Positions 1-46,752 of a stretch of DNA of 46,752 nucleotides are shown here, piece after piece (positions within the stretch are counted from its first letter, which is position 1; every line of letters begins with the position of its first letter). The stretch lies in the NCBI RefSeq assembly GCF_030539555.1, contig NZ_JAUNXX010000009.1:1-46752 (forward strand), in the 5' to 3' direction. Made by a program: the position numbers and the translations under genes. Below the pieces are notes generated by a model that saw nothing but the letters and a program-made list of their open reading frames with translations, searched no databases and was not told the DNA's origin. Origin of the DNA: Methanobrevibacter sp. GTDB lineage: Archaea; Methanobacteriota; Methanobacteria; Methanobacteriales; Methanobacteriaceae.

Positions 1-55
<55 letters not shown>

Positions 56-94
56 CTTATTATTTTTAAAATAAAGAATAATTGTGATTAGAAT

Positions 95-1177
95 ATGTTA
101 TTAATTGCTCAGAATCATTTACAATTTATAATAGAAGTAGGAATAATGCTATTTGTTACATGGATATTCTGTCTTAACTTAATTCCTTTATCTTTAAGTG
201 TGGTAACTTTCTTATCTTTATTCCTTATGGGTGGTTTCACACTTCTTTTCGGAGCAGATATTGCACTGCTTGTTTTATCTTCGAGTCAGGCAGAATTCAC
301 TCACCCGTTCGGACCAATAGCATTGCTTGGAGCTGTAACAGCTTTTGCTTCGCTGAAAGTGATGAAAGAATCGGGTGTTGATATAAGGCCTCTTAGAAGA
401 TTTGTAATTCTCTTCACTGTAGGTATTACAGTATTCGGAGGATTGATGCACAGGTCTTTCTTGATTTTATGGATTTTAGGATTATTCTTAGGGTATTTAT
501 TAATATCTAAATCTTTCAGAGAAAAAACAATCATAACAGGTAAAAGAATAATGATGTTTGCCGGAGCTGCAGTTGTAGGTTTGGTATCTCTTGAATTATT
601 AGCTAAAATTACCGGAATGAGTATTTTCTCACCACTTCTGAGATTGGGTAGGATTGAGCAATACTCTCTGTCAAGTATTAAAACAGTATTGACTAACACA
701 CAATTGATAGGACACAGCGGAAATGCTTCTTATTGGGGTGTTGAAGGAACTGCTTTTGCTGAAGGGTATATTACATTACCAATGCAATTGGTTTTATTCT
801 TTGGTCTGCCTTTCCCAATGTTTTTCGGTATATTGGTAAACCAAAAAGACACAATCGATTATATGCTTCCGGGAATATTCGGATACGGTTTTGATTTCGG
901 ATATCTTGGATTGGTCGGATTAGTTGTGTTTGTGCTTGGAACAATTATAATAGGCCTTAAAGTTTTAACAATGTACAGGGAAAAAAGAGAGAAGAATAAT
1001 AAAAAATACTTGGGTAGAGAAGTATTATTAACAGGCGCATTAGCAGCATTCTGTGCACAAGCCCTAATTGGTCTATTTGTTTTTAACAGAACAATAAATG
1101 GTATGGCATTATTAACATTCTTATTCATAGGCACATTAATTTTAGCCAATGTGGTCACACTTAAAACAAGATCGTAG
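95..1177 (+). CDS. polytopic membrane protein of unknown function
   Basis: I do not recognise the family. The 360-residue protein is almost entirely hydrophobic, with about nine or ten predicted membrane spans. Short basic stretches lie between spans, such as KSFREK near residue 140 and a Lys/Arg-rich segment with MYREKREKNNKK near residue 300. One longer non-membrane stretch around residues 185-225 holds SLSSIKTVLTNTQLIGHSGN. There is no recognisable active-site motif. A GTGAT ribosome-binding site lies just upstream of the ATG. It follows the tRNA directly and ends 12 bases before the DUF1890 gene, so it may head that operon. A transporter or envelope-polymer membrane enzyme is possible but not shown. 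Confidence 0.75.
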   Translation: MLLIAQNHLQFIIEVGIMLFVTWIFCLNLIPLSLSVVTFLSLFLMGGFTLLFGADIALLVLSSSQAEFTHPFGPIALLGAVTAFASLKVMKESGVDIRPLRRFVILFTVGITVFGGLMHRSFLILWILGLFLGYLLISKSFREKTIITGKRIMMFAGAAVVGLVSLELLAKITGMSIFSPLLRLGRIEQYSLSSIKTVLTNTQLIGHSGNASYWGVEGTAFAEGYITLPMQLVLFFGLPFPMFFGILVNQKDTIDYMLPGIFGYGFDFGYLGLVGLVVFVLGTIIIGLKVLTMYREKREKNNKKYLGREVLLTGALAAFCAQALIGLFVFNRTINGMALLTFLFIGTLILANVVTLKTRS

Positions 1178-1189
1178 GAAGTTATTATC

Positions 1190-1648
1190 ATGAAAGCTTT
1201 AGTATTACTTGGATGTCCTGAAACCCCCTCACAAACTCCAATGGCTGTTTATGTTTTTAACAAACTGACAAAAATGGGTTATGATGTAACAATAGCTGCA
1301 AACCCTGCGGCATCAAAACTGGTAAAGATTTCAGACCCTGAAGGTTATTACAAACTCAATCTTGTGGATTTGGAAAGAACTTTAGGTGAAATTAATCAGG
1401 GAGATTATGACTTGCTTGTGGGTTTTGTTCATAAGGATGCAGCAGCTTCATTTTTCGTAACATTTGACCAGATTATTAATACCAAATCCCTTGCATTGGT
1501 ATTTTCAAGGGATATGGATGAAGTTGAAGAATTTGTTAATATGATTGAAGAGAGTGGAAGCAATGCTAAAATAGTTGCTGTTAGAGCATTCCATAATCCT
1601 TCTCCTATAAAAGTTAAATTCGATAAAGCGATTAAGGAGTTTGAATAA
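1190..1648 (+). CDS. DUF1890 family protein
   Basis: This 152-residue protein resembles the methanogen-specific DUF1890 family. The N-terminus MKALVLLGCPETPSQTPMA, followed by VTIAANPAASKLVKISDPEGYY, looks like a Rossmann-type nucleotide- or cofactor-binding fold. No catalytic function is established for the family as far as I know. It is the first gene of a tight set: the DUF1894 gene starts 1-2 bases after its stop and is itself overlapped by the core methionine synthase gene. That suggests a role linked to methyl transfer to homocysteine, for example as part of the still unclear methyl-donor system. The family assignment is from memory of the sequence pattern. Confidence 0.8.
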   Translation: MKALVLLGCPETPSQTPMAVYVFNKLTKMGYDVTIAANPAASKLVKISDPEGYYKLNLVDLERTLGEINQGDYDLLVGFVHKDAAASFFVTFDQIINTKSLALVFSRDMDEVEEFVNMIEESGSNAKIVAVRAFHNPSPIKVKFDKAIKEFE

Positions 1649-1649
1649 A

Positions 1650-1964
1650 ATGTCTTTTTGTTTAGATACTTATCTTCAACAGTCTGATAACTATGAAATC
1701 CATGCTTCAAAAGCAGGATTCAAAGACTGTGCAATGATTATTAGATTTAAAGCTGATGATTTGGTATATATAAAACCTGGAGATGAGGTTTTAGGTGTTA
1801 GAGTTATTGGAATTCCACCGATTCCAATAGGATTTGATCATGAAAAAGGGACTGTTTTTCTCCCATATACAAAGCCTTGTCATGGAACTTCTGTTGTTGA
1901 ATTACCAATAGATGAAGAAGAAGTTGAAAAAATAAGAAAATTGGATACTGGTAATAAAAAATGA
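1650..1964 (+). CDS. DUF1894 family protein
   Basis: A small protein of 104 residues matching the methanogen DUF1894 family by its pattern. It has an N-terminal FCLDTYLQQSDNYEIHASKAGFKDC, then GDEVLGVRVIGIPPIPIGFD and an acidic Lys-rich C-terminus. An upstream TTG at 1641 is in frame, but ATG at 1650 follows the previous stop directly and sits about 10 bases after AAGGAG, so I prefer it. Its stop overlaps the ATG of the methionine synthase gene (ATGA), which implies translational coupling. Function is unknown; a small accessory subunit of the methionine synthase system is a reasonable guess from context only. Confidence 0.78.
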   Translation: MSFCLDTYLQQSDNYEIHASKAGFKDCAMIIRFKADDLVYIKPGDEVLGVRVIGIPPIPIGFDHEKGTVFLPYTKPCHGTSVVELPIDEEEVEKIRKLDTGNKK

Positions 1965-2905
1965 AATCAACAGTTGTTGGTAGTTTTCCTGCTGAGGAAA
2001 GCTCCCCTTCTAATTTTAAAGATAAACTGTTAAATTCTTTAGGGTCATTTGATCCTTTTAAAGATGCTATCAAAAGCAGTGTTATCGCTCAGCTTGATGC
2101 TGGTGTGGACATTATCTCTGATGGTCAGGTCAGAGGAGATATGGTTTCTATTTTTACAAGATACATTCCTGGAATGAAAATAGAGGATGGGAATACTGTA
2201 ATCGTTTCTAAGATAAGAAATCCCACTCAGGAAATCTCCATAAAGGACATGAAGTATGCAAAGAATGTCATGAAAGAGTATTACGGTGGAAAAATTCCTG
2301 AAGATAAAGGAATTAAAGGGATTATCACAGGTCCGAATACAATCGTACATTCATCAAGAATACAATCATTTTATAAAAATAAAGAGGATGCTATTATCGA
2401 TTTGGCACATAGCCTGAAGTTTGAAGTTGATGCAATTGCTAAAAAGATTCAACCGGTTTATATCCAGGTTGATGAGCCGTTTTTATCAACAGGAATGGTG
2501 GATATGAAAACAGCCCGTGAAGCTATTGACATTATACATGACGGTTTGGATATTCCATTGGGAATGCATGTATGCGGAACGCTGGATAGTGCATTCAAAG
2601 ATTTAGCTAGTTTTAATGTGGATATTCTGGACATGGAATTTGCCGGAAATGATGTTAATTTGGGAGTTCTGGAAAAGAACGCTTCTTTATTGGGTTCCAA
2701 AAAAGTCGGATTCGGATGCGTGGACTCTTCCGTTAATGAAGTCGATGACATTGGAGACATTGATTATTTAGTCACAAAAGCTATTGAAATAGTGGGAAAG
2801 GAAAATTTACTTTTAGATCCGGATTGTGGTCTGAGAAGAGCACCTAAAGATGTTGCTTTTGAAAAATTAAGATTAATGAATGAAATTAAGGATAAATACA
2901 GTTAA
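1961..2905 (+). CDS. core methionine synthase (C-terminal MetE-like, MesA type)
   Basis: A 314-residue protein equal to only the C-terminal catalytic half of cobalamin-independent MetE. It begins with the typical MKSTVVGSFP. The likely zinc ligands are His203 and Cys205 in GMHVCG, Glu226 in DMEFAG and Cys289 in DPDCGLR; EPF after YIQVD is the usual conserved stretch near residue 170. Archaeal short MetE proteins transfer a methyl group to L-homocysteine but do not use methyl-tetrahydrofolate; methylcobalamin served as donor in vitro for the Methanothermobacter enzyme, and the in vivo donor is thought to be a corrinoid protein. It is coupled by ATGA overlap to DUF1894. I am sure of the fold and zinc site, and fairly sure of the reaction. 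Confidence 0.9.
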   Translation: MKSTVVGSFPAEESSPSNFKDKLLNSLGSFDPFKDAIKSSVIAQLDAGVDIISDGQVRGDMVSIFTRYIPGMKIEDGNTVIVSKIRNPTQEISIKDMKYAKNVMKEYYGGKIPEDKGIKGIITGPNTIVHSSRIQSFYKNKEDAIIDLAHSLKFEVDAIAKKIQPVYIQVDEPFLSTGMVDMKTAREAIDIIHDGLDIPLGMHVCGTLDSAFKDLASFNVDILDMEFAGNDVNLGVLEKNASLLGSKKVGFGCVDSSVNEVDDIGDIDYLVTKAIEIVGKENLLLDPDCGLRRAPKDVAFEKLRLMNEIKDKYS

Positions 2906-2915
2906 TCCTGATAAC

Positions 2916-3371
2916 ATGAATTTTGAGTTTTCTTTTGTAGCATTAATTCTTCTGGTGATGTTGTTTGTTCCCAATATCTTGTGGAGCAGATTCCCTCCAA
3001 AGAATTATGAAAAATATTCTCAAAATGAAAATAAACTGCTTTTAGTTTTTGAAAGAATTGGCCAGGTATTGGTTGTTGTCTTCTCATTGTTTTGCGGTGT
3101 TAAATTTAGTTTAAATCCGGTACTGTTGGTTGTCATATTTTTAATGATTTTGTATGAAATATATTGGATAAGGTTTTTTAGAAGTTCCAGGACAATGAAT
3201 GACATGAATAGAAGTCTTTTTTTAATTCCCCTTCCTGGCGCTACACTGCCTGTAGCGGCTTTTCTGCTTTTGGGAATCTTTTCAAATAATATATTTTTAA
3301 CATTGTCTTCGGTTTTGTTGGGAATCGGACACATTGGAATACATGCCGGACATGTAAGAGAATTGGAATAA
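2916..3371 (+). CDS. small integral membrane protein, unknown
   Basis: A 151-residue protein with about five hydrophobic segments, starting with FEFSFVALILLVMLFVPNIL. Between the first two lies a polar stretch SRFPPKNYEKYSQNENK, and a further loop reads FRSSRTMNDMNRS. The C-terminus ends with GHIGIHAGHVRELE, with three His residues close together. The frame is open upstream to 2880, inside the methionine synthase gene. I chose ATG 2916, 10 bases after that gene's stop, because it begins exactly at a membrane segment. I do not recognise the family. It may be the last gene of the DUF1890 operon. Confidence 0.65.
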   Translation: MNFEFSFVALILLVMLFVPNILWSRFPPKNYEKYSQNENKLLLVFERIGQVLVVVFSLFCGVKFSLNPVLLVVIFLMILYEIYWIRFFRSSRTMNDMNRSLFLIPLPGATLPVAAFLLLGIFSNNIFLTLSSVLLGIGHIGIHAGHVRELE

Positions 3372-3390
3372 TTCTTTTTGTTTTCGTCAA

Positions 3391-3403
3391 AAAAATATAA
3401 AAA
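3391..3403 (+). promoter_or_regulatory. archaeal BRE/TATA-like promoter
   Basis: An A-rich BRE-like run passes into ATATAAAAA at 3395-3403, a good archaeal TATA box. It lies about 55 bases before the DUF2085 ATG at 3458, so transcription would start near 3425-3430 and give a short leader containing the GGGAG ribosome-binding site. Confidence 0.5.
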
Positions 3404-3457
3404 CTTTTATTATATGTTTTATAAACTAATGAATAAGTATTTAATTTGAGGGAGTAT

Positions 3458-3799
3458 ATGAATATTTTTAACATAATATGTCATAGAAAACCTGAAAGAA
3501 GCTTTTTTATTAGTGGACATCAATTTCCAGTCTGTGCTAGGTGTACTGGATTTTATATAACATTGATATTATATTTTGTTTACACCTACTTCTTTTTTGT
3601 AGATTATTCTCCGTCTTTGATAATGTTGGCGGTTATTTTACTGGTTCCGGCTATTCTTGACGGTGCAACCCAATTATTTTCACTGCATGAAAGTAATAAT
3701 ACATTAAGGTTTACAACAGGTTTACTAGGTGGATTAGGTCTGGGAATACTTATAAAAGCTTTAAAATACTTTATATTTCTAAATTTCAGAGGGATTTAA
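3458..3799 (+). CDS. DUF2085 family membrane protein
   Basis: A 113-residue membrane protein with the DUF2085 signature at its N-terminus: Cys8-His9-Arg-x-Pro-Glu-Arg-Ser, then GHQFPVCARCTG with Cys26 and Cys29. The Cys8/His9/Cys26/Cys29 set looks like a metal or redox site. Three membrane segments follow. The frame opens at a TTG (3446), but GGGAG at 3450-3454 is correctly placed for ATG 3458. The next gene starts 2 bases after the stop, so the two are probably co-transcribed. The biochemical function of DUF2085 is not known to me. Confidence 0.85.
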   Translation: MNIFNIICHRKPERSFFISGHQFPVCARCTGFYITLILYFVYTYFFFVDYSPSLIMLAVILLVPAILDGATQLFSLHESNNTLRFTTGLLGGLGLGILIKALKYFIFLNFRGI

Positions 3800-3800
3800 A

Positions 3801-4553
3801 ATGAAAGGGATAATAGAACAGTGGAATGAATTTAGCACAGGACTAAAGGTAATTTCACTCATTATGGTATGTTGTATTGGTTTGGCCATTATTGGCGGGA
3901 TAATAGGTGCACTGATGCCTGATGCAAATACGTCTCAACAAATGTTATTAAATAATTTGGATGATAATAATATGTTAGGAGGAAATCTCGCCAGCTCAGA
4001 TAAGGACATCAAGGTAAAAATCACATGTCCTGTTTCATGGTCTGCTTCAATCAGTGATGGAAACTCAACAGACACTTATGAGGGAACCGGTAATGAGGTC
4101 ATTACCATGAATAGATCAGATTACAGTGCATTGGCTGTTGCGGCACATAAAAAGACTAGCGGTTCTGACCAGCTTAAGATAGAAATTATTAAGGATGGAG
4201 ATGTTTATGCTAGAAAAGCCACAACAAGTAATAATGTAATTTCTGCTAGTACTTCTTTTGACAAACCTTTAAGTAACAGTGCAGATGAAGGTTTGAAAGT
4301 AAGAATCACATGTCCTGTTGAATGGTCCGCTTCCATAGGCAGTGGTGATGACAGTACCCATTATGAAGGTACTGGAGATGATGTCGTTGAAATTGATGAT
4401 TCTAAGTATGACGTTATAGCTGCTGCGGTACAGAAAAAGACTAGCGGTTCAGATAAATTAAAAGTAGACATTATTAAGGATGGCAAAGTTGTAGACACTG
4501 AAAGCACTACAAAAGACTATGGTGTAGTTACAGTTAGTGCAACTCTCAAATAG
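3801..4553 (+). CDS. membrane-anchored protein with two copies of an unknown domain
   Basis: The 250-residue protein has a short cytoplasmic start, one membrane segment at about residues 17-37 (ISLIMVCCIGLAIIGGII), a linker, and two copies of a domain of about 80 residues. The first copy starts near residue 71 (VKITCPVSWSASI) and the second near 168 (VRITCPVEWSASI). Both share the order TCPV.WSASI, YEGTG, then KKTSGSD.LK..IIKDG, and end in a beta strand. Each copy has one Cys, in TCPV. The domains are likely exposed outside the cell. I do not recognise the domain. The stop codon lies inside the stem of the downstream terminator. Confidence 0.75.
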   Translation: MKGIIEQWNEFSTGLKVISLIMVCCIGLAIIGGIIGALMPDANTSQQMLLNNLDDNNMLGGNLASSDKDIKVKITCPVSWSASISDGNSTDTYEGTGNEVITMNRSDYSALAVAAHKKTSGSDQLKIEIIKDGDVYARKATTSNNVISASTSFDKPLSNSADEGLKVRITCPVEWSASIGSGDDSTHYEGTGDDVVEIDDSKYDVIAAAVQKKTSGSDKLKVDIIKDGKVVDTESTTKDYGVVTVSATLK

Positions 4554-4585
4554 TTTGGTTTTTCAATCAAACTATTCTTTTTTTT
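4551..4585 (+). terminator. hairpin plus T-tract terminator
   Basis: TAGTTTG (4551-4557) pairs with CAAACTA (4568-4574) across a 10-base loop and is followed by TTCTTTTTTTT. The first three bases are the TAG stop codon of the duplicated-domain protein, so termination begins at the end of the reading frame. Confidence 0.7.
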
Positions 4586-4603
4586 AGTTTTGAAAAATAG
4601 TTA

Positions 4604-4620
4604 GGAAATTGTTAATTTCC
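4604..4620 (-). terminator. inverted repeat downstream of cbiF
   Basis: GGAAATT and AATTTCC form a perfect 7-bp inverted repeat with a 3-base loop, 4 bases beyond the end of the minus-strand cbiF gene. On the minus strand it leads into an AT-rich run with a TTTTT. It could terminate cbiF, but the weak A/T stem makes this uncertain. Confidence 0.35.
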
Positions 4621-4624
4621 TAAT

Positions 4625-5377
4625 TTATCTATATTCGTGTTTAAAGTTTTTATCATATAGCTTGGATGGGTTAAAGTCACCTGGGTCCAACACATCTCCC
4701 ACCACAATCATTGCAGTCTTTGTTATGTTGGCATCTTTTACTTTTTGTGCAATATTATCGAGGGTTCCTTTAATTATTTCCTGGTCTGGCCAAGTGGCTT
4801 TTTTCACAACTGCAATTGGGGTATCTTTCTCATAACCAACCAACAATTCTTCAACCACTTTATCGATCATACCAATACCTAAAAATATGCACATTGTTGC
4901 GTGATGTTTTGAAAAGCTGGATATGCTTTCACTTTCAGGCTTTGGAGTTCTGCCTTCTGGACGTGTAATGATAACGCTTTGTGATATTTCAGGCAAGGTT
5001 AGTTCAGCCTCTAACACGCTGGCTGTCCCGAATAAAGAACTGACTCCGGGAATGATTTCATATTCGATGTCATGTTTTTTGAGTTCACGAATCTGTTCGC
5101 CTATTGCACCATAGATTGAAGGATCTCCCGTATGGACACGGGCTACCAGTTTCCCTTCACTTACAGCTTCAGTTATGATTGCATCGGTTTCTTCCAAATT
5201 CAGGTAAGCGCTATTGTGAATTTCGCAATCCTTTTTTGCAGGAGTTAAAACATCTTTGTTGACAAGTGAACCTGCATAAATGATGACGTCTGCTTTTTCA
5301 ATTATTCTTCTGCCTTTAACAGTGATTAAATCAGGATCTCCAGGACCTGCACCAATGAAAATAACTTTTCCTTTCAT
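4625..5377 (-). CDS. cbiF: cobalt-precorrin-4 C11-methyltransferase
   Basis: A 250-residue SAM-dependent tetrapyrrole methylase. The hallmark motifs are GAGPGDPDLIT at residues 9-19, HTGDPSIYG at 82-90, and PGVSS near residue 110. Family members methylate C11 of (cobalt-)precorrin-4 during corrin ring synthesis, using S-adenosylmethionine. Methanogens need the product for the corrinoid of the methyl-H4MPT:coenzyme M methyltransferase. Length and motif spacing match CbiF/CobM; another member of the same methylase superfamily is less likely because residues after IPGVSSLFGTA fit CbiF well. The gene stands alone, convergent with the preceding plus-strand operon. Confidence 0.92.
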   Translation of the reverse strand: MKGKVIFIGAGPGDPDLITVKGRRIIEKADVIIYAGSLVNKDVLTPAKKDCEIHNSAYLNLEETDAIITEAVSEGKLVARVHTGDPSIYGAIGEQIRELKKHDIEYEIIPGVSSLFGTASVLEAELTLPEISQSVIITRPEGRTPKPESESISSFSKHHATMCIFLGIGMIDKVVEELLVGYEKDTPIAVVKKATWPDQEIIKGTLDNIAQKVKDANITKTAMIVVGDVLDPGDFNPSKLYDKNFKHEYR

Positions 5378-5475
5378 ACTATAATTTTTTATTTCAAGTA
5401 TTATTTAATAATTTTGTATTAAAATTGACCTTGGATTTCAATAAACTTTATTAAGCTCTAAAATAATTAAAAAAT

Positions 5476-5871
5476 ATGGATAAAAAAGGTTTTATTTCAA
5501 TAGAAAATTTGTTTTCAATCTTTATTATGATAATTATTGCTTTTAGTTTGTTATTTTTTACATTAACATCAATAGAGTCCGTCAATAATATTGAAAATAA
5601 TGTTCAGCATAGGTTAATTCTAGATAAGGTGGCAAGTTTAATAAGCCAGGTAAATGCTCATGGTGCGGGATATTCGATGTATCTTAAATTGGATTCGAAA
5701 CCTGGATATTATGAGATAACGGTTGAAAAAAATAAGCTGACAATGGAATTTTTAAATAAAAAGGGTGAAACATTAATACTTCCAATAAAAATTGATTCCA
5801 AATATAAATTGCATGGTGGAAAGAGTTATATAGTCAGTAAAAACGATGAGGGGAGTATTGTGATACAATGA
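5476..5871 (+). CDS. small secreted/pilin-like protein with class III-type signal
   Basis: A 131-residue protein beginning MDKKGFISIENLFSIF, followed by an unbroken hydrophobic stretch to about residue 32. The charged Lys-Lys-Gly followed by Ser and Glu before a hydrophobic helix is the layout of archaeal class III (type IV pilin-like) signal peptides, although the usual Gln after Gly is Phe here. The rest is a small beta-rich domain ending in VIQ. Its stop codon overlaps the ATG of the next gene, which carries a canonical class III signal, so the two are probably partners in one surface structure. It is unlike any named pilin I can recall. Confidence 0.65.
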   Translation: MDKKGFISIENLFSIFIMIIIAFSLLFFTLTSIESVNNIENNVQHRLILDKVASLISQVNAHGAGYSMYLKLDSKPGYYEITVEKNKLTMEFLNKKGETLILPIKIDSKYKLHGGKSYIVSKNDEGSIVIQ

Positions 5872-6365
5872 TGGAAAATAAAGGACAAATCAGTGGGGAG
5901 TATTTGCTTTTAGTTGGGGTATTGATAATCATACTTATGGTGTCGGCGGTATTCATTGCAGGTGAAAATGAACTGAATGTCGCTATGAGTGCAGCCAGAA
6001 GTGGAGTTACAGAAGGAATCGGAGTATCATCAGCAGCAATGTATTCAATAGATAGCTATAATGATTATTCAACATCAAAAAGCAATCTTCTGCACCCATA
6101 TTCAATTGATATTGTCAATATTTCCTATAGTGAACTTGGAGTTGACAATAACTACGGCAAGAAAAAGATTCAGTTCAATGTATATGCTAAAGCATCTGAA
6201 AAGTACAGTAAAAGTGAACTTGACTCTATTGGTGATAGGATAAATTATAATTTAAGAAAATCACTTGCAATCAGTTTCAATTCAACTTCTTCAACAAATA
6301 ATTTATACAATCCAGTTTTTTCACAACATTATGTTTTCACAACAGCTAATATTAAATGGGTTTAA
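5868..6365 (+). CDS. class III signal peptide-containing (pilin-like) protein
   Basis: The 165-residue product begins MMENKGQISGEYLLLVGVL. KGQISGEY is the canonical class III motif, with cleavage expected near Gly-Gln by an EppA-type prepilin peptidase, then a hydrophobic helix that would pack into a fibre core. Residues 35-165 form a polar Ser/Tyr/Asn-rich domain. The start overlaps the previous gene by ATGA, implying coupled translation. No peptidase or assembly ATPase is in the window, so assembly must depend on genes elsewhere. It may be a minor pilin. Confidence 0.8.
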   Translation: MMENKGQISGEYLLLVGVLIIILMVSAVFIAGENELNVAMSAARSGVTEGIGVSSAAMYSIDSYNDYSTSKSNLLHPYSIDIVNISYSELGVDNNYGKKKIQFNVYAKASEKYSKSELDSIGDRINYNLRKSLAISFNSTSSTNNLYNPVFSQHYVFTTANIKWV

Positions 6366-6392
6366 TTCAATAATAATTAATAAGTGATTACT

Positions 6393-6773
6393 ATGGACAG
6401 GTATGAGAAAGGAAAGGAATGTCTTGAAGGTATTCAGAATTCATCCGTCGAAGAGATTTTCAAGGATTTGGAGGATATTGCACCTGATCTGTCAAGATTT
6501 GTTGTGGAATTTCCATATTCAGAAATCTATACAAGAGATGAGGTTGATTTGAAAACTCGTGAACTGTGCACTGTTGCGGCTCTAACTGCAATCGGAACAA
6601 TCCCTCAGTTAAAGGACCATATCAATGCAGCTTTAAATGTTGGAAACACTCCCATTGAAATTGTTGAAATAATAATGCAAATGAGTGCATATGCAGGTTT
6701 TCCAAAAGCCATTAATGGGGTAGTTGCAGCAAAAGAGGTATTCTACAAAAGAGATTTGCTTCCGATTAAGTAA
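6393..6773 (+). CDS. carboxymuconolactone decarboxylase family protein
   Basis: A 126-residue protein of the CMD/AhpD-like fold. It shows the characteristic helix DLKTRELCTVAALTAIGT followed by LKDHINAALNVG and IVEIIMQMSAYAGFPKAING. The CxxC redox pair of AhpD is absent; only one Cys (in ELCTVA) remains. So a peroxiredoxin-reductase role is unlikely, while a decarboxylase-like or other role is open. Homologues of this type are common in methanogens without known substrate. GTG 6384 is in frame upstream, but ATG 6393 with a GTGAT ribosome-binding site is the better start. The next gene begins about 10 bases after the stop. Confidence 0.85.
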   Translation: MDRYEKGKECLEGIQNSSVEEIFKDLEDIAPDLSRFVVEFPYSEIYTRDEVDLKTRELCTVAALTAIGTIPQLKDHINAALNVGNTPIEIVEIIMQMSAYAGFPKAINGVVAAKEVFYKRDLLPIK

Positions 6774-6783
6774 GATGAGATGT

Positions 6784-7095
6784 ATGGATGAAGAATATTT
6801 TAGGAAAGTTGCCCTGAAAGTACAAGACGAAATGGTTCAAATCATTGGAAATAACAGGCAGGTCAATGATTATGAGCTGATTGTATACAAATATGTATTT
6901 TCTAAGGAGCTTGAAATTCCCCTTATAGATGATTTGGCTATTGAAGTAGCAGACGATGGATTCATTTTATACATCCTTCCGGACAATCTCCCATTCAATA
7001 AATTAAGAATGCTGGATGATGTTTTTGAAAAATTTGAAATAGAATTCATGCCTAATTCATATAATGTATTGAAATTGAAATTTTTTATAAAGTGA
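6784..7095 (+). CDS. unknown protein, first of a tandem related pair
   Basis: I do not recognise this protein of about 103 residues. The frame is open back into the preceding gene. Two ATGs (6775 and 6784) follow the previous stop; I list the second because it removes the unusual MRC extension, but the choice is uncertain. It looks like a small alpha/beta domain with FILYILPDNLPFNKL and a C-terminal strand VLKLKFFIK. The C-terminal 45 residues align with those of the next gene (for example FILY against FIIY, LDDVFEKFEIE against MDDFTDFELV). The pair probably arose by duplication. There is no signal peptide or membrane segment, so it is likely cytoplasmic. Confidence 0.6.
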   Translation: MDEEYFRKVALKVQDEMVQIIGNNRQVNDYELIVYKYVFSKELEIPLIDDLAIEVADDGFILYILPDNLPFNKLRMLDDVFEKFEIEFMPNSYNVLKLKFFIK

Positions 7096-7099
7096 TGAT

Positions 7100-7468
7100 A
7101 TGTATAACGAAGAAGAAAAAAAGCAGCTGATGGATGATCTGGTTGAAATGGAAACATTCAAAGCTGATGTCGGTGATGAAGGAAAAATATTGCAGGAAGA
7201 TCTGAAAAAATATTTCATTGAAGGGATTGGAGATAAGCAGGATTTGATATTCAGATTGGAGCTTTACTTCTATGCCTTTAAATTGTTCTGCAGGAAGGAA
7301 GTGAAGATTGATAAAAACCAATTTATAATATATTTAAATGATTCATTACTGGAATGGGATTTAATCAAGTTGGTAATGGATGACTTCACAGATTTTGAAT
7401 TGGTGATAGAATCAGTTCGTGAAAACAAGGATGTATTGACAAACTTGAATTTCACATATCACTTTTAG
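7100..7468 (+). CDS. unknown acidic protein, second of a tandem related pair
   Basis: A 122-residue protein, not recognised. The first 45 residues are acidic and likely helical (EEEKKQLMDDLVEMETFKADV). The middle has KQDLIFRLELYFYAFKLFCRK, and the end carries QFIIYLNDSLLEWDLIKLVMDDF, similar to the preceding gene's C-terminus. GTGAT lies directly before the ATG. The gap to the previous gene is 4 bases, so the two are co-transcribed. Its 3' end overlaps the convergent tatD gene by 4 bases. It is soluble by sequence. Confidence 0.6.
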   Translation: MYNEEEKKQLMDDLVEMETFKADVGDEGKILQEDLKKYFIEGIGDKQDLIFRLELYFYAFKLFCRKEVKIDKNQFIIYLNDSLLEWDLIKLVMDDFTDFELVIESVRENKDVLTNLNFTYHF

Positions 7469-8226
7469 ATTTTAAAAATCTTACGGGCATTGTTTGAAGT
7501 TATTTCATCAACAGTGTCCAAATCCATGTTTTTAATTTCAGCTATTTTTTTAACGGCATTGGCAACATTTGCAGGTTCATTTCGCTCTTCTTTAGTCATT
7601 GCCAAATAAGGGCTGTCAGTTTCAGTTAAAACATAGTCAAGATCAATTTTTGCTATCAGGTCTTGGTGATGTTTTGAGTAACAAAGCATTGTAGAAAAGC
7701 TCATAAAACAGTTATCTTTATTCATGATTCTTTTTGCAGTTTTTAGGCTGCCTCCGTAGCAGTGAAAAACGAAATATGGAATATTGTCATAGTCTTCAAT
7801 GATATTGACGGCTTTTTTTTCACAGTCCCTTACATGCATTACTATTGGAACTTTATACTCCTCGGCAAGATTTAAAAAGCTCATAAAAATTTCTTGCTGC
7901 CTTTCTCTTAAGGCTTTGTCGGTTACATAAAAATAGTCCATTCCCACTTCACCAACAGCCACAATATCGGAAAGGTTGTCAATTAAATGATTTTGGGCAT
8001 CTTTCAGTTCCTCATCGGTTGAGTTTTGAGAACTCACAGGGTGAAAACCGAATGTGGGATAAATGAAACCTTCGTATTTTTTGGATAAGTCCAGAACATT
8101 CTGGTTGCTTTGTTTGTTAAAGCCGGATGCAATAACAAAATCCAGGCAATCCTGCGCTCTTTTTATAACTTCGCTTCGGTCATCATCATAGTCCTTGAAA
8201 TCAATGTGGCAATGGGAATCAATCAT
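7465..8226 (-). CDS. tatD: TatD family metal-dependent hydrolase (DNase)
   Basis: A 253-residue TIM-barrel metallohydrolase. Metal-binding motifs are present in order: MIDSHCHID with His5 and His7, VGEVGMDY with a bridging Glu, VMHVRD, FVFHCYGGS and TETDSPYL with the catalytic Asp. Family members act as 3'-5' nucleases on damaged DNA; the exact substrate of archaeal members is not settled. Only 3 bases separate it from uppS upstream on the same strand, so the two probably share a transcript. All key residues are present and the length is normal. Confidence 0.9.
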   Translation of the reverse strand: MIDSHCHIDFKDYDDDRSEVIKRAQDCLDFVIASGFNKQSNQNVLDLSKKYEGFIYPTFGFHPVSSQNSTDEELKDAQNHLIDNLSDIVAVGEVGMDYFYVTDKALRERQQEIFMSFLNLAEEYKVPIVMHVRDCEKKAVNIIEDYDNIPYFVFHCYGGSLKTAKRIMNKDNCFMSFSTMLCYSKHHQDLIAKIDLDYVLTETDSPYLAMTKEERNEPANVANAVKKIAEIKNMDLDTVDEITSNNARKIFKI

Positions 8227-8229
8227 TAT

Positions 8230-8994
8230 TTAAACTCCAAATCTTCTTTCACGTGCTTGATATGATCTGATGGCTCTGATAAAATCAACTTTCCTCAGTT
8301 CGGGCCATAGTGTTTCACAGAAGTATAACTCGGAGTATGATGACTGCCAAAGTAAAAATCCGCTTAAACGTTCTTCGCCGCTGGTTCTGATGATTAAATT
8401 AGGGTCATCTAATCCACCCGTATAAAGGTTTTTACTTACTAATTCCTCATTAACATCATCTATTGTAATTTTGCCGTCCTGAACATCCTGAATGATTTTT
8501 TTAAATGAATCGATGATTTCCAGACGTCCGTCATATCCGATAGCTATGTTGAATAATCTTTTGTCATATTGTTTGGTTGCTTCCTCAGCATCTTCAATGG
8601 CTTCTTTTACATTTTTCGGAAGCAGTTCGGTTCTGCCTACAACTTTCACTTTCACTTCATTTTTATGGATTTTCTCGTGTGTTACCAGTCTTTTGAAATT
8701 TTTAACAAACAGGTTCATAAGTCCTTCCACTTCGTGTTCGGGTCTATTGAAATTTTCAGTTGAAAATGCATAAACTGTTATGATTTCAATTCCGAGTTCT
8801 ATGCTCCAGTCTAAAACATTTTCTAATGTATCCACTCCTATTTCGTGTCCCTTAACAACATCCATATTTCCTTGGAGTTTGGAAAATCTTCTGTTTCCGT
8901 CCATGATTATTGCGACATGTTTTGGCATTTTTTCTGGTTTTAGATCACGTGATATGTACCATTCATATATTCTATAAAGTATATTTTCTGCCAT
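8230..8994 (-). CDS. uppS: cis-prenyltransferase (polyprenyl diphosphate synthase)
   Basis: The 254-residue product has the cis-prenyltransferase signature [14 protein letters not shown] with catalytic Asp32, the EHEVEGLM region, and the C-terminal [13 protein letters not shown], then [19 protein letters not shown]. These enzymes extend farnesyl or geranylgeranyl diphosphate with isopentenyl diphosphate. In Methanobacteriales the product would be the polyprenyl carrier for pseudomurein and protein glycosylation. A GTG lies 9 bases upstream in frame, but ATG at 8994 with GTGAT before it is preferred. The GPT-type glycosyltransferase at 39496 would use this lipid carrier. Confidence 0.93.
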
Positions 8995-9047
8995 TTTAAT
9001 CACATAAAAAATATTTTCTATTGGTATTAGATTGTATTTATAATATA

Positions 9048-9764
9048 TTAATCTTTGGCCAGGTCATGTGCTAGAATTAAGCTTCTCACATATCCTTCAA
9101 TGCTTTGGTCTCTACTAGTGTCGATGTAGGTTCTATCTATTCCAAATGTTACTGCCCCGTAACTTGGCCATGAATTAAGTAGGACAAGTGTTCTAAATAT
9201 TATATTTCCTACTCTTCCGTTTGGAGCAATGATAACATTGCATTTGTCCTTAATAGCTTTTTCAATTAGAATATAGTAATTTTTGACTTCCTCTTCTGTA
9301 TTTTCCTGGATGAGTTTGGTTAGTTTTCTGCTTTCTTTAATTGAGTTGGACACTTCACTGCCTCTTCCAAAATCATCTTCTCTTCCTTCAGCAAGAATTG
9401 CAATTTTTGGAGTTTTTCCAACTTTTTTTAGAAAATCAACACAGTGCATTGTCATTTCAAAGCGCTCTTCGACACTGGTTCCTTCATCGATTCCAACAGG
9501 CGTTAACAAGAATTCAAATTCATTTCCATTAACATATGTTGCTCTTGAAAGATTAGGGTAGTGTTCTTTCAGCTCTTTCATGATATTGGATGCTGGAAGG
9601 GATCCTCGCACTACTCCATCTATTTTTTTGTCTAATACTGCTTTAATCAAGTCTTCATCATTATACATTAGTATAATATCCGTTTTTGGGTGTTTTTCTT
9701 TGAAAATATGGCATGCCTGAATAATATTTTCATTTTCTCCAACACCAATAGCTATTCTTTTCAT
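9048..9764 (-). CDS. mtxX: methanogenesis marker protein 4, MtxX
   Basis: The 238-residue protein matches the methanogen marker 4/MtxX family. It shows [18 protein letters not shown] at the start, [10 protein letters not shown] near residue 55, and the C-terminal [28 protein letters not shown]. The fold resembles phosphotransacetylases, with a loop typical of phosphate or CoA ligand binding. It has been called a methyltransferase-related protein because of gene context in other methanogens, but no reaction is known to me. It is transcribed as a single gene upstream of uppS, with 53 bases between. Confidence 0.85.
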
Positions 9765-9885
9765 TAGTTAATTATTTATGCTTCACTATAAAATAAGTTT
9801 TTCTAATTAATTGATGTTTATGTTGTATCTAAAAGTGTAAATATAATAGTAATCTATTTTAAATTTAATTAATTAATATTATAAT

Positions 9886-10146
9886 ATGAACGAAGAGGAT
9901 ATTTTTAAGTTAATTGGTTATGTAATTGCATCACAATATAGGACCAACATAATCAAATGTATAGGAAATGACATTAAAATTCCATCAGTAATAGCAGAGG
10001 AAGTGGGATTGCGGACAAATCATGTTTCCAATGTCTTAAATCAATTGAAGGAAGAAGGAATTGTTGTTTGTTTAAATGAAGAGGCTCGAAAAGGAAGATT
10101 GTATAAAAATACTGATTTGGGCATCGAAATTTTGAAATATATTTAA
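9886..10146 (+). CDS. small winged-helix transcriptional regulator (copy 1)
   Basis: An 86-residue winged helix protein. Helices around IIKCIGNDIKIPSVIAEEVGLRTNHVSNVLNQLKEEG form the helix-turn-helix, with recognition helix near residues 42-54. The wing follows at VVCLNEEARKGRLYKNT. A paralogue at 24687 has the same length and the same [I/V]C[L/I]NEE.RKGRLYK wing. There is no ligand-binding domain, so it may act as a simple repressor or sense through protein contact. The start has no ribosome-binding site, fitting a short or absent leader. It is convergent with the cDPG synthetase gene. Confidence 0.8.
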   Translation: MNEEDIFKLIGYVIASQYRTNIIKCIGNDIKIPSVIAEEVGLRTNHVSNVLNQLKEEGIVVCLNEEARKGRLYKNTDLGIEILKYI

Positions 10147-10179
10147 TTTTCTTTTTGATGATAAAAAAAAATGAAATTT

Positions 10180-10197
10180 GGAAAAATAATTTTTTCC
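10180..10197. terminator. inverted repeat between convergent genes
   Basis: GGAAAAA (10180-10186) pairs with TTTTTTCC (10190-10197) around a 3-base loop, and T-rich sequence lies on both sides. It sits between the 3' ends of the small regulator and the cDPG synthetase gene and could stop transcription from both sides. Confidence 0.35.
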
Positions 10198-11573
10198 TAT
10201 TTGTTATTAAAGCTGTCAATTGCTGAATCAACCAAACCGAGTACAGATTCAGATAAATCAGGATATCTATTATCAATCGCAACAGGAATATTGTCACAAT
10301 AAATCACATCCAAACCAGCAGCCATAGCATCTTTGGTAGCAACATCAACAGCAGCTGCCTTAAGTTCAGTTAACATAACATCAGCTTTTGCAATGTATTT
10401 CTCCATGTCTTGGCGCAGCAGCGGCCTATTGGATAAATGTGCAGTTGTTCCAATCACTTCACAATTATAATTTTTTTCCAGATAATCGACTAGCTTGTCT
10501 TTGACACCTTCGGGAGCAGTTGTTGCAAACAGAACTTTTTTGCCGCTTAGGTCACCTAATGGTTTTGGTCTGAACACAGTAGATATTACTGTAGCGTCGG
10601 GATTAACTTCTTCTACAAACTCTTCAATGGCTTTGATTTTATTTTTATCAGCCATAGGTTCTTCACACATGGTTAAAATTATCAAGTCTCCAAGACCAAC
10701 TCTATATGGTCCGAAGTATGTGGTTAAGTTTTCCAAAGGTTGATTCGCTCCGATGAGGACAATCTTCTTATCAGTTTTAATTGGGGGTATGGCAGCTCCA
10801 CTTCCCTCAAAAATCGCAAATTTGGAATCGACTTCATTGGCTAGTTTGGCACCCTGTTTCATATTTGTTAGGAATACTTCACCGGCCATTCCTCCTCCGC
10901 AGCGTCTGCAGCCAATTGTCAAGATTCTACTCATCAAAGCATCTTCCCAATGATCACTCGCTGCATGAACTCCTTTTTCAGATTGCTCAAGCAGAAATTC
11001 GGCGTTAATCTCTAACTTTTCACCATGGACTATTTCAGGTTCTTCAGGACCTCCTCTTCCCATAGCTATTACGCACGGTTCATAACCGTTTTTATCGATT
11101 AATCTTGCAACAAAACCTGAAACAGCTGTTTTTCCAATACGTTTGCCTGTTCCAAGAATGGTGATTGATGGTTTTTCCATTATTTCATATTGGGAAGTCG
11201 GTTCGAATTTAAAATCAGGTCCTTCATAGGAGATTCCTTCATTTAGAACTTTACATGCAATTTTGAATCTTTTCGGATAATCAAGAATAGGTTCATCACT
11301 TAAATCCATCACTGAATCGATAGCATATTTTCTAATCATTTCGACAATGATGTCATATGGTATGTCCTTGTCTTTTGCAAACTGAACCGGAACGCCTAAT
11401 TTTTCAGAGTAAGAATCTTCAGAATCGTCTCTAAGCTTTTCAGTTCCTCCAATAAAAACGCAAGCCGCAATATCAATGTGTTCTAATTTATTTAAAGTAT
11501 CTATAGCTTCTTTAGTAACTGGCAAATAGTGTTCTCCGTCAACTAAACAAAGCATTTTGTTAACGCCTTTCAT
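10197..11573 (-). CDS. cpgS: cyclic 2,3-diphosphoglycerate synthetase
   Basis: The 458-residue protein matches archaeal cDPG synthetase, which closes 2,3-diphosphoglycerate into cyclic 2,3-diphosphoglycerate with ATP. The product is a major solute and phosphate store of Methanobacteriales. Visible are [14 protein letters not shown] at the start, a P-loop-like [14 protein letters not shown] near residues 139-151, and [15 protein letters not shown] start at the internal Met7 (11555) would also give the typical [10 protein letters not shown] beginning; I keep the first ATG without strong reason. It stands alone, and a hairpin lies at its 3' end. Confidence 0.9.
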
Positions 11574-11627
11574 AGTATTATTATGAAAGTTATTATTATT
11601 TATAAATATTCAAAAAAAAGTATGAGA

Positions 11628-11915
11628 TTAAGCCACTTTAAGTTCTTTTTCAGAACGAGCAACTAAATCTGATAGGGAATTGCGCACGTTTTCAGGAATG
11701 GAATTTCCTTCTTTATCTGCAATAACCTGTGAGATAATTTTACAAAGGACAAAAATTGCATGTTTATGTTCTGCTTTTGTCTTGTGTATGTGGTGTGGGC
11801 TAATTTTTAGGGTAATGTATTCGCTACAGTCGTTAGTTATCTGATCATCTTCTGCTAAGTATTTTAAGACATATACTAAAAATTGATGTAATTGTATCAT
11901 TTCATCCTTATACAT
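11628..11915 (-). CDS. UPF0058 family protein
   Basis: A 95-residue protein with the UPF0058 pattern: MYKDEMIQLHQFLVYVLKYL near the N-terminus and ISPHHIHKTKAEHKHAIF in the middle. The His-rich, basic middle segment is the most conserved part. Family function is unknown; the members are archaeal and small, and the sequence suggests a helical cytoplasmic protein. There are 54 bases to the cDPG synthetase gene downstream on the same strand. The upstream region, up to 12188, is AT-rich and holds no gene. Confidence 0.85.
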   Translation of the reverse strand: MYKDEMIQLHQFLVYVLKYLAEDDQITNDCSEYITLKISPHHIHKTKAEHKHAIFVLCKIISQVIADKEGNSIPENVRNSLSDLVARSEKELKVA

Positions 11916-12188
11916 AACTATCTAACCTTTTATTTAACCTATTACTTTAGTTAAACGATAAATTATATGAAATTATAATTTATTAATGTATTTTTTTAAT
12001 ATTATTATATTGTTAACTAATCATATTTAAATATTGCATCAAATTATGTTTACAAATTTCTATTTTTCAATGTTTCTACATTGTCTATTAAAGTTTCATT
12101 GATAAATCAATTAATTAGTTGTAGTTTTCAATATTATGTTCACATCGATGATTTAGGTTAATTTTGTTTAGGGTTGTCGGATATTTTT

Positions 12189-12905
12189 TTACAGTTTTAC
12201 ATTAAATTCGTTTGTTTCAACAATTTCCGGCAACTTCCCTATTGTAGCGATGTTTTCATCTGAAATTATGAGTATTCCTTCATAAAATTCCCTGAAGTTT
12301 TCAGCTGTCTCCAGTGCGTTTGTGATTTTATCCTGTGATGTTTCACCGTTTACATCATTGGCAATTCTTGTTGCGAGTCCGTCGGCAATTGAAGGGCTTT
12401 TGCCTATTACTGTTACGCTGTCTGCACTTCCAAAGCTTATTGAATGGCCGATTTTACCTGATGATGTACATATTCCCAATTGTCTTTTTCTGGGCTTTAT
12501 TTTAAAAGCTATGCTGTTTCCTAAAATCCTGTTGTTGGAATATATTCCGCAAAGCGTTGTCGTATTGTTTATCAATGCAATGTCTCCGCCATTTTCGACT
12601 ATTGAATTTTTTGAGCCTTTTTCAATTAGATAATCCAGGGATAGCTGGGATATTGCACCGGCAACGCATGCCATGGGACCGACATCAGCTTTGAGTGATG
12701 ATTCATGCATTGTTTTAACAATCAACGGCAAATTTTCATCAATTAGATTAAGCGGTTCAAGTGAAAGCAGAAAATCTTCGTTTTTAACGATATAATTTTT
12801 CAAATCAGACCTTAATGAGTAAATGCAGTGTTTTAAATCGTGCTTTGATAAGTCTGTCCTGAGGCGTATATGTGTTTCACCTAAGTCAATCTCCTCATGA
12901 TTCAT
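12189..12905 (-). CDS. UPF0280 family protein (ApbE-like fold)
   Basis: The 238-residue protein fits the UPF0280 family, related to ApbE flavin transferases. It shows [32 protein letters not shown], and [26 protein letters not shown], the last like the ApbE active region. ApbE proteins transfer FMN onto Thr or Ser of target proteins; whether UPF0280 does so is not known to me. It is divergent from comA with about 180 bases between them. The methanogen distribution and this position hint at a cofactor role but do not prove it. Confidence 0.85.
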
Positions 12906-13024
12906 GTTTTTTATATTAATTGAAGTAATTATTAAAATTTTTTCGATTAATTGTTCATATGCTATCCGTTATTTTTTCTCTAATTTGATAGAACTTTGCC
13001 TTAAAAAGCAAAATATTAAAAAGA

Positions 13025-13036
13025 TTTATATATAAT
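13025..13036 (+). promoter_or_regulatory. TATA box of the comA cluster
   Basis: TTTATATATAAT, preceded by a purine-rich AAAAAGA BRE-like element, lies about 50-60 bases upstream of the comA start. It would set a start site near 13055-13060. It is the only strong TATA element before the five-gene comA to hdrA-like run. Confidence 0.5.
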
Positions 13037-13086
13037 ATTTTATTATTTAATAAGTAAAAAAAATTGAATTAACACGTGTGATAATT

Positions 13087-13860
13087 GTGAAATCCTTTGA
13101 ATTTTTATCTATTGAAAGAGAAGAAAAGCCAAGAAAATGCGGAATAACAATGGTTTTGGACAAAGGTATGGGTCTTGAAACCGCATCAAGTTTAATGGAC
13201 ATTTCCGGTGAATATGTGGACTATTTAAAATTCGGCTGGGGAACATCAATAGTGCATGAACAAGACATTATAAAAGCAAAAGTCGAAATGTACAAGTCTC
13301 ATGAGATAACTCCTTACACCGGAGGAACATTATTCGAACTTGCTTATAAAAACGACAAAATATATGAATTTTTTGATGAAGCCCACAAATTAGGTTTTCC
13401 GGCAATAGAAATATCAGACGGATCATTGGTCATCCCTAGAGAGGATAAATTAAACTGCATAGAAATGGCTAAAAAAGATGGTTTTGAAGTATTGTCTGAA
13501 GTGGGTAAAAAAAATCCTGATTTGGATAAGGAATTGTCTTTGGATGAGAGAATTGAATTCATGCAAGATGAACTGGATGCTGGGTCATCCCTAATCATTG
13601 TCGAGGCAAGGGAAGGCGGAAAAAACATTGGTATTTTCGATAAATCCGGAAATGCAAAAGAAGATGAAATAGATTATATTTTGGATAGTTTCAGGGGAGA
13701 TAAAATTCTTTGGGAAGCTCCAAACAAAGACCAGCAGGTCTTTTTCATATTGAAATTGGGAAACACTGTTAATTTAGGAAACATTTCAAGTGATGATATC
13801 ACCTCTCTTGAAACATTAAGAAGAGGATTGAGAGGGGATACATTAGGCAAAATCCAGTGA
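13087..13860 (+). CDS. comA: (2R)-phospho-3-sulfolactate synthase
   Basis: The 257-residue enzyme adds sulfite to phosphoenolpyruvate, the first step of the PEP route to coenzyme M. ComA-type motifs include KCGITMVLDKGMGLETASSL, YLKFGWGTS, TPYTGGTLFELA, FPAIEISDGS and EAREGG. GTG at 13078 and at 13087 are both in frame. The earlier one would be the start if the upstream GTGAT is not the ribosome-binding site; I prefer 13087 because GTGAT precedes it. The stop TGA overlaps the ribosome-binding site of the next gene. comD and comE lie at 25.1-26.1 kb on the other strand. Confidence 0.93.
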   Translation: MKSFEFLSIEREEKPRKCGITMVLDKGMGLETASSLMDISGEYVDYLKFGWGTSIVHEQDIIKAKVEMYKSHEITPYTGGTLFELAYKNDKIYEFFDEAHKLGFPAIEISDGSLVIPREDKLNCIEMAKKDGFEVLSEVGKKNPDLDKELSLDERIEFMQDELDAGSSLIIVEAREGGKNIGIFDKSGNAKEDEIDYILDSFRGDKILWEAPNKDQQVFFILKLGNTVNLGNISSDDITSLETLRRGLRGDTLGKIQ

Positions 13861-13869
13861 GGCTTTAAA

Positions 13870-15120
13870 TTGAACGAAAGAACTATTGACCAGATCAATA
13901 AAAAAATTGATGACGGCGAAGCTAATATATATACTGCAGAGGAGTTTAAAAAGCTCATAAAAAATGATGAAGCGCCAAGCTTTGAAGAGGTGGATGTGGT
14001 TACATGCGGAACCTGTGGGGTAATGAGTGGAACTGCTGCCGTACTTAACTTCATAGTGTCCGAACCGGGTGAATTCATAAGAGCCAGAGAAGTATACTTG
14101 AATGGAGTTCCGGCATATGCAGGACCATGTCCAAACGAATGGCTGGGTTCGGTAGATGTGATACTTCACGGAACCGCCCATTCGATTTATGATGAAAACT
14201 ATGGTGGAGGATTCTTGCTTAAGGAAATTCTCGAAGGCAGAGAAATTGATGTGCGTGTGGAAAGTGTGGATGGAAAAACCATAGAAAACAAAATCACTCT
14301 TGAGGATATCACAAGAGCACAGATAATAGGTTGCAGAATGGCATTTAAAAATTATACAGCATTCACAAACCCAAATGTTGAAGCGGTTTCATCAATATTT
14401 GCGGCCATTCCTCTGGAAGGTAACTTGTCCGGGCTGACGTTTTCAGGATGCGGTGATTTGAACCCTCTTCAAAACGACATTCCTCATAATGTGATTAATG
14501 AAGGCAAGAAAGTCCTTATAAATGGGGCTCAAGGATATATTTTAGGTGACGGTACCAGATCAAGTGCTGAAAAACCAAACCTGATGCTTACAGCTGATTT
14601 ATGCAATATGGATCCATATTATGTTGGCGGATTTAAAACAGGTCAGGGTGGGGAGGTATATGACACTGTGGCTATTCCAATTCCCGTTTTAAATGAGAAT
14701 ATTTACAATAATCTATTAATCCGAGATGAGGATATTGACCTGCCTGTAGCAGACATTAAAGGCCGCCATCTGCCATTGGACAATACCAACTATAAGGAAA
14801 TGTGGCAGGATTATGATTTGAGACCGAAATTCAACGATTCCGCATGCGGTAAGTGTGATAAATGTGTTGTGGAAGATGTATGTCCTACAAATGCATTTAA
14901 GAGTGAAAGGCTCAATCTGGCATACTGTTTCGGTTGCGGAATGTGTGCACATTACTGTCGCCACAATGCATTTAATATGAACACCGGAGATGTTGATTTG
15001 AACATCAACGGAAAAGATGTCAATGTTCCGATAATATGTAGGCAATCCGACAGATTAAGAGCAAATAAATTATCATTGAAGTTAAAGAAAATGATTGAAA
15101 ATAAAGAATTTAAATTGTAA
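13870..15120 (+). CDS. methanogenesis marker 16 metalloprotein (candidate ComF)
   Basis: The 416-residue protein combines a DUF39-type domain, seen as VTCGTCGVMSGTAAVLNF and GPCPNEWLGSVDVILHGTAHS, and FSGCGDLNPLQND, with two ferredoxin-like clusters at the C-terminus. These have Cys326-x2-Cys329-x2-Cys332-x5-Cys338 and Cys353-x2-Cys356-x2-Cys359-x3-Cys363. DUF39 proteins with ferredoxin parts insert sulfur in homocysteine synthesis. As I recall, a Methanocaldococcus homologue was reported to turn sulfoacetaldehyde into coenzyme M. The position right after comA fits that. It starts with TTG, with GTGAGG upstream overlapping the comA stop. Confidence 0.82.
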   Translation: MNERTIDQINKKIDDGEANIYTAEEFKKLIKNDEAPSFEEVDVVTCGTCGVMSGTAAVLNFIVSEPGEFIRAREVYLNGVPAYAGPCPNEWLGSVDVILHGTAHSIYDENYGGGFLLKEILEGREIDVRVESVDGKTIENKITLEDITRAQIIGCRMAFKNYTAFTNPNVEAVSSIFAAIPLEGNLSGLTFSGCGDLNPLQNDIPHNVINEGKKVLINGAQGYILGDGTRSSAEKPNLMLTADLCNMDPYYVGGFKTGQGGEVYDTVAIPIPVLNENIYNNLLIRDEDIDLPVADIKGRHLPLDNTNYKEMWQDYDLRPKFNDSACGKCDKCVVEDVCPTNAFKSERLNLAYCFGCGMCAHYCRHNAFNMNTGDVDLNINGKDVNVPIICRQSDRLRANKLSLKLKKMIENKEFKL

Positions 15121-15132
15121 TGGGATGGTTAT

Positions 15133-15744
15133 ATGACTACTCAAAAGATTACGGACACTCCGATTGAATTTGCAGAAGACATTATTTCTGATGTTAAGAA
15201 TTCAAAAGAGGATGGTGTTTTAAAATGTGTGCAGTGTGGAATGTGCACATCAACATGCCCGGCTGCGCGTCATTCGGACTATAATCCTCGTGATATAATT
15301 GAAAGGGTCTTGGATGGGGATATTTCAATTTTAAAAGACGACAATATTTGGAATTGTTTTTACTGCTATACCTGTCATAGCGTATGCCCAGTCGGAAACA
15401 GCGTATGCGAAGTTAACCAAATACTTAAGCAATTCGCAATCAGCAAAGGCATAGGCTATGATAAATTATATGAATATATGGGATTTGCCGACAGTTACTT
15501 TACCGCAGCTATTGGAGCAATTCCGGAAATATTTTTTGAGGATATTGCAAATGATGTTCCCGGATGGTGGGAATTCAGACAGAATTTGGGCGAAATAAGG
15601 GATGAGCTGGAACTTGAACCACCACTGATGCCATCAAAAGAAGTCATTGGTGAGGTAAGTAAAATATTGACCATAACTGGCTTTAAAGATAGGATTGATA
15701 AGATAAGAGCATCACAGGAGGAAAAAAATGAAGGAGATTCCTGA
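15133..15744 (+). CDS. HdrC-like iron-sulfur protein
   Basis: A 203-residue paralogue of heterodisulfide reductase subunit C. Two [4Fe-4S] motifs are complete: Cys32-x2-Cys35-x2-Cys38-x3-Cys42-Pro and Cys75-x2-Cys78-x2-Cys81-x3-Cys85-Pro. The C-terminal 110 residues form a helical extension, so the protein looks longer than a typical HdrC, with FTAAIGAIPEIFFEDI and many acidic residues. HdrC passes electrons between the flavin-containing HdrA and the active-site subunit HdrB. It ends 17 bases inside the next gene, which is HdrB-like, so the products likely form one complex. Confidence 0.88.
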   Translation: MTTQKITDTPIEFAEDIISDVKNSKEDGVLKCVQCGMCTSTCPAARHSDYNPRDIIERVLDGDISILKDDNIWNCFYCYTCHSVCPVGNSVCEVNQILKQFAISKGIGYDKLYEYMGFADSYFTAAIGAIPEIFFEDIANDVPGWWEFRQNLGEIRDELELEPPLMPSKEVIGEVSKILTITGFKDRIDKIRASQEEKNEGDS

Positions 15745-16669
15745 TAAAAACATACTTCTATTCAGAAGCTGCTTAGTCAGCGTGGAATATCCCGGTGTCG
15801 AATCGTCTACAAAATTTGTGTTCGACAAACTTGGAATCAATTACGCAATTTCAGAAAAGCAGACCTGCTGTACCGGCCTTGGACATTACTCTGATGTCTT
15901 TGACCAGGTTTCCACATCAGCTATCGGAGCCCGTAACTTCAGGATAGCAAAAGAGCTTGAAAGACCAAACCTTGTCATGATGTGTGCAACATGTTATGCA
16001 ATCAACAAAAAATCAGTCAAGCTGTTAAATAAAAAAGACGACTTGAGGGAAAAAATCAATAAACTTTTTGATGAAAATGGTTTGGCTCATCTGAAATATG
16101 AAAAGGGCGACCTGAAACCTACAGAAAACATTTTCCATGTGGTGGATATTTTATATAATAAAATTGATGAAATTCCGGATAAAATAAAATATGATTTAAG
16201 TGGTTATACCATAGCCACTCACCATGGATGCCATTACTGTAAAGTTCACTATGAGGATACGATTGGTGGAGTAAGAGATCCTCGTATTATGGATGATTTA
16301 ATTGAAGCATGCGGATGCAAAACTATTGGTTGGTATGACCATAAGAGGTCAACATGCGGAACAGGATTCAGACAAAGATATTCTAACAGGGAACTGTCAT
16401 TCAGTGCAACAGCAGATAAGATGAATGCGATTGATGATGAGGACGTTGATATTCTTGTCCATTTATGTCCTAATTGCCATATTCAATTTGACAGGTACCA
16501 GCATTTAATTGGTGAAAGGGAAGGCAGAAAATTTAAGGCAATTCATTTAAACATCACCCAATTCATTGCACTTGCGATGGGTGGCGATCTGGACAAGGTA
16601 ATCGGTCAAAAAGCACATACAGTACCGATTAATTCTATTATTAAGGAATTGAAGGAGGTTGAAAAATGA
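15728..16669 (+). CDS. HdrB-like protein with a modified second CCG domain
   Basis: The 313-residue protein is a CCG-domain protein like HdrB. The first CCG motif is intact: Cys15, Cys47-Cys48, Cys86-x2-Cys89. The second has Cys168, then Thr209-Cys210-Gly in place of Cys-Cys-Gly, and Cys247-x2-Cys250. Extra cysteines are at 171, 195 and 197. Classical HdrB binds two noncubane [4Fe-4S] clusters that split the CoM-S-S-CoB disulfide; the altered second site suggests a different substrate or only one active cluster. The start has a strong AGGAGG. It overlaps hdrC by 17 bases and the hdrA-like gene by 4. Confidence 0.87.
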   Translation: MKEIPDKNILLFRSCLVSVEYPGVESSTKFVFDKLGINYAISEKQTCCTGLGHYSDVFDQVSTSAIGARNFRIAKELERPNLVMMCATCYAINKKSVKLLNKKDDLREKINKLFDENGLAHLKYEKGDLKPTENIFHVVDILYNKIDEIPDKIKYDLSGYTIATHHGCHYCKVHYEDTIGGVRDPRIMDDLIEACGCKTIGWYDHKRSTCGTGFRQRYSNRELSFSATADKMNAIDDEDVDILVHLCPNCHIQFDRYQHLIGEREGRKFKAIHLNITQFIALAMGGDLDKVIGQKAHTVPINSIIKELKEVEK

Positions 16670-18972
16670 GGGATGATTTGAAAGTTGGCGTGTTTTTATG
16701 TGAATGTGGTGGAAATATTGCAGATACAATAGATTTGGATGAGGTAAGAGATGCATTGGATGTTGAATTTATTGGACAGTTTGAAAATCTATGCTCCTTA
16801 AACGGCCGTAAGATAATCCGTGACGCAATATTTGATTATGATCTTGACAGGGTTGTTGTTGCAGCATGCTCACCGATAAGCCATGAAAAAACATTCCAGG
16901 ATTACGTAAAACCTCTAAACCCTTATCTGATGGACATGGCAAACATAAGGGAACAGTGTTCATGGGTACATTCGGATAAGAAAAAGGCCACTCATAAAGC
17001 CATTACATTAATTAATGCATCAATTGAAAAAGTCAAACAATCTGATGCTGTAGATCCGATCTATTGTCAGACACCAAAGGAAGTTGCGGTAATAGGAGGA
17101 GGAATTGCGGGAATGAACGCCGCATTGTCCCTTGCAAAGCAGGGAACAAAGGTTACAATAATAGAGAAATCCCCCTCAATCGGAGGGCATATGGCTAAAA
17201 TTGGTAAGGTATTCTCACCAGTTAAAATTGCTGAAGAATGTGGAATGTGCCTTTTAAACCCAATATTAAATGAGCTTGTCTGGAATGAAAACATTGAGGT
17301 ATTGACAAATGCAAAAGTGATTGAAGCTGAAAGGAGAGCAGGAACATATAACCTCATAGTAGAACAGTCTCCAAGATATGTCGACCCTGAAAAATGTATA
17401 GCATGCGGCAAATGCGCCGAAGTGTGTGAAGTGGAAGTTCCAAACGACTGGAACGACAATCTTTCCATGAGAAAAGCAATTTACAGGCCTTTTGGCCAAT
17501 CATATCCCGAAGCATATGTCATTGATATGGAAAACTGTTCAAAATGTGGGGATTGCTTTAGGACATGTAACATGAAAGCAATCAAGCTTAAAAGAAAGCC
17601 TGAAAAATTATTATTGCAGGTTGGCTCAATTATCGTTGCAACAGGCCATAAGTTATTTGATATGGAAAAACGTCCTGAATACGGATATGACAGATATGAT
17701 GATGTGATAACACAGTCAGAACTGGGTCGTATCACAGGTGTAAACGGCCCAACCAAAGGAAAACTTCTTAAGGCAAATGGTGAAGTTCCAAAACGTGTTG
17801 TAATGATTCAATGTGTGGGGTCACGTGATGAAAAACCTGATGGACATAAATACTGTTCAAAAATATGCTGTACGGTAGCCCTTAAGAATGCAAACATAAT
17901 CAAACATAAATATCCTGATACTGATGTTTTAATCTGTTATACAGATATCAGAACGCCGGGAATGTTTGAAAAATACTACAAACACACCCAGGAAAATGAA
18001 GTGAGATTCCTGCGTGGAAGACCTGGTGAGGTAGTCAAAAAAGGAGACAATTTTATTGTTAGGACAGAAGATACTCTTAAAGGAGAATTTGTAGAAATTG
18101 AAGCTGATATGGTAGTACTTTCAACAGCAATGGAACCATCTGAAGGCACATGTGAAATTGCAGAAATTTTGAACGTTGGAACCACAGAAGATGGTTTTAT
18201 TAAGGAATCTCACCCTAAAATCAAACCTGTAGCTACCGATGTACAGGGAATTTTTGTATGTGGAACTGCACATGATCCGAAAGACATAACGGATTCGATT
18301 ATGCAGGCGACAGCAGCTGCCTCAAAAGTTTCAGAATACAACTACGGTGGTGTTGAAATCGAACCGTTCATTGCTGAAATCGACAAGGAAAAATGCATTG
18401 TCTGCGGAGAATGTATTGCGAGATGCAAATACAAATCCATGAGCATACAGGATGATGAAATTTACATTGATCCTATGAGCTGCACAGGTTGCGGAAAATG
18501 CCTTGTAGGATGTAACCAAAGAGCAATTACAGTAAACGGTAACATTGATGAAAAGATATTGTCCACAATTAATGGGGTATTGTCTAAAAAACAAGAAGGC
18601 GAACGCATGATTCTGGTGTTCCTGGATAATATAGGATATACTGCCGCCGATAACATTGGAGTTAACAGATTGTCCTATCCTGAATCAATACATATCATCA
18701 AGGTAATTTCTGTAAATAGGGTAAGGCCAAAACATATTAGATATGCACTTGATAATGGTGCTGACGGTATATTTATTGGTGAATTCCCTGGAGATTTGAT
18801 GTATGATGAGGTGGAACGTAAAATCCAAAGGGTTAAAGATAGAATTTCCGAAATGGGTCATAATCATGAAAGGATTACATTTTCAAAAGTTTATATACCC
18901 TACTTCTCAGGTCTTGCTCGAAAATTCAATGATTTCGATAAGAAAATCGCAGAGCTGGAAGAAGGAAAATAG
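16666..18972 (+). CDS. HdrA-like flavoprotein fused to a cysteine-free MvhD-like domain
   Basis: The 768-residue protein has the N-terminal HdrA domain with VGVFLCECGGNIA, an FAD-binding GGGIAG at residues 144-149, ECGMCLLNP near 194, an inserted cluster motif CIACGKCAEVC, a second CSKCGDCFRTC, and two C-terminal clusters CIVCGECIARC and CTGCGKCLVGC. Residues about 646-768 align with MvhD/FrhD (VNRLSYP, RVRPKHIRYALDNGADG, FPGDLMY), yet the usual Cys pairs CNWC, MCSGR and CHPGDC are replaced by DNIG, ISVNR and FPGD. It is coupled by ATGA to the HdrB-like gene, with GGAGG upstream. Likely it accepts electrons and passes them to HdrC. Confidence 0.9.
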   Translation: MRDDLKVGVFLCECGGNIADTIDLDEVRDALDVEFIGQFENLCSLNGRKIIRDAIFDYDLDRVVVAACSPISHEKTFQDYVKPLNPYLMDMANIREQCSWVHSDKKKATHKAITLINASIEKVKQSDAVDPIYCQTPKEVAVIGGGIAGMNAALSLAKQGTKVTIIEKSPSIGGHMAKIGKVFSPVKIAEECGMCLLNPILNELVWNENIEVLTNAKVIEAERRAGTYNLIVEQSPRYVDPEKCIACGKCAEVCEVEVPNDWNDNLSMRKAIYRPFGQSYPEAYVIDMENCSKCGDCFRTCNMKAIKLKRKPEKLLLQVGSIIVATGHKLFDMEKRPEYGYDRYDDVITQSELGRITGVNGPTKGKLLKANGEVPKRVVMIQCVGSRDEKPDGHKYCSKICCTVALKNANIIKHKYPDTDVLICYTDIRTPGMFEKYYKHTQENEVRFLRGRPGEVVKKGDNFIVRTEDTLKGEFVEIEADMVVLSTAMEPSEGTCEIAEILNVGTTEDGFIKESHPKIKPVATDVQGIFVCGTAHDPKDITDSIMQATAAASKVSEYNYGGVEIEPFIAEIDKEKCIVCGECIARCKYKSMSIQDDEIYIDPMSCTGCGKCLVGCNQRAITVNGNIDEKILSTINGVLSKKQEGERMILVFLDNIGYTAADNIGVNRLSYPESIHIIKVISVNRVRPKHIRYALDNGADGIFIGEFPGDLMYDEVERKIQRVKDRISEMGHNHERITFSKVYIPYFSGLARKFNDFDKKIAELEEGK

Positions 18973-18981
18973 TACGGTGAT

Positions 18982-19017
18982 GTTTAGTTTTTTTCTAAAC
19001 TAAGCATTATTTTTTTT
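18982..19017 (+). terminator. terminator after the comA-hdrA-like cluster
   Basis: GTTTAG (18982-18987) pairs with CTAAAC (18995-19000) and is followed by TAAGCATTATTTTTTTT. It closes the five-gene transcript and separates it from the adhesin gene at 19072. Confidence 0.6.
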
Positions 19018-19071
19018 AATGAAATATTTTACTTTATAAAATTTATATTAATTTAATACATAACTATTATT

Positions 19072-22000
19072 ATGTTTAAAAAAATAATCTTTGCCCTAAT
19101 TATACTCATAATAGCTATTTCATCAGTCAGTGCAACTGATATTAACTCGACATGTGATGAATATAGTAATTTTAACATGATTTCAAATAATATTTCTGAT
19201 GTTAGTCTCACTGAGTTCGATGATGTGGGACTTGCTGACACGGATTCTGATGCATTGGCAGCAGCAAAAACAGTTTATTTTGATGCATCAGCAAGTACGG
19301 ATGGGTCAGGTACCAAATCAAATCCTTATAAATATTTATACAGCGGAAGGATTACATCCGGCATGACAGCTTATTTTGCTAATGGGGTATACTCGTTTTC
19401 AGGCACTGGAAAAATTGGGTATAATTCATTATACAAAACCACTTTCATTGGGCAAAGTAAAGATAAAACAATTATTCGATCCACTGCAAGTTATTCGTTC
19501 GATTTAATTGTTTCATCAAATTCAAATTTAGTTTTAAAGGATTTAACATTTGACTATGGTCATATTGTAAACAGTGGAAATGTCGAAGCGGAAAATGTCA
19601 TATTCAAGAATTCAGTGTGTTCATACACTTCTACAAGTTCTTCTGTAGGATCATATTCCTGCGGCGGAGTAATATACAGCAATGCTTCAAAAGGAAGTAC
19701 ATGTTCCATAAATCTTAAAAACTGTAATTTCCAGTCAAATGAAGCAAAACATGGCGGAGTTATATCTGCAAACTATACAAATATCGTAATAACAAATTGT
19801 GTTTTCCAGAATTCCATATCAAACAGGTCAGGTGGTGCGATTTATAGTTTAAATTCAAACATAACTATTTCAAAATCTTCATTTACTAGGAATAATGCGA
19901 AATATGGTGGTGCAATTTATAGTGAAAAGGGTATAATTAAGCTGATAGATTCAAATTTCACTTCATCACAGGCATATAGCTTTGGTGGTGTAATAGCTTC
20001 TCAATTATCCAATATATCATCAAGTAATTGTATATTTTATAATTATAATTCCCTAACCGATTCGGGTGGTGCAATTTATTCTGATAGGGGTTCTGTAGAT
20101 ATTTCAAAATCCACTTTTAAAAATGGTGTGGCTGATTTTGGTGGTGCAATATGTGTTTTAAATGTAGGTTTAACAGTTTCAAACTCTAATTTCCAAAACA
20201 ACACTGCAAACTATGGCGGAGCCATCTATAACATATATAAAACTGTTTATATTTACAACACCAATTTTAAGAGTTCCACTGCATACCTTTATGGTGGTGC
20301 AGTCTGCAGCTATCTTGCCGATTCAATCACAATAAAAAATAGTGTTTTCGTTAGTTCAGATGACATGTATATCTTTGCAAAATCAACAACTAAAATTGTT
20401 CAAAGCGGAAACAGCGGTTTAACAAATGTTAAAACTGTTAATACTACTATATTGACAGTATCCCCTAATGTTGTTGCTCCAATAATCAATTATTCACCAT
20501 CATCTCAAAATTCAATTCCATCTTACTATAATTCTAATGACTACGGCTATGTCACTCCAGTTAAAAATCAGATGGATGGAGGAAATTGCTGGGCTTTTGC
20601 GGCTATTGCAACATTGGAAATCTGTCTTAAAAAAGCAACTGGAATCACATATGACTTTTCAGAAGAAAACATTAAAAACCTCATGTCAATCTATTCGTTA
20701 GTTGGAAGAGACCAGTATCCCAATAAGGGAGGATTGGACAATATGGTTTTCGGATATCTGACAAGCTGGCTGGGTCCGATTAATGATAATCTGGATGTTT
20801 ATGATGATTATTCTGCATTGTCCACAATATATTCTTCTCTTTTGCATATCCAAAATATTTATTTCCTGCCGGTTCGAGCAGATACAAGCGATAATAATGC
20901 TATCAAAAAGGCCATAATGGATTATGGTGCCGTTGCCGCCAGTTATGCTTGGACTACAAGTTATCATTCAGTCACTCTTGTCGGCTGGAATGATAATTAT
21001 AATGCTAAGGATTACTTTGGAAATTATGCTAAGGGAGTATGGATAGTAAAAAACAGCTGGGGATCTGATTCAGACGATAACGGTTATGTATATATTTCAT
21101 ATGACAAGAACTTTAAATATGAATCATCCAATTATCATAACTATCTTTACACATTCATTTTCAATGATGCCGAAGGTTATTCAAGGAACTATCAGTATGA
21201 TTTGAATAGTGTAAATTATTATGAAACTTCATCAAGTAATGGGGTTAAATATAAAAATACATTTGTAGCACAGGATAATGAAATATTGTCCGCATTCTCT
21301 ACAGTGTTTAAGGAGCCGACAAGCTATAAGGTTTCACTTTACAAGGGAAATACTTTGATTTTGACTCAACAAGGATACAGTCAGGCAGGATACTATACAA
21401 TTCCATTCAATACTAAAACAACATTATCTAAAGGCGACCAGTTCACAATATGTATTGAAAACCTGAATTCAGGAAAGAAATTTATTCCTCTTTCTGATGC
21501 TTCATATTCTAATCTGGGAAATTTCCCGAAGGGAGTCTCCTATATCAGTTTTGGAAGTAGCTGGTATGACTTATATTCACACTATAGTAAACCTAAGATT
21601 GCATGTATTAAAGCATTTACAACACCTTTGACCTTGAATGAGGTTACACTCAGCATTGATAAATTCACTAATGTTTATGTTAATGAGAAGTTGACAATTA
21701 ATTTTAAATTAAGCAATAGTAATCTGAATAGAGGTTTTGTAACTGTCAATATTGGCGATAAAACTTATTATGCAAGTGTTTATGGTGGTAAGGCCAGCTT
21801 AAAAATTAGTTTCAATGCCATAGGGTCATACAATTTCAAAGCCCAATATAAAAATAACCTTTATGCATCAAACACTGTCAGTTTTAACTTTAATGTAATC
21901 AAAACTGCAGGTGTGATATCCATTTCAGCTCCTGATGTGACTAGTTATTATGGAAGGTCCACCAAATTCTCCATCAGGTTAACCGATGATGGCCAACCTA

Positions 22001-23232
22001 TTAACGGTGCTGTTGTCAGTTATACATGCGGTTCTTTTTCAACTACTGCAACTACAAACAGCAATGGTTATGCGTATGTTTATGTTAATTTAAGTCCGGG
22101 AACATATGATGTAACATCACAATATGGCGGTAAATCAGTTAAATCCAAGATTACAGTCAAATCTACCATTTCAGCCAGTGACCTGACTTATGATTATGGA
22201 AGTTCTTATATTAAGGCCACATTTTACAATACTGCCGGAGGAGTTCTTTCCAACACTCAGGTAAAATTCCAAACTGGAATTTTAACGTATACTGTTACAA
22301 CCAACAGCAACGGTGTTGCAGTTGTTAAATTTGATAGGAATGCATCCACATATGGTGTGATTGCCATTAACCCTGTAAATAACGAGGAGAAATCATTTAA
22401 GGTAACGGTTTCAAAGGTTACTCCAATCTTAACCTTAAAGCAGATCACATTGGATGGTTATGATGCGGTAAGGGCAAGTCTGTCTCAAACATCAGCTACA
22501 GGAAATATTGTTTTCACAGTCGAGGATACAGACTATTCTACTGGAATCAGCGAAGGCATTTCAAATCTAAAAATAATTAACCGTAACGGAATCTATGATG
22601 TAACGGTTAAATATTCCGGAGATGCCAATTTCAATCCAGTTTCCAAGTCAATATCTGTTAATGTGGGCAGTTATTTAGCATCAATATCCGTTAGTGGCAT
22701 TACAAAGACCTATGGTGATTCCAAACAGCTGGTAATCACTGTTCGTGACAATCATGGTAATCCTGTTAAAGATAATTTCATAAGTGTTGATGTTTATGAT
22801 GATGATTTGGAATTCTACGATAGCTATTATTTATGGACTAATTCTAAAGGTCAAGTAAAACTTAACTGTAATTTCAAACCAGGTACATATAGTTTGGATG
22901 TTAGCAATGATGATGATTATATTAATGTGGATGTGGTTGTAAAAAAAGCCGCTTCTAAATTGACTGCAGCAAATAGGATTGTCAATGCCAAATCAAAGAT
23001 AAAAACCTATACAATAGTGTTGAAAAACAACAAGAACAAGGTTCTTAAGAATCAGAAAGTTACTTTAAGGGTTGGAGGTGTAACTTATGTTGCAAAAACC
23101 AACGGCTACGGCAAGGCAATATTTAAGATAACTAAATTAAATAGAAAAGGAACTTTCAAGGCCATAGTTAGCTATGCTGGCAATTCCTACTACAAAAAGA
23201 TTAGTAAGATAGTTAGATTCTATGTACGATAA
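19072..23232 (+). CDS. giant adhesin-like protein with papain-family cysteine protease domain
   Basis: A 1386-residue secreted protein. Residues 1-22 form a signal peptide ending in VSA. About 65-440 form a right-handed beta-helix of GGAIYS and GGVI repeats. A C1-type (papain-like) protease domain spans roughly 490-690, with oxyanion Gln500, Cys506 in GGNCWAF, His632 in YHSVTLVGWN and Asn661 in NSWG: a full catalytic set. From about 860 on come several Ig-like repeats and a C-terminal domain ending in KIVRFYVR. No obvious membrane anchor follows, so it is either loosely wall-bound or released. It lies directly after the coenzyme M cluster but is a separate transcript with its own TATA-like TTTATAAAAT. 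Confidence 0.9.
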   Translation: MFKKIIFALIILIIAISSVSATDINSTCDEYSNFNMISNNISDVSLTEFDDVGLADTDSDALAAAKTVYFDASASTDGSGTKSNPYKYLYSGRITSGMTAYFANGVYSFSGTGKIGYNSLYKTTFIGQSKDKTIIRSTASYSFDLIVSSNSNLVLKDLTFDYGHIVNSGNVEAENVIFKNSVCSYTSTSSSVGSYSCGGVIYSNASKGSTCSINLKNCNFQSNEAKHGGVISANYTNIVITNCVFQNSISNRSGGAIYSLNSNITISKSSFTRNNAKYGGAIYSEKGIIKLIDSNFTSSQAYSFGGVIASQLSNISSSNCIFYNYNSLTDSGGAIYSDRGSVDISKSTFKNGVADFGGAICVLNVGLTVSNSNFQNNTANYGGAIYNIYKTVYIYNTNFKSSTAYLYGGAVCSYLADSITIKNSVFVSSDDMYIFAKSTTKIVQSGNSGLTNVKTVNTTILTVSPNVVAPIINYSPSSQNSIPSYYNSNDYGYVTPVKNQMDGGNCWAFAAIATLEICLKKATGITYDFSEENIKNLMSIYSLVGRDQYPNKGGLDNMVFGYLTSWLGPINDNLDVYDDYSALSTIYSSLLHIQNIYFLPVRADTSDNNAIKKAIMDYGAVAASYAWTTSYHSVTLVGWNDNYNAKDYFGNYAKGVWIVKNSWGSDSDDNGYVYISYDKNFKYESSNYHNYLYTFIFNDAEGYSRNYQYDLNSVNYYETSSSNGVKYKNTFVAQDNEILSAFSTVFKEPTSYKVSLYKGNTLILTQQGYSQAGYYTIPFNTKTTLSKGDQFTICIENLNSGKKFIPLSDASYSNLGNFPKGVSYISFGSSWYDLYSHYSKPKIACIKAFTTPLTLNEVTLSIDKFTNVYVNEKLTINFKLSNSNLNRGFVTVNIGDKTYYASVYGGKASLKISFNAIGSYNFKAQYKNNLYASNTVSFNFNVIKTAGVISISAPDVTSYYGRSTKFSIRLTDDGQPINGAVVSYTCGSFSTTATTNSNGYAYVYVNLSPGTYDVTSQYGGKSVKSKITVKSTISASDLTYDYGSSYIKATFYNTAGGVLSNTQVKFQTGILTYTVTTNSNGVAVVKFDRNASTYGVIAINPVNNEEKSFKVTVSKVTPILTLKQITLDGYDAVRASLSQTSATGNIVFTVEDTDYSTGISEGISNLKIINRNGIYDVTVKYSGDANFNPVSKSISVNVGSYLASISVSGITKTYGDSKQLVITVRDNHGNPVKDNFISVDVYDDDLEFYDSYYLWTNSKGQVKLNCNFKPGTYSLDVSNDDDYINVDVVVKKAASKLTAANRIVNAKSKIKTYTIVLKNNKNKVLKNQKVTLRVGGVTYVAKTNGYGKAIFKITKLNRKGTFKAIVSYAGNSYYKKISKIVRFYVR

Positions 23233-23313
23233 GGGGAATTATATCCTCTTTTACACTTTTTTGTAAGTATTATATACTTATTTTGATATAATTATTAATT
23301 AGTATGAATACAT

Positions 23314-23319
23314 GGAGGG
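23314..23319 (+). promoter_or_regulatory. ribosome-binding site fixing a TTG start
   Basis: GGAGGG lies 6 bases before TTG 23326 and 18 bases before ATG 23338, so the TTG is the better start of the Ig-like secreted protein. Confidence 0.6.
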
Positions 23320-23325
23320 AAATTT

Positions 23326-24402
23326 TTGTCAAATAAAATGATAATACTTGTGTTGATTCTTGTAAGTTTTCTTGCAATTTCCACTGTCAGTGCACAGGAT
23401 AACTCTACTGTTGTAGAAAATGCTCAAGACAATGATTTAGACAGTCAGATTGACATACAGGAAATTACTTCAAGTGAAAACACTTATTCTTTAGCTAATA
23501 CTAATGAATCTGCAATAGGGGATGTTGAAGATCCCGGTGCATATATTTACACACCATCAAAAATTTATTATAGCTATCAAAAGGATTATGATGCTTATGA
23601 ATATGACAGCAATATAATATACGGATACAATAATCATTTCGAAGGTTATTTAAAAATCTATAATGGAAATGCTCTCATTGCTTCCCACTTCTGCAATGGT
23701 ACTGAAGACTTTGAAACAGGTTCATTTTTTGATTTGATTGATGGAAAGAAAGTGTCTTTAAGCAAATATACCTTGAAAATGGAAGATATGGATGGTAAGG
23801 TTTGGGTGTCAAAATCTTTAAATGTTGTTAAAAATCCAATAAAACTGGACTTTACCAGTTTTAAAGAGTCTGCTGAATATTCATCAGAAACTTTTTATCA
23901 GTATGTGCTGGATGAATATGGTAACAGCATTAATGATGCCAAAGGAACCATTACACTAACTTTAAATGGAAAACAATACAAAACTACAGTTAAAAACGGC
24001 AAATTCAAATTATCTTTTAACATTCCAGTAACCCCAAAAACATATGTCTGTAAAGTTAAGTATTCAGGAGATGCTAAATATCAAAGCAGTTCCAAAACTT
24101 TCAGGTTAACAATTTACAAGCCTGTTCCCAAAGTATATGCTTTAAATAAGGCAGTTAAAGTGAAATCAACTAAAATATATTCTGTAATACTTAAAAATAA
24201 TCATGGCAAAGCCATGAAGAAAGCCCAAGTTTCCTTAAAAGTTAATGGAAAAATCTACTATGCAATTACAAACAATTATGGAAAGGCTTTATTTAAGATA
24301 ACTAATATAAATAAAAAAGGAACAGTTAATGCTTTCGTGAAATATTCAGGAAGCGTAATTTATAAGCCTGCCTTCAAAACTGTCAGATTCACAGTCGTGT
24401 AG
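23326..24402 (+). CDS. secreted protein with Ig-like repeats
   Basis: A 358-residue protein with a signal peptide ILVSFLAISTVSA (residues about 12-24). The N-terminal half is acidic and Tyr-rich (about residues 50-170). It is followed by two Ig-like domains, starting near residues 180 and 270. The last 80 residues align with the C-terminus of the giant adhesin: ATTNNYGKALFKIT-like and VRFTVV at the end against VRFYVR. TTG is favoured as start because of GGAGGG. It has no beta-helix or protease. It may be a partner or a reduced copy of the preceding adhesin. The stop codon sits in a strong terminator stem. Confidence 0.8.
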   Translation: MSNKMIILVLILVSFLAISTVSAQDNSTVVENAQDNDLDSQIDIQEITSSENTYSLANTNESAIGDVEDPGAYIYTPSKIYYSYQKDYDAYEYDSNIIYGYNNHFEGYLKIYNGNALIASHFCNGTEDFETGSFFDLIDGKKVSLSKYTLKMEDMDGKVWVSKSLNVVKNPIKLDFTSFKESAEYSSETFYQYVLDEYGNSINDAKGTITLTLNGKQYKTTVKNGKFKLSFNIPVTPKTYVCKVKYSGDAKYQSSSKTFRLTIYKPVPKVYALNKAVKVKSTKIYSVILKNNHGKAMKKAQVSLKVNGKIYYAITNNYGKALFKITNINKKGTVNAFVKYSGSVIYKPAFKTVRFTVV

Positions 24403-24433
24403 ATGAAAACTCATCTACAATCTCTTTTTTTTT
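24398..24433 (+). terminator. strong hairpin and T-tract terminator
   Basis: TGTAGATGA (24398-24406) pairs perfectly with TCATCTACA (24411-24419) across AAAC, followed by ATCTC and nine T. The TAG stop codon (24400-24402) lies in the left arm. The stretch 24434-24686 to the next gene shows no gene. Confidence 0.78.
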
Positions 24434-24686
24434 AAATCATTGTTTTGATTTTCTTTCAGTTTGTTGAAATTATTTTGGAAAAATGGAAATAATTGCTGTA
24501 TCATGTAGATTAGGCAATAGCTATTTTATTAAATTTTATCATCGCTTGAAATCATTGATTTTTCAACTAATTATTTTAATATGTTTTCCAGCAGATGTTG
24601 AAAATATTGTTGGATATTGTCATTTAATGGAATTGAAAAATGGTTGATATTTCTGTGGTATTGAAAGTCATTTGGTGGGTTTGTTT

Positions 24687-24950
24687 TCAGTCGAGCAGTT
24701 CAATCAGTTGCAGCCCTAATTCAGTACATTTATATAATCTTCCCTTTCTCACTTCTTCATTAATGCAGATGACCAAGTTTTGGTTTTTTAAATCAGATAA
24801 TGCAGAAGATACCTGGCTTGTGTTAATATTTATGCCTCGAGCAATTTCCGAAGGCATTTTCAAGTCATCACCTATGAATTTTAAAGTGTTTTTTCTATAA
24901 GATGATATTTTAACATATCCGAGAAGTTCATATAATTTTGTTTCATCCAT
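24687..24950 (-). CDS. small winged-helix transcriptional regulator (copy 2)
   Basis: An 87-residue winged-helix protein, paralogous to that at 9886. Both have an early LLGYV/LIGYV, a DDLKMPSEIA / NDIKIPSVIA turn, SQVSSALSDLKNQ / NHVSNVLNQLKEE as recognition helix, and the wing IC[L]NEE.RKGRLYK. Its upstream region has similar AT-rich elements. It is transcribed leftward, alone, and lies close to comE upstream on the same strand (about 140 bases). It could regulate comDE or itself; the sequence does not show which. Confidence 0.8.
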   Translation of the reverse strand: MDETKLYELLGYVKISSYRKNTLKFIGDDLKMPSEIARGININTSQVSSALSDLKNQNLVICINEEVRKGRLYKCTELGLQLIELLD

Positions 24951-25086
24951 AGGTATACTATTAACAAATTAATTTTAAATCTTTATATATCACTTACATT
25001 TTTTTATACTTTTTTAGACATAAAATACTCATAATTTTAACGAAAACTTAAAAAAAGGATGATGGCAGAGGAAGATTTTGGGATGC

Positions 25087-25629
25087 TTAGGGTCTGATTG
25101 CATCCATAAATCTTTTTTTAATTGTAACAGGATCCAAATCAATTATTGGCGCTTTTGAGTTTCCAGGTTCCGTATCATAAACAATGAAACTTACATCATC
25201 ACTTTCGATAATTTCACGTAGGTTGATGTCTTCAAATCTATGGCTGTTTTTAAATCCAACACTTTTGGCAATTTCACACAAGTCTATTGCTTGTGCGTAA
25301 GTGTCCTGATTTCCTGTTGAGCCATATGCTCCATTGTCTATGACAATCCAAGTCAAGTTTTTAGGATTATTTGCAAATATGGTTACAAGTGAACCCATGT
25401 TCATCAGAAGTGACCCGTCACCATCAATTACAACAACATTCCTGTCGGGACGTGCCAGGGCAAGTCCAAAACCGATTGATGAGGCAAGGCCCATTGAACC
25501 AATCATGTAAAAGTTTTCTGCCCTGTCCTTTATATCATACAGTTCTCTGGATGGGAATCCTATATTGCAAACAACAATTTCATCATCAATATAATTCATT
25601 ATATCCTGAATAGCTTCTCTTCTTGCCAT
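25087..25629 (-). CDS. comE: sulfopyruvate decarboxylase, beta subunit
   Basis: The 180-residue beta subunit carries the thiamine diphosphate binding region: GDGSLLMNMGSLVTI followed by NGAYGSTGNQ, the GDG-x20-30-N pattern. MIGSMGLASSIGFGLALA precedes it, as in other ThDP decarboxylases. With ComD it decarboxylates sulfopyruvate to sulfoacetaldehyde, the penultimate intermediate of coenzyme M. It starts 5 bases after comD ends, so both are made from one transcript. The C-terminal DLDPVTIKKRFMDAI is normal for the family. Confidence 0.93.
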   Translation of the reverse strand: MARREAIQDIMNYIDDEIVVCNIGFPSRELYDIKDRAENFYMIGSMGLASSIGFGLALARPDRNVVVIDGDGSLLMNMGSLVTIFANNPKNLTWIVIDNGAYGSTGNQDTYAQAIDLCEIAKSVGFKNSHRFEDINLREIIESDDVSFIVYDTEPGNSKAPIIDLDPVTIKKRFMDAIRP

Positions 25630-25633
25630 ATTA

Positions 25634-26125
25634 TCACCAGTAACTTATTTCCAATAGTATTGAAACAGGTTTTCCTTCTTCAATGGATAACTCCCATGAG
25701 TCAAAGACGGCTCCATATGCAGCTTCGGGATTTCCGGGTTTGAAGAATCTGAAGTCCATCGCCTCCAATATTCTTGGGGTTGACTCTCCCATTGGGACTT
25801 GTCCGCAAATGTTTTCACCTTCTGTCCCCCTATGGCTCATTATCATGATGAGGGGAAATTCATATAATTGTGTCAATGATTTGAGGGCATTAATCGAGTT
25901 TCCAAGTCCTGAATTTTGCATTAAAATGGCGGTTTTCTTACCTCCCAAATAAGCTCCGGCACATATTCCGATTCCCTCTTCTTCACGGGTTACCGGAATG
26001 TGGATTATTTCATCATCCTCATCAATCATGTTCAGTAATTTTGATAGGTTAACGCATGGAACGCTTACAATAAAATCAATTCCGGCATCTTTAAGCCCAT
26101 TAAAAATAGCTTCACTACTGTCCAT
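25634..26125 (-). CDS. comD: sulfopyruvate decarboxylase, alpha subunit
   Basis: A 163-residue protein with the pyrimidine-binding half of the ThDP fold: [17 protein letters not shown], then [18 protein letters not shown], where the Glu residues contact the thiamine, and [16 protein letters not shown]. It pairs with ComE. The frame is open 14 codons further upstream, but ATG 26125 with GTGAT just before it is the natural start and matches the family length. The gene is divergent from cofH with about 200 bases between. Confidence 0.93.
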
Positions 26126-26329
26126 TGTATCACATCTAATTTTGAATATTACAATTATATAATTCATTATTTAAATAGCTATTTTGTCATTTAATATTAT
26201 TATTCTTCAATCTTTTTTTAATTTGGATATCTAATAATTCAACATTTTAATTTATATTATTGTACATTTTCATACATTTGATTTAGATTATAGAAAACTT
26301 TTTATTTATCTTGATAGTAATATATAATC

Positions 26330-27448
26330 ATGTTTGATAAACTACCGGTTTCTTCTAAAACTGAAAAGATTTTAACCAAATCATTGGACGAGCAAATTAC
26401 AGTTGAAGAGGCAAATTATTTGATGAACATCAAAGGTGCAGATTTGTATCCTCTTCTTGCAACTGCCGATTATTTAAGAGATCAGATTGTTGGAAATAAT
26501 GTTACTTTCATTAATAACTGCAACATTAACTTCACCAACATCTGTACAGTCCGATGTGGCTTCTGCGCATTTGGAAAAGATTCGGATGACCCTGAAGCTT
26601 ATATCCTAAATGATGAACAGATTCTGACTAAAGCTAAAGGCGCTGTTGAAAAGGGAGCTCATGAGTTTTGTCTGATGGGCGGAGTGCTTGCAGATGCGGA
26701 CATTGAATATTATGAGCATCTGCTTCAGCTACTGAAAGGGGAATATCCCGATGTAATGATTCATGGATTTTCACCTACAATGATTAAGGATGCATGCGAT
26801 GTGTCCGGAATCGACATTGCTGAAGGATGCGAAAGGCTAAAAAGTGCAGGTCTTGACACCTTGCCGGGAACTGCCGCTGAGATTTTAACAGACCGATCAA
26901 GGGAACTGATTTGTCCTGAAAAGGTAAGTGTGGCTGAATGGATTGATATTGTAAAAACAGCCCATGAAGTTGGAATTCCGGGATCTGCCACAATAATGTA
27001 TGGTCATGTGGAGACTTTAGAAGAAAGGGTAGAGCATATTGACATTATAAGAAATCTTCAGTTGGAAACTAATGGGTTTACCGAGTTCATTCCAATGACA
27101 TTTATGCATGAGTACTCTCCAATTTTCCTGGAAGGTCAGAAAAACCTTGGAGCTACCGGAACTGAAGATTTGAAATTATACGCAGTATCCAGATTGATGC
27201 TTAGGGACTTGATTCCAAACATCCAGGTATCCTGGGTAAAAATGGGTTTCAGATTCGCTCAGGTATCACTTACAGCAGGTGCAAATGATTTGGGTGGAAC
27301 TTTGGGGGGAGATGAACTCTCAGAAGCTTCAGGCGCTCCTGATGGAGTTGATGCATCAATTGAAACTCTTGGAAATATTGTAAGAAACCTTGGAAGAAAT
27401 CCAATAGAGAGAAACTCAAAATATACGGAATTCTATCCGATTGATTAG
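26330..27448 (+). CDS. cofH: FO synthase subunit 2 (radical SAM)
   Basis: The 372-residue radical SAM enzyme has the cluster motif Cys72-x3-Cys76-x2-Cys79 in ICTVRCGFCAF. It is followed by MGGVLADADIEYYE and HGFSPTMI, both typical for CofH. With CofG it makes the deazaflavin FO for F420, joining a tyrosine fragment to 5-amino-6-ribitylaminouracil. A TATA-like TTTTTATTTAT lies just upstream with the ATG about 35 bases later, so the mRNA may be nearly leaderless. The next gene begins 7 bases beyond the stop, so both may be co-transcribed. Confidence 0.94.
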   Translation: MFDKLPVSSKTEKILTKSLDEQITVEEANYLMNIKGADLYPLLATADYLRDQIVGNNVTFINNCNINFTNICTVRCGFCAFGKDSDDPEAYILNDEQILTKAKGAVEKGAHEFCLMGGVLADADIEYYEHLLQLLKGEYPDVMIHGFSPTMIKDACDVSGIDIAEGCERLKSAGLDTLPGTAAEILTDRSRELICPEKVSVAEWIDIVKTAHEVGIPGSATIMYGHVETLEERVEHIDIIRNLQLETNGFTEFIPMTFMHEYSPIFLEGQKNLGATGTEDLKLYAVSRLMLRDLIPNIQVSWVKMGFRFAQVSLTAGANDLGGTLGGDELSEASGAPDGVDASIETLGNIVRNLGRNPIERNSKYTEFYPID

Positions 27449-27455
27449 GTGGGTC

Positions 27456-28028
27456 ATGAAGAAATTTATTGTTATTGACGGACTTGACGGGTGCGGCAAG
27501 GACACCCAGGTTAATTTATTGGCTGAAGCATACAAAAGCCGTGGAAGGGATGTTACTGTCCGATCCCACCCATGCAATGACAACAAGTACGGTAGAAAAT
27601 CAAAACAGGCACTTCTAAAGACAGGCAAATTCAATCATATTAAGGCCACAATCTATTTTGGTTTGGATGCAATCAGATCAGTTCAAATGTATTATTACAA
27701 CAAGAATACGGATGTGCTGATATTTTCAAGATACACAATGGCTGTTGCATACCTTCCGAATATGGTTGATGTGATTGTTTATAAGATTGTTTCATTTGTT
27801 CTTCCAAAATCGGATTGCATGTTCTTTTTGGATGTGACTCCCGAAGAATCACTCAGACGTATCAAATCACGTAACGAACAAGAAGAAATGTTTGAAAATA
27901 TCGATGCCCTTCAAAAGGTCCGTTCAAAAACAAGTAAAGTCACATATGAATGGAATGTTATTCCAGCTGATGATTCTCCACAAACAATTAGCAGTAAGAT
28001 TATTGCAAAATGCATGGAATCTGATTAG
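27456..28028 (+). CDS. thymidylate kinase-like P-loop kinase
   Basis: A 190-residue kinase of the thymidylate kinase type: KKFIVIDGLDGCGKDTQ at the N-terminus and SRYTMAVAY in the middle. The Walker A reads GLDGCGKDT: the Ser/Thr after GK is Asp, followed by Thr. The usual DRY is SRY. The LID region with RIKSRNEQEEMFE and the C-terminal VTYEWNVIPAD are as in dTMP kinases. It would phosphorylate dTMP or a related nucleotide with ATP, if active. ATG 27456, with GGTGGG before it, replaces an in-frame TTG. It follows cofH and meets the minus-strand small gene with no gap. Confidence 0.75.
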   Translation: MKKFIVIDGLDGCGKDTQVNLLAEAYKSRGRDVTVRSHPCNDNKYGRKSKQALLKTGKFNHIKATIYFGLDAIRSVQMYYYNKNTDVLIFSRYTMAVAYLPNMVDVIVYKIVSFVLPKSDCMFFLDVTPEESLRRIKSRNEQEEMFENIDALQKVRSKTSKVTYEWNVIPADDSPQTISSKIIAKCMESD

Positions 28029-28286
28029 CTATAACACTTCTTTTATCCCGTCGGTAGTAATTATCATCAGTGAATTAAGATTTTCCAGAACCATTGAAGC
28101 TATCGGGTGGGTTTGAATATCCTTGTGCATGAATATGATTTCATTATCGATTATGTCAATCCAGTTGACGTGATATATTACAATGCCGTTAACTATAAGT
28201 CCCAGGAATTGTGGAATGAATCTATTTTCATTAACTTCATCAAAAAACTGGCTTTTTCTCAATATTTCCCTTAATGCTGAATCCAT
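28029..28286 (-). CDS. small unknown protein downstream of priS
   Basis: An 85-residue protein without recognised family. It has SALREILRKSQFFDEV, then LGLIVNGIVIYHVNWIDIIDNEIIF, a likely beta-hairpin, and DIQTHPIASMVLENLNSLM. It begins 3 bases after the priS stop with GGAAGGT nearby, so it is co-translated with primase. It may be an accessory protein of primase or replication, but only the context says so. Confidence 0.65.
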   Translation of the reverse strand: MDSALREILRKSQFFDEVNENRFIPQFLGLIVNGIVIYHVNWIDIIDNEIIFMHKDIQTHPIASMVLENLNSLMIITTDGIKEVL

Positions 28287-28289
28287 ATT

Positions 28290-29264
28290 TCATACCTTCC
28301 TTTCATAAACGAATTTCGGGACAGCTTTTGAGAAGGGATCAAAGGTTTCCCTGTTTTCGACTTCCATGCATTTCATGCTGACTTTGGAGTGCAGTGATGA
28401 TGGGAGTCTTAAAATTCTTTTCAAATCTATTGTTACTTTGGCATCGATTGTTGCAAGGTTTACACGTGCCATCGCATTTACAAGGTTTTTATATCTTCTG
28501 GGGCCGATGTCCCTTTTGAAGTATCCCCAGTTATCGTTTTCAAGGTGATGCCTTGATGCCATGATGTCTTTCATAAGTTTCGGGTTTATTCCGTCCAGCT
28601 TTTCATTTCCGACAAGATGCTGTATGTTGAATTTAACTTTATCGGTGAATATTTTGGAATATCCTACTGGAATGGAGAAATGTTCAAAGTTAAAGGTTTG
28701 ATTTGACACTTCAGGATTCATGAATTGGGATTTTGGAACTTCTGCACCTGCAACATATTTCAATACCTCTGATCTAAGTTCGCTGCCTGCAGTCATCATT
28801 TCCTCGTCAAGTATCCTGATGTGATAACCCCTTCCTGAATAGATTAAATGTATGTTTTTAAGACCCAAATCTGATTCCAAAGTATCTATTAACGAATTGA
28901 CTATTTCTAAAGCTTCACCTAAGCATGTTTCGCACACGCTGTCGCATTGGCATGACCTGATTGGAATGTCCTTTGCATCAACATCAAAAATGTATTCTGC
29001 TTTTAACCAGTCTTCTCTTCTTCGGGGATTATTGTAGAACGCTACTGAGACATATGCTGCAAAGGGTGCTTTGTATCTTAGAAATTTTCTTAAGGATTCT
29101 TTTCCTTTAAAGACCTTATATCTGTCGTTTGGTCCGCTTCCATTATGGTCAAAACCGAATTCCCGTTTTCTGATATCGGTAGCTATGAAATCCGGCAGGT
29201 CTTTTTCGGACCATTCCTCTCTATAGTATTGCCTTCGCTCTTTTAGAGTAGCTTTAGAAAACAT
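28290..29264 (-). CDS. priS: DNA primase catalytic subunit
   Basis: The 324-residue small subunit of archaeal primase makes RNA/DNA primers. The active-site Asp pair is Asp94-x-Asp96 in EYIFDVDAKD, followed by a Cys-rich zinc-like set Cys105, Cys107, Cys111, Cys114, then IHLIYSGRGYHIRI with the conserved His. The open frame extends upstream to 29318 but ATG 29264 starts the typical FSKATLKERRQYY and has a short AT-rich leader. It is separate from priL, 4.7 kb away on the same strand. The adhesin at 29367 is divergent from it. Confidence 0.93.
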   Translation of the reverse strand: MFSKATLKERRQYYREEWSEKDLPDFIATDIRKREFGFDHNGSGPNDRYKVFKGKESLRKFLRYKAPFAAYVSVAFYNNPRRREDWLKAEYIFDVDAKDIPIRSCQCDSVCETCLGEALEIVNSLIDTLESDLGLKNIHLIYSGRGYHIRILDEEMMTAGSELRSEVLKYVAGAEVPKSQFMNPEVSNQTFNFEHFSIPVGYSKIFTDKVKFNIQHLVGNEKLDGINPKLMKDIMASRHHLENDNWGYFKRDIGPRRYKNLVNAMARVNLATIDAKVTIDLKRILRLPSSLHSKVSMKCMEVENRETFDPFSKAVPKFVYERKV

Positions 29265-29366
29265 GATTATAAATTTATTTTTAAAGTATATATTATTTCT
29301 CAAAGTGCGCATTTGCACAAAAGTGTTGTTGTGTTTTTAAATATTATTAGATACATAATTAATTTC

Positions 29367-31247
29367 ATGCATAAAAAATTGATTATGGTCATTATACTAT
29401 TCATCGTTGCATTTTCAGCAATCTCATCTGCCGGTGCAACTGATTTTAATTCAACTGAAGATAAAATGGATTTTTCACAGGAAAATGCCATTCGTGAAAT
29501 AAATAATCCTACTTTTGTTGATTTAAATCAAAGCATATCCAAAAATTCAACTGTAAATTTGGATGCTGATTATGAATATGACTCTCAAATCGACAGTGAA
29601 TTGTATGAGGGCATAACTATTGACAGGGATCTTACAATCAACGCTAACAATCATGTGATTACTAGTAAAGGAGCACGTGCTTTCATCATAGCGGAAGGCT
29701 ATAATGTAATCATCAATGATTTAAAAATTGTAAGCAACAAAAATAACTCCTTTTATTGTGGCGGAAGCATATATAATCTTGGAGATTTGACATTGAATAA
29801 CTGTACAATCGTCAACAGTTCCGCCTCCGTATATGCGGGAGCAATTTATAATGGGGGCACACTTAAGATTTCCAACTCTCAGTTTAGTGATAATTCCATT
29901 GATGTGGTCAATAAAAGTTTATATGGTTGCGGTGGAGCCGTTTATAATTCGAATGTTTTGACTATTGAGGATTCATGGTTCACCATCAATGAGGCTGATT
30001 TTGGAGGAGCAATTGCAACATCAAAATCCTCAACATTATCAAATGTATTTTTTATGCAGAATAAGGCAAATTATTATGGCGGAGCTATTTATAACTATCC
30101 CAATTCATCATGCAGCGTGAAAAATTCCATTTTGCGCTACAATACTGCATATGCCGGTGGAGCATTATATGACTGTAATTCAAGTTCATGCTCATTTTCA
30201 TCCAATGTAGCAGAAATAGGAAACAATATGGTCGGCGGAAATGCTTACACTTTAGCAAAATCAGCCAAATCCAATGATTATGTAAACATAAGTGCAGTCG
30301 TCGATGCGGGTAAGCCTAAAATTACAATTACTCAGACAGGTTCCCACAAAGGTGACAAATGGATATCCGTTAAACTTGTTGATGGGGACGGTGAACCTTT
30401 AATGGACAGGTCAATAGCCATCTACATCTACAAATCAGGTAATCTGAAGAAGGTTTACAAATATGATTATTTATGGAGCGATGAAAATGGGAAAGATTCA
30501 CTCAGATTAAACCTTCCTGTTGGAAATTATGTTGTAAAGGCAGTATGGGAGGATGATAAATCCATTTTCACTACTTTAAATAATGTTAAAATTTCTAAAA
30601 AAGCGGTCATACTTAAAACTAAAAAATTGACAACAACATATTACTCATTTGACTATTTTGAAGTAAAAGTAATTGATTCCAATAAGAAAATAGTTAAGGG
30701 CGCAAAACTTAAGCTTAAAATCTACACAGGCAAAAAATATAAAACAGTCACTGTCACAAGTGATTTTGAAGGTATTGCAAGATATGATACTGGTTTAATG
30801 AGTGCTGGAGTTCATAAGGTTGTCATAAGTGTAGGAGGAGGTTTTTCAGCAAAAACTGTTACATCATATATAATAATGAAGCCTGAAAAATTAAAAATTA
30901 CTACAAAGACCAATAACTGGTATGACTCATCACAGCTTGGTGTCTGCATTCATCTGAATAAGAATCTACGTTTCAATAATCTTAAAGTTCAACTGAAGGT
31001 CTTTACAGGAAATAAATATAAGACATACAATGTGGTTACAGGTTATTCAAAAATATATAAAAGCAAGGGAATATGTGGAATCCAGACAAATAAATTTTCT
31101 GCAGGCATTCATAAAGTCCTGATAACAATCAAAAGCCCTAATTTTATTGGCTCTGCAATTGCTTTTATCAACATAGCCAAATCCGCTAAATCTTATCAGC
31201 CATTTACCTATCTGATAACCAACGGCAACGGCAGATATGTGAAATGA
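29367..31247 (+). CDS. adhesin-like beta-helix protein with C-terminal repeats
   Basis: A 626-residue secreted protein. Residues 1-24 form a signal peptide (LIMVIILFIVAFSAISSAGA). Residues about 70-290 form a beta-helix with GGAIYN-type repeats (CGGAVYNS, GGAIATS, GGAIYNYP). The rest are two Ig-like domains near 310-400 and 415-500, and a final domain with YTGKKYKTVTVTSDF and FTGNKYKTYNVVTGY, suggesting an internal duplication. The 18 codons upstream (TTG 29313) would push the signal peptide inside, so I reject them. No membrane anchor is seen. It and the acidic gene after it lie 19 bases apart. Confidence 0.88.
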   Translation: MHKKLIMVIILFIVAFSAISSAGATDFNSTEDKMDFSQENAIREINNPTFVDLNQSISKNSTVNLDADYEYDSQIDSELYEGITIDRDLTINANNHVITSKGARAFIIAEGYNVIINDLKIVSNKNNSFYCGGSIYNLGDLTLNNCTIVNSSASVYAGAIYNGGTLKISNSQFSDNSIDVVNKSLYGCGGAVYNSNVLTIEDSWFTINEADFGGAIATSKSSTLSNVFFMQNKANYYGGAIYNYPNSSCSVKNSILRYNTAYAGGALYDCNSSSCSFSSNVAEIGNNMVGGNAYTLAKSAKSNDYVNISAVVDAGKPKITITQTGSHKGDKWISVKLVDGDGEPLMDRSIAIYIYKSGNLKKVYKYDYLWSDENGKDSLRLNLPVGNYVVKAVWEDDKSIFTTLNNVKISKKAVILKTKKLTTTYYSFDYFEVKVIDSNKKIVKGAKLKLKIYTGKKYKTVTVTSDFEGIARYDTGLMSAGVHKVVISVGGGFSAKTVTSYIIMKPEKLKITTKTNNWYDSSQLGVCIHLNKNLRFNNLKVQLKVFTGNKYKTYNVVTGYSKIYKSKGICGIQTNKFSAGIHKVLITIKSPNFIGSAIAFINIAKSAKSYQPFTYLITNGNGRYVK

Positions 31248-31266
31248 TTTTTATGAGGGTGTTATT

Positions 31267-31782
31267 TTGGAAGAGATTGTTGAAGTTATCGGCGTGGAAC
31301 ACCTAAAAACTGTTTTGTCAAGTTTAACTCCAGAAGAGATTGTCAAACCTGCATTTGACAATTGGATTTCATGTCAAAGGACAGGACATACTGTATTGAA
31401 CCTGGAAAACGGTAAAGTTTACGGGTTGGGCATAGAATTTAACCAGTTGCCTTTGGCAGATGCAATTTATATAGAACTCTTTACAATTAAATCGACCGAA
31501 GATCCGATAGATGCAAGCGAACTGTTTTCCAGGGAGGAATATGAAGAATTTATGGAATTCAGCAGTGATGACCCTTGTGAATATATACCTGACATTATTA
31601 CTGATTTTTGCGAAAAAAATGATATCAATGAATATGAGCGAAAAATCGGGCTTTTAGCATATAATTTTGAGAAAAATGAGCAAGCCAATTATAATATGTG
31701 GGAATCAGCTATTTTAAATAAGTATTATGATGCGATATATGAAGACCATAATCCATTTAAGTTTTCACAATCTTCATTGTAA
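31267..31782 (+). CDS. unknown acidic protein
   Basis: A 171-residue acidic protein, not recognised. It starts with TTG (GAGGGTG about 8 bases upstream). Visible: EEIVEVIGVEHLKTVLSSLTPEEI, WISCQRTGHTVLNLENGKVYGLG, and an acidic stretch rich in Glu/Asp from about 80 to 125. It is soluble and without signal peptide. It follows the adhesin closely and may be on the same mRNA. No function is suggested by motif. Confidence 0.6.
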   Translation: MEEIVEVIGVEHLKTVLSSLTPEEIVKPAFDNWISCQRTGHTVLNLENGKVYGLGIEFNQLPLADAIYIELFTIKSTEDPIDASELFSREEYEEFMEFSSDDPCEYIPDIITDFCEKNDINEYERKIGLLAYNFEKNEQANYNMWESAILNKYYDAIYEDHNPFKFSQSSL

Positions 31783-31797
31783 AAAAAAATAAAAAAA
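31783..31797 (-). terminator. T-tract terminator of nhaC
   Basis: On the minus strand, just after the nhaC stop, lies TTTTTTT, A, TTTTTTTTT (plus strand A-run 31781-31797). T-tracts alone can end archaeal transcription. There is no clear hairpin. Confidence 0.45.
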
Positions 31798-31808
31798 GGG
31801 AAGAAAGC

Positions 31809-33533
31809 TTATGCAGCTTCTTCAAATTCTACTTTTTCACCAAGTATTCTTAATCCGATGAACATCACTACAACAGAGATTGGGATACAGATGTACCATG
31901 CGACTCCAAATCCTGCTGGGATGTAACCGAATACGATAGCAATAATTGCAACAAATATTGCATAGTAAATTTGTGTTTGAACGTGGTCAATGTGGTTACA
32001 GCTGGTACCCATACTTGACAGAATTGTTGTATCTGAAATCGGTGAACAATGGTCCCCGAAGATAGCACCGGTCAATACACCACTGGTACATACAATTACG
32101 AATCCCATATCCGGTGAAACAGCCCATGCGAGTGGGATTGTTAAAGGCATTAATATACTCATGGTACCGTAAGAAGTACCTGTTGCAAATGAGATCAATG
32201 CTCCCAATATAAAGATTAATGTTGGTAAAATCCAGAATGGAATTGTATCTTTCAGAATACCTACCAAGTAATCAGCAGTACCTACATCAGCGATTACTCC
32301 TCCTAAAGACCAAGCGAGCAATAAGATTACACCAGTGATTACGATGGTTTTCATACCGCCCACCCATTCACTGATAGCTTGTTCGATAGTCATTATTTTT
32401 TGGAGAACAGCCATTACGATAGCTACAATTGAAGCGAGTAATGCTGCTTGGAACAATGCAACGGATGCATCTGATTGAGATAATGCAGTGAATATACCGT
32501 TAAATGATAATGGGGAAGATTTCATAATTGCAATGAGTGCTTGGTCTTCTCCACCTAAGATAATGGTGTATCCGCTCCAGTAGAATGCAATAAGAGCACC
32601 AATAATCAATGTTCCGATTGGAATGATTGCATTCCAGACACTTAATTTAATTCCTTCAACCGGTTGCACTTCATCAAAACCAGGCGCTTCAAGAGTTTGA
32701 ATAGGTTCTGATTCTTTTCTTGCACGTGCTTTCTGTTCTGCTTTTTTCATTGGTCCAAACTCGTATAATGTGAGTGCAGAAATTACAATGAATATTAAAA
32801 TCAAAATGTTGTAAAACCTGAATGGAATAGTTTGTAAAAATATTCCAAATCCACTGACGTTCATTCCTATTGATTTGAAACCTTCAGCAATTAAACTGAT
32901 TTCCAAACCAATCCAAGTAGAAATAATTGCTATACCTGCAACAGGAGCAGCAGTTGCGTCAACAACGAATGCTAATTTTTCTCTGGACACTTTGAGTTTG
33001 TCCATTACAGGTCTCATGATAGGACCTACGATTAATGAGTTAGCATAGTCGTCGAAGAATACACATAATCCTAAGAACCATGTGATAAGTTGAGCTTTTT
33101 TAGGTGTATCAGCACGTTTAGCCAATGAATCTGCCAAAGCTTTTGCTCCACCCATCTTGGTAACTAATTGGATAATACCACCGATAAGTAAACATTGAAG
33201 AATGATACCTGCATTCCAAGGATCTGCCATGGAACTGATTACTTGGCCTCCCAATGCTAAAAATGCGTTGATTGCACTTTCAATAATGTTTAAATTATTT
33301 ACGGAAACCATGAATTCTCCAACGAAAACTCCAATAAACAGTGATAAAATTGTTTCTTTTGTAATAAATGCTAATATAATAGCTACAAGAGGAGGCAGTA
33401 ATGTTAGCACTCCAAATCTTACTGCATTATCATCACTTGCAGGTGCTGAGGTGATTATTAAAGATAATACAAAAAGGGCTATTACAGAAACAGCAGTTAT
33501 TATCCCAATTTTCATATTGTCGTTTATGTTCAT
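31809..33533 (-). CDS. nhaC: Na+/H+ antiporter, NhaC family
   Basis: A 574-residue integral membrane protein with about 12 spans. It has NhaC marks: FFDDYANSLIVGPIMRP, VDATAAPVAGIAIISTWIG, FATGTSYGTMSILMPL and GDHCSPISDTTILSS, which carry conserved acidic and polar residues of this antiporter group. It exchanges Na+ (or another cation) and H+ across the membrane. A hydrophilic loop with KKAEQKARARKESEP lies near residue 270. GGTGG places the start at ATG 33533; another ATG is 12 bases upstream. The 5' side is a 396-base gene-free region. Confidence 0.92.
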   Translation of the reverse strand: MNINDNMKIGIITAVSVIALFVLSLIITSAPASDDNAVRFGVLTLLPPLVAIILAFITKETILSLFIGVFVGEFMVSVNNLNIIESAINAFLALGGQVISSMADPWNAGIILQCLLIGGIIQLVTKMGGAKALADSLAKRADTPKKAQLITWFLGLCVFFDDYANSLIVGPIMRPVMDKLKVSREKLAFVVDATAAPVAGIAIISTWIGLEISLIAEGFKSIGMNVSGFGIFLQTIPFRFYNILILIFIVISALTLYEFGPMKKAEQKARARKESEPIQTLEAPGFDEVQPVEGIKLSVWNAIIPIGTLIIGALIAFYWSGYTIILGGEDQALIAIMKSSPLSFNGIFTALSQSDASVALFQAALLASIVAIVMAVLQKIMTIEQAISEWVGGMKTIVITGVILLLAWSLGGVIADVGTADYLVGILKDTIPFWILPTLIFILGALISFATGTSYGTMSILMPLTIPLAWAVSPDMGFVIVCTSGVLTGAIFGDHCSPISDTTILSSMGTSCNHIDHVQTQIYYAIFVAIIAIVFGYIPAGFGVAWYICIPISVVVMFIGLRILGEKVEFEEAA

Positions 33534-33941
33534 AAATTCCACCATTTTCTAAAAAAATATTTTTTTAAAAATACTGTAATAAGTATAATTTAATTATTTA
33601 AATCATAAACAATTTTTAATTTTTATTAATAAAAATAAACAAATTTGATTCTCATTTTATTTTCTAAAAATTATGAATGTTGTTAATTTTTATTTTTAAG
33701 TCATAAAAATCATTTAAGACTAATTAAATCATAGTATATATTTTATATTTTATATTATAAAAAGTATTATTATTTAAATGGGGATTTGTCTGATTATATC
33801 CGCTTATTTGTTATTAACCTAATATGTAATCAAAAATATAAATTTTTTATAATAATTTAGTTGTATGTATAGATTAAATATAAATTTTTAATATATTATA
33901 ATAAAAAAATAGTTTATTATTTTACAGTTTGATTTTGAATT
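33534..33941. other. gene-free AT-rich region upstream of nhaC
   Basis: About 400 bases between the priL 3' end and the nhaC start, both on the minus strand. It is very AT-rich with runs such as TTTATATTTTATATTATAAA. It must hold the nhaC promoter and perhaps the priL terminator. I see no tRNA, no long inverted repeat and no credible open frame. Confidence 0.5.
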
Positions 33942-35273
33942 TTATTCATTTTTTGCCTGGTTGTCAAGCTGATATTTCTTGCGCCCGTAACATGACAGAG
34001 GGTTATTGATTCCTTTGCATGATTTGTCCGGATGACATAACTGTGGCAGGTGAATTTTTATTTTCTCACAGCTCATCGGAGTGTACCATTTGGTTTCGCC
34101 CTCATGGTTTATGTCCACCTTGCTGTGCATTCCAAAGCCTAATTTTGAAATGATGTTGATTTTCTCCTGCGGCTGGTCATCAAATAACGGTGGACTGCAG
34201 TTGTCAGCGGCATCAAATATCAGAGGAAGTATTTCATTTTCTGTAATGGTTAAATCAGGATCCATGTCGGAAACTTTAACTGTCTCATCTGAAGCAAAAA
34301 TTCTCGGATATAGGCGTGCATAGGATGCAAATGAGGTTAAAAGAAGAACGATTGCATCGTTACGTCCTCCTGAAGACACTCCTTCAACTGTTGATTTGAT
34401 GCATGGCGGAAATGCATCAGGATTTAATTTTCCAGCTTGAACGCTACCATATATTCCACCGCTTCCTGCATAGTACTGGTTGTATTTGCTGATTTCATCA
34501 GGAATGAATTCCTTTAGTTGTTCGCCGATTTTGATAATTGCGGGGTGGATTTCAACGCGTGCTGACATTTCCTTTATTCTATTTATGTATTCTTCAGTTT
34601 TCTGCATTATGAGCCTGGACAATATTTGCTCCTTGACGCTGTCTCCGATTAAAATATTATACATTCTATCTGGATTTCTGTCGTGGAACTTGTCGGAAAA
34701 TCTCTGTGAAAAGTCTTCGGATTGAAGAATGATGTCTCCGTTGTCAATCAGCAGGTCAGTCAGTTTGAGTTTTTTGGATGATATGACATCTTTTAGGGAG
34801 CTCCATCTGATGGCGCCGTCAGTTTTCACTTCATCCAAAACTTCATCTATTATGTCAGCCCTTGCCATAGGAGGAATCTTAGATAGTCTTTCCTGAATTA
34901 AAATTCCCTGAGACTCAATAAAAAGCCTTGTTTCACGTGACCCCACGTTAAATTGAATTGCTATTGCCTGACATAGGATGTGATAGACGACGACATCCTG
35001 CATAAACAATTCGCTGTTGGTCAGGTATTCGAATTCTGCCTGTGTAAAATTTTTGTTGTTCTTTTTTTCTATAGCCCATTGAATACGTTTCATCGCATAA
35101 TCATTAAATGATTTGGGAATCAGGGAATCATCTGAAATCCTTTGGTTGGTTGTATGGGTGATTTCTTCGATTAAATTTTCATCTTCTTCAAATATCTGAT
35201 TCAAATCTCCATATTCACGAATTATCTGTCTTCCTTCATTTGACAATGGGTTTATATATGAAACTTCAGCCAT
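33942..35273 (-). CDS. priL: DNA primase large subunit
   Basis: The 443-residue large subunit of archaeal primase has the four C-terminal iron-sulfur cysteines: FPPCIK, DNCSPP, LCHPDKSC and NPLSCYGR (residues about 320-430). The N-terminal part starts with PLSNEGRQIIREYG and is helical. PriL binds PriS and helps start primer synthesis. Here it is not next to priS; both are minus-strand genes with an adhesin and nhaC between them. The length is somewhat above typical archaeal PriL, mainly in the N-terminal half. It is divergent from metG, with about 158 bases between. Confidence 0.92.
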   Translation of the reverse strand: MAEVSYINPLSNEGRQIIREYGDLNQIFEEDENLIEEITHTTNQRISDDSLIPKSFNDYAMKRIQWAIEKKNNKNFTQAEFEYLTNSELFMQDVVVYHILCQAIAIQFNVGSRETRLFIESQGILIQERLSKIPPMARADIIDEVLDEVKTDGAIRWSSLKDVISSKKLKLTDLLIDNGDIILQSEDFSQRFSDKFHDRNPDRMYNILIGDSVKEQILSRLIMQKTEEYINRIKEMSARVEIHPAIIKIGEQLKEFIPDEISKYNQYYAGSGGIYGSVQAGKLNPDAFPPCIKSTVEGVSSGGRNDAIVLLLTSFASYARLYPRIFASDETVKVSDMDPDLTITENEILPLIFDAADNCSPPLFDDQPQEKINIISKLGFGMHSKVDINHEGETKWYTPMSCEKIKIHLPQLCHPDKSCKGINNPLSCYGRKKYQLDNQAKNE

Positions 35274-35431
35274 GTTTTTAACTTTTTACTTTATCTTTTA
35301 AAAAGCTAACTTATTTTTTAAATCAATATTTACTTTAATTTGCAAGGAAATAACACTGTTAAAAATAATAATTTATTATATAGTAATGACATAATTATAT
35401 CATGTTTAAAATAAATAAGGGGAAAAGATAA

Positions 35432-37423
35432 ATGTCTAAAATTTTTATTTCATGTGCACTTCCTTATGCAAATGGACCATGTCATTTAGGCCATATCCGT
35501 TCTACATATTTGCCGGCGGATATTTACGCAAGGTACAATAGGATGGCTGGTAATGATGTACTGATGGTTTGCGCTACAGATGAGCATGGAACTCCAATTG
35601 CAGTAAAGGCTGATAAGGAAAATAAAAAACCGATTGAAATTTCTAAACGATATCATGATATGATTGTCCGTGATGTGGAATCAATGAACATATCTCTGGA
35701 TAACTTTACAAGAACAACTGATGAAAAACATTACATGATAGCTAAAGACTTCTTTAAGGATTTATACGATAAGGGATTCATTTACAGGGAAGATATCCAA
35801 CAGTTATACTGTCCGAACTGTAATAAATTCTTGCCTGACAGGTATGTTGAAGGATTATGTCCGGTTTGCGGATCCGAAGCTAGAGGAGACCACTGTGAAA
35901 AATGTGGAAAAGCCCTTGATCCTACAGAACTTGACGAACCTCACTGCATTACATGCGGTACAACTCCAATAATTAAGGACACCTTCCAATATGCATTCAA
36001 ACTGTCCGAATTTGAGGATGACCTTAAGGAATACATTTCTTCAAATGAAAACCTTCCGGCAAATGTTAAAAACTATGCATCCAACTGGCTTAAAGAAGGA
36101 CTGAACGATTGGATTTTAACAAGAGATATGGATTGGGGTATCCCGGTACCTCTGGATGAGGCTAAAGGCAAAGTATTGTACGTTTGGATTGAAGCATTCC
36201 TTGGTTATATATCATCAGCTTCACAATGGTCAGAGCAATCCGGCAGGAAATGGGAGGAATATTGGAATGACTTTGCAGTTCATTTCATCGGAAAGGATAT
36301 CATTTACCACCATTCAATATTCTGGCCGGGTTTACTGAAGGCATACGGCTGTAAATTGCCTGACATGATTTATGCCGGTGAATTCCTGTCTCTTGAAGGA
36401 GAAAAAATGTCTACAAGTAAAAATTGGGTCATCTGGATATCCGATTTTGTAAAGGACTATGACCCTGATTTGCTTAGATATTACTTGACAATCAATGCTC
36501 CTTTAAATAAGGATTCAGACTTCTCATGGGATGATTTCCAAAGAAGAAACAATGATGAACTGGCAGACGTAATCGGAAACTTCCTGCACAGAACATTCAC
36601 TTTTACCCACAAGTTCTTTGACGGCAAAATACCGGAGTATAAAAATCCGTCCGCCGAAGACATTGAATTTGAAAATGCAATCAAAGCGCTGCCGGCTTCC
36701 GTTGGAGAGTTAATTTCCCAATTTGAATTCAGGGAAGGTTTGCTTGAAATATTCAAGGTGGCCAAAAAGGGAAACAAATATTTCAATGACGCAGAACCAT
36801 GGAAAGCCGTTAAGGAAGATATGCAAAAAGCTGCAAACTGCCTATACTTATCCAATCAGTTAGCTAAAACATTGGCATTCACCCTTAAACCATATCTGCC
36901 AACCAAAGCTGATGCAATAGCTGAAATCATGAACTTGGAAAACATAAGTGAATGGAAGGATGCATCAGTCTTTTTAGAGGAAGGGCATGAAATAAATAAA
37001 GCTAAACCATTATTCAAAAAGATTGAAGATAAGGTAATTGAAGCGGAAAAAGCAAAATTACAGGAAAATTTAAAACAAAGTAGTGAGGATGAAAACATGA
37101 GTGATTTAATCAGTATAGATGATTTTGATGAAGTTGTAATTAAAATAGGTCAGGTAAAAGAAGCGGAAAAAATTGAAAAATCAGACAAGTTATTGAAATT
37201 GCAGGTTGATATCGGAGAAGAAAAACCAAGGCAAATCGTTGCGGGTCTTGCAAAATTCTACTCCCCTGAAGAATTGGTCGACAGAAAAGTATGTGTTGTA
37301 GCCAACCTTCAACCAGCTAAACTATTCGGAACACTGTCTGAAGGAATGATTTTGGCAACAGGAGAAAGCGGTGCATTGTTATCTCCTGATGAAAATGCCG
37401 AAATCGGCGAGAGAATTCAATAA
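35432..37423 (+). CDS. metG: methionyl-tRNA synthetase
   Basis: A 663-residue class I synthetase. HIGH motif HLGH at residues 18-21, KMSTS at 325-329, and a zinc domain with four CxxC pairs (CPNC, CPVC, CEKC, CITC), as in archaeal MetRS. The C-terminal 110 residues ([21 protein letters not shown]) are an OB-fold tRNA-binding domain. It charges tRNA-Met with methionine. A GGGGAAAAG ribosome-binding site precedes ATG. It is the first gene of a run of five with 4-12 bases between genes. The product is normal in length and intact. Confidence 0.95.
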
Positions 37424-37435
37424 AATTTGATTAAT

Positions 37436-39013
37436 ATGGAAGAATCTGTCCTGGTAAACAAGGCTGAAAAATACCTAAAAGAAATATCAAATGATTCAAT
37501 CAGTTTGAATAATATTGATGATTTTGATAATTTCAAAAGTCTTTACTTTAAGCTAGATGACAGATTAAACCATTTACAGAACTTGAAAGATGATATGGAT
37601 GCTCAGGGATACACAACTCCTTTTACATCCCTAAGCCGTTACGGAACCAAATCGGTGGCAGAAGTAACTCTCGATGAAGTTGGCGAAAACAGTCGTCACA
37701 ATCAGATATTCAGAATGAAAGCCAACGCTAAAAAGAATATTCTGGACCGGGTCAAATCAGCCATCGACTCTCATAAAATTGCCCTTGGACACCTTAAGCA
37801 ATTTGGATATGTAAAATGTAATTCTTGTTATAAGAAATATTCAATTGACGAATATAAAAAGAACAAAGCCCAATGCAGTTGCGGATGCAAATCATTCACC
37901 TTTAAAATAAATAAGGAAACAACCCATAGGATTGAAATAATACCTTTCCTACCTCTTTCCGGAAATTATATGGTATTGATGAGTCAGTTTTCCAATTATG
38001 GAAGGGAAGCTCTCAAAAAAGTATTGTCTATCTTAAAGCAGGAACGTAAAGGTGTCGTAAAAACCATTTCGCTTGTCATAAGATTCAAGGATGAAAATAA
38101 TCGTCTTGTTCGCAAAAACATCACGATGGATTCGGAATATGTGAATAATTATGAAGAAGAAGTAAGGAAGAGATACGGGCCAAGAGTAAGAATTGAAGCC
38201 TTGAGGTTTCACAGAACCAAACCTGCTATTATTGATGATAAACATGCAAGAACCGCTTTGGCAATTGCATATGTAAGATACTGTGAGCAGATTATTTTAA
38301 ACATTAAAGACGACATTTTAAAAAGGCGTTTATCTGATTTTAAAAGAATTAAAAATTATGATGAAACAATCCATGAATTTGAAAATCAGACACCTGATTT
38401 CATTGACAAATATGATGTGGATGCAATCGAAGCATGGAGAGAGTCAAAAATCAATGAAAAGCTCAGAAATTATAACTATCTTGACCGTTTTGGAAATATG
38501 ATAAGGCCTCTTAAAAGGGATTTGAAAGTAAGAGACAATATATACAAGAATTCATTCGTCAATATTGCATCTGCCCTGATAATGTGGGATATTTTCAGAT
38601 ATTACCTAACAACATCAAACAACTCCAGAAAAATAGAAAGCGGACCATTTCCTTACATACGTGTTGAACTTGACAGGGAACAGCGTAAGGTTTTTCAAAC
38701 CACCTATACAAAGGTAATTGATATCTTAAATGATTTTACAGACATCAAGATTATTCCGGTTTATGAAATGGATTTGCTTTTATATGAAAAGTTCAAATTT
38801 GAAAAGCAAATCAAAAATTCGAATATCAAATTCAACCACGTTGCACTGGGCGCCGGATTGATACATGAAAATTCGGATATTGAACTGGAGGACATAAGCA
38901 ACGCATTCAATATCAACGAATCAAAAATTAAAAAAGAAATAAAAAATATCAATCACATTAAAAATCCTAAATCCGATAAATCCAAGAAATTCCTTGATTT
39001 GATTAAAAAATAG
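37436..39013 (+). CDS. DUF530 family protein
   Basis: A 525-residue protein that matches the methanogen-type DUF530 family by memory of its pattern. A zinc-ribbon-like region lies at about residues 125-150 (CNSCYKKY... CSCGCKSF). The rest is rich in Lys, Arg, Asn and coiled-coil-like helices, with RVRIEALRFHRTKPAIIDDKHA in the middle. That suggests RNA or DNA binding. I chose ATG 37436 over an in-frame TTG 37427. It is co-transcribed with metG, so it may work in translation; no function is established. Confidence 0.78.
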   Translation: MEESVLVNKAEKYLKEISNDSISLNNIDDFDNFKSLYFKLDDRLNHLQNLKDDMDAQGYTTPFTSLSRYGTKSVAEVTLDEVGENSRHNQIFRMKANAKKNILDRVKSAIDSHKIALGHLKQFGYVKCNSCYKKYSIDEYKKNKAQCSCGCKSFTFKINKETTHRIEIIPFLPLSGNYMVLMSQFSNYGREALKKVLSILKQERKGVVKTISLVIRFKDENNRLVRKNITMDSEYVNNYEEEVRKRYGPRVRIEALRFHRTKPAIIDDKHARTALAIAYVRYCEQIILNIKDDILKRRLSDFKRIKNYDETIHEFENQTPDFIDKYDVDAIEAWRESKINEKLRNYNYLDRFGNMIRPLKRDLKVRDNIYKNSFVNIASALIMWDIFRYYLTTSNNSRKIESGPFPYIRVELDREQRKVFQTTYTKVIDILNDFTDIKIIPVYEMDLLLYEKFKFEKQIKNSNIKFNHVALGAGLIHENSDIELEDISNAFNINESKIKKEIKNINHIKNPKSDKSKKFLDLIKK

Positions 39014-39020
39014 TGATAAT

Positions 39021-39491
39021 ATGGACGAAAATGTAACAACAATTCATATAACTGAAGTATTGTCATCCTCATTAATCATGGATTTGATGGATGAGTATCC
39101 CAACTTAAGTGAGATTACATGTTCTCCAAGCGTGTATGATAGAACTTCAAAAAAGTATATTGATGCGCTAAATCAGTTGGACATTGAAGTTAAAAAGAAA
39201 TATAACTGGGGTGCCAAAAGCAGGACAAACGGTGAAGAGAAAATAGTTTTGGATTTGGCCAAAAAAGGATATACAGCACGTGAAATATCTGAAAAATTAA
39301 ATATAAAACTTAATCGTGTTTATTATTTACTTAGAAAAAATAAGGATAACGTTAAATTTGATGATTATAAAAGAAAATATGATTACAGTGATGTTAAATC
39401 CCTAAAAGATGAGGGATTAACAGCCAAAGAAATATCAGAAAATTTGGATATTCCTCTTAGAACTGTCTATTATATTTTAAACAAGAAGTGA
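39021..39491 (+). CDS. DUF1699-like protein with two C-terminal HTH repeats
   Basis: The 156-residue protein has an N-terminal domain (ITEVLSSSLIMDLMDEYPNL, then CSPSVYDRTSKKYIDALNQL) and two HTH-like repeats. The repeats are GYTAREISEKLNIKLNRVYYLLRK and GLTAKEISENLDIPLRTVYYILNK, about 50 residues apart. The N-terminal part looks like DUF1699. It is likely a DNA-binding protein. It lies 7 bases after DUF530 and 4 before the next gene. The two HTH copies are very alike, so a tandem duplication is probable. Confidence 0.7.
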   Translation: MDENVTTIHITEVLSSSLIMDLMDEYPNLSEITCSPSVYDRTSKKYIDALNQLDIEVKKKYNWGAKSRTNGEEKIVLDLAKKGYTAREISEKLNIKLNRVYYLLRKNKDNVKFDDYKRKYDYSDVKSLKDEGLTAKEISENLDIPLRTVYYILNKK

Positions 39492-39495
39492 TATT

Positions 39496-40512
39496 ATGTT
39501 GATTCTTCCACAACTTCCATTGTATGTAATCGCAATAATCTGTGGGTTACTTTCTTTTTTCGTAACCAGATTATCAATGCCGAGAATTATTAGAAAACTG
39601 GAAAAGGCAGATATTGTTGGAAAGGATATCCATAAATCCTGGAAGCCGATTGTAGCTGAAATGGGTGGATTCGGTATTCTATTCGGATTTATTATCGGAA
39701 TGTTTTCCGGAATATATATGCATGACCTTCTGGCATTTCAATTAGTTATTGTATTGGTGGTAATTCTGCTTGTTGGTATTATTGGTATAGTCGATGATCT
39801 GCTTGCATTATCATCAAAAGAGAAATTTTTCTTATTGTTCCTTGCGGGCCTTCCATTAATATGGGCAGCACCACCTAATGTGGGATTATTATATCTGATT
39901 ACAATTCCTATTGCTCTTTCAATAGGGTCTAATTTGACAAACATGCTTGCTGGTTTAAACGGAATCGAATCCGGTTTGGGTGTTATTTCAATGGCTTCAC
40001 TAACAATAGCATGCATAATTTTAGGAAAATATGACGTAACAATAATATCCATGAGCATGCTGGGAGCATTGATTGCATTTCTATACTTCAACAGATATCC
40101 TGCACAGATTTTCCCAGGAGATACTGGAACACTTATTATCGGAGCGGCAATCGTATCCATTGCATTCATCGGACGTGTAAAATTAATTGCATTTATCGTG
40201 CTGATGCCGAACATTATTGATGCCGCATTGAAGTTCTACTCTGCAGGTGTAATGAACCGTTCCCAACAAAAGCCAACACAATTAAACGATGAAGGAAAAT
40301 TGGTAAGACCTGAAACAGGTTTTAAATCTTTGATTAGATTAATCCTAAGAAAACCGATTGCAGAAAAAGATGCAGTAAAAATAATATGGGTCATAGGCAT
40401 AGTATTTGGCCTACTTGGTATAATTGTGGCATTGATGATGCCTGGAATGCTTGAAAACAAAACATTAATGAACTTTTTACAGATAAAAGAGATGTTTTAT
40501 CATATCGGGTGA
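39496..40512 (+). CDS. GPT/MraY-type phospho-sugar transferase (glycosyltransferase 4 family)
   Basis: A 338-residue membrane enzyme with about ten spans. It carries the family motifs: KPIVAEMGG, GIVDDLLALSSKEK (Asp100-Asp101), NLTNMLAGLNGIESG with Asn155 and FPGDTGT with Asp209. These enzymes attach a UDP-linked amino sugar phosphate to a polyprenyl phosphate. The AEMGG motif points to the archaeal/eukaryotic GPT (Alg7/AglH-like) branch. It could serve N-glycosylation or pseudomurein synthesis. The cis-prenyltransferase at 8230 makes the lipid carrier. It is part of the metG operon. Confidence 0.9.
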   Translation: MLILPQLPLYVIAIICGLLSFFVTRLSMPRIIRKLEKADIVGKDIHKSWKPIVAEMGGFGILFGFIIGMFSGIYMHDLLAFQLVIVLVVILLVGIIGIVDDLLALSSKEKFFLLFLAGLPLIWAAPPNVGLLYLITIPIALSIGSNLTNMLAGLNGIESGLGVISMASLTIACIILGKYDVTIISMSMLGALIAFLYFNRYPAQIFPGDTGTLIIGAAIVSIAFIGRVKLIAFIVLMPNIIDAALKFYSAGVMNRSQQKPTQLNDEGKLVRPETGFKSLIRLILRKPIAEKDAVKIIWVIGIVFGLLGIIVALMMPGMLENKTLMNFLQIKEMFYHIG

Positions 40513-40516
40513 TATA

Positions 40517-41185
40517 ATGAAACCTTATGTAATATTAAGTGCAGCCATGACATTGGATGGTAAAATAGCAACTGAAACTGGAAGTTCAAATATATCTGGA
40601 AAAAAAGATCTTGAAAGGGTTCATGAGCTTAGAAAAGAATGTGATGCAATAATGGTTGGAATTGGAACTGTGCTTGCTGATGATCCAAGACTGACAGTTC
40701 ATAAAATTGACGCTGATCCTGAAGACAATCCTATAAGGGTTGTTGTGGACAGCAAATGCAGAACTCCTATTGCGGCAAGAATCACCAACAAAGATGCAAA
40801 AACATTCATTGCAGGTGCAAATGAATATAAATATGATTTCTTGGTTTCTGATAGGTATGATGTTTTTTCAAAAAGAGGAGTCAAATTCTTCTGGAGCGGA
40901 GACAAAAGGGTTGATCTGGTTGCGCTGATGAATTACTTGCATGAGGAAGGAATCAGGAAACTAATGCTTGAAGGGGGAGCCACATTGAACTTTTCAATGA
41001 TAAAAGCAGGACTTATTGATGAGATAAGGTTATGTGTTGCGCCGATGGTGGCCGGTGGAGCAAATGCAAAAACACTGTTTGATGGTGAAGGTTTTCCTCT
41101 GATGGATTTGGCCGTCAGATTGGAACTTGTTGATTCATATAGTTTGGATAAAGATTTGATTTTAACATATAAAGTGTTAAAATAA
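40517..41185 (+). CDS. arfC: 2,5-diamino-6-ribosylamino-4(3H)-pyrimidinone 5'-phosphate reductase
   Basis: A 222-residue reductase of the RibD-C/Rib7 type: MKPYVILSAAMTLDGKIAT at the start, IMVGIGTVLADDPRL, then IRKLMLEGGATLNFSMI and VAPMVAGGANAKTLFDGEGF. It reduces the ribosylamino sugar to ribitylamino in riboflavin and F420 synthesis, using NADPH. The product is a substrate for the CofGH step, so the enzyme links to cofH. It starts 4 bases after the previous gene and ends the operon before a T-rich tract (41188-41202). Confidence 0.92.
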   Translation: MKPYVILSAAMTLDGKIATETGSSNISGKKDLERVHELRKECDAIMVGIGTVLADDPRLTVHKIDADPEDNPIRVVVDSKCRTPIAARITNKDAKTFIAGANEYKYDFLVSDRYDVFSKRGVKFFWSGDKRVDLVALMNYLHEEGIRKLMLEGGATLNFSMIKAGLIDEIRLCVAPMVAGGANAKTLFDGEGFPLMDLAVRLELVDSYSLDKDLILTYKVLK

Positions 41186-41206
41186 TTCTTTTCTTTTTTT
41201 TACAAA

Positions 41207-41671
41207 TCAAAACAATCCGCTAAATCCCATGTTTTTACATATGCAGTATCTGCATAAAGATCTTTCATCATGAATATACTTCATGCGGCCTTTGCAGTAA
41301 TAGTCTCCATTAAAATAATAGATTTCATCATTTTTATCTTCGCTGAAGGGGTGAAGTGGTTTTTTTGCTATAAGTACCAAATATAGTGAAATGTTTTCGG
41401 TGAATCGTTTGGTTTGCTCATCATCAGGACAGTACCTGTCAAAATAAAATCCAATATCACTCCTGATACTTTTAATAATTTCATCTTTTATTTCAAAATC
41501 ATCTAAAATGACTGTCTCATATATATCATCATATGTAGATGTGTTATATTTTGCAAGTTTTTTAGTAAGGGGGTCTTTGTATCTCTCATCACTTACTTTG
41601 TTTCTCAAATAATCGATGGGATAACTTTCCAGATTTTTTCGGATAATCCTTAAGAGTTCGGATGCTTTCAT
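41207..41671 (-). CDS. UPF0305/DUF2115 family protein
   Basis: A 154-residue protein of the DUF2115 (UPF0305) family by its pattern: [26 protein letters not shown], then [24 protein letters not shown] and CRYCIC near the end. The last part has four Cys residues that could bind a metal. Family members are found in methanogens; no function is known to me. Its start overlaps the 3' end of the PHP gene by 4 bases, so the two are co-expressed. Confidence 0.78.
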
Positions 41672-42333
41672 AAGATTCCTTTACTTTTTAAAAGTTCACG
41701 GGGATTGTCAACAATGGCCTTCATAGCTTCATCATGTGATAAACCTGCACCTAAAGCTATCTGATATGATTTTTCAAAGGTAATGATATTGTCCGGTGAG
41801 TGGGTATCCGTATTAACTAAAAGTTTGTTTCCAACTTCACGCGCTACATTTGCAACATGACCGTTTCCAAGGCAATGTCCCTTACGTGCTGAAATCTCAA
41901 GATAGATGTCATTTTCTTTTGCAAGTTCCGCTTCTTCAACGGTTATTAAACCAGGATGGCCTAAGATATCAATATGTTCGGATTCAACTGCTGCCCTATT
42001 GGTTCCGGGAGTTACAGGTTCATTCAATGTTTCCCCATGAACCACTATGATTTTTGCTCCCAGCTCTTTTGCTCGTGCAGCAATACTGTCAATTGACTCG
42101 CAAGGTGCATGTGTGACTTCAGCGCCCAGAACAACTGTGATGTCCCAATTGGCATTTATGTCATCAATGGCATCCTGAATTGCAGGAATTGTATCGACAT
42201 TTGACCAATCAACATGGTCGGTAATGGCTATTGCTTCATGATTTAATTTTAAAGCTCTTCTTGCAAGTTCGGAAGGCAATAGTTCTCCATCGCTGAATAA
42301 GCTGTGCATATGTAAATCGATTCTTTTTGACAA
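41668..42333 (-). CDS. PHP domain phosphoesterase
   Basis: A 221-residue PHP-domain protein. Metal-binding motifs are present: [13 protein letters not shown] with His8 and His10, [29 protein letters not shown] and NTDTHSPDN. It is of the size of histidinol-phosphatase-type or nucleotide phosphoesterase PHP proteins. The substrate cannot be told from sequence. It overlaps the UPF0305 gene by 4 bases and is divergent from fprA. Confidence 0.88.
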
Positions 42334-42421
42334 AATATAACCTCTTTTAATTAAATATAATATTATATATACTACATTTAATATAAATTTATATAACTTA
42401 AATATTTAAGAGGTTAATAAA

Positions 42422-43645
42422 ATGAAGGCTAAGGCTTTTAAAATAACAGATGGCGTGTACTGGGTAGGAGTTATCCACTGGAACAGCAGAACTTTTCATG
42501 GATACGGAATTCCTGGAACCACATACAATGCTTATTTAGTATTTGGTGAAGAAAAAACAGTATTGATTGACAATGCTTATGTTGGACTGCAAGACCAGTT
42601 GGATGCAAGAATTGCCGATGCATTCGAACAGGAAGGAAAAGAAATTAAGATTGATGTATTTGTCCAAAACCACTCTGAAATGGATCATTCCACCTATTTG
42701 AGAGACACAATCAATAAATATAATCCTGAAGCTGAGATATATGCGTCCGCTAACTGTATCAAATTCCTGGAAGCTCAATATCACAACTTTTCAGATTTGG
42801 AAATCAATGCTGTTCAGACCGGCGATGAAATTGACATTGGCGGAAGAACTTTGGCATTTGTTTCAGCTCCGATGCTGCACTGGCCCGACAGCATGTTCAC
42901 TTTCTTGAAAGAGGAAGGTATTCTATTCTCAAACGATGCATTCGGTCAGCATGTATGTCATTCCAAAAGATTCGATAAGGATTACTCACTAGATTACTTG
43001 CTTAGGGAAGCACAGAAGTATTATGCTAACCTAGTAACATTAGGTTCTCCAATGCTTAGAATGAAATTGCAGGAATTAACAGACAATGGTCTAATCAATG
43101 AAATCAAAATGATTGCACCATGTCACGGTCAAATCTGGACAAATCCTGGACCTATCGTTGAAAAATATACTGAATGGGGATCAGGAGTCTGCAAAGATAA
43201 AATTACAGTAATATATGACACAATGCACCACTCAACTGAAAAATTAGCCTATCAGATTGCTGAAGGTATTATGAGTGAAGGTGTGGAAGTTGAAATGTAC
43301 TTTATGCAGGAAGACGGGCCTGATGATGTAATTACTGACATTTTGGACTCTAAAGCTATTGCCCTTGGTGCCCCTACAATGATGAACAAGCCGTTCCCAA
43401 GAATAGGTAACATGATGTACTGGCTGGATTGTGTTAACTTTAAAGGAACAGGCAGTGAAAAAAACGCTTTAATATTCTCATCTAAAGGATGGGGTGGAGG
43501 AGCTATTAAAAAACTCCAGGATGAATTGGAAACTGCTGGGTTCACTGTAACTGACACTTTGGACGTATTGTTTGTACCTGATGAGGATGTTCTTGCTGAA
43601 GCATTTGAAAAAGGTGCAGAACTCGCTAGATCTATAAAAGAATAG
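42422..43645 (+). CDS. fprA: F420H2 oxidase (diiron flavoprotein)
   Basis: A 407-residue flavodiiron protein. The diiron ligands are His84-x-Glu86-x-Asp88-His89, His153, Asp172 and His235; the FMN-binding flavodoxin domain lies from about 260 on, starting with ITVIYDTMHHSTEKLA. Homologues in Methanobrevibacter and Methanothermobacter reduce O2 to water with F420H2, protecting from oxygen. GAGGT lies upstream of the ATG, and TATA-like elements are at about 42358-42372. A flavodoxin gene follows on the same strand 100 bases later. Confidence 0.95.
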   Translation: MKAKAFKITDGVYWVGVIHWNSRTFHGYGIPGTTYNAYLVFGEEKTVLIDNAYVGLQDQLDARIADAFEQEGKEIKIDVFVQNHSEMDHSTYLRDTINKYNPEAEIYASANCIKFLEAQYHNFSDLEINAVQTGDEIDIGGRTLAFVSAPMLHWPDSMFTFLKEEGILFSNDAFGQHVCHSKRFDKDYSLDYLLREAQKYYANLVTLGSPMLRMKLQELTDNGLINEIKMIAPCHGQIWTNPGPIVEKYTEWGSGVCKDKITVIYDTMHHSTEKLAYQIAEGIMSEGVEVEMYFMQEDGPDDVITDILDSKAIALGAPTMMNKPFPRIGNMMYWLDCVNFKGTGSEKNALIFSSKGWGGGAIKKLQDELETAGFTVTDTLDVLFVPDEDVLAEAFEKGAELARSIKE

Positions 43646-43744
43646 ATTTAGCCATTTTTATTATTTTTTTAAATTTTCAATTGTTGCAATAAACAACATT
43701 TAAATAATAGTTTTAAGATAATATTATGCAGGAGGTTAGTTGTC

Positions 43745-44251
43745 ATGTCTGATTTGGTTATTTATTTTTCAAGAAGTGGTGAAAACTACTTTGGAGGAGT
43801 GCTTAAAAACATTGAAAAGGGAAACACTGAAGTGATAGCCGAGTATATTCAGGAATTCACAGGCGCTGATTTATTTAAAGTTGAACCTGCGATTGAATAT
43901 CCTCTGGATTACATGGAGTGTATAGATGTTGCTAAAAAAGAGCAGCAAAATGACGCAAGACCTGAAATCAAAGAAACATTGGAAGATATCTCAGCCTATG
44001 ATACAATCTATATTGGTTTTCCAAACTGGTGGGGAACACTGCCAATGCCGATGTTCACACAACTTGAAAGCTTGGATTTCACAGGTAAAGTCGTAAAGGC
44101 TTTTGTAACCCATGAAGGGTCTGGCTTTGGAAGCAGTAAAAAAGATATCGCAAAACTCTGCTTGGGAGCTGAAATTAAAAATGGTCTTTCCATTCCCGGC
44201 GCTGACGTATACGATGTAAAGGATACGGTTAAAGCATGGGTTGATGAATGA
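43745..44251 (+). CDS. flavodoxin family protein
   Basis: A 168-residue flavodoxin. The FMN phosphate loop is YFSRSGENYFGG, GFPNWWGTLPMPMFTQLESL binds the flavin ring, and VTHEGSGFGSS the third site. The family carries electrons for flavoproteins, and a role next to fprA fits oxygen or redox stress defence. AGGAGGT provides a strong ribosome-binding site. The gap of 100 bases to fprA contains a TATA-like AATAGTTTTAAG, so it may have its own promoter. Confidence 0.9.
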   Translation: MSDLVIYFSRSGENYFGGVLKNIEKGNTEVIAEYIQEFTGADLFKVEPAIEYPLDYMECIDVAKKEQQNDARPEIKETLEDISAYDTIYIGFPNWWGTLPMPMFTQLESLDFTGKVVKAFVTHEGSGFGSSKKDIAKLCLGAEIKNGLSIPGADVYDVKDTVKAWVDE

Positions 44252-44982
44252 TACTTATTAATTTTTAATCTTAAAAATGTGAGAATGCCCCAACTTCTTA
44301 AGTTGGGGATGAATCGCAAGTTTGGGTGTAATACTGCAAATATGTATTTTTAACTGGATTAAGTTATATCTTTTTTAACATTCGGCAGAAAAATTGTTGA
44401 TAAATGAAAAATAATTTAAATATTTTTATATATTTTTATTTTTTAAAAATATCAAATTTTGAATATATTTTAATATATTACTGAATATTAAATTTATGAT
44501 GATTTTATTAAACATTTTTCAAATAAATATTAAATTATTAATTATATTTTACTAATTCATAACTTTTTTTAGCTTTTTTAATTAAATTATCTCTGTCATG
44601 ATTTAGAAATATTTATATCTTATGTATTAAAAAGATGTAACTACGGAATATGAATTCATGTTAAGAAAATATTCCTGAAAATTTAAATAATATAATATTA
44701 TGTTTATTGAGTTAGAACAAATCTTATATTAAAATACTTAAATCAAATTTCGTTAAATTCAATTTTAACTAATATGATTGGTATTTTTTGGCTTAGTGTT
44801 TTAATTGATGAGTATAATTAATTCCATTAGTTATATTTCGTTTTTAAAAGCATAATAATAGTTAGGTTATATTATTTGTATAGGTTTTAATTAACTGAAA
44901 TAAATTTAAAAATATATTATTAAATTTAGTGATTTGATTTAGTTTATGTATATTGATTTGGTCTCTCGATTTGAGGGAAATA
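44252..44982. other. gene-free AT-rich region before an adhesin gene
   Basis: About 730 bases with no credible gene. It holds a perfect 9-bp hairpin at 44288-44308 (described separately), a weaker inverted repeat GGAATAT/ATATTCC at 44645-44675, and many A/T runs. TATA-like elements near 44901-44925 (AAATTTAAAAATATATT) could start the adhesin transcript, with GAGGGAA at 44973 as ribosome-binding site. Confidence 0.55.
44288..44308 (+). repeat. IS200/IS605-like end hairpin (solo remnant)
   Basis: CCCCAACTT and AAGTTGGGG form a perfect 9-bp stem with a CTT loop, followed by ATGAATCGCAAG. The G/C-rich stem stands out in AT-rich DNA, and the shape and the sequence after it recall the ends of IS200/IS605 elements. 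No transposase or TnpB is nearby, so it would be a leftover end. A terminator for the flavodoxin gene is the other possibility, but no T-tract follows. Confidence 0.42.
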
Positions 44983-46752
44983 ATGAAATGTAATAAACTG
45001 AAGATTTTATTGGTATTTTTAATACTAATAATGTCTATTGGGATGGTTTCAGCAACTGAAAGTGTTTCAACAGACGCAGATGTAAATAATGGGAATGAAC
45101 AATTAACTATAGATCAAGTAAATGATGTTGACATTGTAAGCGATAGTAGTTCTACTGCTACATTCGTTGATTTGAAAAATGATATTGATAATGCTCAAGA
45201 CGGTATTGTAACTTTAACTAAAGACTATAAATATGATTATAGTGATGGAAGTTCATTGAGAAATGGTATTTCTGTTTCAAGACTAACAATTAATGGAAAT
45301 AACCATACTATCGATGGAAGCGGAATTGCTAGAATCTTCACAATATATGGTGGACAGGTAACTTTAAATGATATAAACTTTGTAAACGGACATTCTACCT
45401 CCGAGTCCAATGGGGGAGCTATCCTTATAACTTCAGGTAACTTGACAGTCAATCGTTGTACATTTGAGAAAAATACTGCTTACAATCATGGTGGAGGTAT
45501 TGGAGTATCACTTATCACAGGTTCCAGTGTAGTGAAAGTCTATGACTCTACATTTGACAAAAATACGGCAGAATTTAATGGTGGATCTATATATGCAAGG
45601 AACTTAATTGTTGACAATTCAATCTTTGATTCCAATCGGGTTCTGGCAAGATATTCTAAAAATCACTTGCAGCTTGAAGAAAAGGGATTGGGCGGAGCAA
45701 TATTTGCCGCATATTCAACAATAAGCAATTCGGAATTTAAGAATAATAGAGTATTCAACCCTGGCGAATATCAAATTGACGAGGGTGGAGGAGCAATCGC
45801 ATCCACAAACCAGCTGACGGTTAGAAATTCAATATTTGAAAACAATATCGGATTTAAGGGTGGGGCAATATTTGCTATATCTCAATATGACAGTGCTTTA
45901 GTTCCTTCAAACTTTGTGAAAGTATATGACTCAAAATTCATTGCTAACACCGCATACAGTGCGGGGGCGATTTGTTCAAACTTCAACGTTACGGTAGACA
46001 ATTCCGTATTCGATAAGAACAATGCTTCCGGATACGGTGGTGGAGCTATCAATACGGGATTTAAAAGTAATAATAACTATTTCACAAATTCCAACTTCAC
46101 AAACAATGAAGCTCTGAATTACGGTGGTGCTTTATCTACAAGTAACTCACATATTGACAATTGTATATTTGACAGTAATAAGGCAAGACACGGTGGAGCA
46201 ATATTTTCATTAAGTTTCGATGTATCAAATTCCAAATTCATCAATAATGTAGCGACTGAAGGTAAAAACATTATAGTTATCGATGGTTATACAAAAGATT
46301 CAAAAACTAAAATATCAGATAGCGATGTCGTAGTTTATAATCAGAACAAGGTTTCCGATTTCATCAAGGACATTCTTGATGGCAATTCTCGTGATACTCA
46401 CTACATTCCAACTGGGGAGTATGCGGGCTATCAGATTTATTGTGTAGAAGAACATTTATTCCGTCCTGAAAATACCGAGGGAGTAATTATCGGAGATTTG
46501 TCATATATTGTTAATTCAATCGATAGATCATCAGTAGAAGATTACTTGAGGGTAATGTTCTACTTACTGGATGCATATCCTGAGAATTATACTGAGTATA
46601 CAGAAAGGGATATTCAAACTGTTACTTGGATATTCACTGATGGGGATTATCTTAACTCAAGAGACAAACTCGTCAGAAATGTTTTAAATTGGTATAATAA
46701 TCATTATGCTGAAATGAACATGACCAACAGCTCATATACCCTGCCGGATGGT
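44983..46752 (+). CDS. adhesin-like protein with beta-helix and putative thioester domain, 5' part
   Basis: The open frame runs 590 codons to the window end. Residues 1-25 form a signal peptide (LLVFLILIMSIGMVSA). Residues about 60-450 are beta-helix repeats with GGAI, GGGIGV and SIFDSN units. From about residue 470 the style changes: YQIYCVEEHLFRP (Cys487) and DIQTVTWIFTDGDY (Gln545), with LRVMFYLLDAYPENY between. This resembles thioester domains, where Cys and Gln form an internal bond that attacks host amines. GAGGGAA precedes ATG. The rest is missing, so total length and anchor are unknown. Confidence 0.85.
   Translation, partial: MKCNKLKILLVFLILIMSIGMVSATESVSTDADVNNGNEQLTIDQVNDVDIVSDSSSTATFVDLKNDIDNAQDGIVTLTKDYKYDYSDGSSLRNGISVSRLTINGNNHTIDGSGIARIFTIYGGQVTLNDINFVNGHSTSESNGGAILITSGNLTVNRCTFEKNTAYNHGGGIGVSLITGSSVVKVYDSTFDKNTAEFNGGSIYARNLIVDNSIFDSNRVLARYSKNHLQLEEKGLGGAIFAAYSTISNSEFKNNRVFNPGEYQIDEGGGAIASTNQLTVRNSIFENNIGFKGGAIFAISQYDSALVPSNFVKVYDSKFIANTAYSAGAICSNFNVTVDNSVFDKNNASGYGGGAINTGFKSNNNYFTNSNFTNNEALNYGGALSTSNSHIDNCIFDSNKARHGGAIFSLSFDVSNSKFINNVATEGKNIIVIDGYTKDSKTKISDSDVVVYNQNKVSDFIKDILDGNSRDTHYIPTGEYAGYQIYCVEEHLFRPENTEGVIIGDLSYIVNSIDRSSVEDYLRVMFYLLDAYPENYTEYTERDIQTVTWIFTDGDYLNSRDKLVRNVLNWYNNHYAEMNMTNSSYTLPDG

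Follow-up and report, generated by a model that had tools for sequence, protein, structure and literature searches.

The last step of coenzyme M (CoM) synthesis is carried out by coenzyme M synthase, known as MMP16 or ComF (PMC12068725), and formation of CoM from sulfoacetaldehyde has been shown or reported for the homologues from M. acetivorans and M. jannaschii (PMC12068725); according to that paper, CoM is formed in E. coli by the M. jannaschii protein. The chemistry needs two or four electrons (PMC12068725, Fig. 1 legend), and the sulfur species and electrons used are described as unsettled (PMC12068725). A similar enzyme is the L-aspartate semialdehyde sulfurtransferase, in which a DUF39 protein (MA1821) is combined with a NIL/ferredoxin protein (MA1822) and with COG2122; COG2122 proteins are needed together with DUF39 in the homocysteine synthesis of Desulfovibrio (PMC5764234).

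Heterodisulfide reductases (Hdr) transfer electrons and cleave disulfides. In the electron-bifurcating MvhAGD–HdrABC complex a separate MvhD carries a [2Fe-2S] cluster. HdrA2B2C2 of M. acetivorans has its HdrA fused to an MvhD-like domain, in which one Fe2S2 cluster is predicted (PMC5296606). HdrA1B1C1 of the same organism has a published role in CoM-S-S-CoB reduction rather than CoM synthesis, and is read as a heterodisulfide reductase in PMC9963511 and PMC6019823; HdrA1 is without an MvhD-like extension according to PMC6019823.

A coenzyme M gene run with HdrABC-type subunits

The locus considered here lies in a 46,752-nucleotide stretch of DNA from Methanobrevibacter sp. (the window), and subunits were assigned by NCBIfam profile scores against curated cut-offs. 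Five genes on the forward strand form one tight run (13087–18972), at the positions and in the order given in a preliminary description of this DNA, and each scores above its cut-off. They are comA, for phosphosulfolactate synthase (13087–13860; TIGR03849, 323.9 bits against 280), the MMP16/ComF gene (13870–15120, with a TTG start; TIGR03287, 542.3 bits against 363.95; PF01837), an hdrC-like gene whose product has two [4Fe-4S] clusters in Fer4 dicluster domains (15133–15744; NF041890, 324.7 bits against 270), an hdrB-like gene with two CCG domains, the second remodelled (15728–16669; NF041780, 541.2 bits against 450), and an hdrA-like flavoprotein gene with a fused C-terminal MvhD/FlpD-like domain (16666–18972; NF041891, 1403.8 bits against 1300). 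The 12-base gap between MMP16 and hdrC and the two overlaps (17 bases for hdrC/hdrB, 4 bases for hdrB/hdrA) were confirmed, the gap between comA and MMP16 being 9 bases. Support for the single terminator proposed at the end of the run is weak: a pattern scan gave none after hdrA, and a 6-bp AT-rich hairpin (18982–19000) and a T-run are visible by eye.

The window MMP16 covers TIGR03287 over its full length (profile positions 1–391 of 391) and consists of a DUF39 domain and a 2[4Fe-4S] ferredoxin domain, with the cysteines of both clusters present. Among solved structures the DUF39 part has no convincing match and the ferredoxin part matches weakly. Two further CoM genes lie on the reverse strand of the window 6 kb downstream of the comA–hdrA run, namely comE (sulfopyruvate decarboxylase beta, 25087–25629), called through a 58% identical homologue (locus L038) that exceeds the TIGR03846 cut-off, and comD (sulfopyruvate decarboxylase alpha, 25634–26167), with a TIGR03845 match at G000:C7:25637-26116 (222.9 bits against 147.95).

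Directly upstream of comA and divergent from it is a UPF0280-family gene (12189–12905, reverse strand; NCBIfam PRK04334 models), the product of which matches PDB 2o34, a structure titled 'Hypothetical protein'. UPF0280 genes are also found near comA, hdrA or comDE in loci of genera g1, g5, g7, g8, g9, g11 and g12. If UPF0280 is, as we assume, the same family as COG2122, the gene set resembles the L-aspartate semialdehyde sulfurtransferase in its COG2122-type partner as well as in pairing a DUF39 enzyme with an iron–sulfur electron donor. The differences are that the substrate here is sulfoacetaldehyde and that an Hdr complex takes the place of the small ferredoxin protein as putative donor.

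Altered HdrC, HdrB and HdrA

The view that this set is distinct from a standard Hdr holds for all three subunits. HdrC is long, matching a model of 192 positions (NF041890) as against 144 for TIGR03290. In HdrB the first CCG motif is complete and the second reads TCG, so that the complete pair found in HdrB of CO2-reducing methanogens is absent from the window protein. Alignment of homologues places a threonine at position 209 (16352–16354, forward strand), the site of the first cysteine of the second motif, and a gained cysteine at position 171 (16238–16240, forward strand). Canonical HdrBs have leucine at 171 and cysteine at 209 (both 8/8). Cys171 is present in all of the best 120 of 461 homologues and in 25/25 loci, and position 209 is threonine in 118 and serine in two of those best 120 of 461 and, across the 25 loci, threonine in 23, serine in one and histidine in one. 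By alignment one cluster cysteine has moved from 209 to 171, and the pair Cys171/Thr209 could serve in annotation as a signature separating the Hdr of CoM gene clusters (CoM-cluster Hdr) from that of energy metabolism. The predicted HdrB fold matches the solved HdrB 5odc_B (TM 0.82/0.88), with confidence lowest at or near the altered cluster (residues 169–174 and 206–209, among others), so the model cannot be read for ligand geometry.

HdrA keeps 26 of the 28 cysteines common to two canonical HdrAs throughout 39 family rows, apart from a gap in one row each for two of the 26; the two exceptions are window positions 80 and 283. Its MvhD-like tail (18610–18957, forward strand; PF02662, 92.3 bits) is free of cysteine in the window protein, and in 39/39 family rows it contains none or one; it is thus not a [2Fe-2S]-bearing MvhD of the kind that feeds HdrA in MvhAGD–HdrABC. 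With that complex the window set shares most HdrA cysteines, the HdrC clusters and the HdrB fold, and differs from it in having a fused, cysteine-free tail and in the gain of Cys171 and loss of Cys209. The fused MvhD-like domain is a likeness to HdrA2B2C2, but here it has no ligands, the window HdrB matches the other type, and HdrA falls short of the HdrA2 model (NF040770, 756.7 bits, cut-off 1100).

For HdrA1B1C1, which we equate with NF041778–NF041780 by model names, the resemblance lies in HdrB (541 bits with this type against 178 with TIGR03288) and HdrC (178 against 66 with TIGR03290). HdrA separates less clearly (786 bits with NF041778 against 757 with the HdrA2 model, both under cut-off), and separate NCBIfam Methanobacteria models exist for HdrA and HdrC. 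The window HdrA also has the MvhD-like extension that HdrA1 is said to lack in PMC6019823, although the 771-position NF041778 aligns to the window HdrA up to residue 760.

That the set is separate from the energy-metabolism hdrABC is borne out by a canonical HdrB elsewhere in the genome (G000:C47) and by at least one canonical-like HdrA match in each of 12/12 congeners (pieces only in G001 and G012). The possibility that these are the only hdr genes of the organism was rejected on the same grounds, and the absence of a second HdrA from the window's own assembly (94.7% complete) is likely to be an assembly gap.

Distribution across Methanobacteriales

We surveyed 150 genomes of the order, 138 from the window's own family and 12 from families f2 and f3. 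HdrB of the NF041780 type exceeds its cut-off in 106/150, and within these 106 genomes MMP16 is over cut-off in 103 and comA in 104, the reverse of a set found mostly without its CoM partners. In the 138 family genomes hdrB and MMP16 occur together in 103, hdrB alone in three, MMP16 alone in eight and neither in 24 (Fisher 5.7e-17, a value that ignores relatedness between the genomes). In seven genomes at least 90% complete, from three genera, comA, MMP16 and CoM-cluster Hdr are jointly absent and a canonical-like HdrA is kept; these co-absences (g1, g8 and g11) could each reflect one deletion of a linked block, and comD is kept in G074, G107 and G028. The expectation that the hdrCBA-like set would always follow comA and MMP16 proved false, since a CoM gene lies within 15 kb in 70/106 genomes and in several gene orders. 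Nor is the set universal: the 12 genomes of f2 and f3 have CoM genes (comA in 12/12, MMP16 over cut-off in 11/12) without CoM-cluster Hdr, as do two own-family genera of one genome each (G140, G145), cases which look real.

The arrangements themselves vary. MMP16 follows hdrC-hdrB beside thiF in two loci (L026, L027) and hdrC alone beside thiF in L030; in L038 hdrCBA is divergent from thiF-MMP16, with comDE and UPF0280 adjoining, and L043 reads hdrCBA-comD-comE. One genome has hdrBC divergent from MMP16 (L040) and, on another contig, comA-UPF0280-comED-hdrA (L039), and in L054 the MMP16 and hdrCBA unit is tandemly duplicated. No CoM gene was found within 15 kb in genera g6, g13, g14, g15, g17 and g18, where broken contigs can hide some.

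Several exceptions involve partial data. G047 (64% complete, on a contig of 4062 bases) and G111 (68% complete) are weak counter-examples, the former having CoM-cluster Hdr without MMP16, and G073 has comA, at a contig end, without MMP16. Of the eight family genomes counted as MMP16 without HdrB, four hold cut pieces of hdrB (G031, G086), a run of N in hdrB/hdrA (G075) or an hdrA of the CoM-cluster type (G104); completeness is 87% for G112 and 72% for G129, and the other two are G140 and G145. G024 (95% complete, 490 contigs) has Hdr, comA and comD, and no MMP16 over cut-off. Outside the order, 14 control genomes included M. jannaschii, with no match to NF041780, and M. acetivorans, with an HdrB over its cut-off that would, by family names, be HdrB1. 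By name, no Methanosarcina appears in the best 120 of 461 HdrB homologues, and a genome scan by name gave eight loci, all Methanobrevibacter; a search across the phylum added a single genome to those of the order.

A proposed role in coenzyme M synthesis

A link between CoM-cluster Hdr and CoM synthesis is well supported by the several gene orders and the phylogenetic profile. The preliminary description went further, suggesting that the last step draws electrons or a persulfide from the complex and that CoM assembly has a dedicated Hdr; of this the link stands, and the delivery itself is an inference. We give about an even chance to the reading that this second, altered HdrABC-type complex moves electrons from reduced ferredoxin to ComF/MMP16, which would use them to thiolate sulfoacetaldehyde reductively. 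As the MvhD-like domain has no cluster, electrons would enter not through a hydrogenase and MvhD but from reduced ferredoxin at the ferredoxin-type clusters and FAD of HdrA, and pass through HdrC and HdrB to ComF. ComF would form a thioaldehyde or persulfide-bound intermediate, which Hdr would reduce to the thiol with two or four electrons, as proposed for the NIL/ferredoxin protein in homocysteine synthesis, and canonical HdrABC would keep CoM-S-S-CoB in energy metabolism. The complex is not required for the chemistry, as f2, f3, G140, G145 and M. jannaschii are without it. A literature search gave no passage, among those read, that ties this type of Hdr to MMP16 or to operons for CoM.

The main rival is an auxiliary CoM-S-S-CoB reductase, whose place in the CoM operon would reflect joint regulation of new CoM supply and CoM thiol recycling. 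NCBIfam names all three subunits, each over cut-off, ferredoxin:CoB-CoM heterodisulfide reductase, HdrB is predicted to fold like the solved protein, and HdrA1B1C1 is published as such an enzyme (PMC9963511, PMC6019823). Yet genomes without CoM synthesis genes would still use the same heterodisulfide and do not have this Hdr type, and in HdrB a ligand of the second non-cubane cluster has moved. When hdrABC is deleted in M. acetivorans, moreover, total CoM falls (28.2 to 16.7 nmol/mg) and its reduced fraction climbs (82 to 93%; PMC12713407), the opposite of what a loss of disulfide reduction should bring, and we consider this rival rather unlikely. The deletion data are compatible with a biosynthetic role, as CoM-directed electron transfer would have it, and hdrABC rises in an M. 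acetivorans MMP16 mutant (PMC12068725); against such a role, growth of the hdrABC mutant is restored neither by added CoM alone (PMC9963511) nor by com overexpression (PMC12713407).

HdrB-type sites split S-S bonds, and HdrB might, instead of reducing a thioaldehyde, cleave a persulfide or disulfide bound to ComF, COG2122 or CoM and thereby set CoM free or reset the sulfur donor. UPF0280 and ThiF-type genes are neighbours, and according to PMC5764234 a conserved cysteine of MA1821 carries a persulfide in vivo; the conserved cysteines of M. acetivorans MMP16, however, are dispensable for CoM synthesis (PMC12068725), which makes a persulfide on ComF questionable, and this version seems distinctly improbable. 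Least of all do we expect that the complex serves coenzyme B (CoB) synthesis, in which a 7-oxoheptanoate-type precursor would be thiolated, or the synthesis of both coenzymes. CoB was unmeasurable, below detection, in the hdrABC deletion (PMC12713407), MMP16 and/or the L-aspartate semialdehyde sulfurtransferase has been proposed as possibly needed for CoB (PMC12068725), and of the two MMP16 genes in genus g10 one lies next to hdrCB or hdrC, but genomes without CoM genes are also without this Hdr although they would still need CoB.

The locus points to a candidate electron donor for the last CoM step across many methanogens of the Methanobrevibacter type; such a role would explain the puzzling hdrABC-deletion data of M. 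acetivorans, and both points are open to genetics and enzymology. A wider proposal is that a branch of the Hdr family left energy metabolism, HdrCBA with its re-laid HdrB cluster becoming the reductase of a sulfur-insertion pathway that powers CoM (perhaps CoB) synthesis, and that HdrA1B1C1 of M. acetivorans is the same biosynthetic enzyme; this we hold to be possible but doubtful, the identity with HdrA1B1C1 being weakened by the reported absence of an extension from HdrA1 (PMC6019823).

MMP16 itself also varies. The idea that CoM-cluster Hdr is tied to a single MMP16 clade was rejected, as the MMP16 tree shows it with several. In one clade, some of whose members are linked to hdrCB and a ThiF gene, 9/9 MMP16s are missing precisely the four ligands of one of the two [4Fe-4S] clusters. 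This loss counts in favour of electron delivery by the complex, and all nine genomes of the clade carry CoM-cluster Hdr, hdrB being cut by a contig end in G031.

An altered Hdr beside the coenzyme M genes

The window, whose host is a Methanobrevibacter-like genome by its named relatives, carries comA (phosphosulfolactate synthase), the gene for MMP16 (marker 16 or ComF, a DUF39 plus ferredoxin protein), hdrC, hdrB and hdrA consecutively on the forward strand, each above its curated NCBIfam cut-off; the first two junctions are gaps (9 and 12 bases), the last two overlaps (17 and 4 bases). The three Hdr proteins belong to families already named in NCBIfam (NF041890, NF041780 and NF041891 for HdrC, HdrB and HdrA) and are referred to here as the CoM (coenzyme M) Hdr. 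A UPF0280 gene, which we take to be COG2122, lies divergently upstream of comA, and comE and comD (sulfopyruvate decarboxylase beta and alpha) lie on the reverse strand downstream of hdrA, past two adhesin-like genes (19072-24402; 1386 and 358 aa); part of the first product resembles, by eye, a papain-type cysteine protease. In the congener G010 (locus L080), unlike the window, adhesin genes are absent between hdrA and comE-comD, and all eight genes from UPF0280 to comD fall within about 8.5 kb.

The window Hdr is probably not that of energy metabolism (canonical HdrABC). Its HdrB scores only 177.5 bits with the canonical model TIGR03288, against 490.5 bits for a canonical HdrB on another contig of the same genome (G000:C47), and the HdrB tree places eight canonical HdrBs, with full support, in a clade separate from the window family. 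No second HdrA was found in the window genome's own assembly; at least one canonical-like HdrA match occurs in each of 12 congeners (pieces only in G001 and G012), and the congener G005 is without HdrA of the window type. The preliminary description would have been refuted had these been the organism's only hdrABC genes; the canonical HdrB and the canonical-like HdrA matches in 12/12 congeners speak against that.

Its account of an altered HdrB and a changed MvhD domain in HdrA also holds. The first HdrB cysteine motif is intact; in the second, the residue before Cys210 is Thr in 118 and Ser in 2 of the 120 homologues listed of 461 found, and position 171 carries a new cysteine in all 120, where the canonical proteins (8/8) have Leu at the 171 place and Cys before Cys210. 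With one cysteine lost and one gained, five cysteines remain, one of them moved. The predicted fold matches the solved HdrB 5odc_B (TM 0.82/0.88), with low model confidence at the altered site. Of the 28 cysteines common to two canonical HdrAs, 26 are kept across 39 HdrA family rows, among them the row of the window itself and those of near relatives (two of the 26 face a gap in one row). The cysteines at window positions 80 and 283 are replaced, and the MvhD-like tail holds 0 or 1 cysteine in 39/39.

Genome G142 encodes a third HdrB (locus L033), on a very long branch of unsure placement. At L033:6421-9871 lies another uncharacterised Hdr: a further HdrA (43% identical to the window's, with an MvhD-like tail) and an HdrB with serine in place of two cysteines of the first motif, next to an hdrC-like stretch. 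The canonical HdrB search found nothing in G149; in G130 it matched only at profile positions 71-290, within an open frame of 5563 codons. Masked or missing sequence is a possible reason.

Linkage and distribution in Methanobacteriales

Among 150 genomes of the order, window-type HdrB is above cut-off in 106, MMP16 in 122, and comA and comD in 127 each. Within 15 kb of HdrB (n=106) lie MMP16 in 69, comA in 66 and comD in 47; in 70 genomes at least one of these genes is that close. Contig ends may hide some linkage, many assemblies being drafts. By genus, linkage was found in g1 (56/57), g5 (2/2), g7 (1/1), g8 (3/3), g10 (2/4), g11 (5/6) and g12 (1/1); none was seen within this distance in g6 (1), g13 (2), g14 (19), g15 (5), g17 (3) and g18 (1), or in g9 (1), from which G031 was left out, its hdrB being cut by a contig end. 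There hdrB-hdrC is divergent from MMP16 (L040), and another contig carries comA-UPF0280-comED-hdrA (L039). Gene order differs among genera (L026/L027, L030, L038, L039/L040, L043, L050/L051), so no single fixed arrangement accounts for the linkage. In L054 the unit MMP16-hdrC-hdrB-hdrA stands twice in tandem (L054:6709-18648), with hdrA copies that share 92% and 80% identity with the window hdrA.

Within the window's family (138 genomes, the 12 of families f2 and f3 excluded), 103 have both HdrB and MMP16, three HdrB only (G024, G047, G111), eight MMP16 only (G031, G075, G086, G104, G112, G129, G140, G145) and 24 neither (Fisher test, 5.7e-17, overstated as the genomes are related); the exceptions are mostly cut or incomplete genomes. 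Ninety genomes of the order have a completeness of 90% or more and a contamination of 5% or less. Window-type HdrB is present in 68 of them and absent in 22: the 12 of f2/f3, G140, G145, G073 (whose comA lies at a contig end) and a further seven lacking comA, MMP16 and HdrB together (G074 and G107 of g1, G028 of g8, and G038, G039, G043 and G049 of g11). The first 14 have comA (14/14) and, except G020, MMP16 above cut-off. The seven have one HdrA match each, with E-values within the canonical range, and comD is kept in G074, G107 and G028. A single deletion of linked genes may account for such joint losses, which are thus weaker evidence than their count suggests.

That the set always accompanies comA and MMP16 in Methanobacteriales, the check set by the preliminary description, is false: linkage to a CoM gene within 15 kb was seen in 70 of 106, six genera showed none, and two families and two genera have CoM genes without the CoM Hdr. 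The CoM Hdr is likely a dedicated helper of CoM synthesis in part of the order rather than a universal component.

Loci L073, L075 (G074, G107) and L074 (G028), of genomes lacking comA and MMP16, still carry comD-comE; comD scores 171-188 bits in G074, G107 and G005 versus 205-230 in other full-length matches, as if decaying or reused. In the available part of PMC13135261, the classical CoM pathway is said to be lacking in M. ruminantium and a single MAG only, fewer than the seven genomes found here; the taxon sets differ.

Likely role of the CoM Hdr

According to the available parts of the sources cited here, MMP16 serves as the principal CoM synthase of M. acetivorans, the number of electrons its reaction needs is 2 or 4 according to the sulfur species, and hdrABC is up in the MMP16 mutant (PMC12068725). 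With hdrABC deleted, free CoM fell from 23.2 to 15.4 nmol/mg and total CoM from 28.2 to 16.7 nmol/mg, the reduced CoM fraction rose from 82 to 93%, and coenzyme B (CoB) was unmeasurable (PMC12713407); this does not fit a lost heterodisulfide reductase, because such a loss should raise the oxidised fraction. Given these data and the linkage, the simplest reading is that the CoM Hdr is an electron donor in CoM synthesis. Homocysteine synthesis, which needs DUF39, an NIL/ferredoxin protein and COG2122 (PMC5764234), would be a parallel that the donor reading fits.

The authors of PMC12713407 suggested lower CoB biosynthesis in the hdrABC mutant. Against the donor reading stand the CoM genes without the CoM Hdr, the six genera without linkage, and findings on the mutant: com overexpression raised its free CoM and did not restore its growth rate (PMC12713407), and growth was not restored by added CoM alone and was by CoM plus acetate (PMC9963511). 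Much worse growth without sulfide (27.8 vs 15.3 h; PMC9963511) conflicts with 10.7 vs 9.6 h in medium without added sulfide (PMC12713407), so this effect is unsettled. By family names, the M. acetivorans match to NF041780 would be HdrB1, of its Hdr HdrA1B1C1. A further point against is that HdrA1 is without the MvhD-like extension (PMC6019823), whereas the window HdrA has one, and among ANME HdrA1 is paired with HdrB1C1 in ANME-3 only (PMC9012536). The available portions of the literature searched gave no statement tying the CoM Hdr to CoM synthesis; in the accessible main text of PMC12068725, hdr is named only in the transcriptome part and references, and the frequent neighbours given are an ATPase, a GTPase and a COG2000 protein.

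An MMP16 clade with a lost cluster

All nine sequences of one MMP16 clade (g7, g9, the second copy of g10, g12 and g15; L026, L027, L030, L038, L040, L042, L044, L046, L048) have lost precisely the four ligands of one [4Fe-4S] cluster, and both clusters are kept in the remaining 24 rows, including that of the window. Neither hdrC/hdrB nor thiF was seen beside these MMP16s in g15 and G030 (g9) within the stretch fetched. In g7 and g10 the neighbours are hdrC/hdrB and a ThiF/MoeB-type gene, in g9 (L040) hdrC/hdrB, and in g12 thiF. This adenylyltransferase gene adjoins MMP16 and/or hdrC in g7, g10 and g12 (L026:10491-11243, L027, L030, L038:9947-10687, L044:240-989), a hint that the sulfur for CoM synthesis may come from a thiocarboxylate sulfur carrier.
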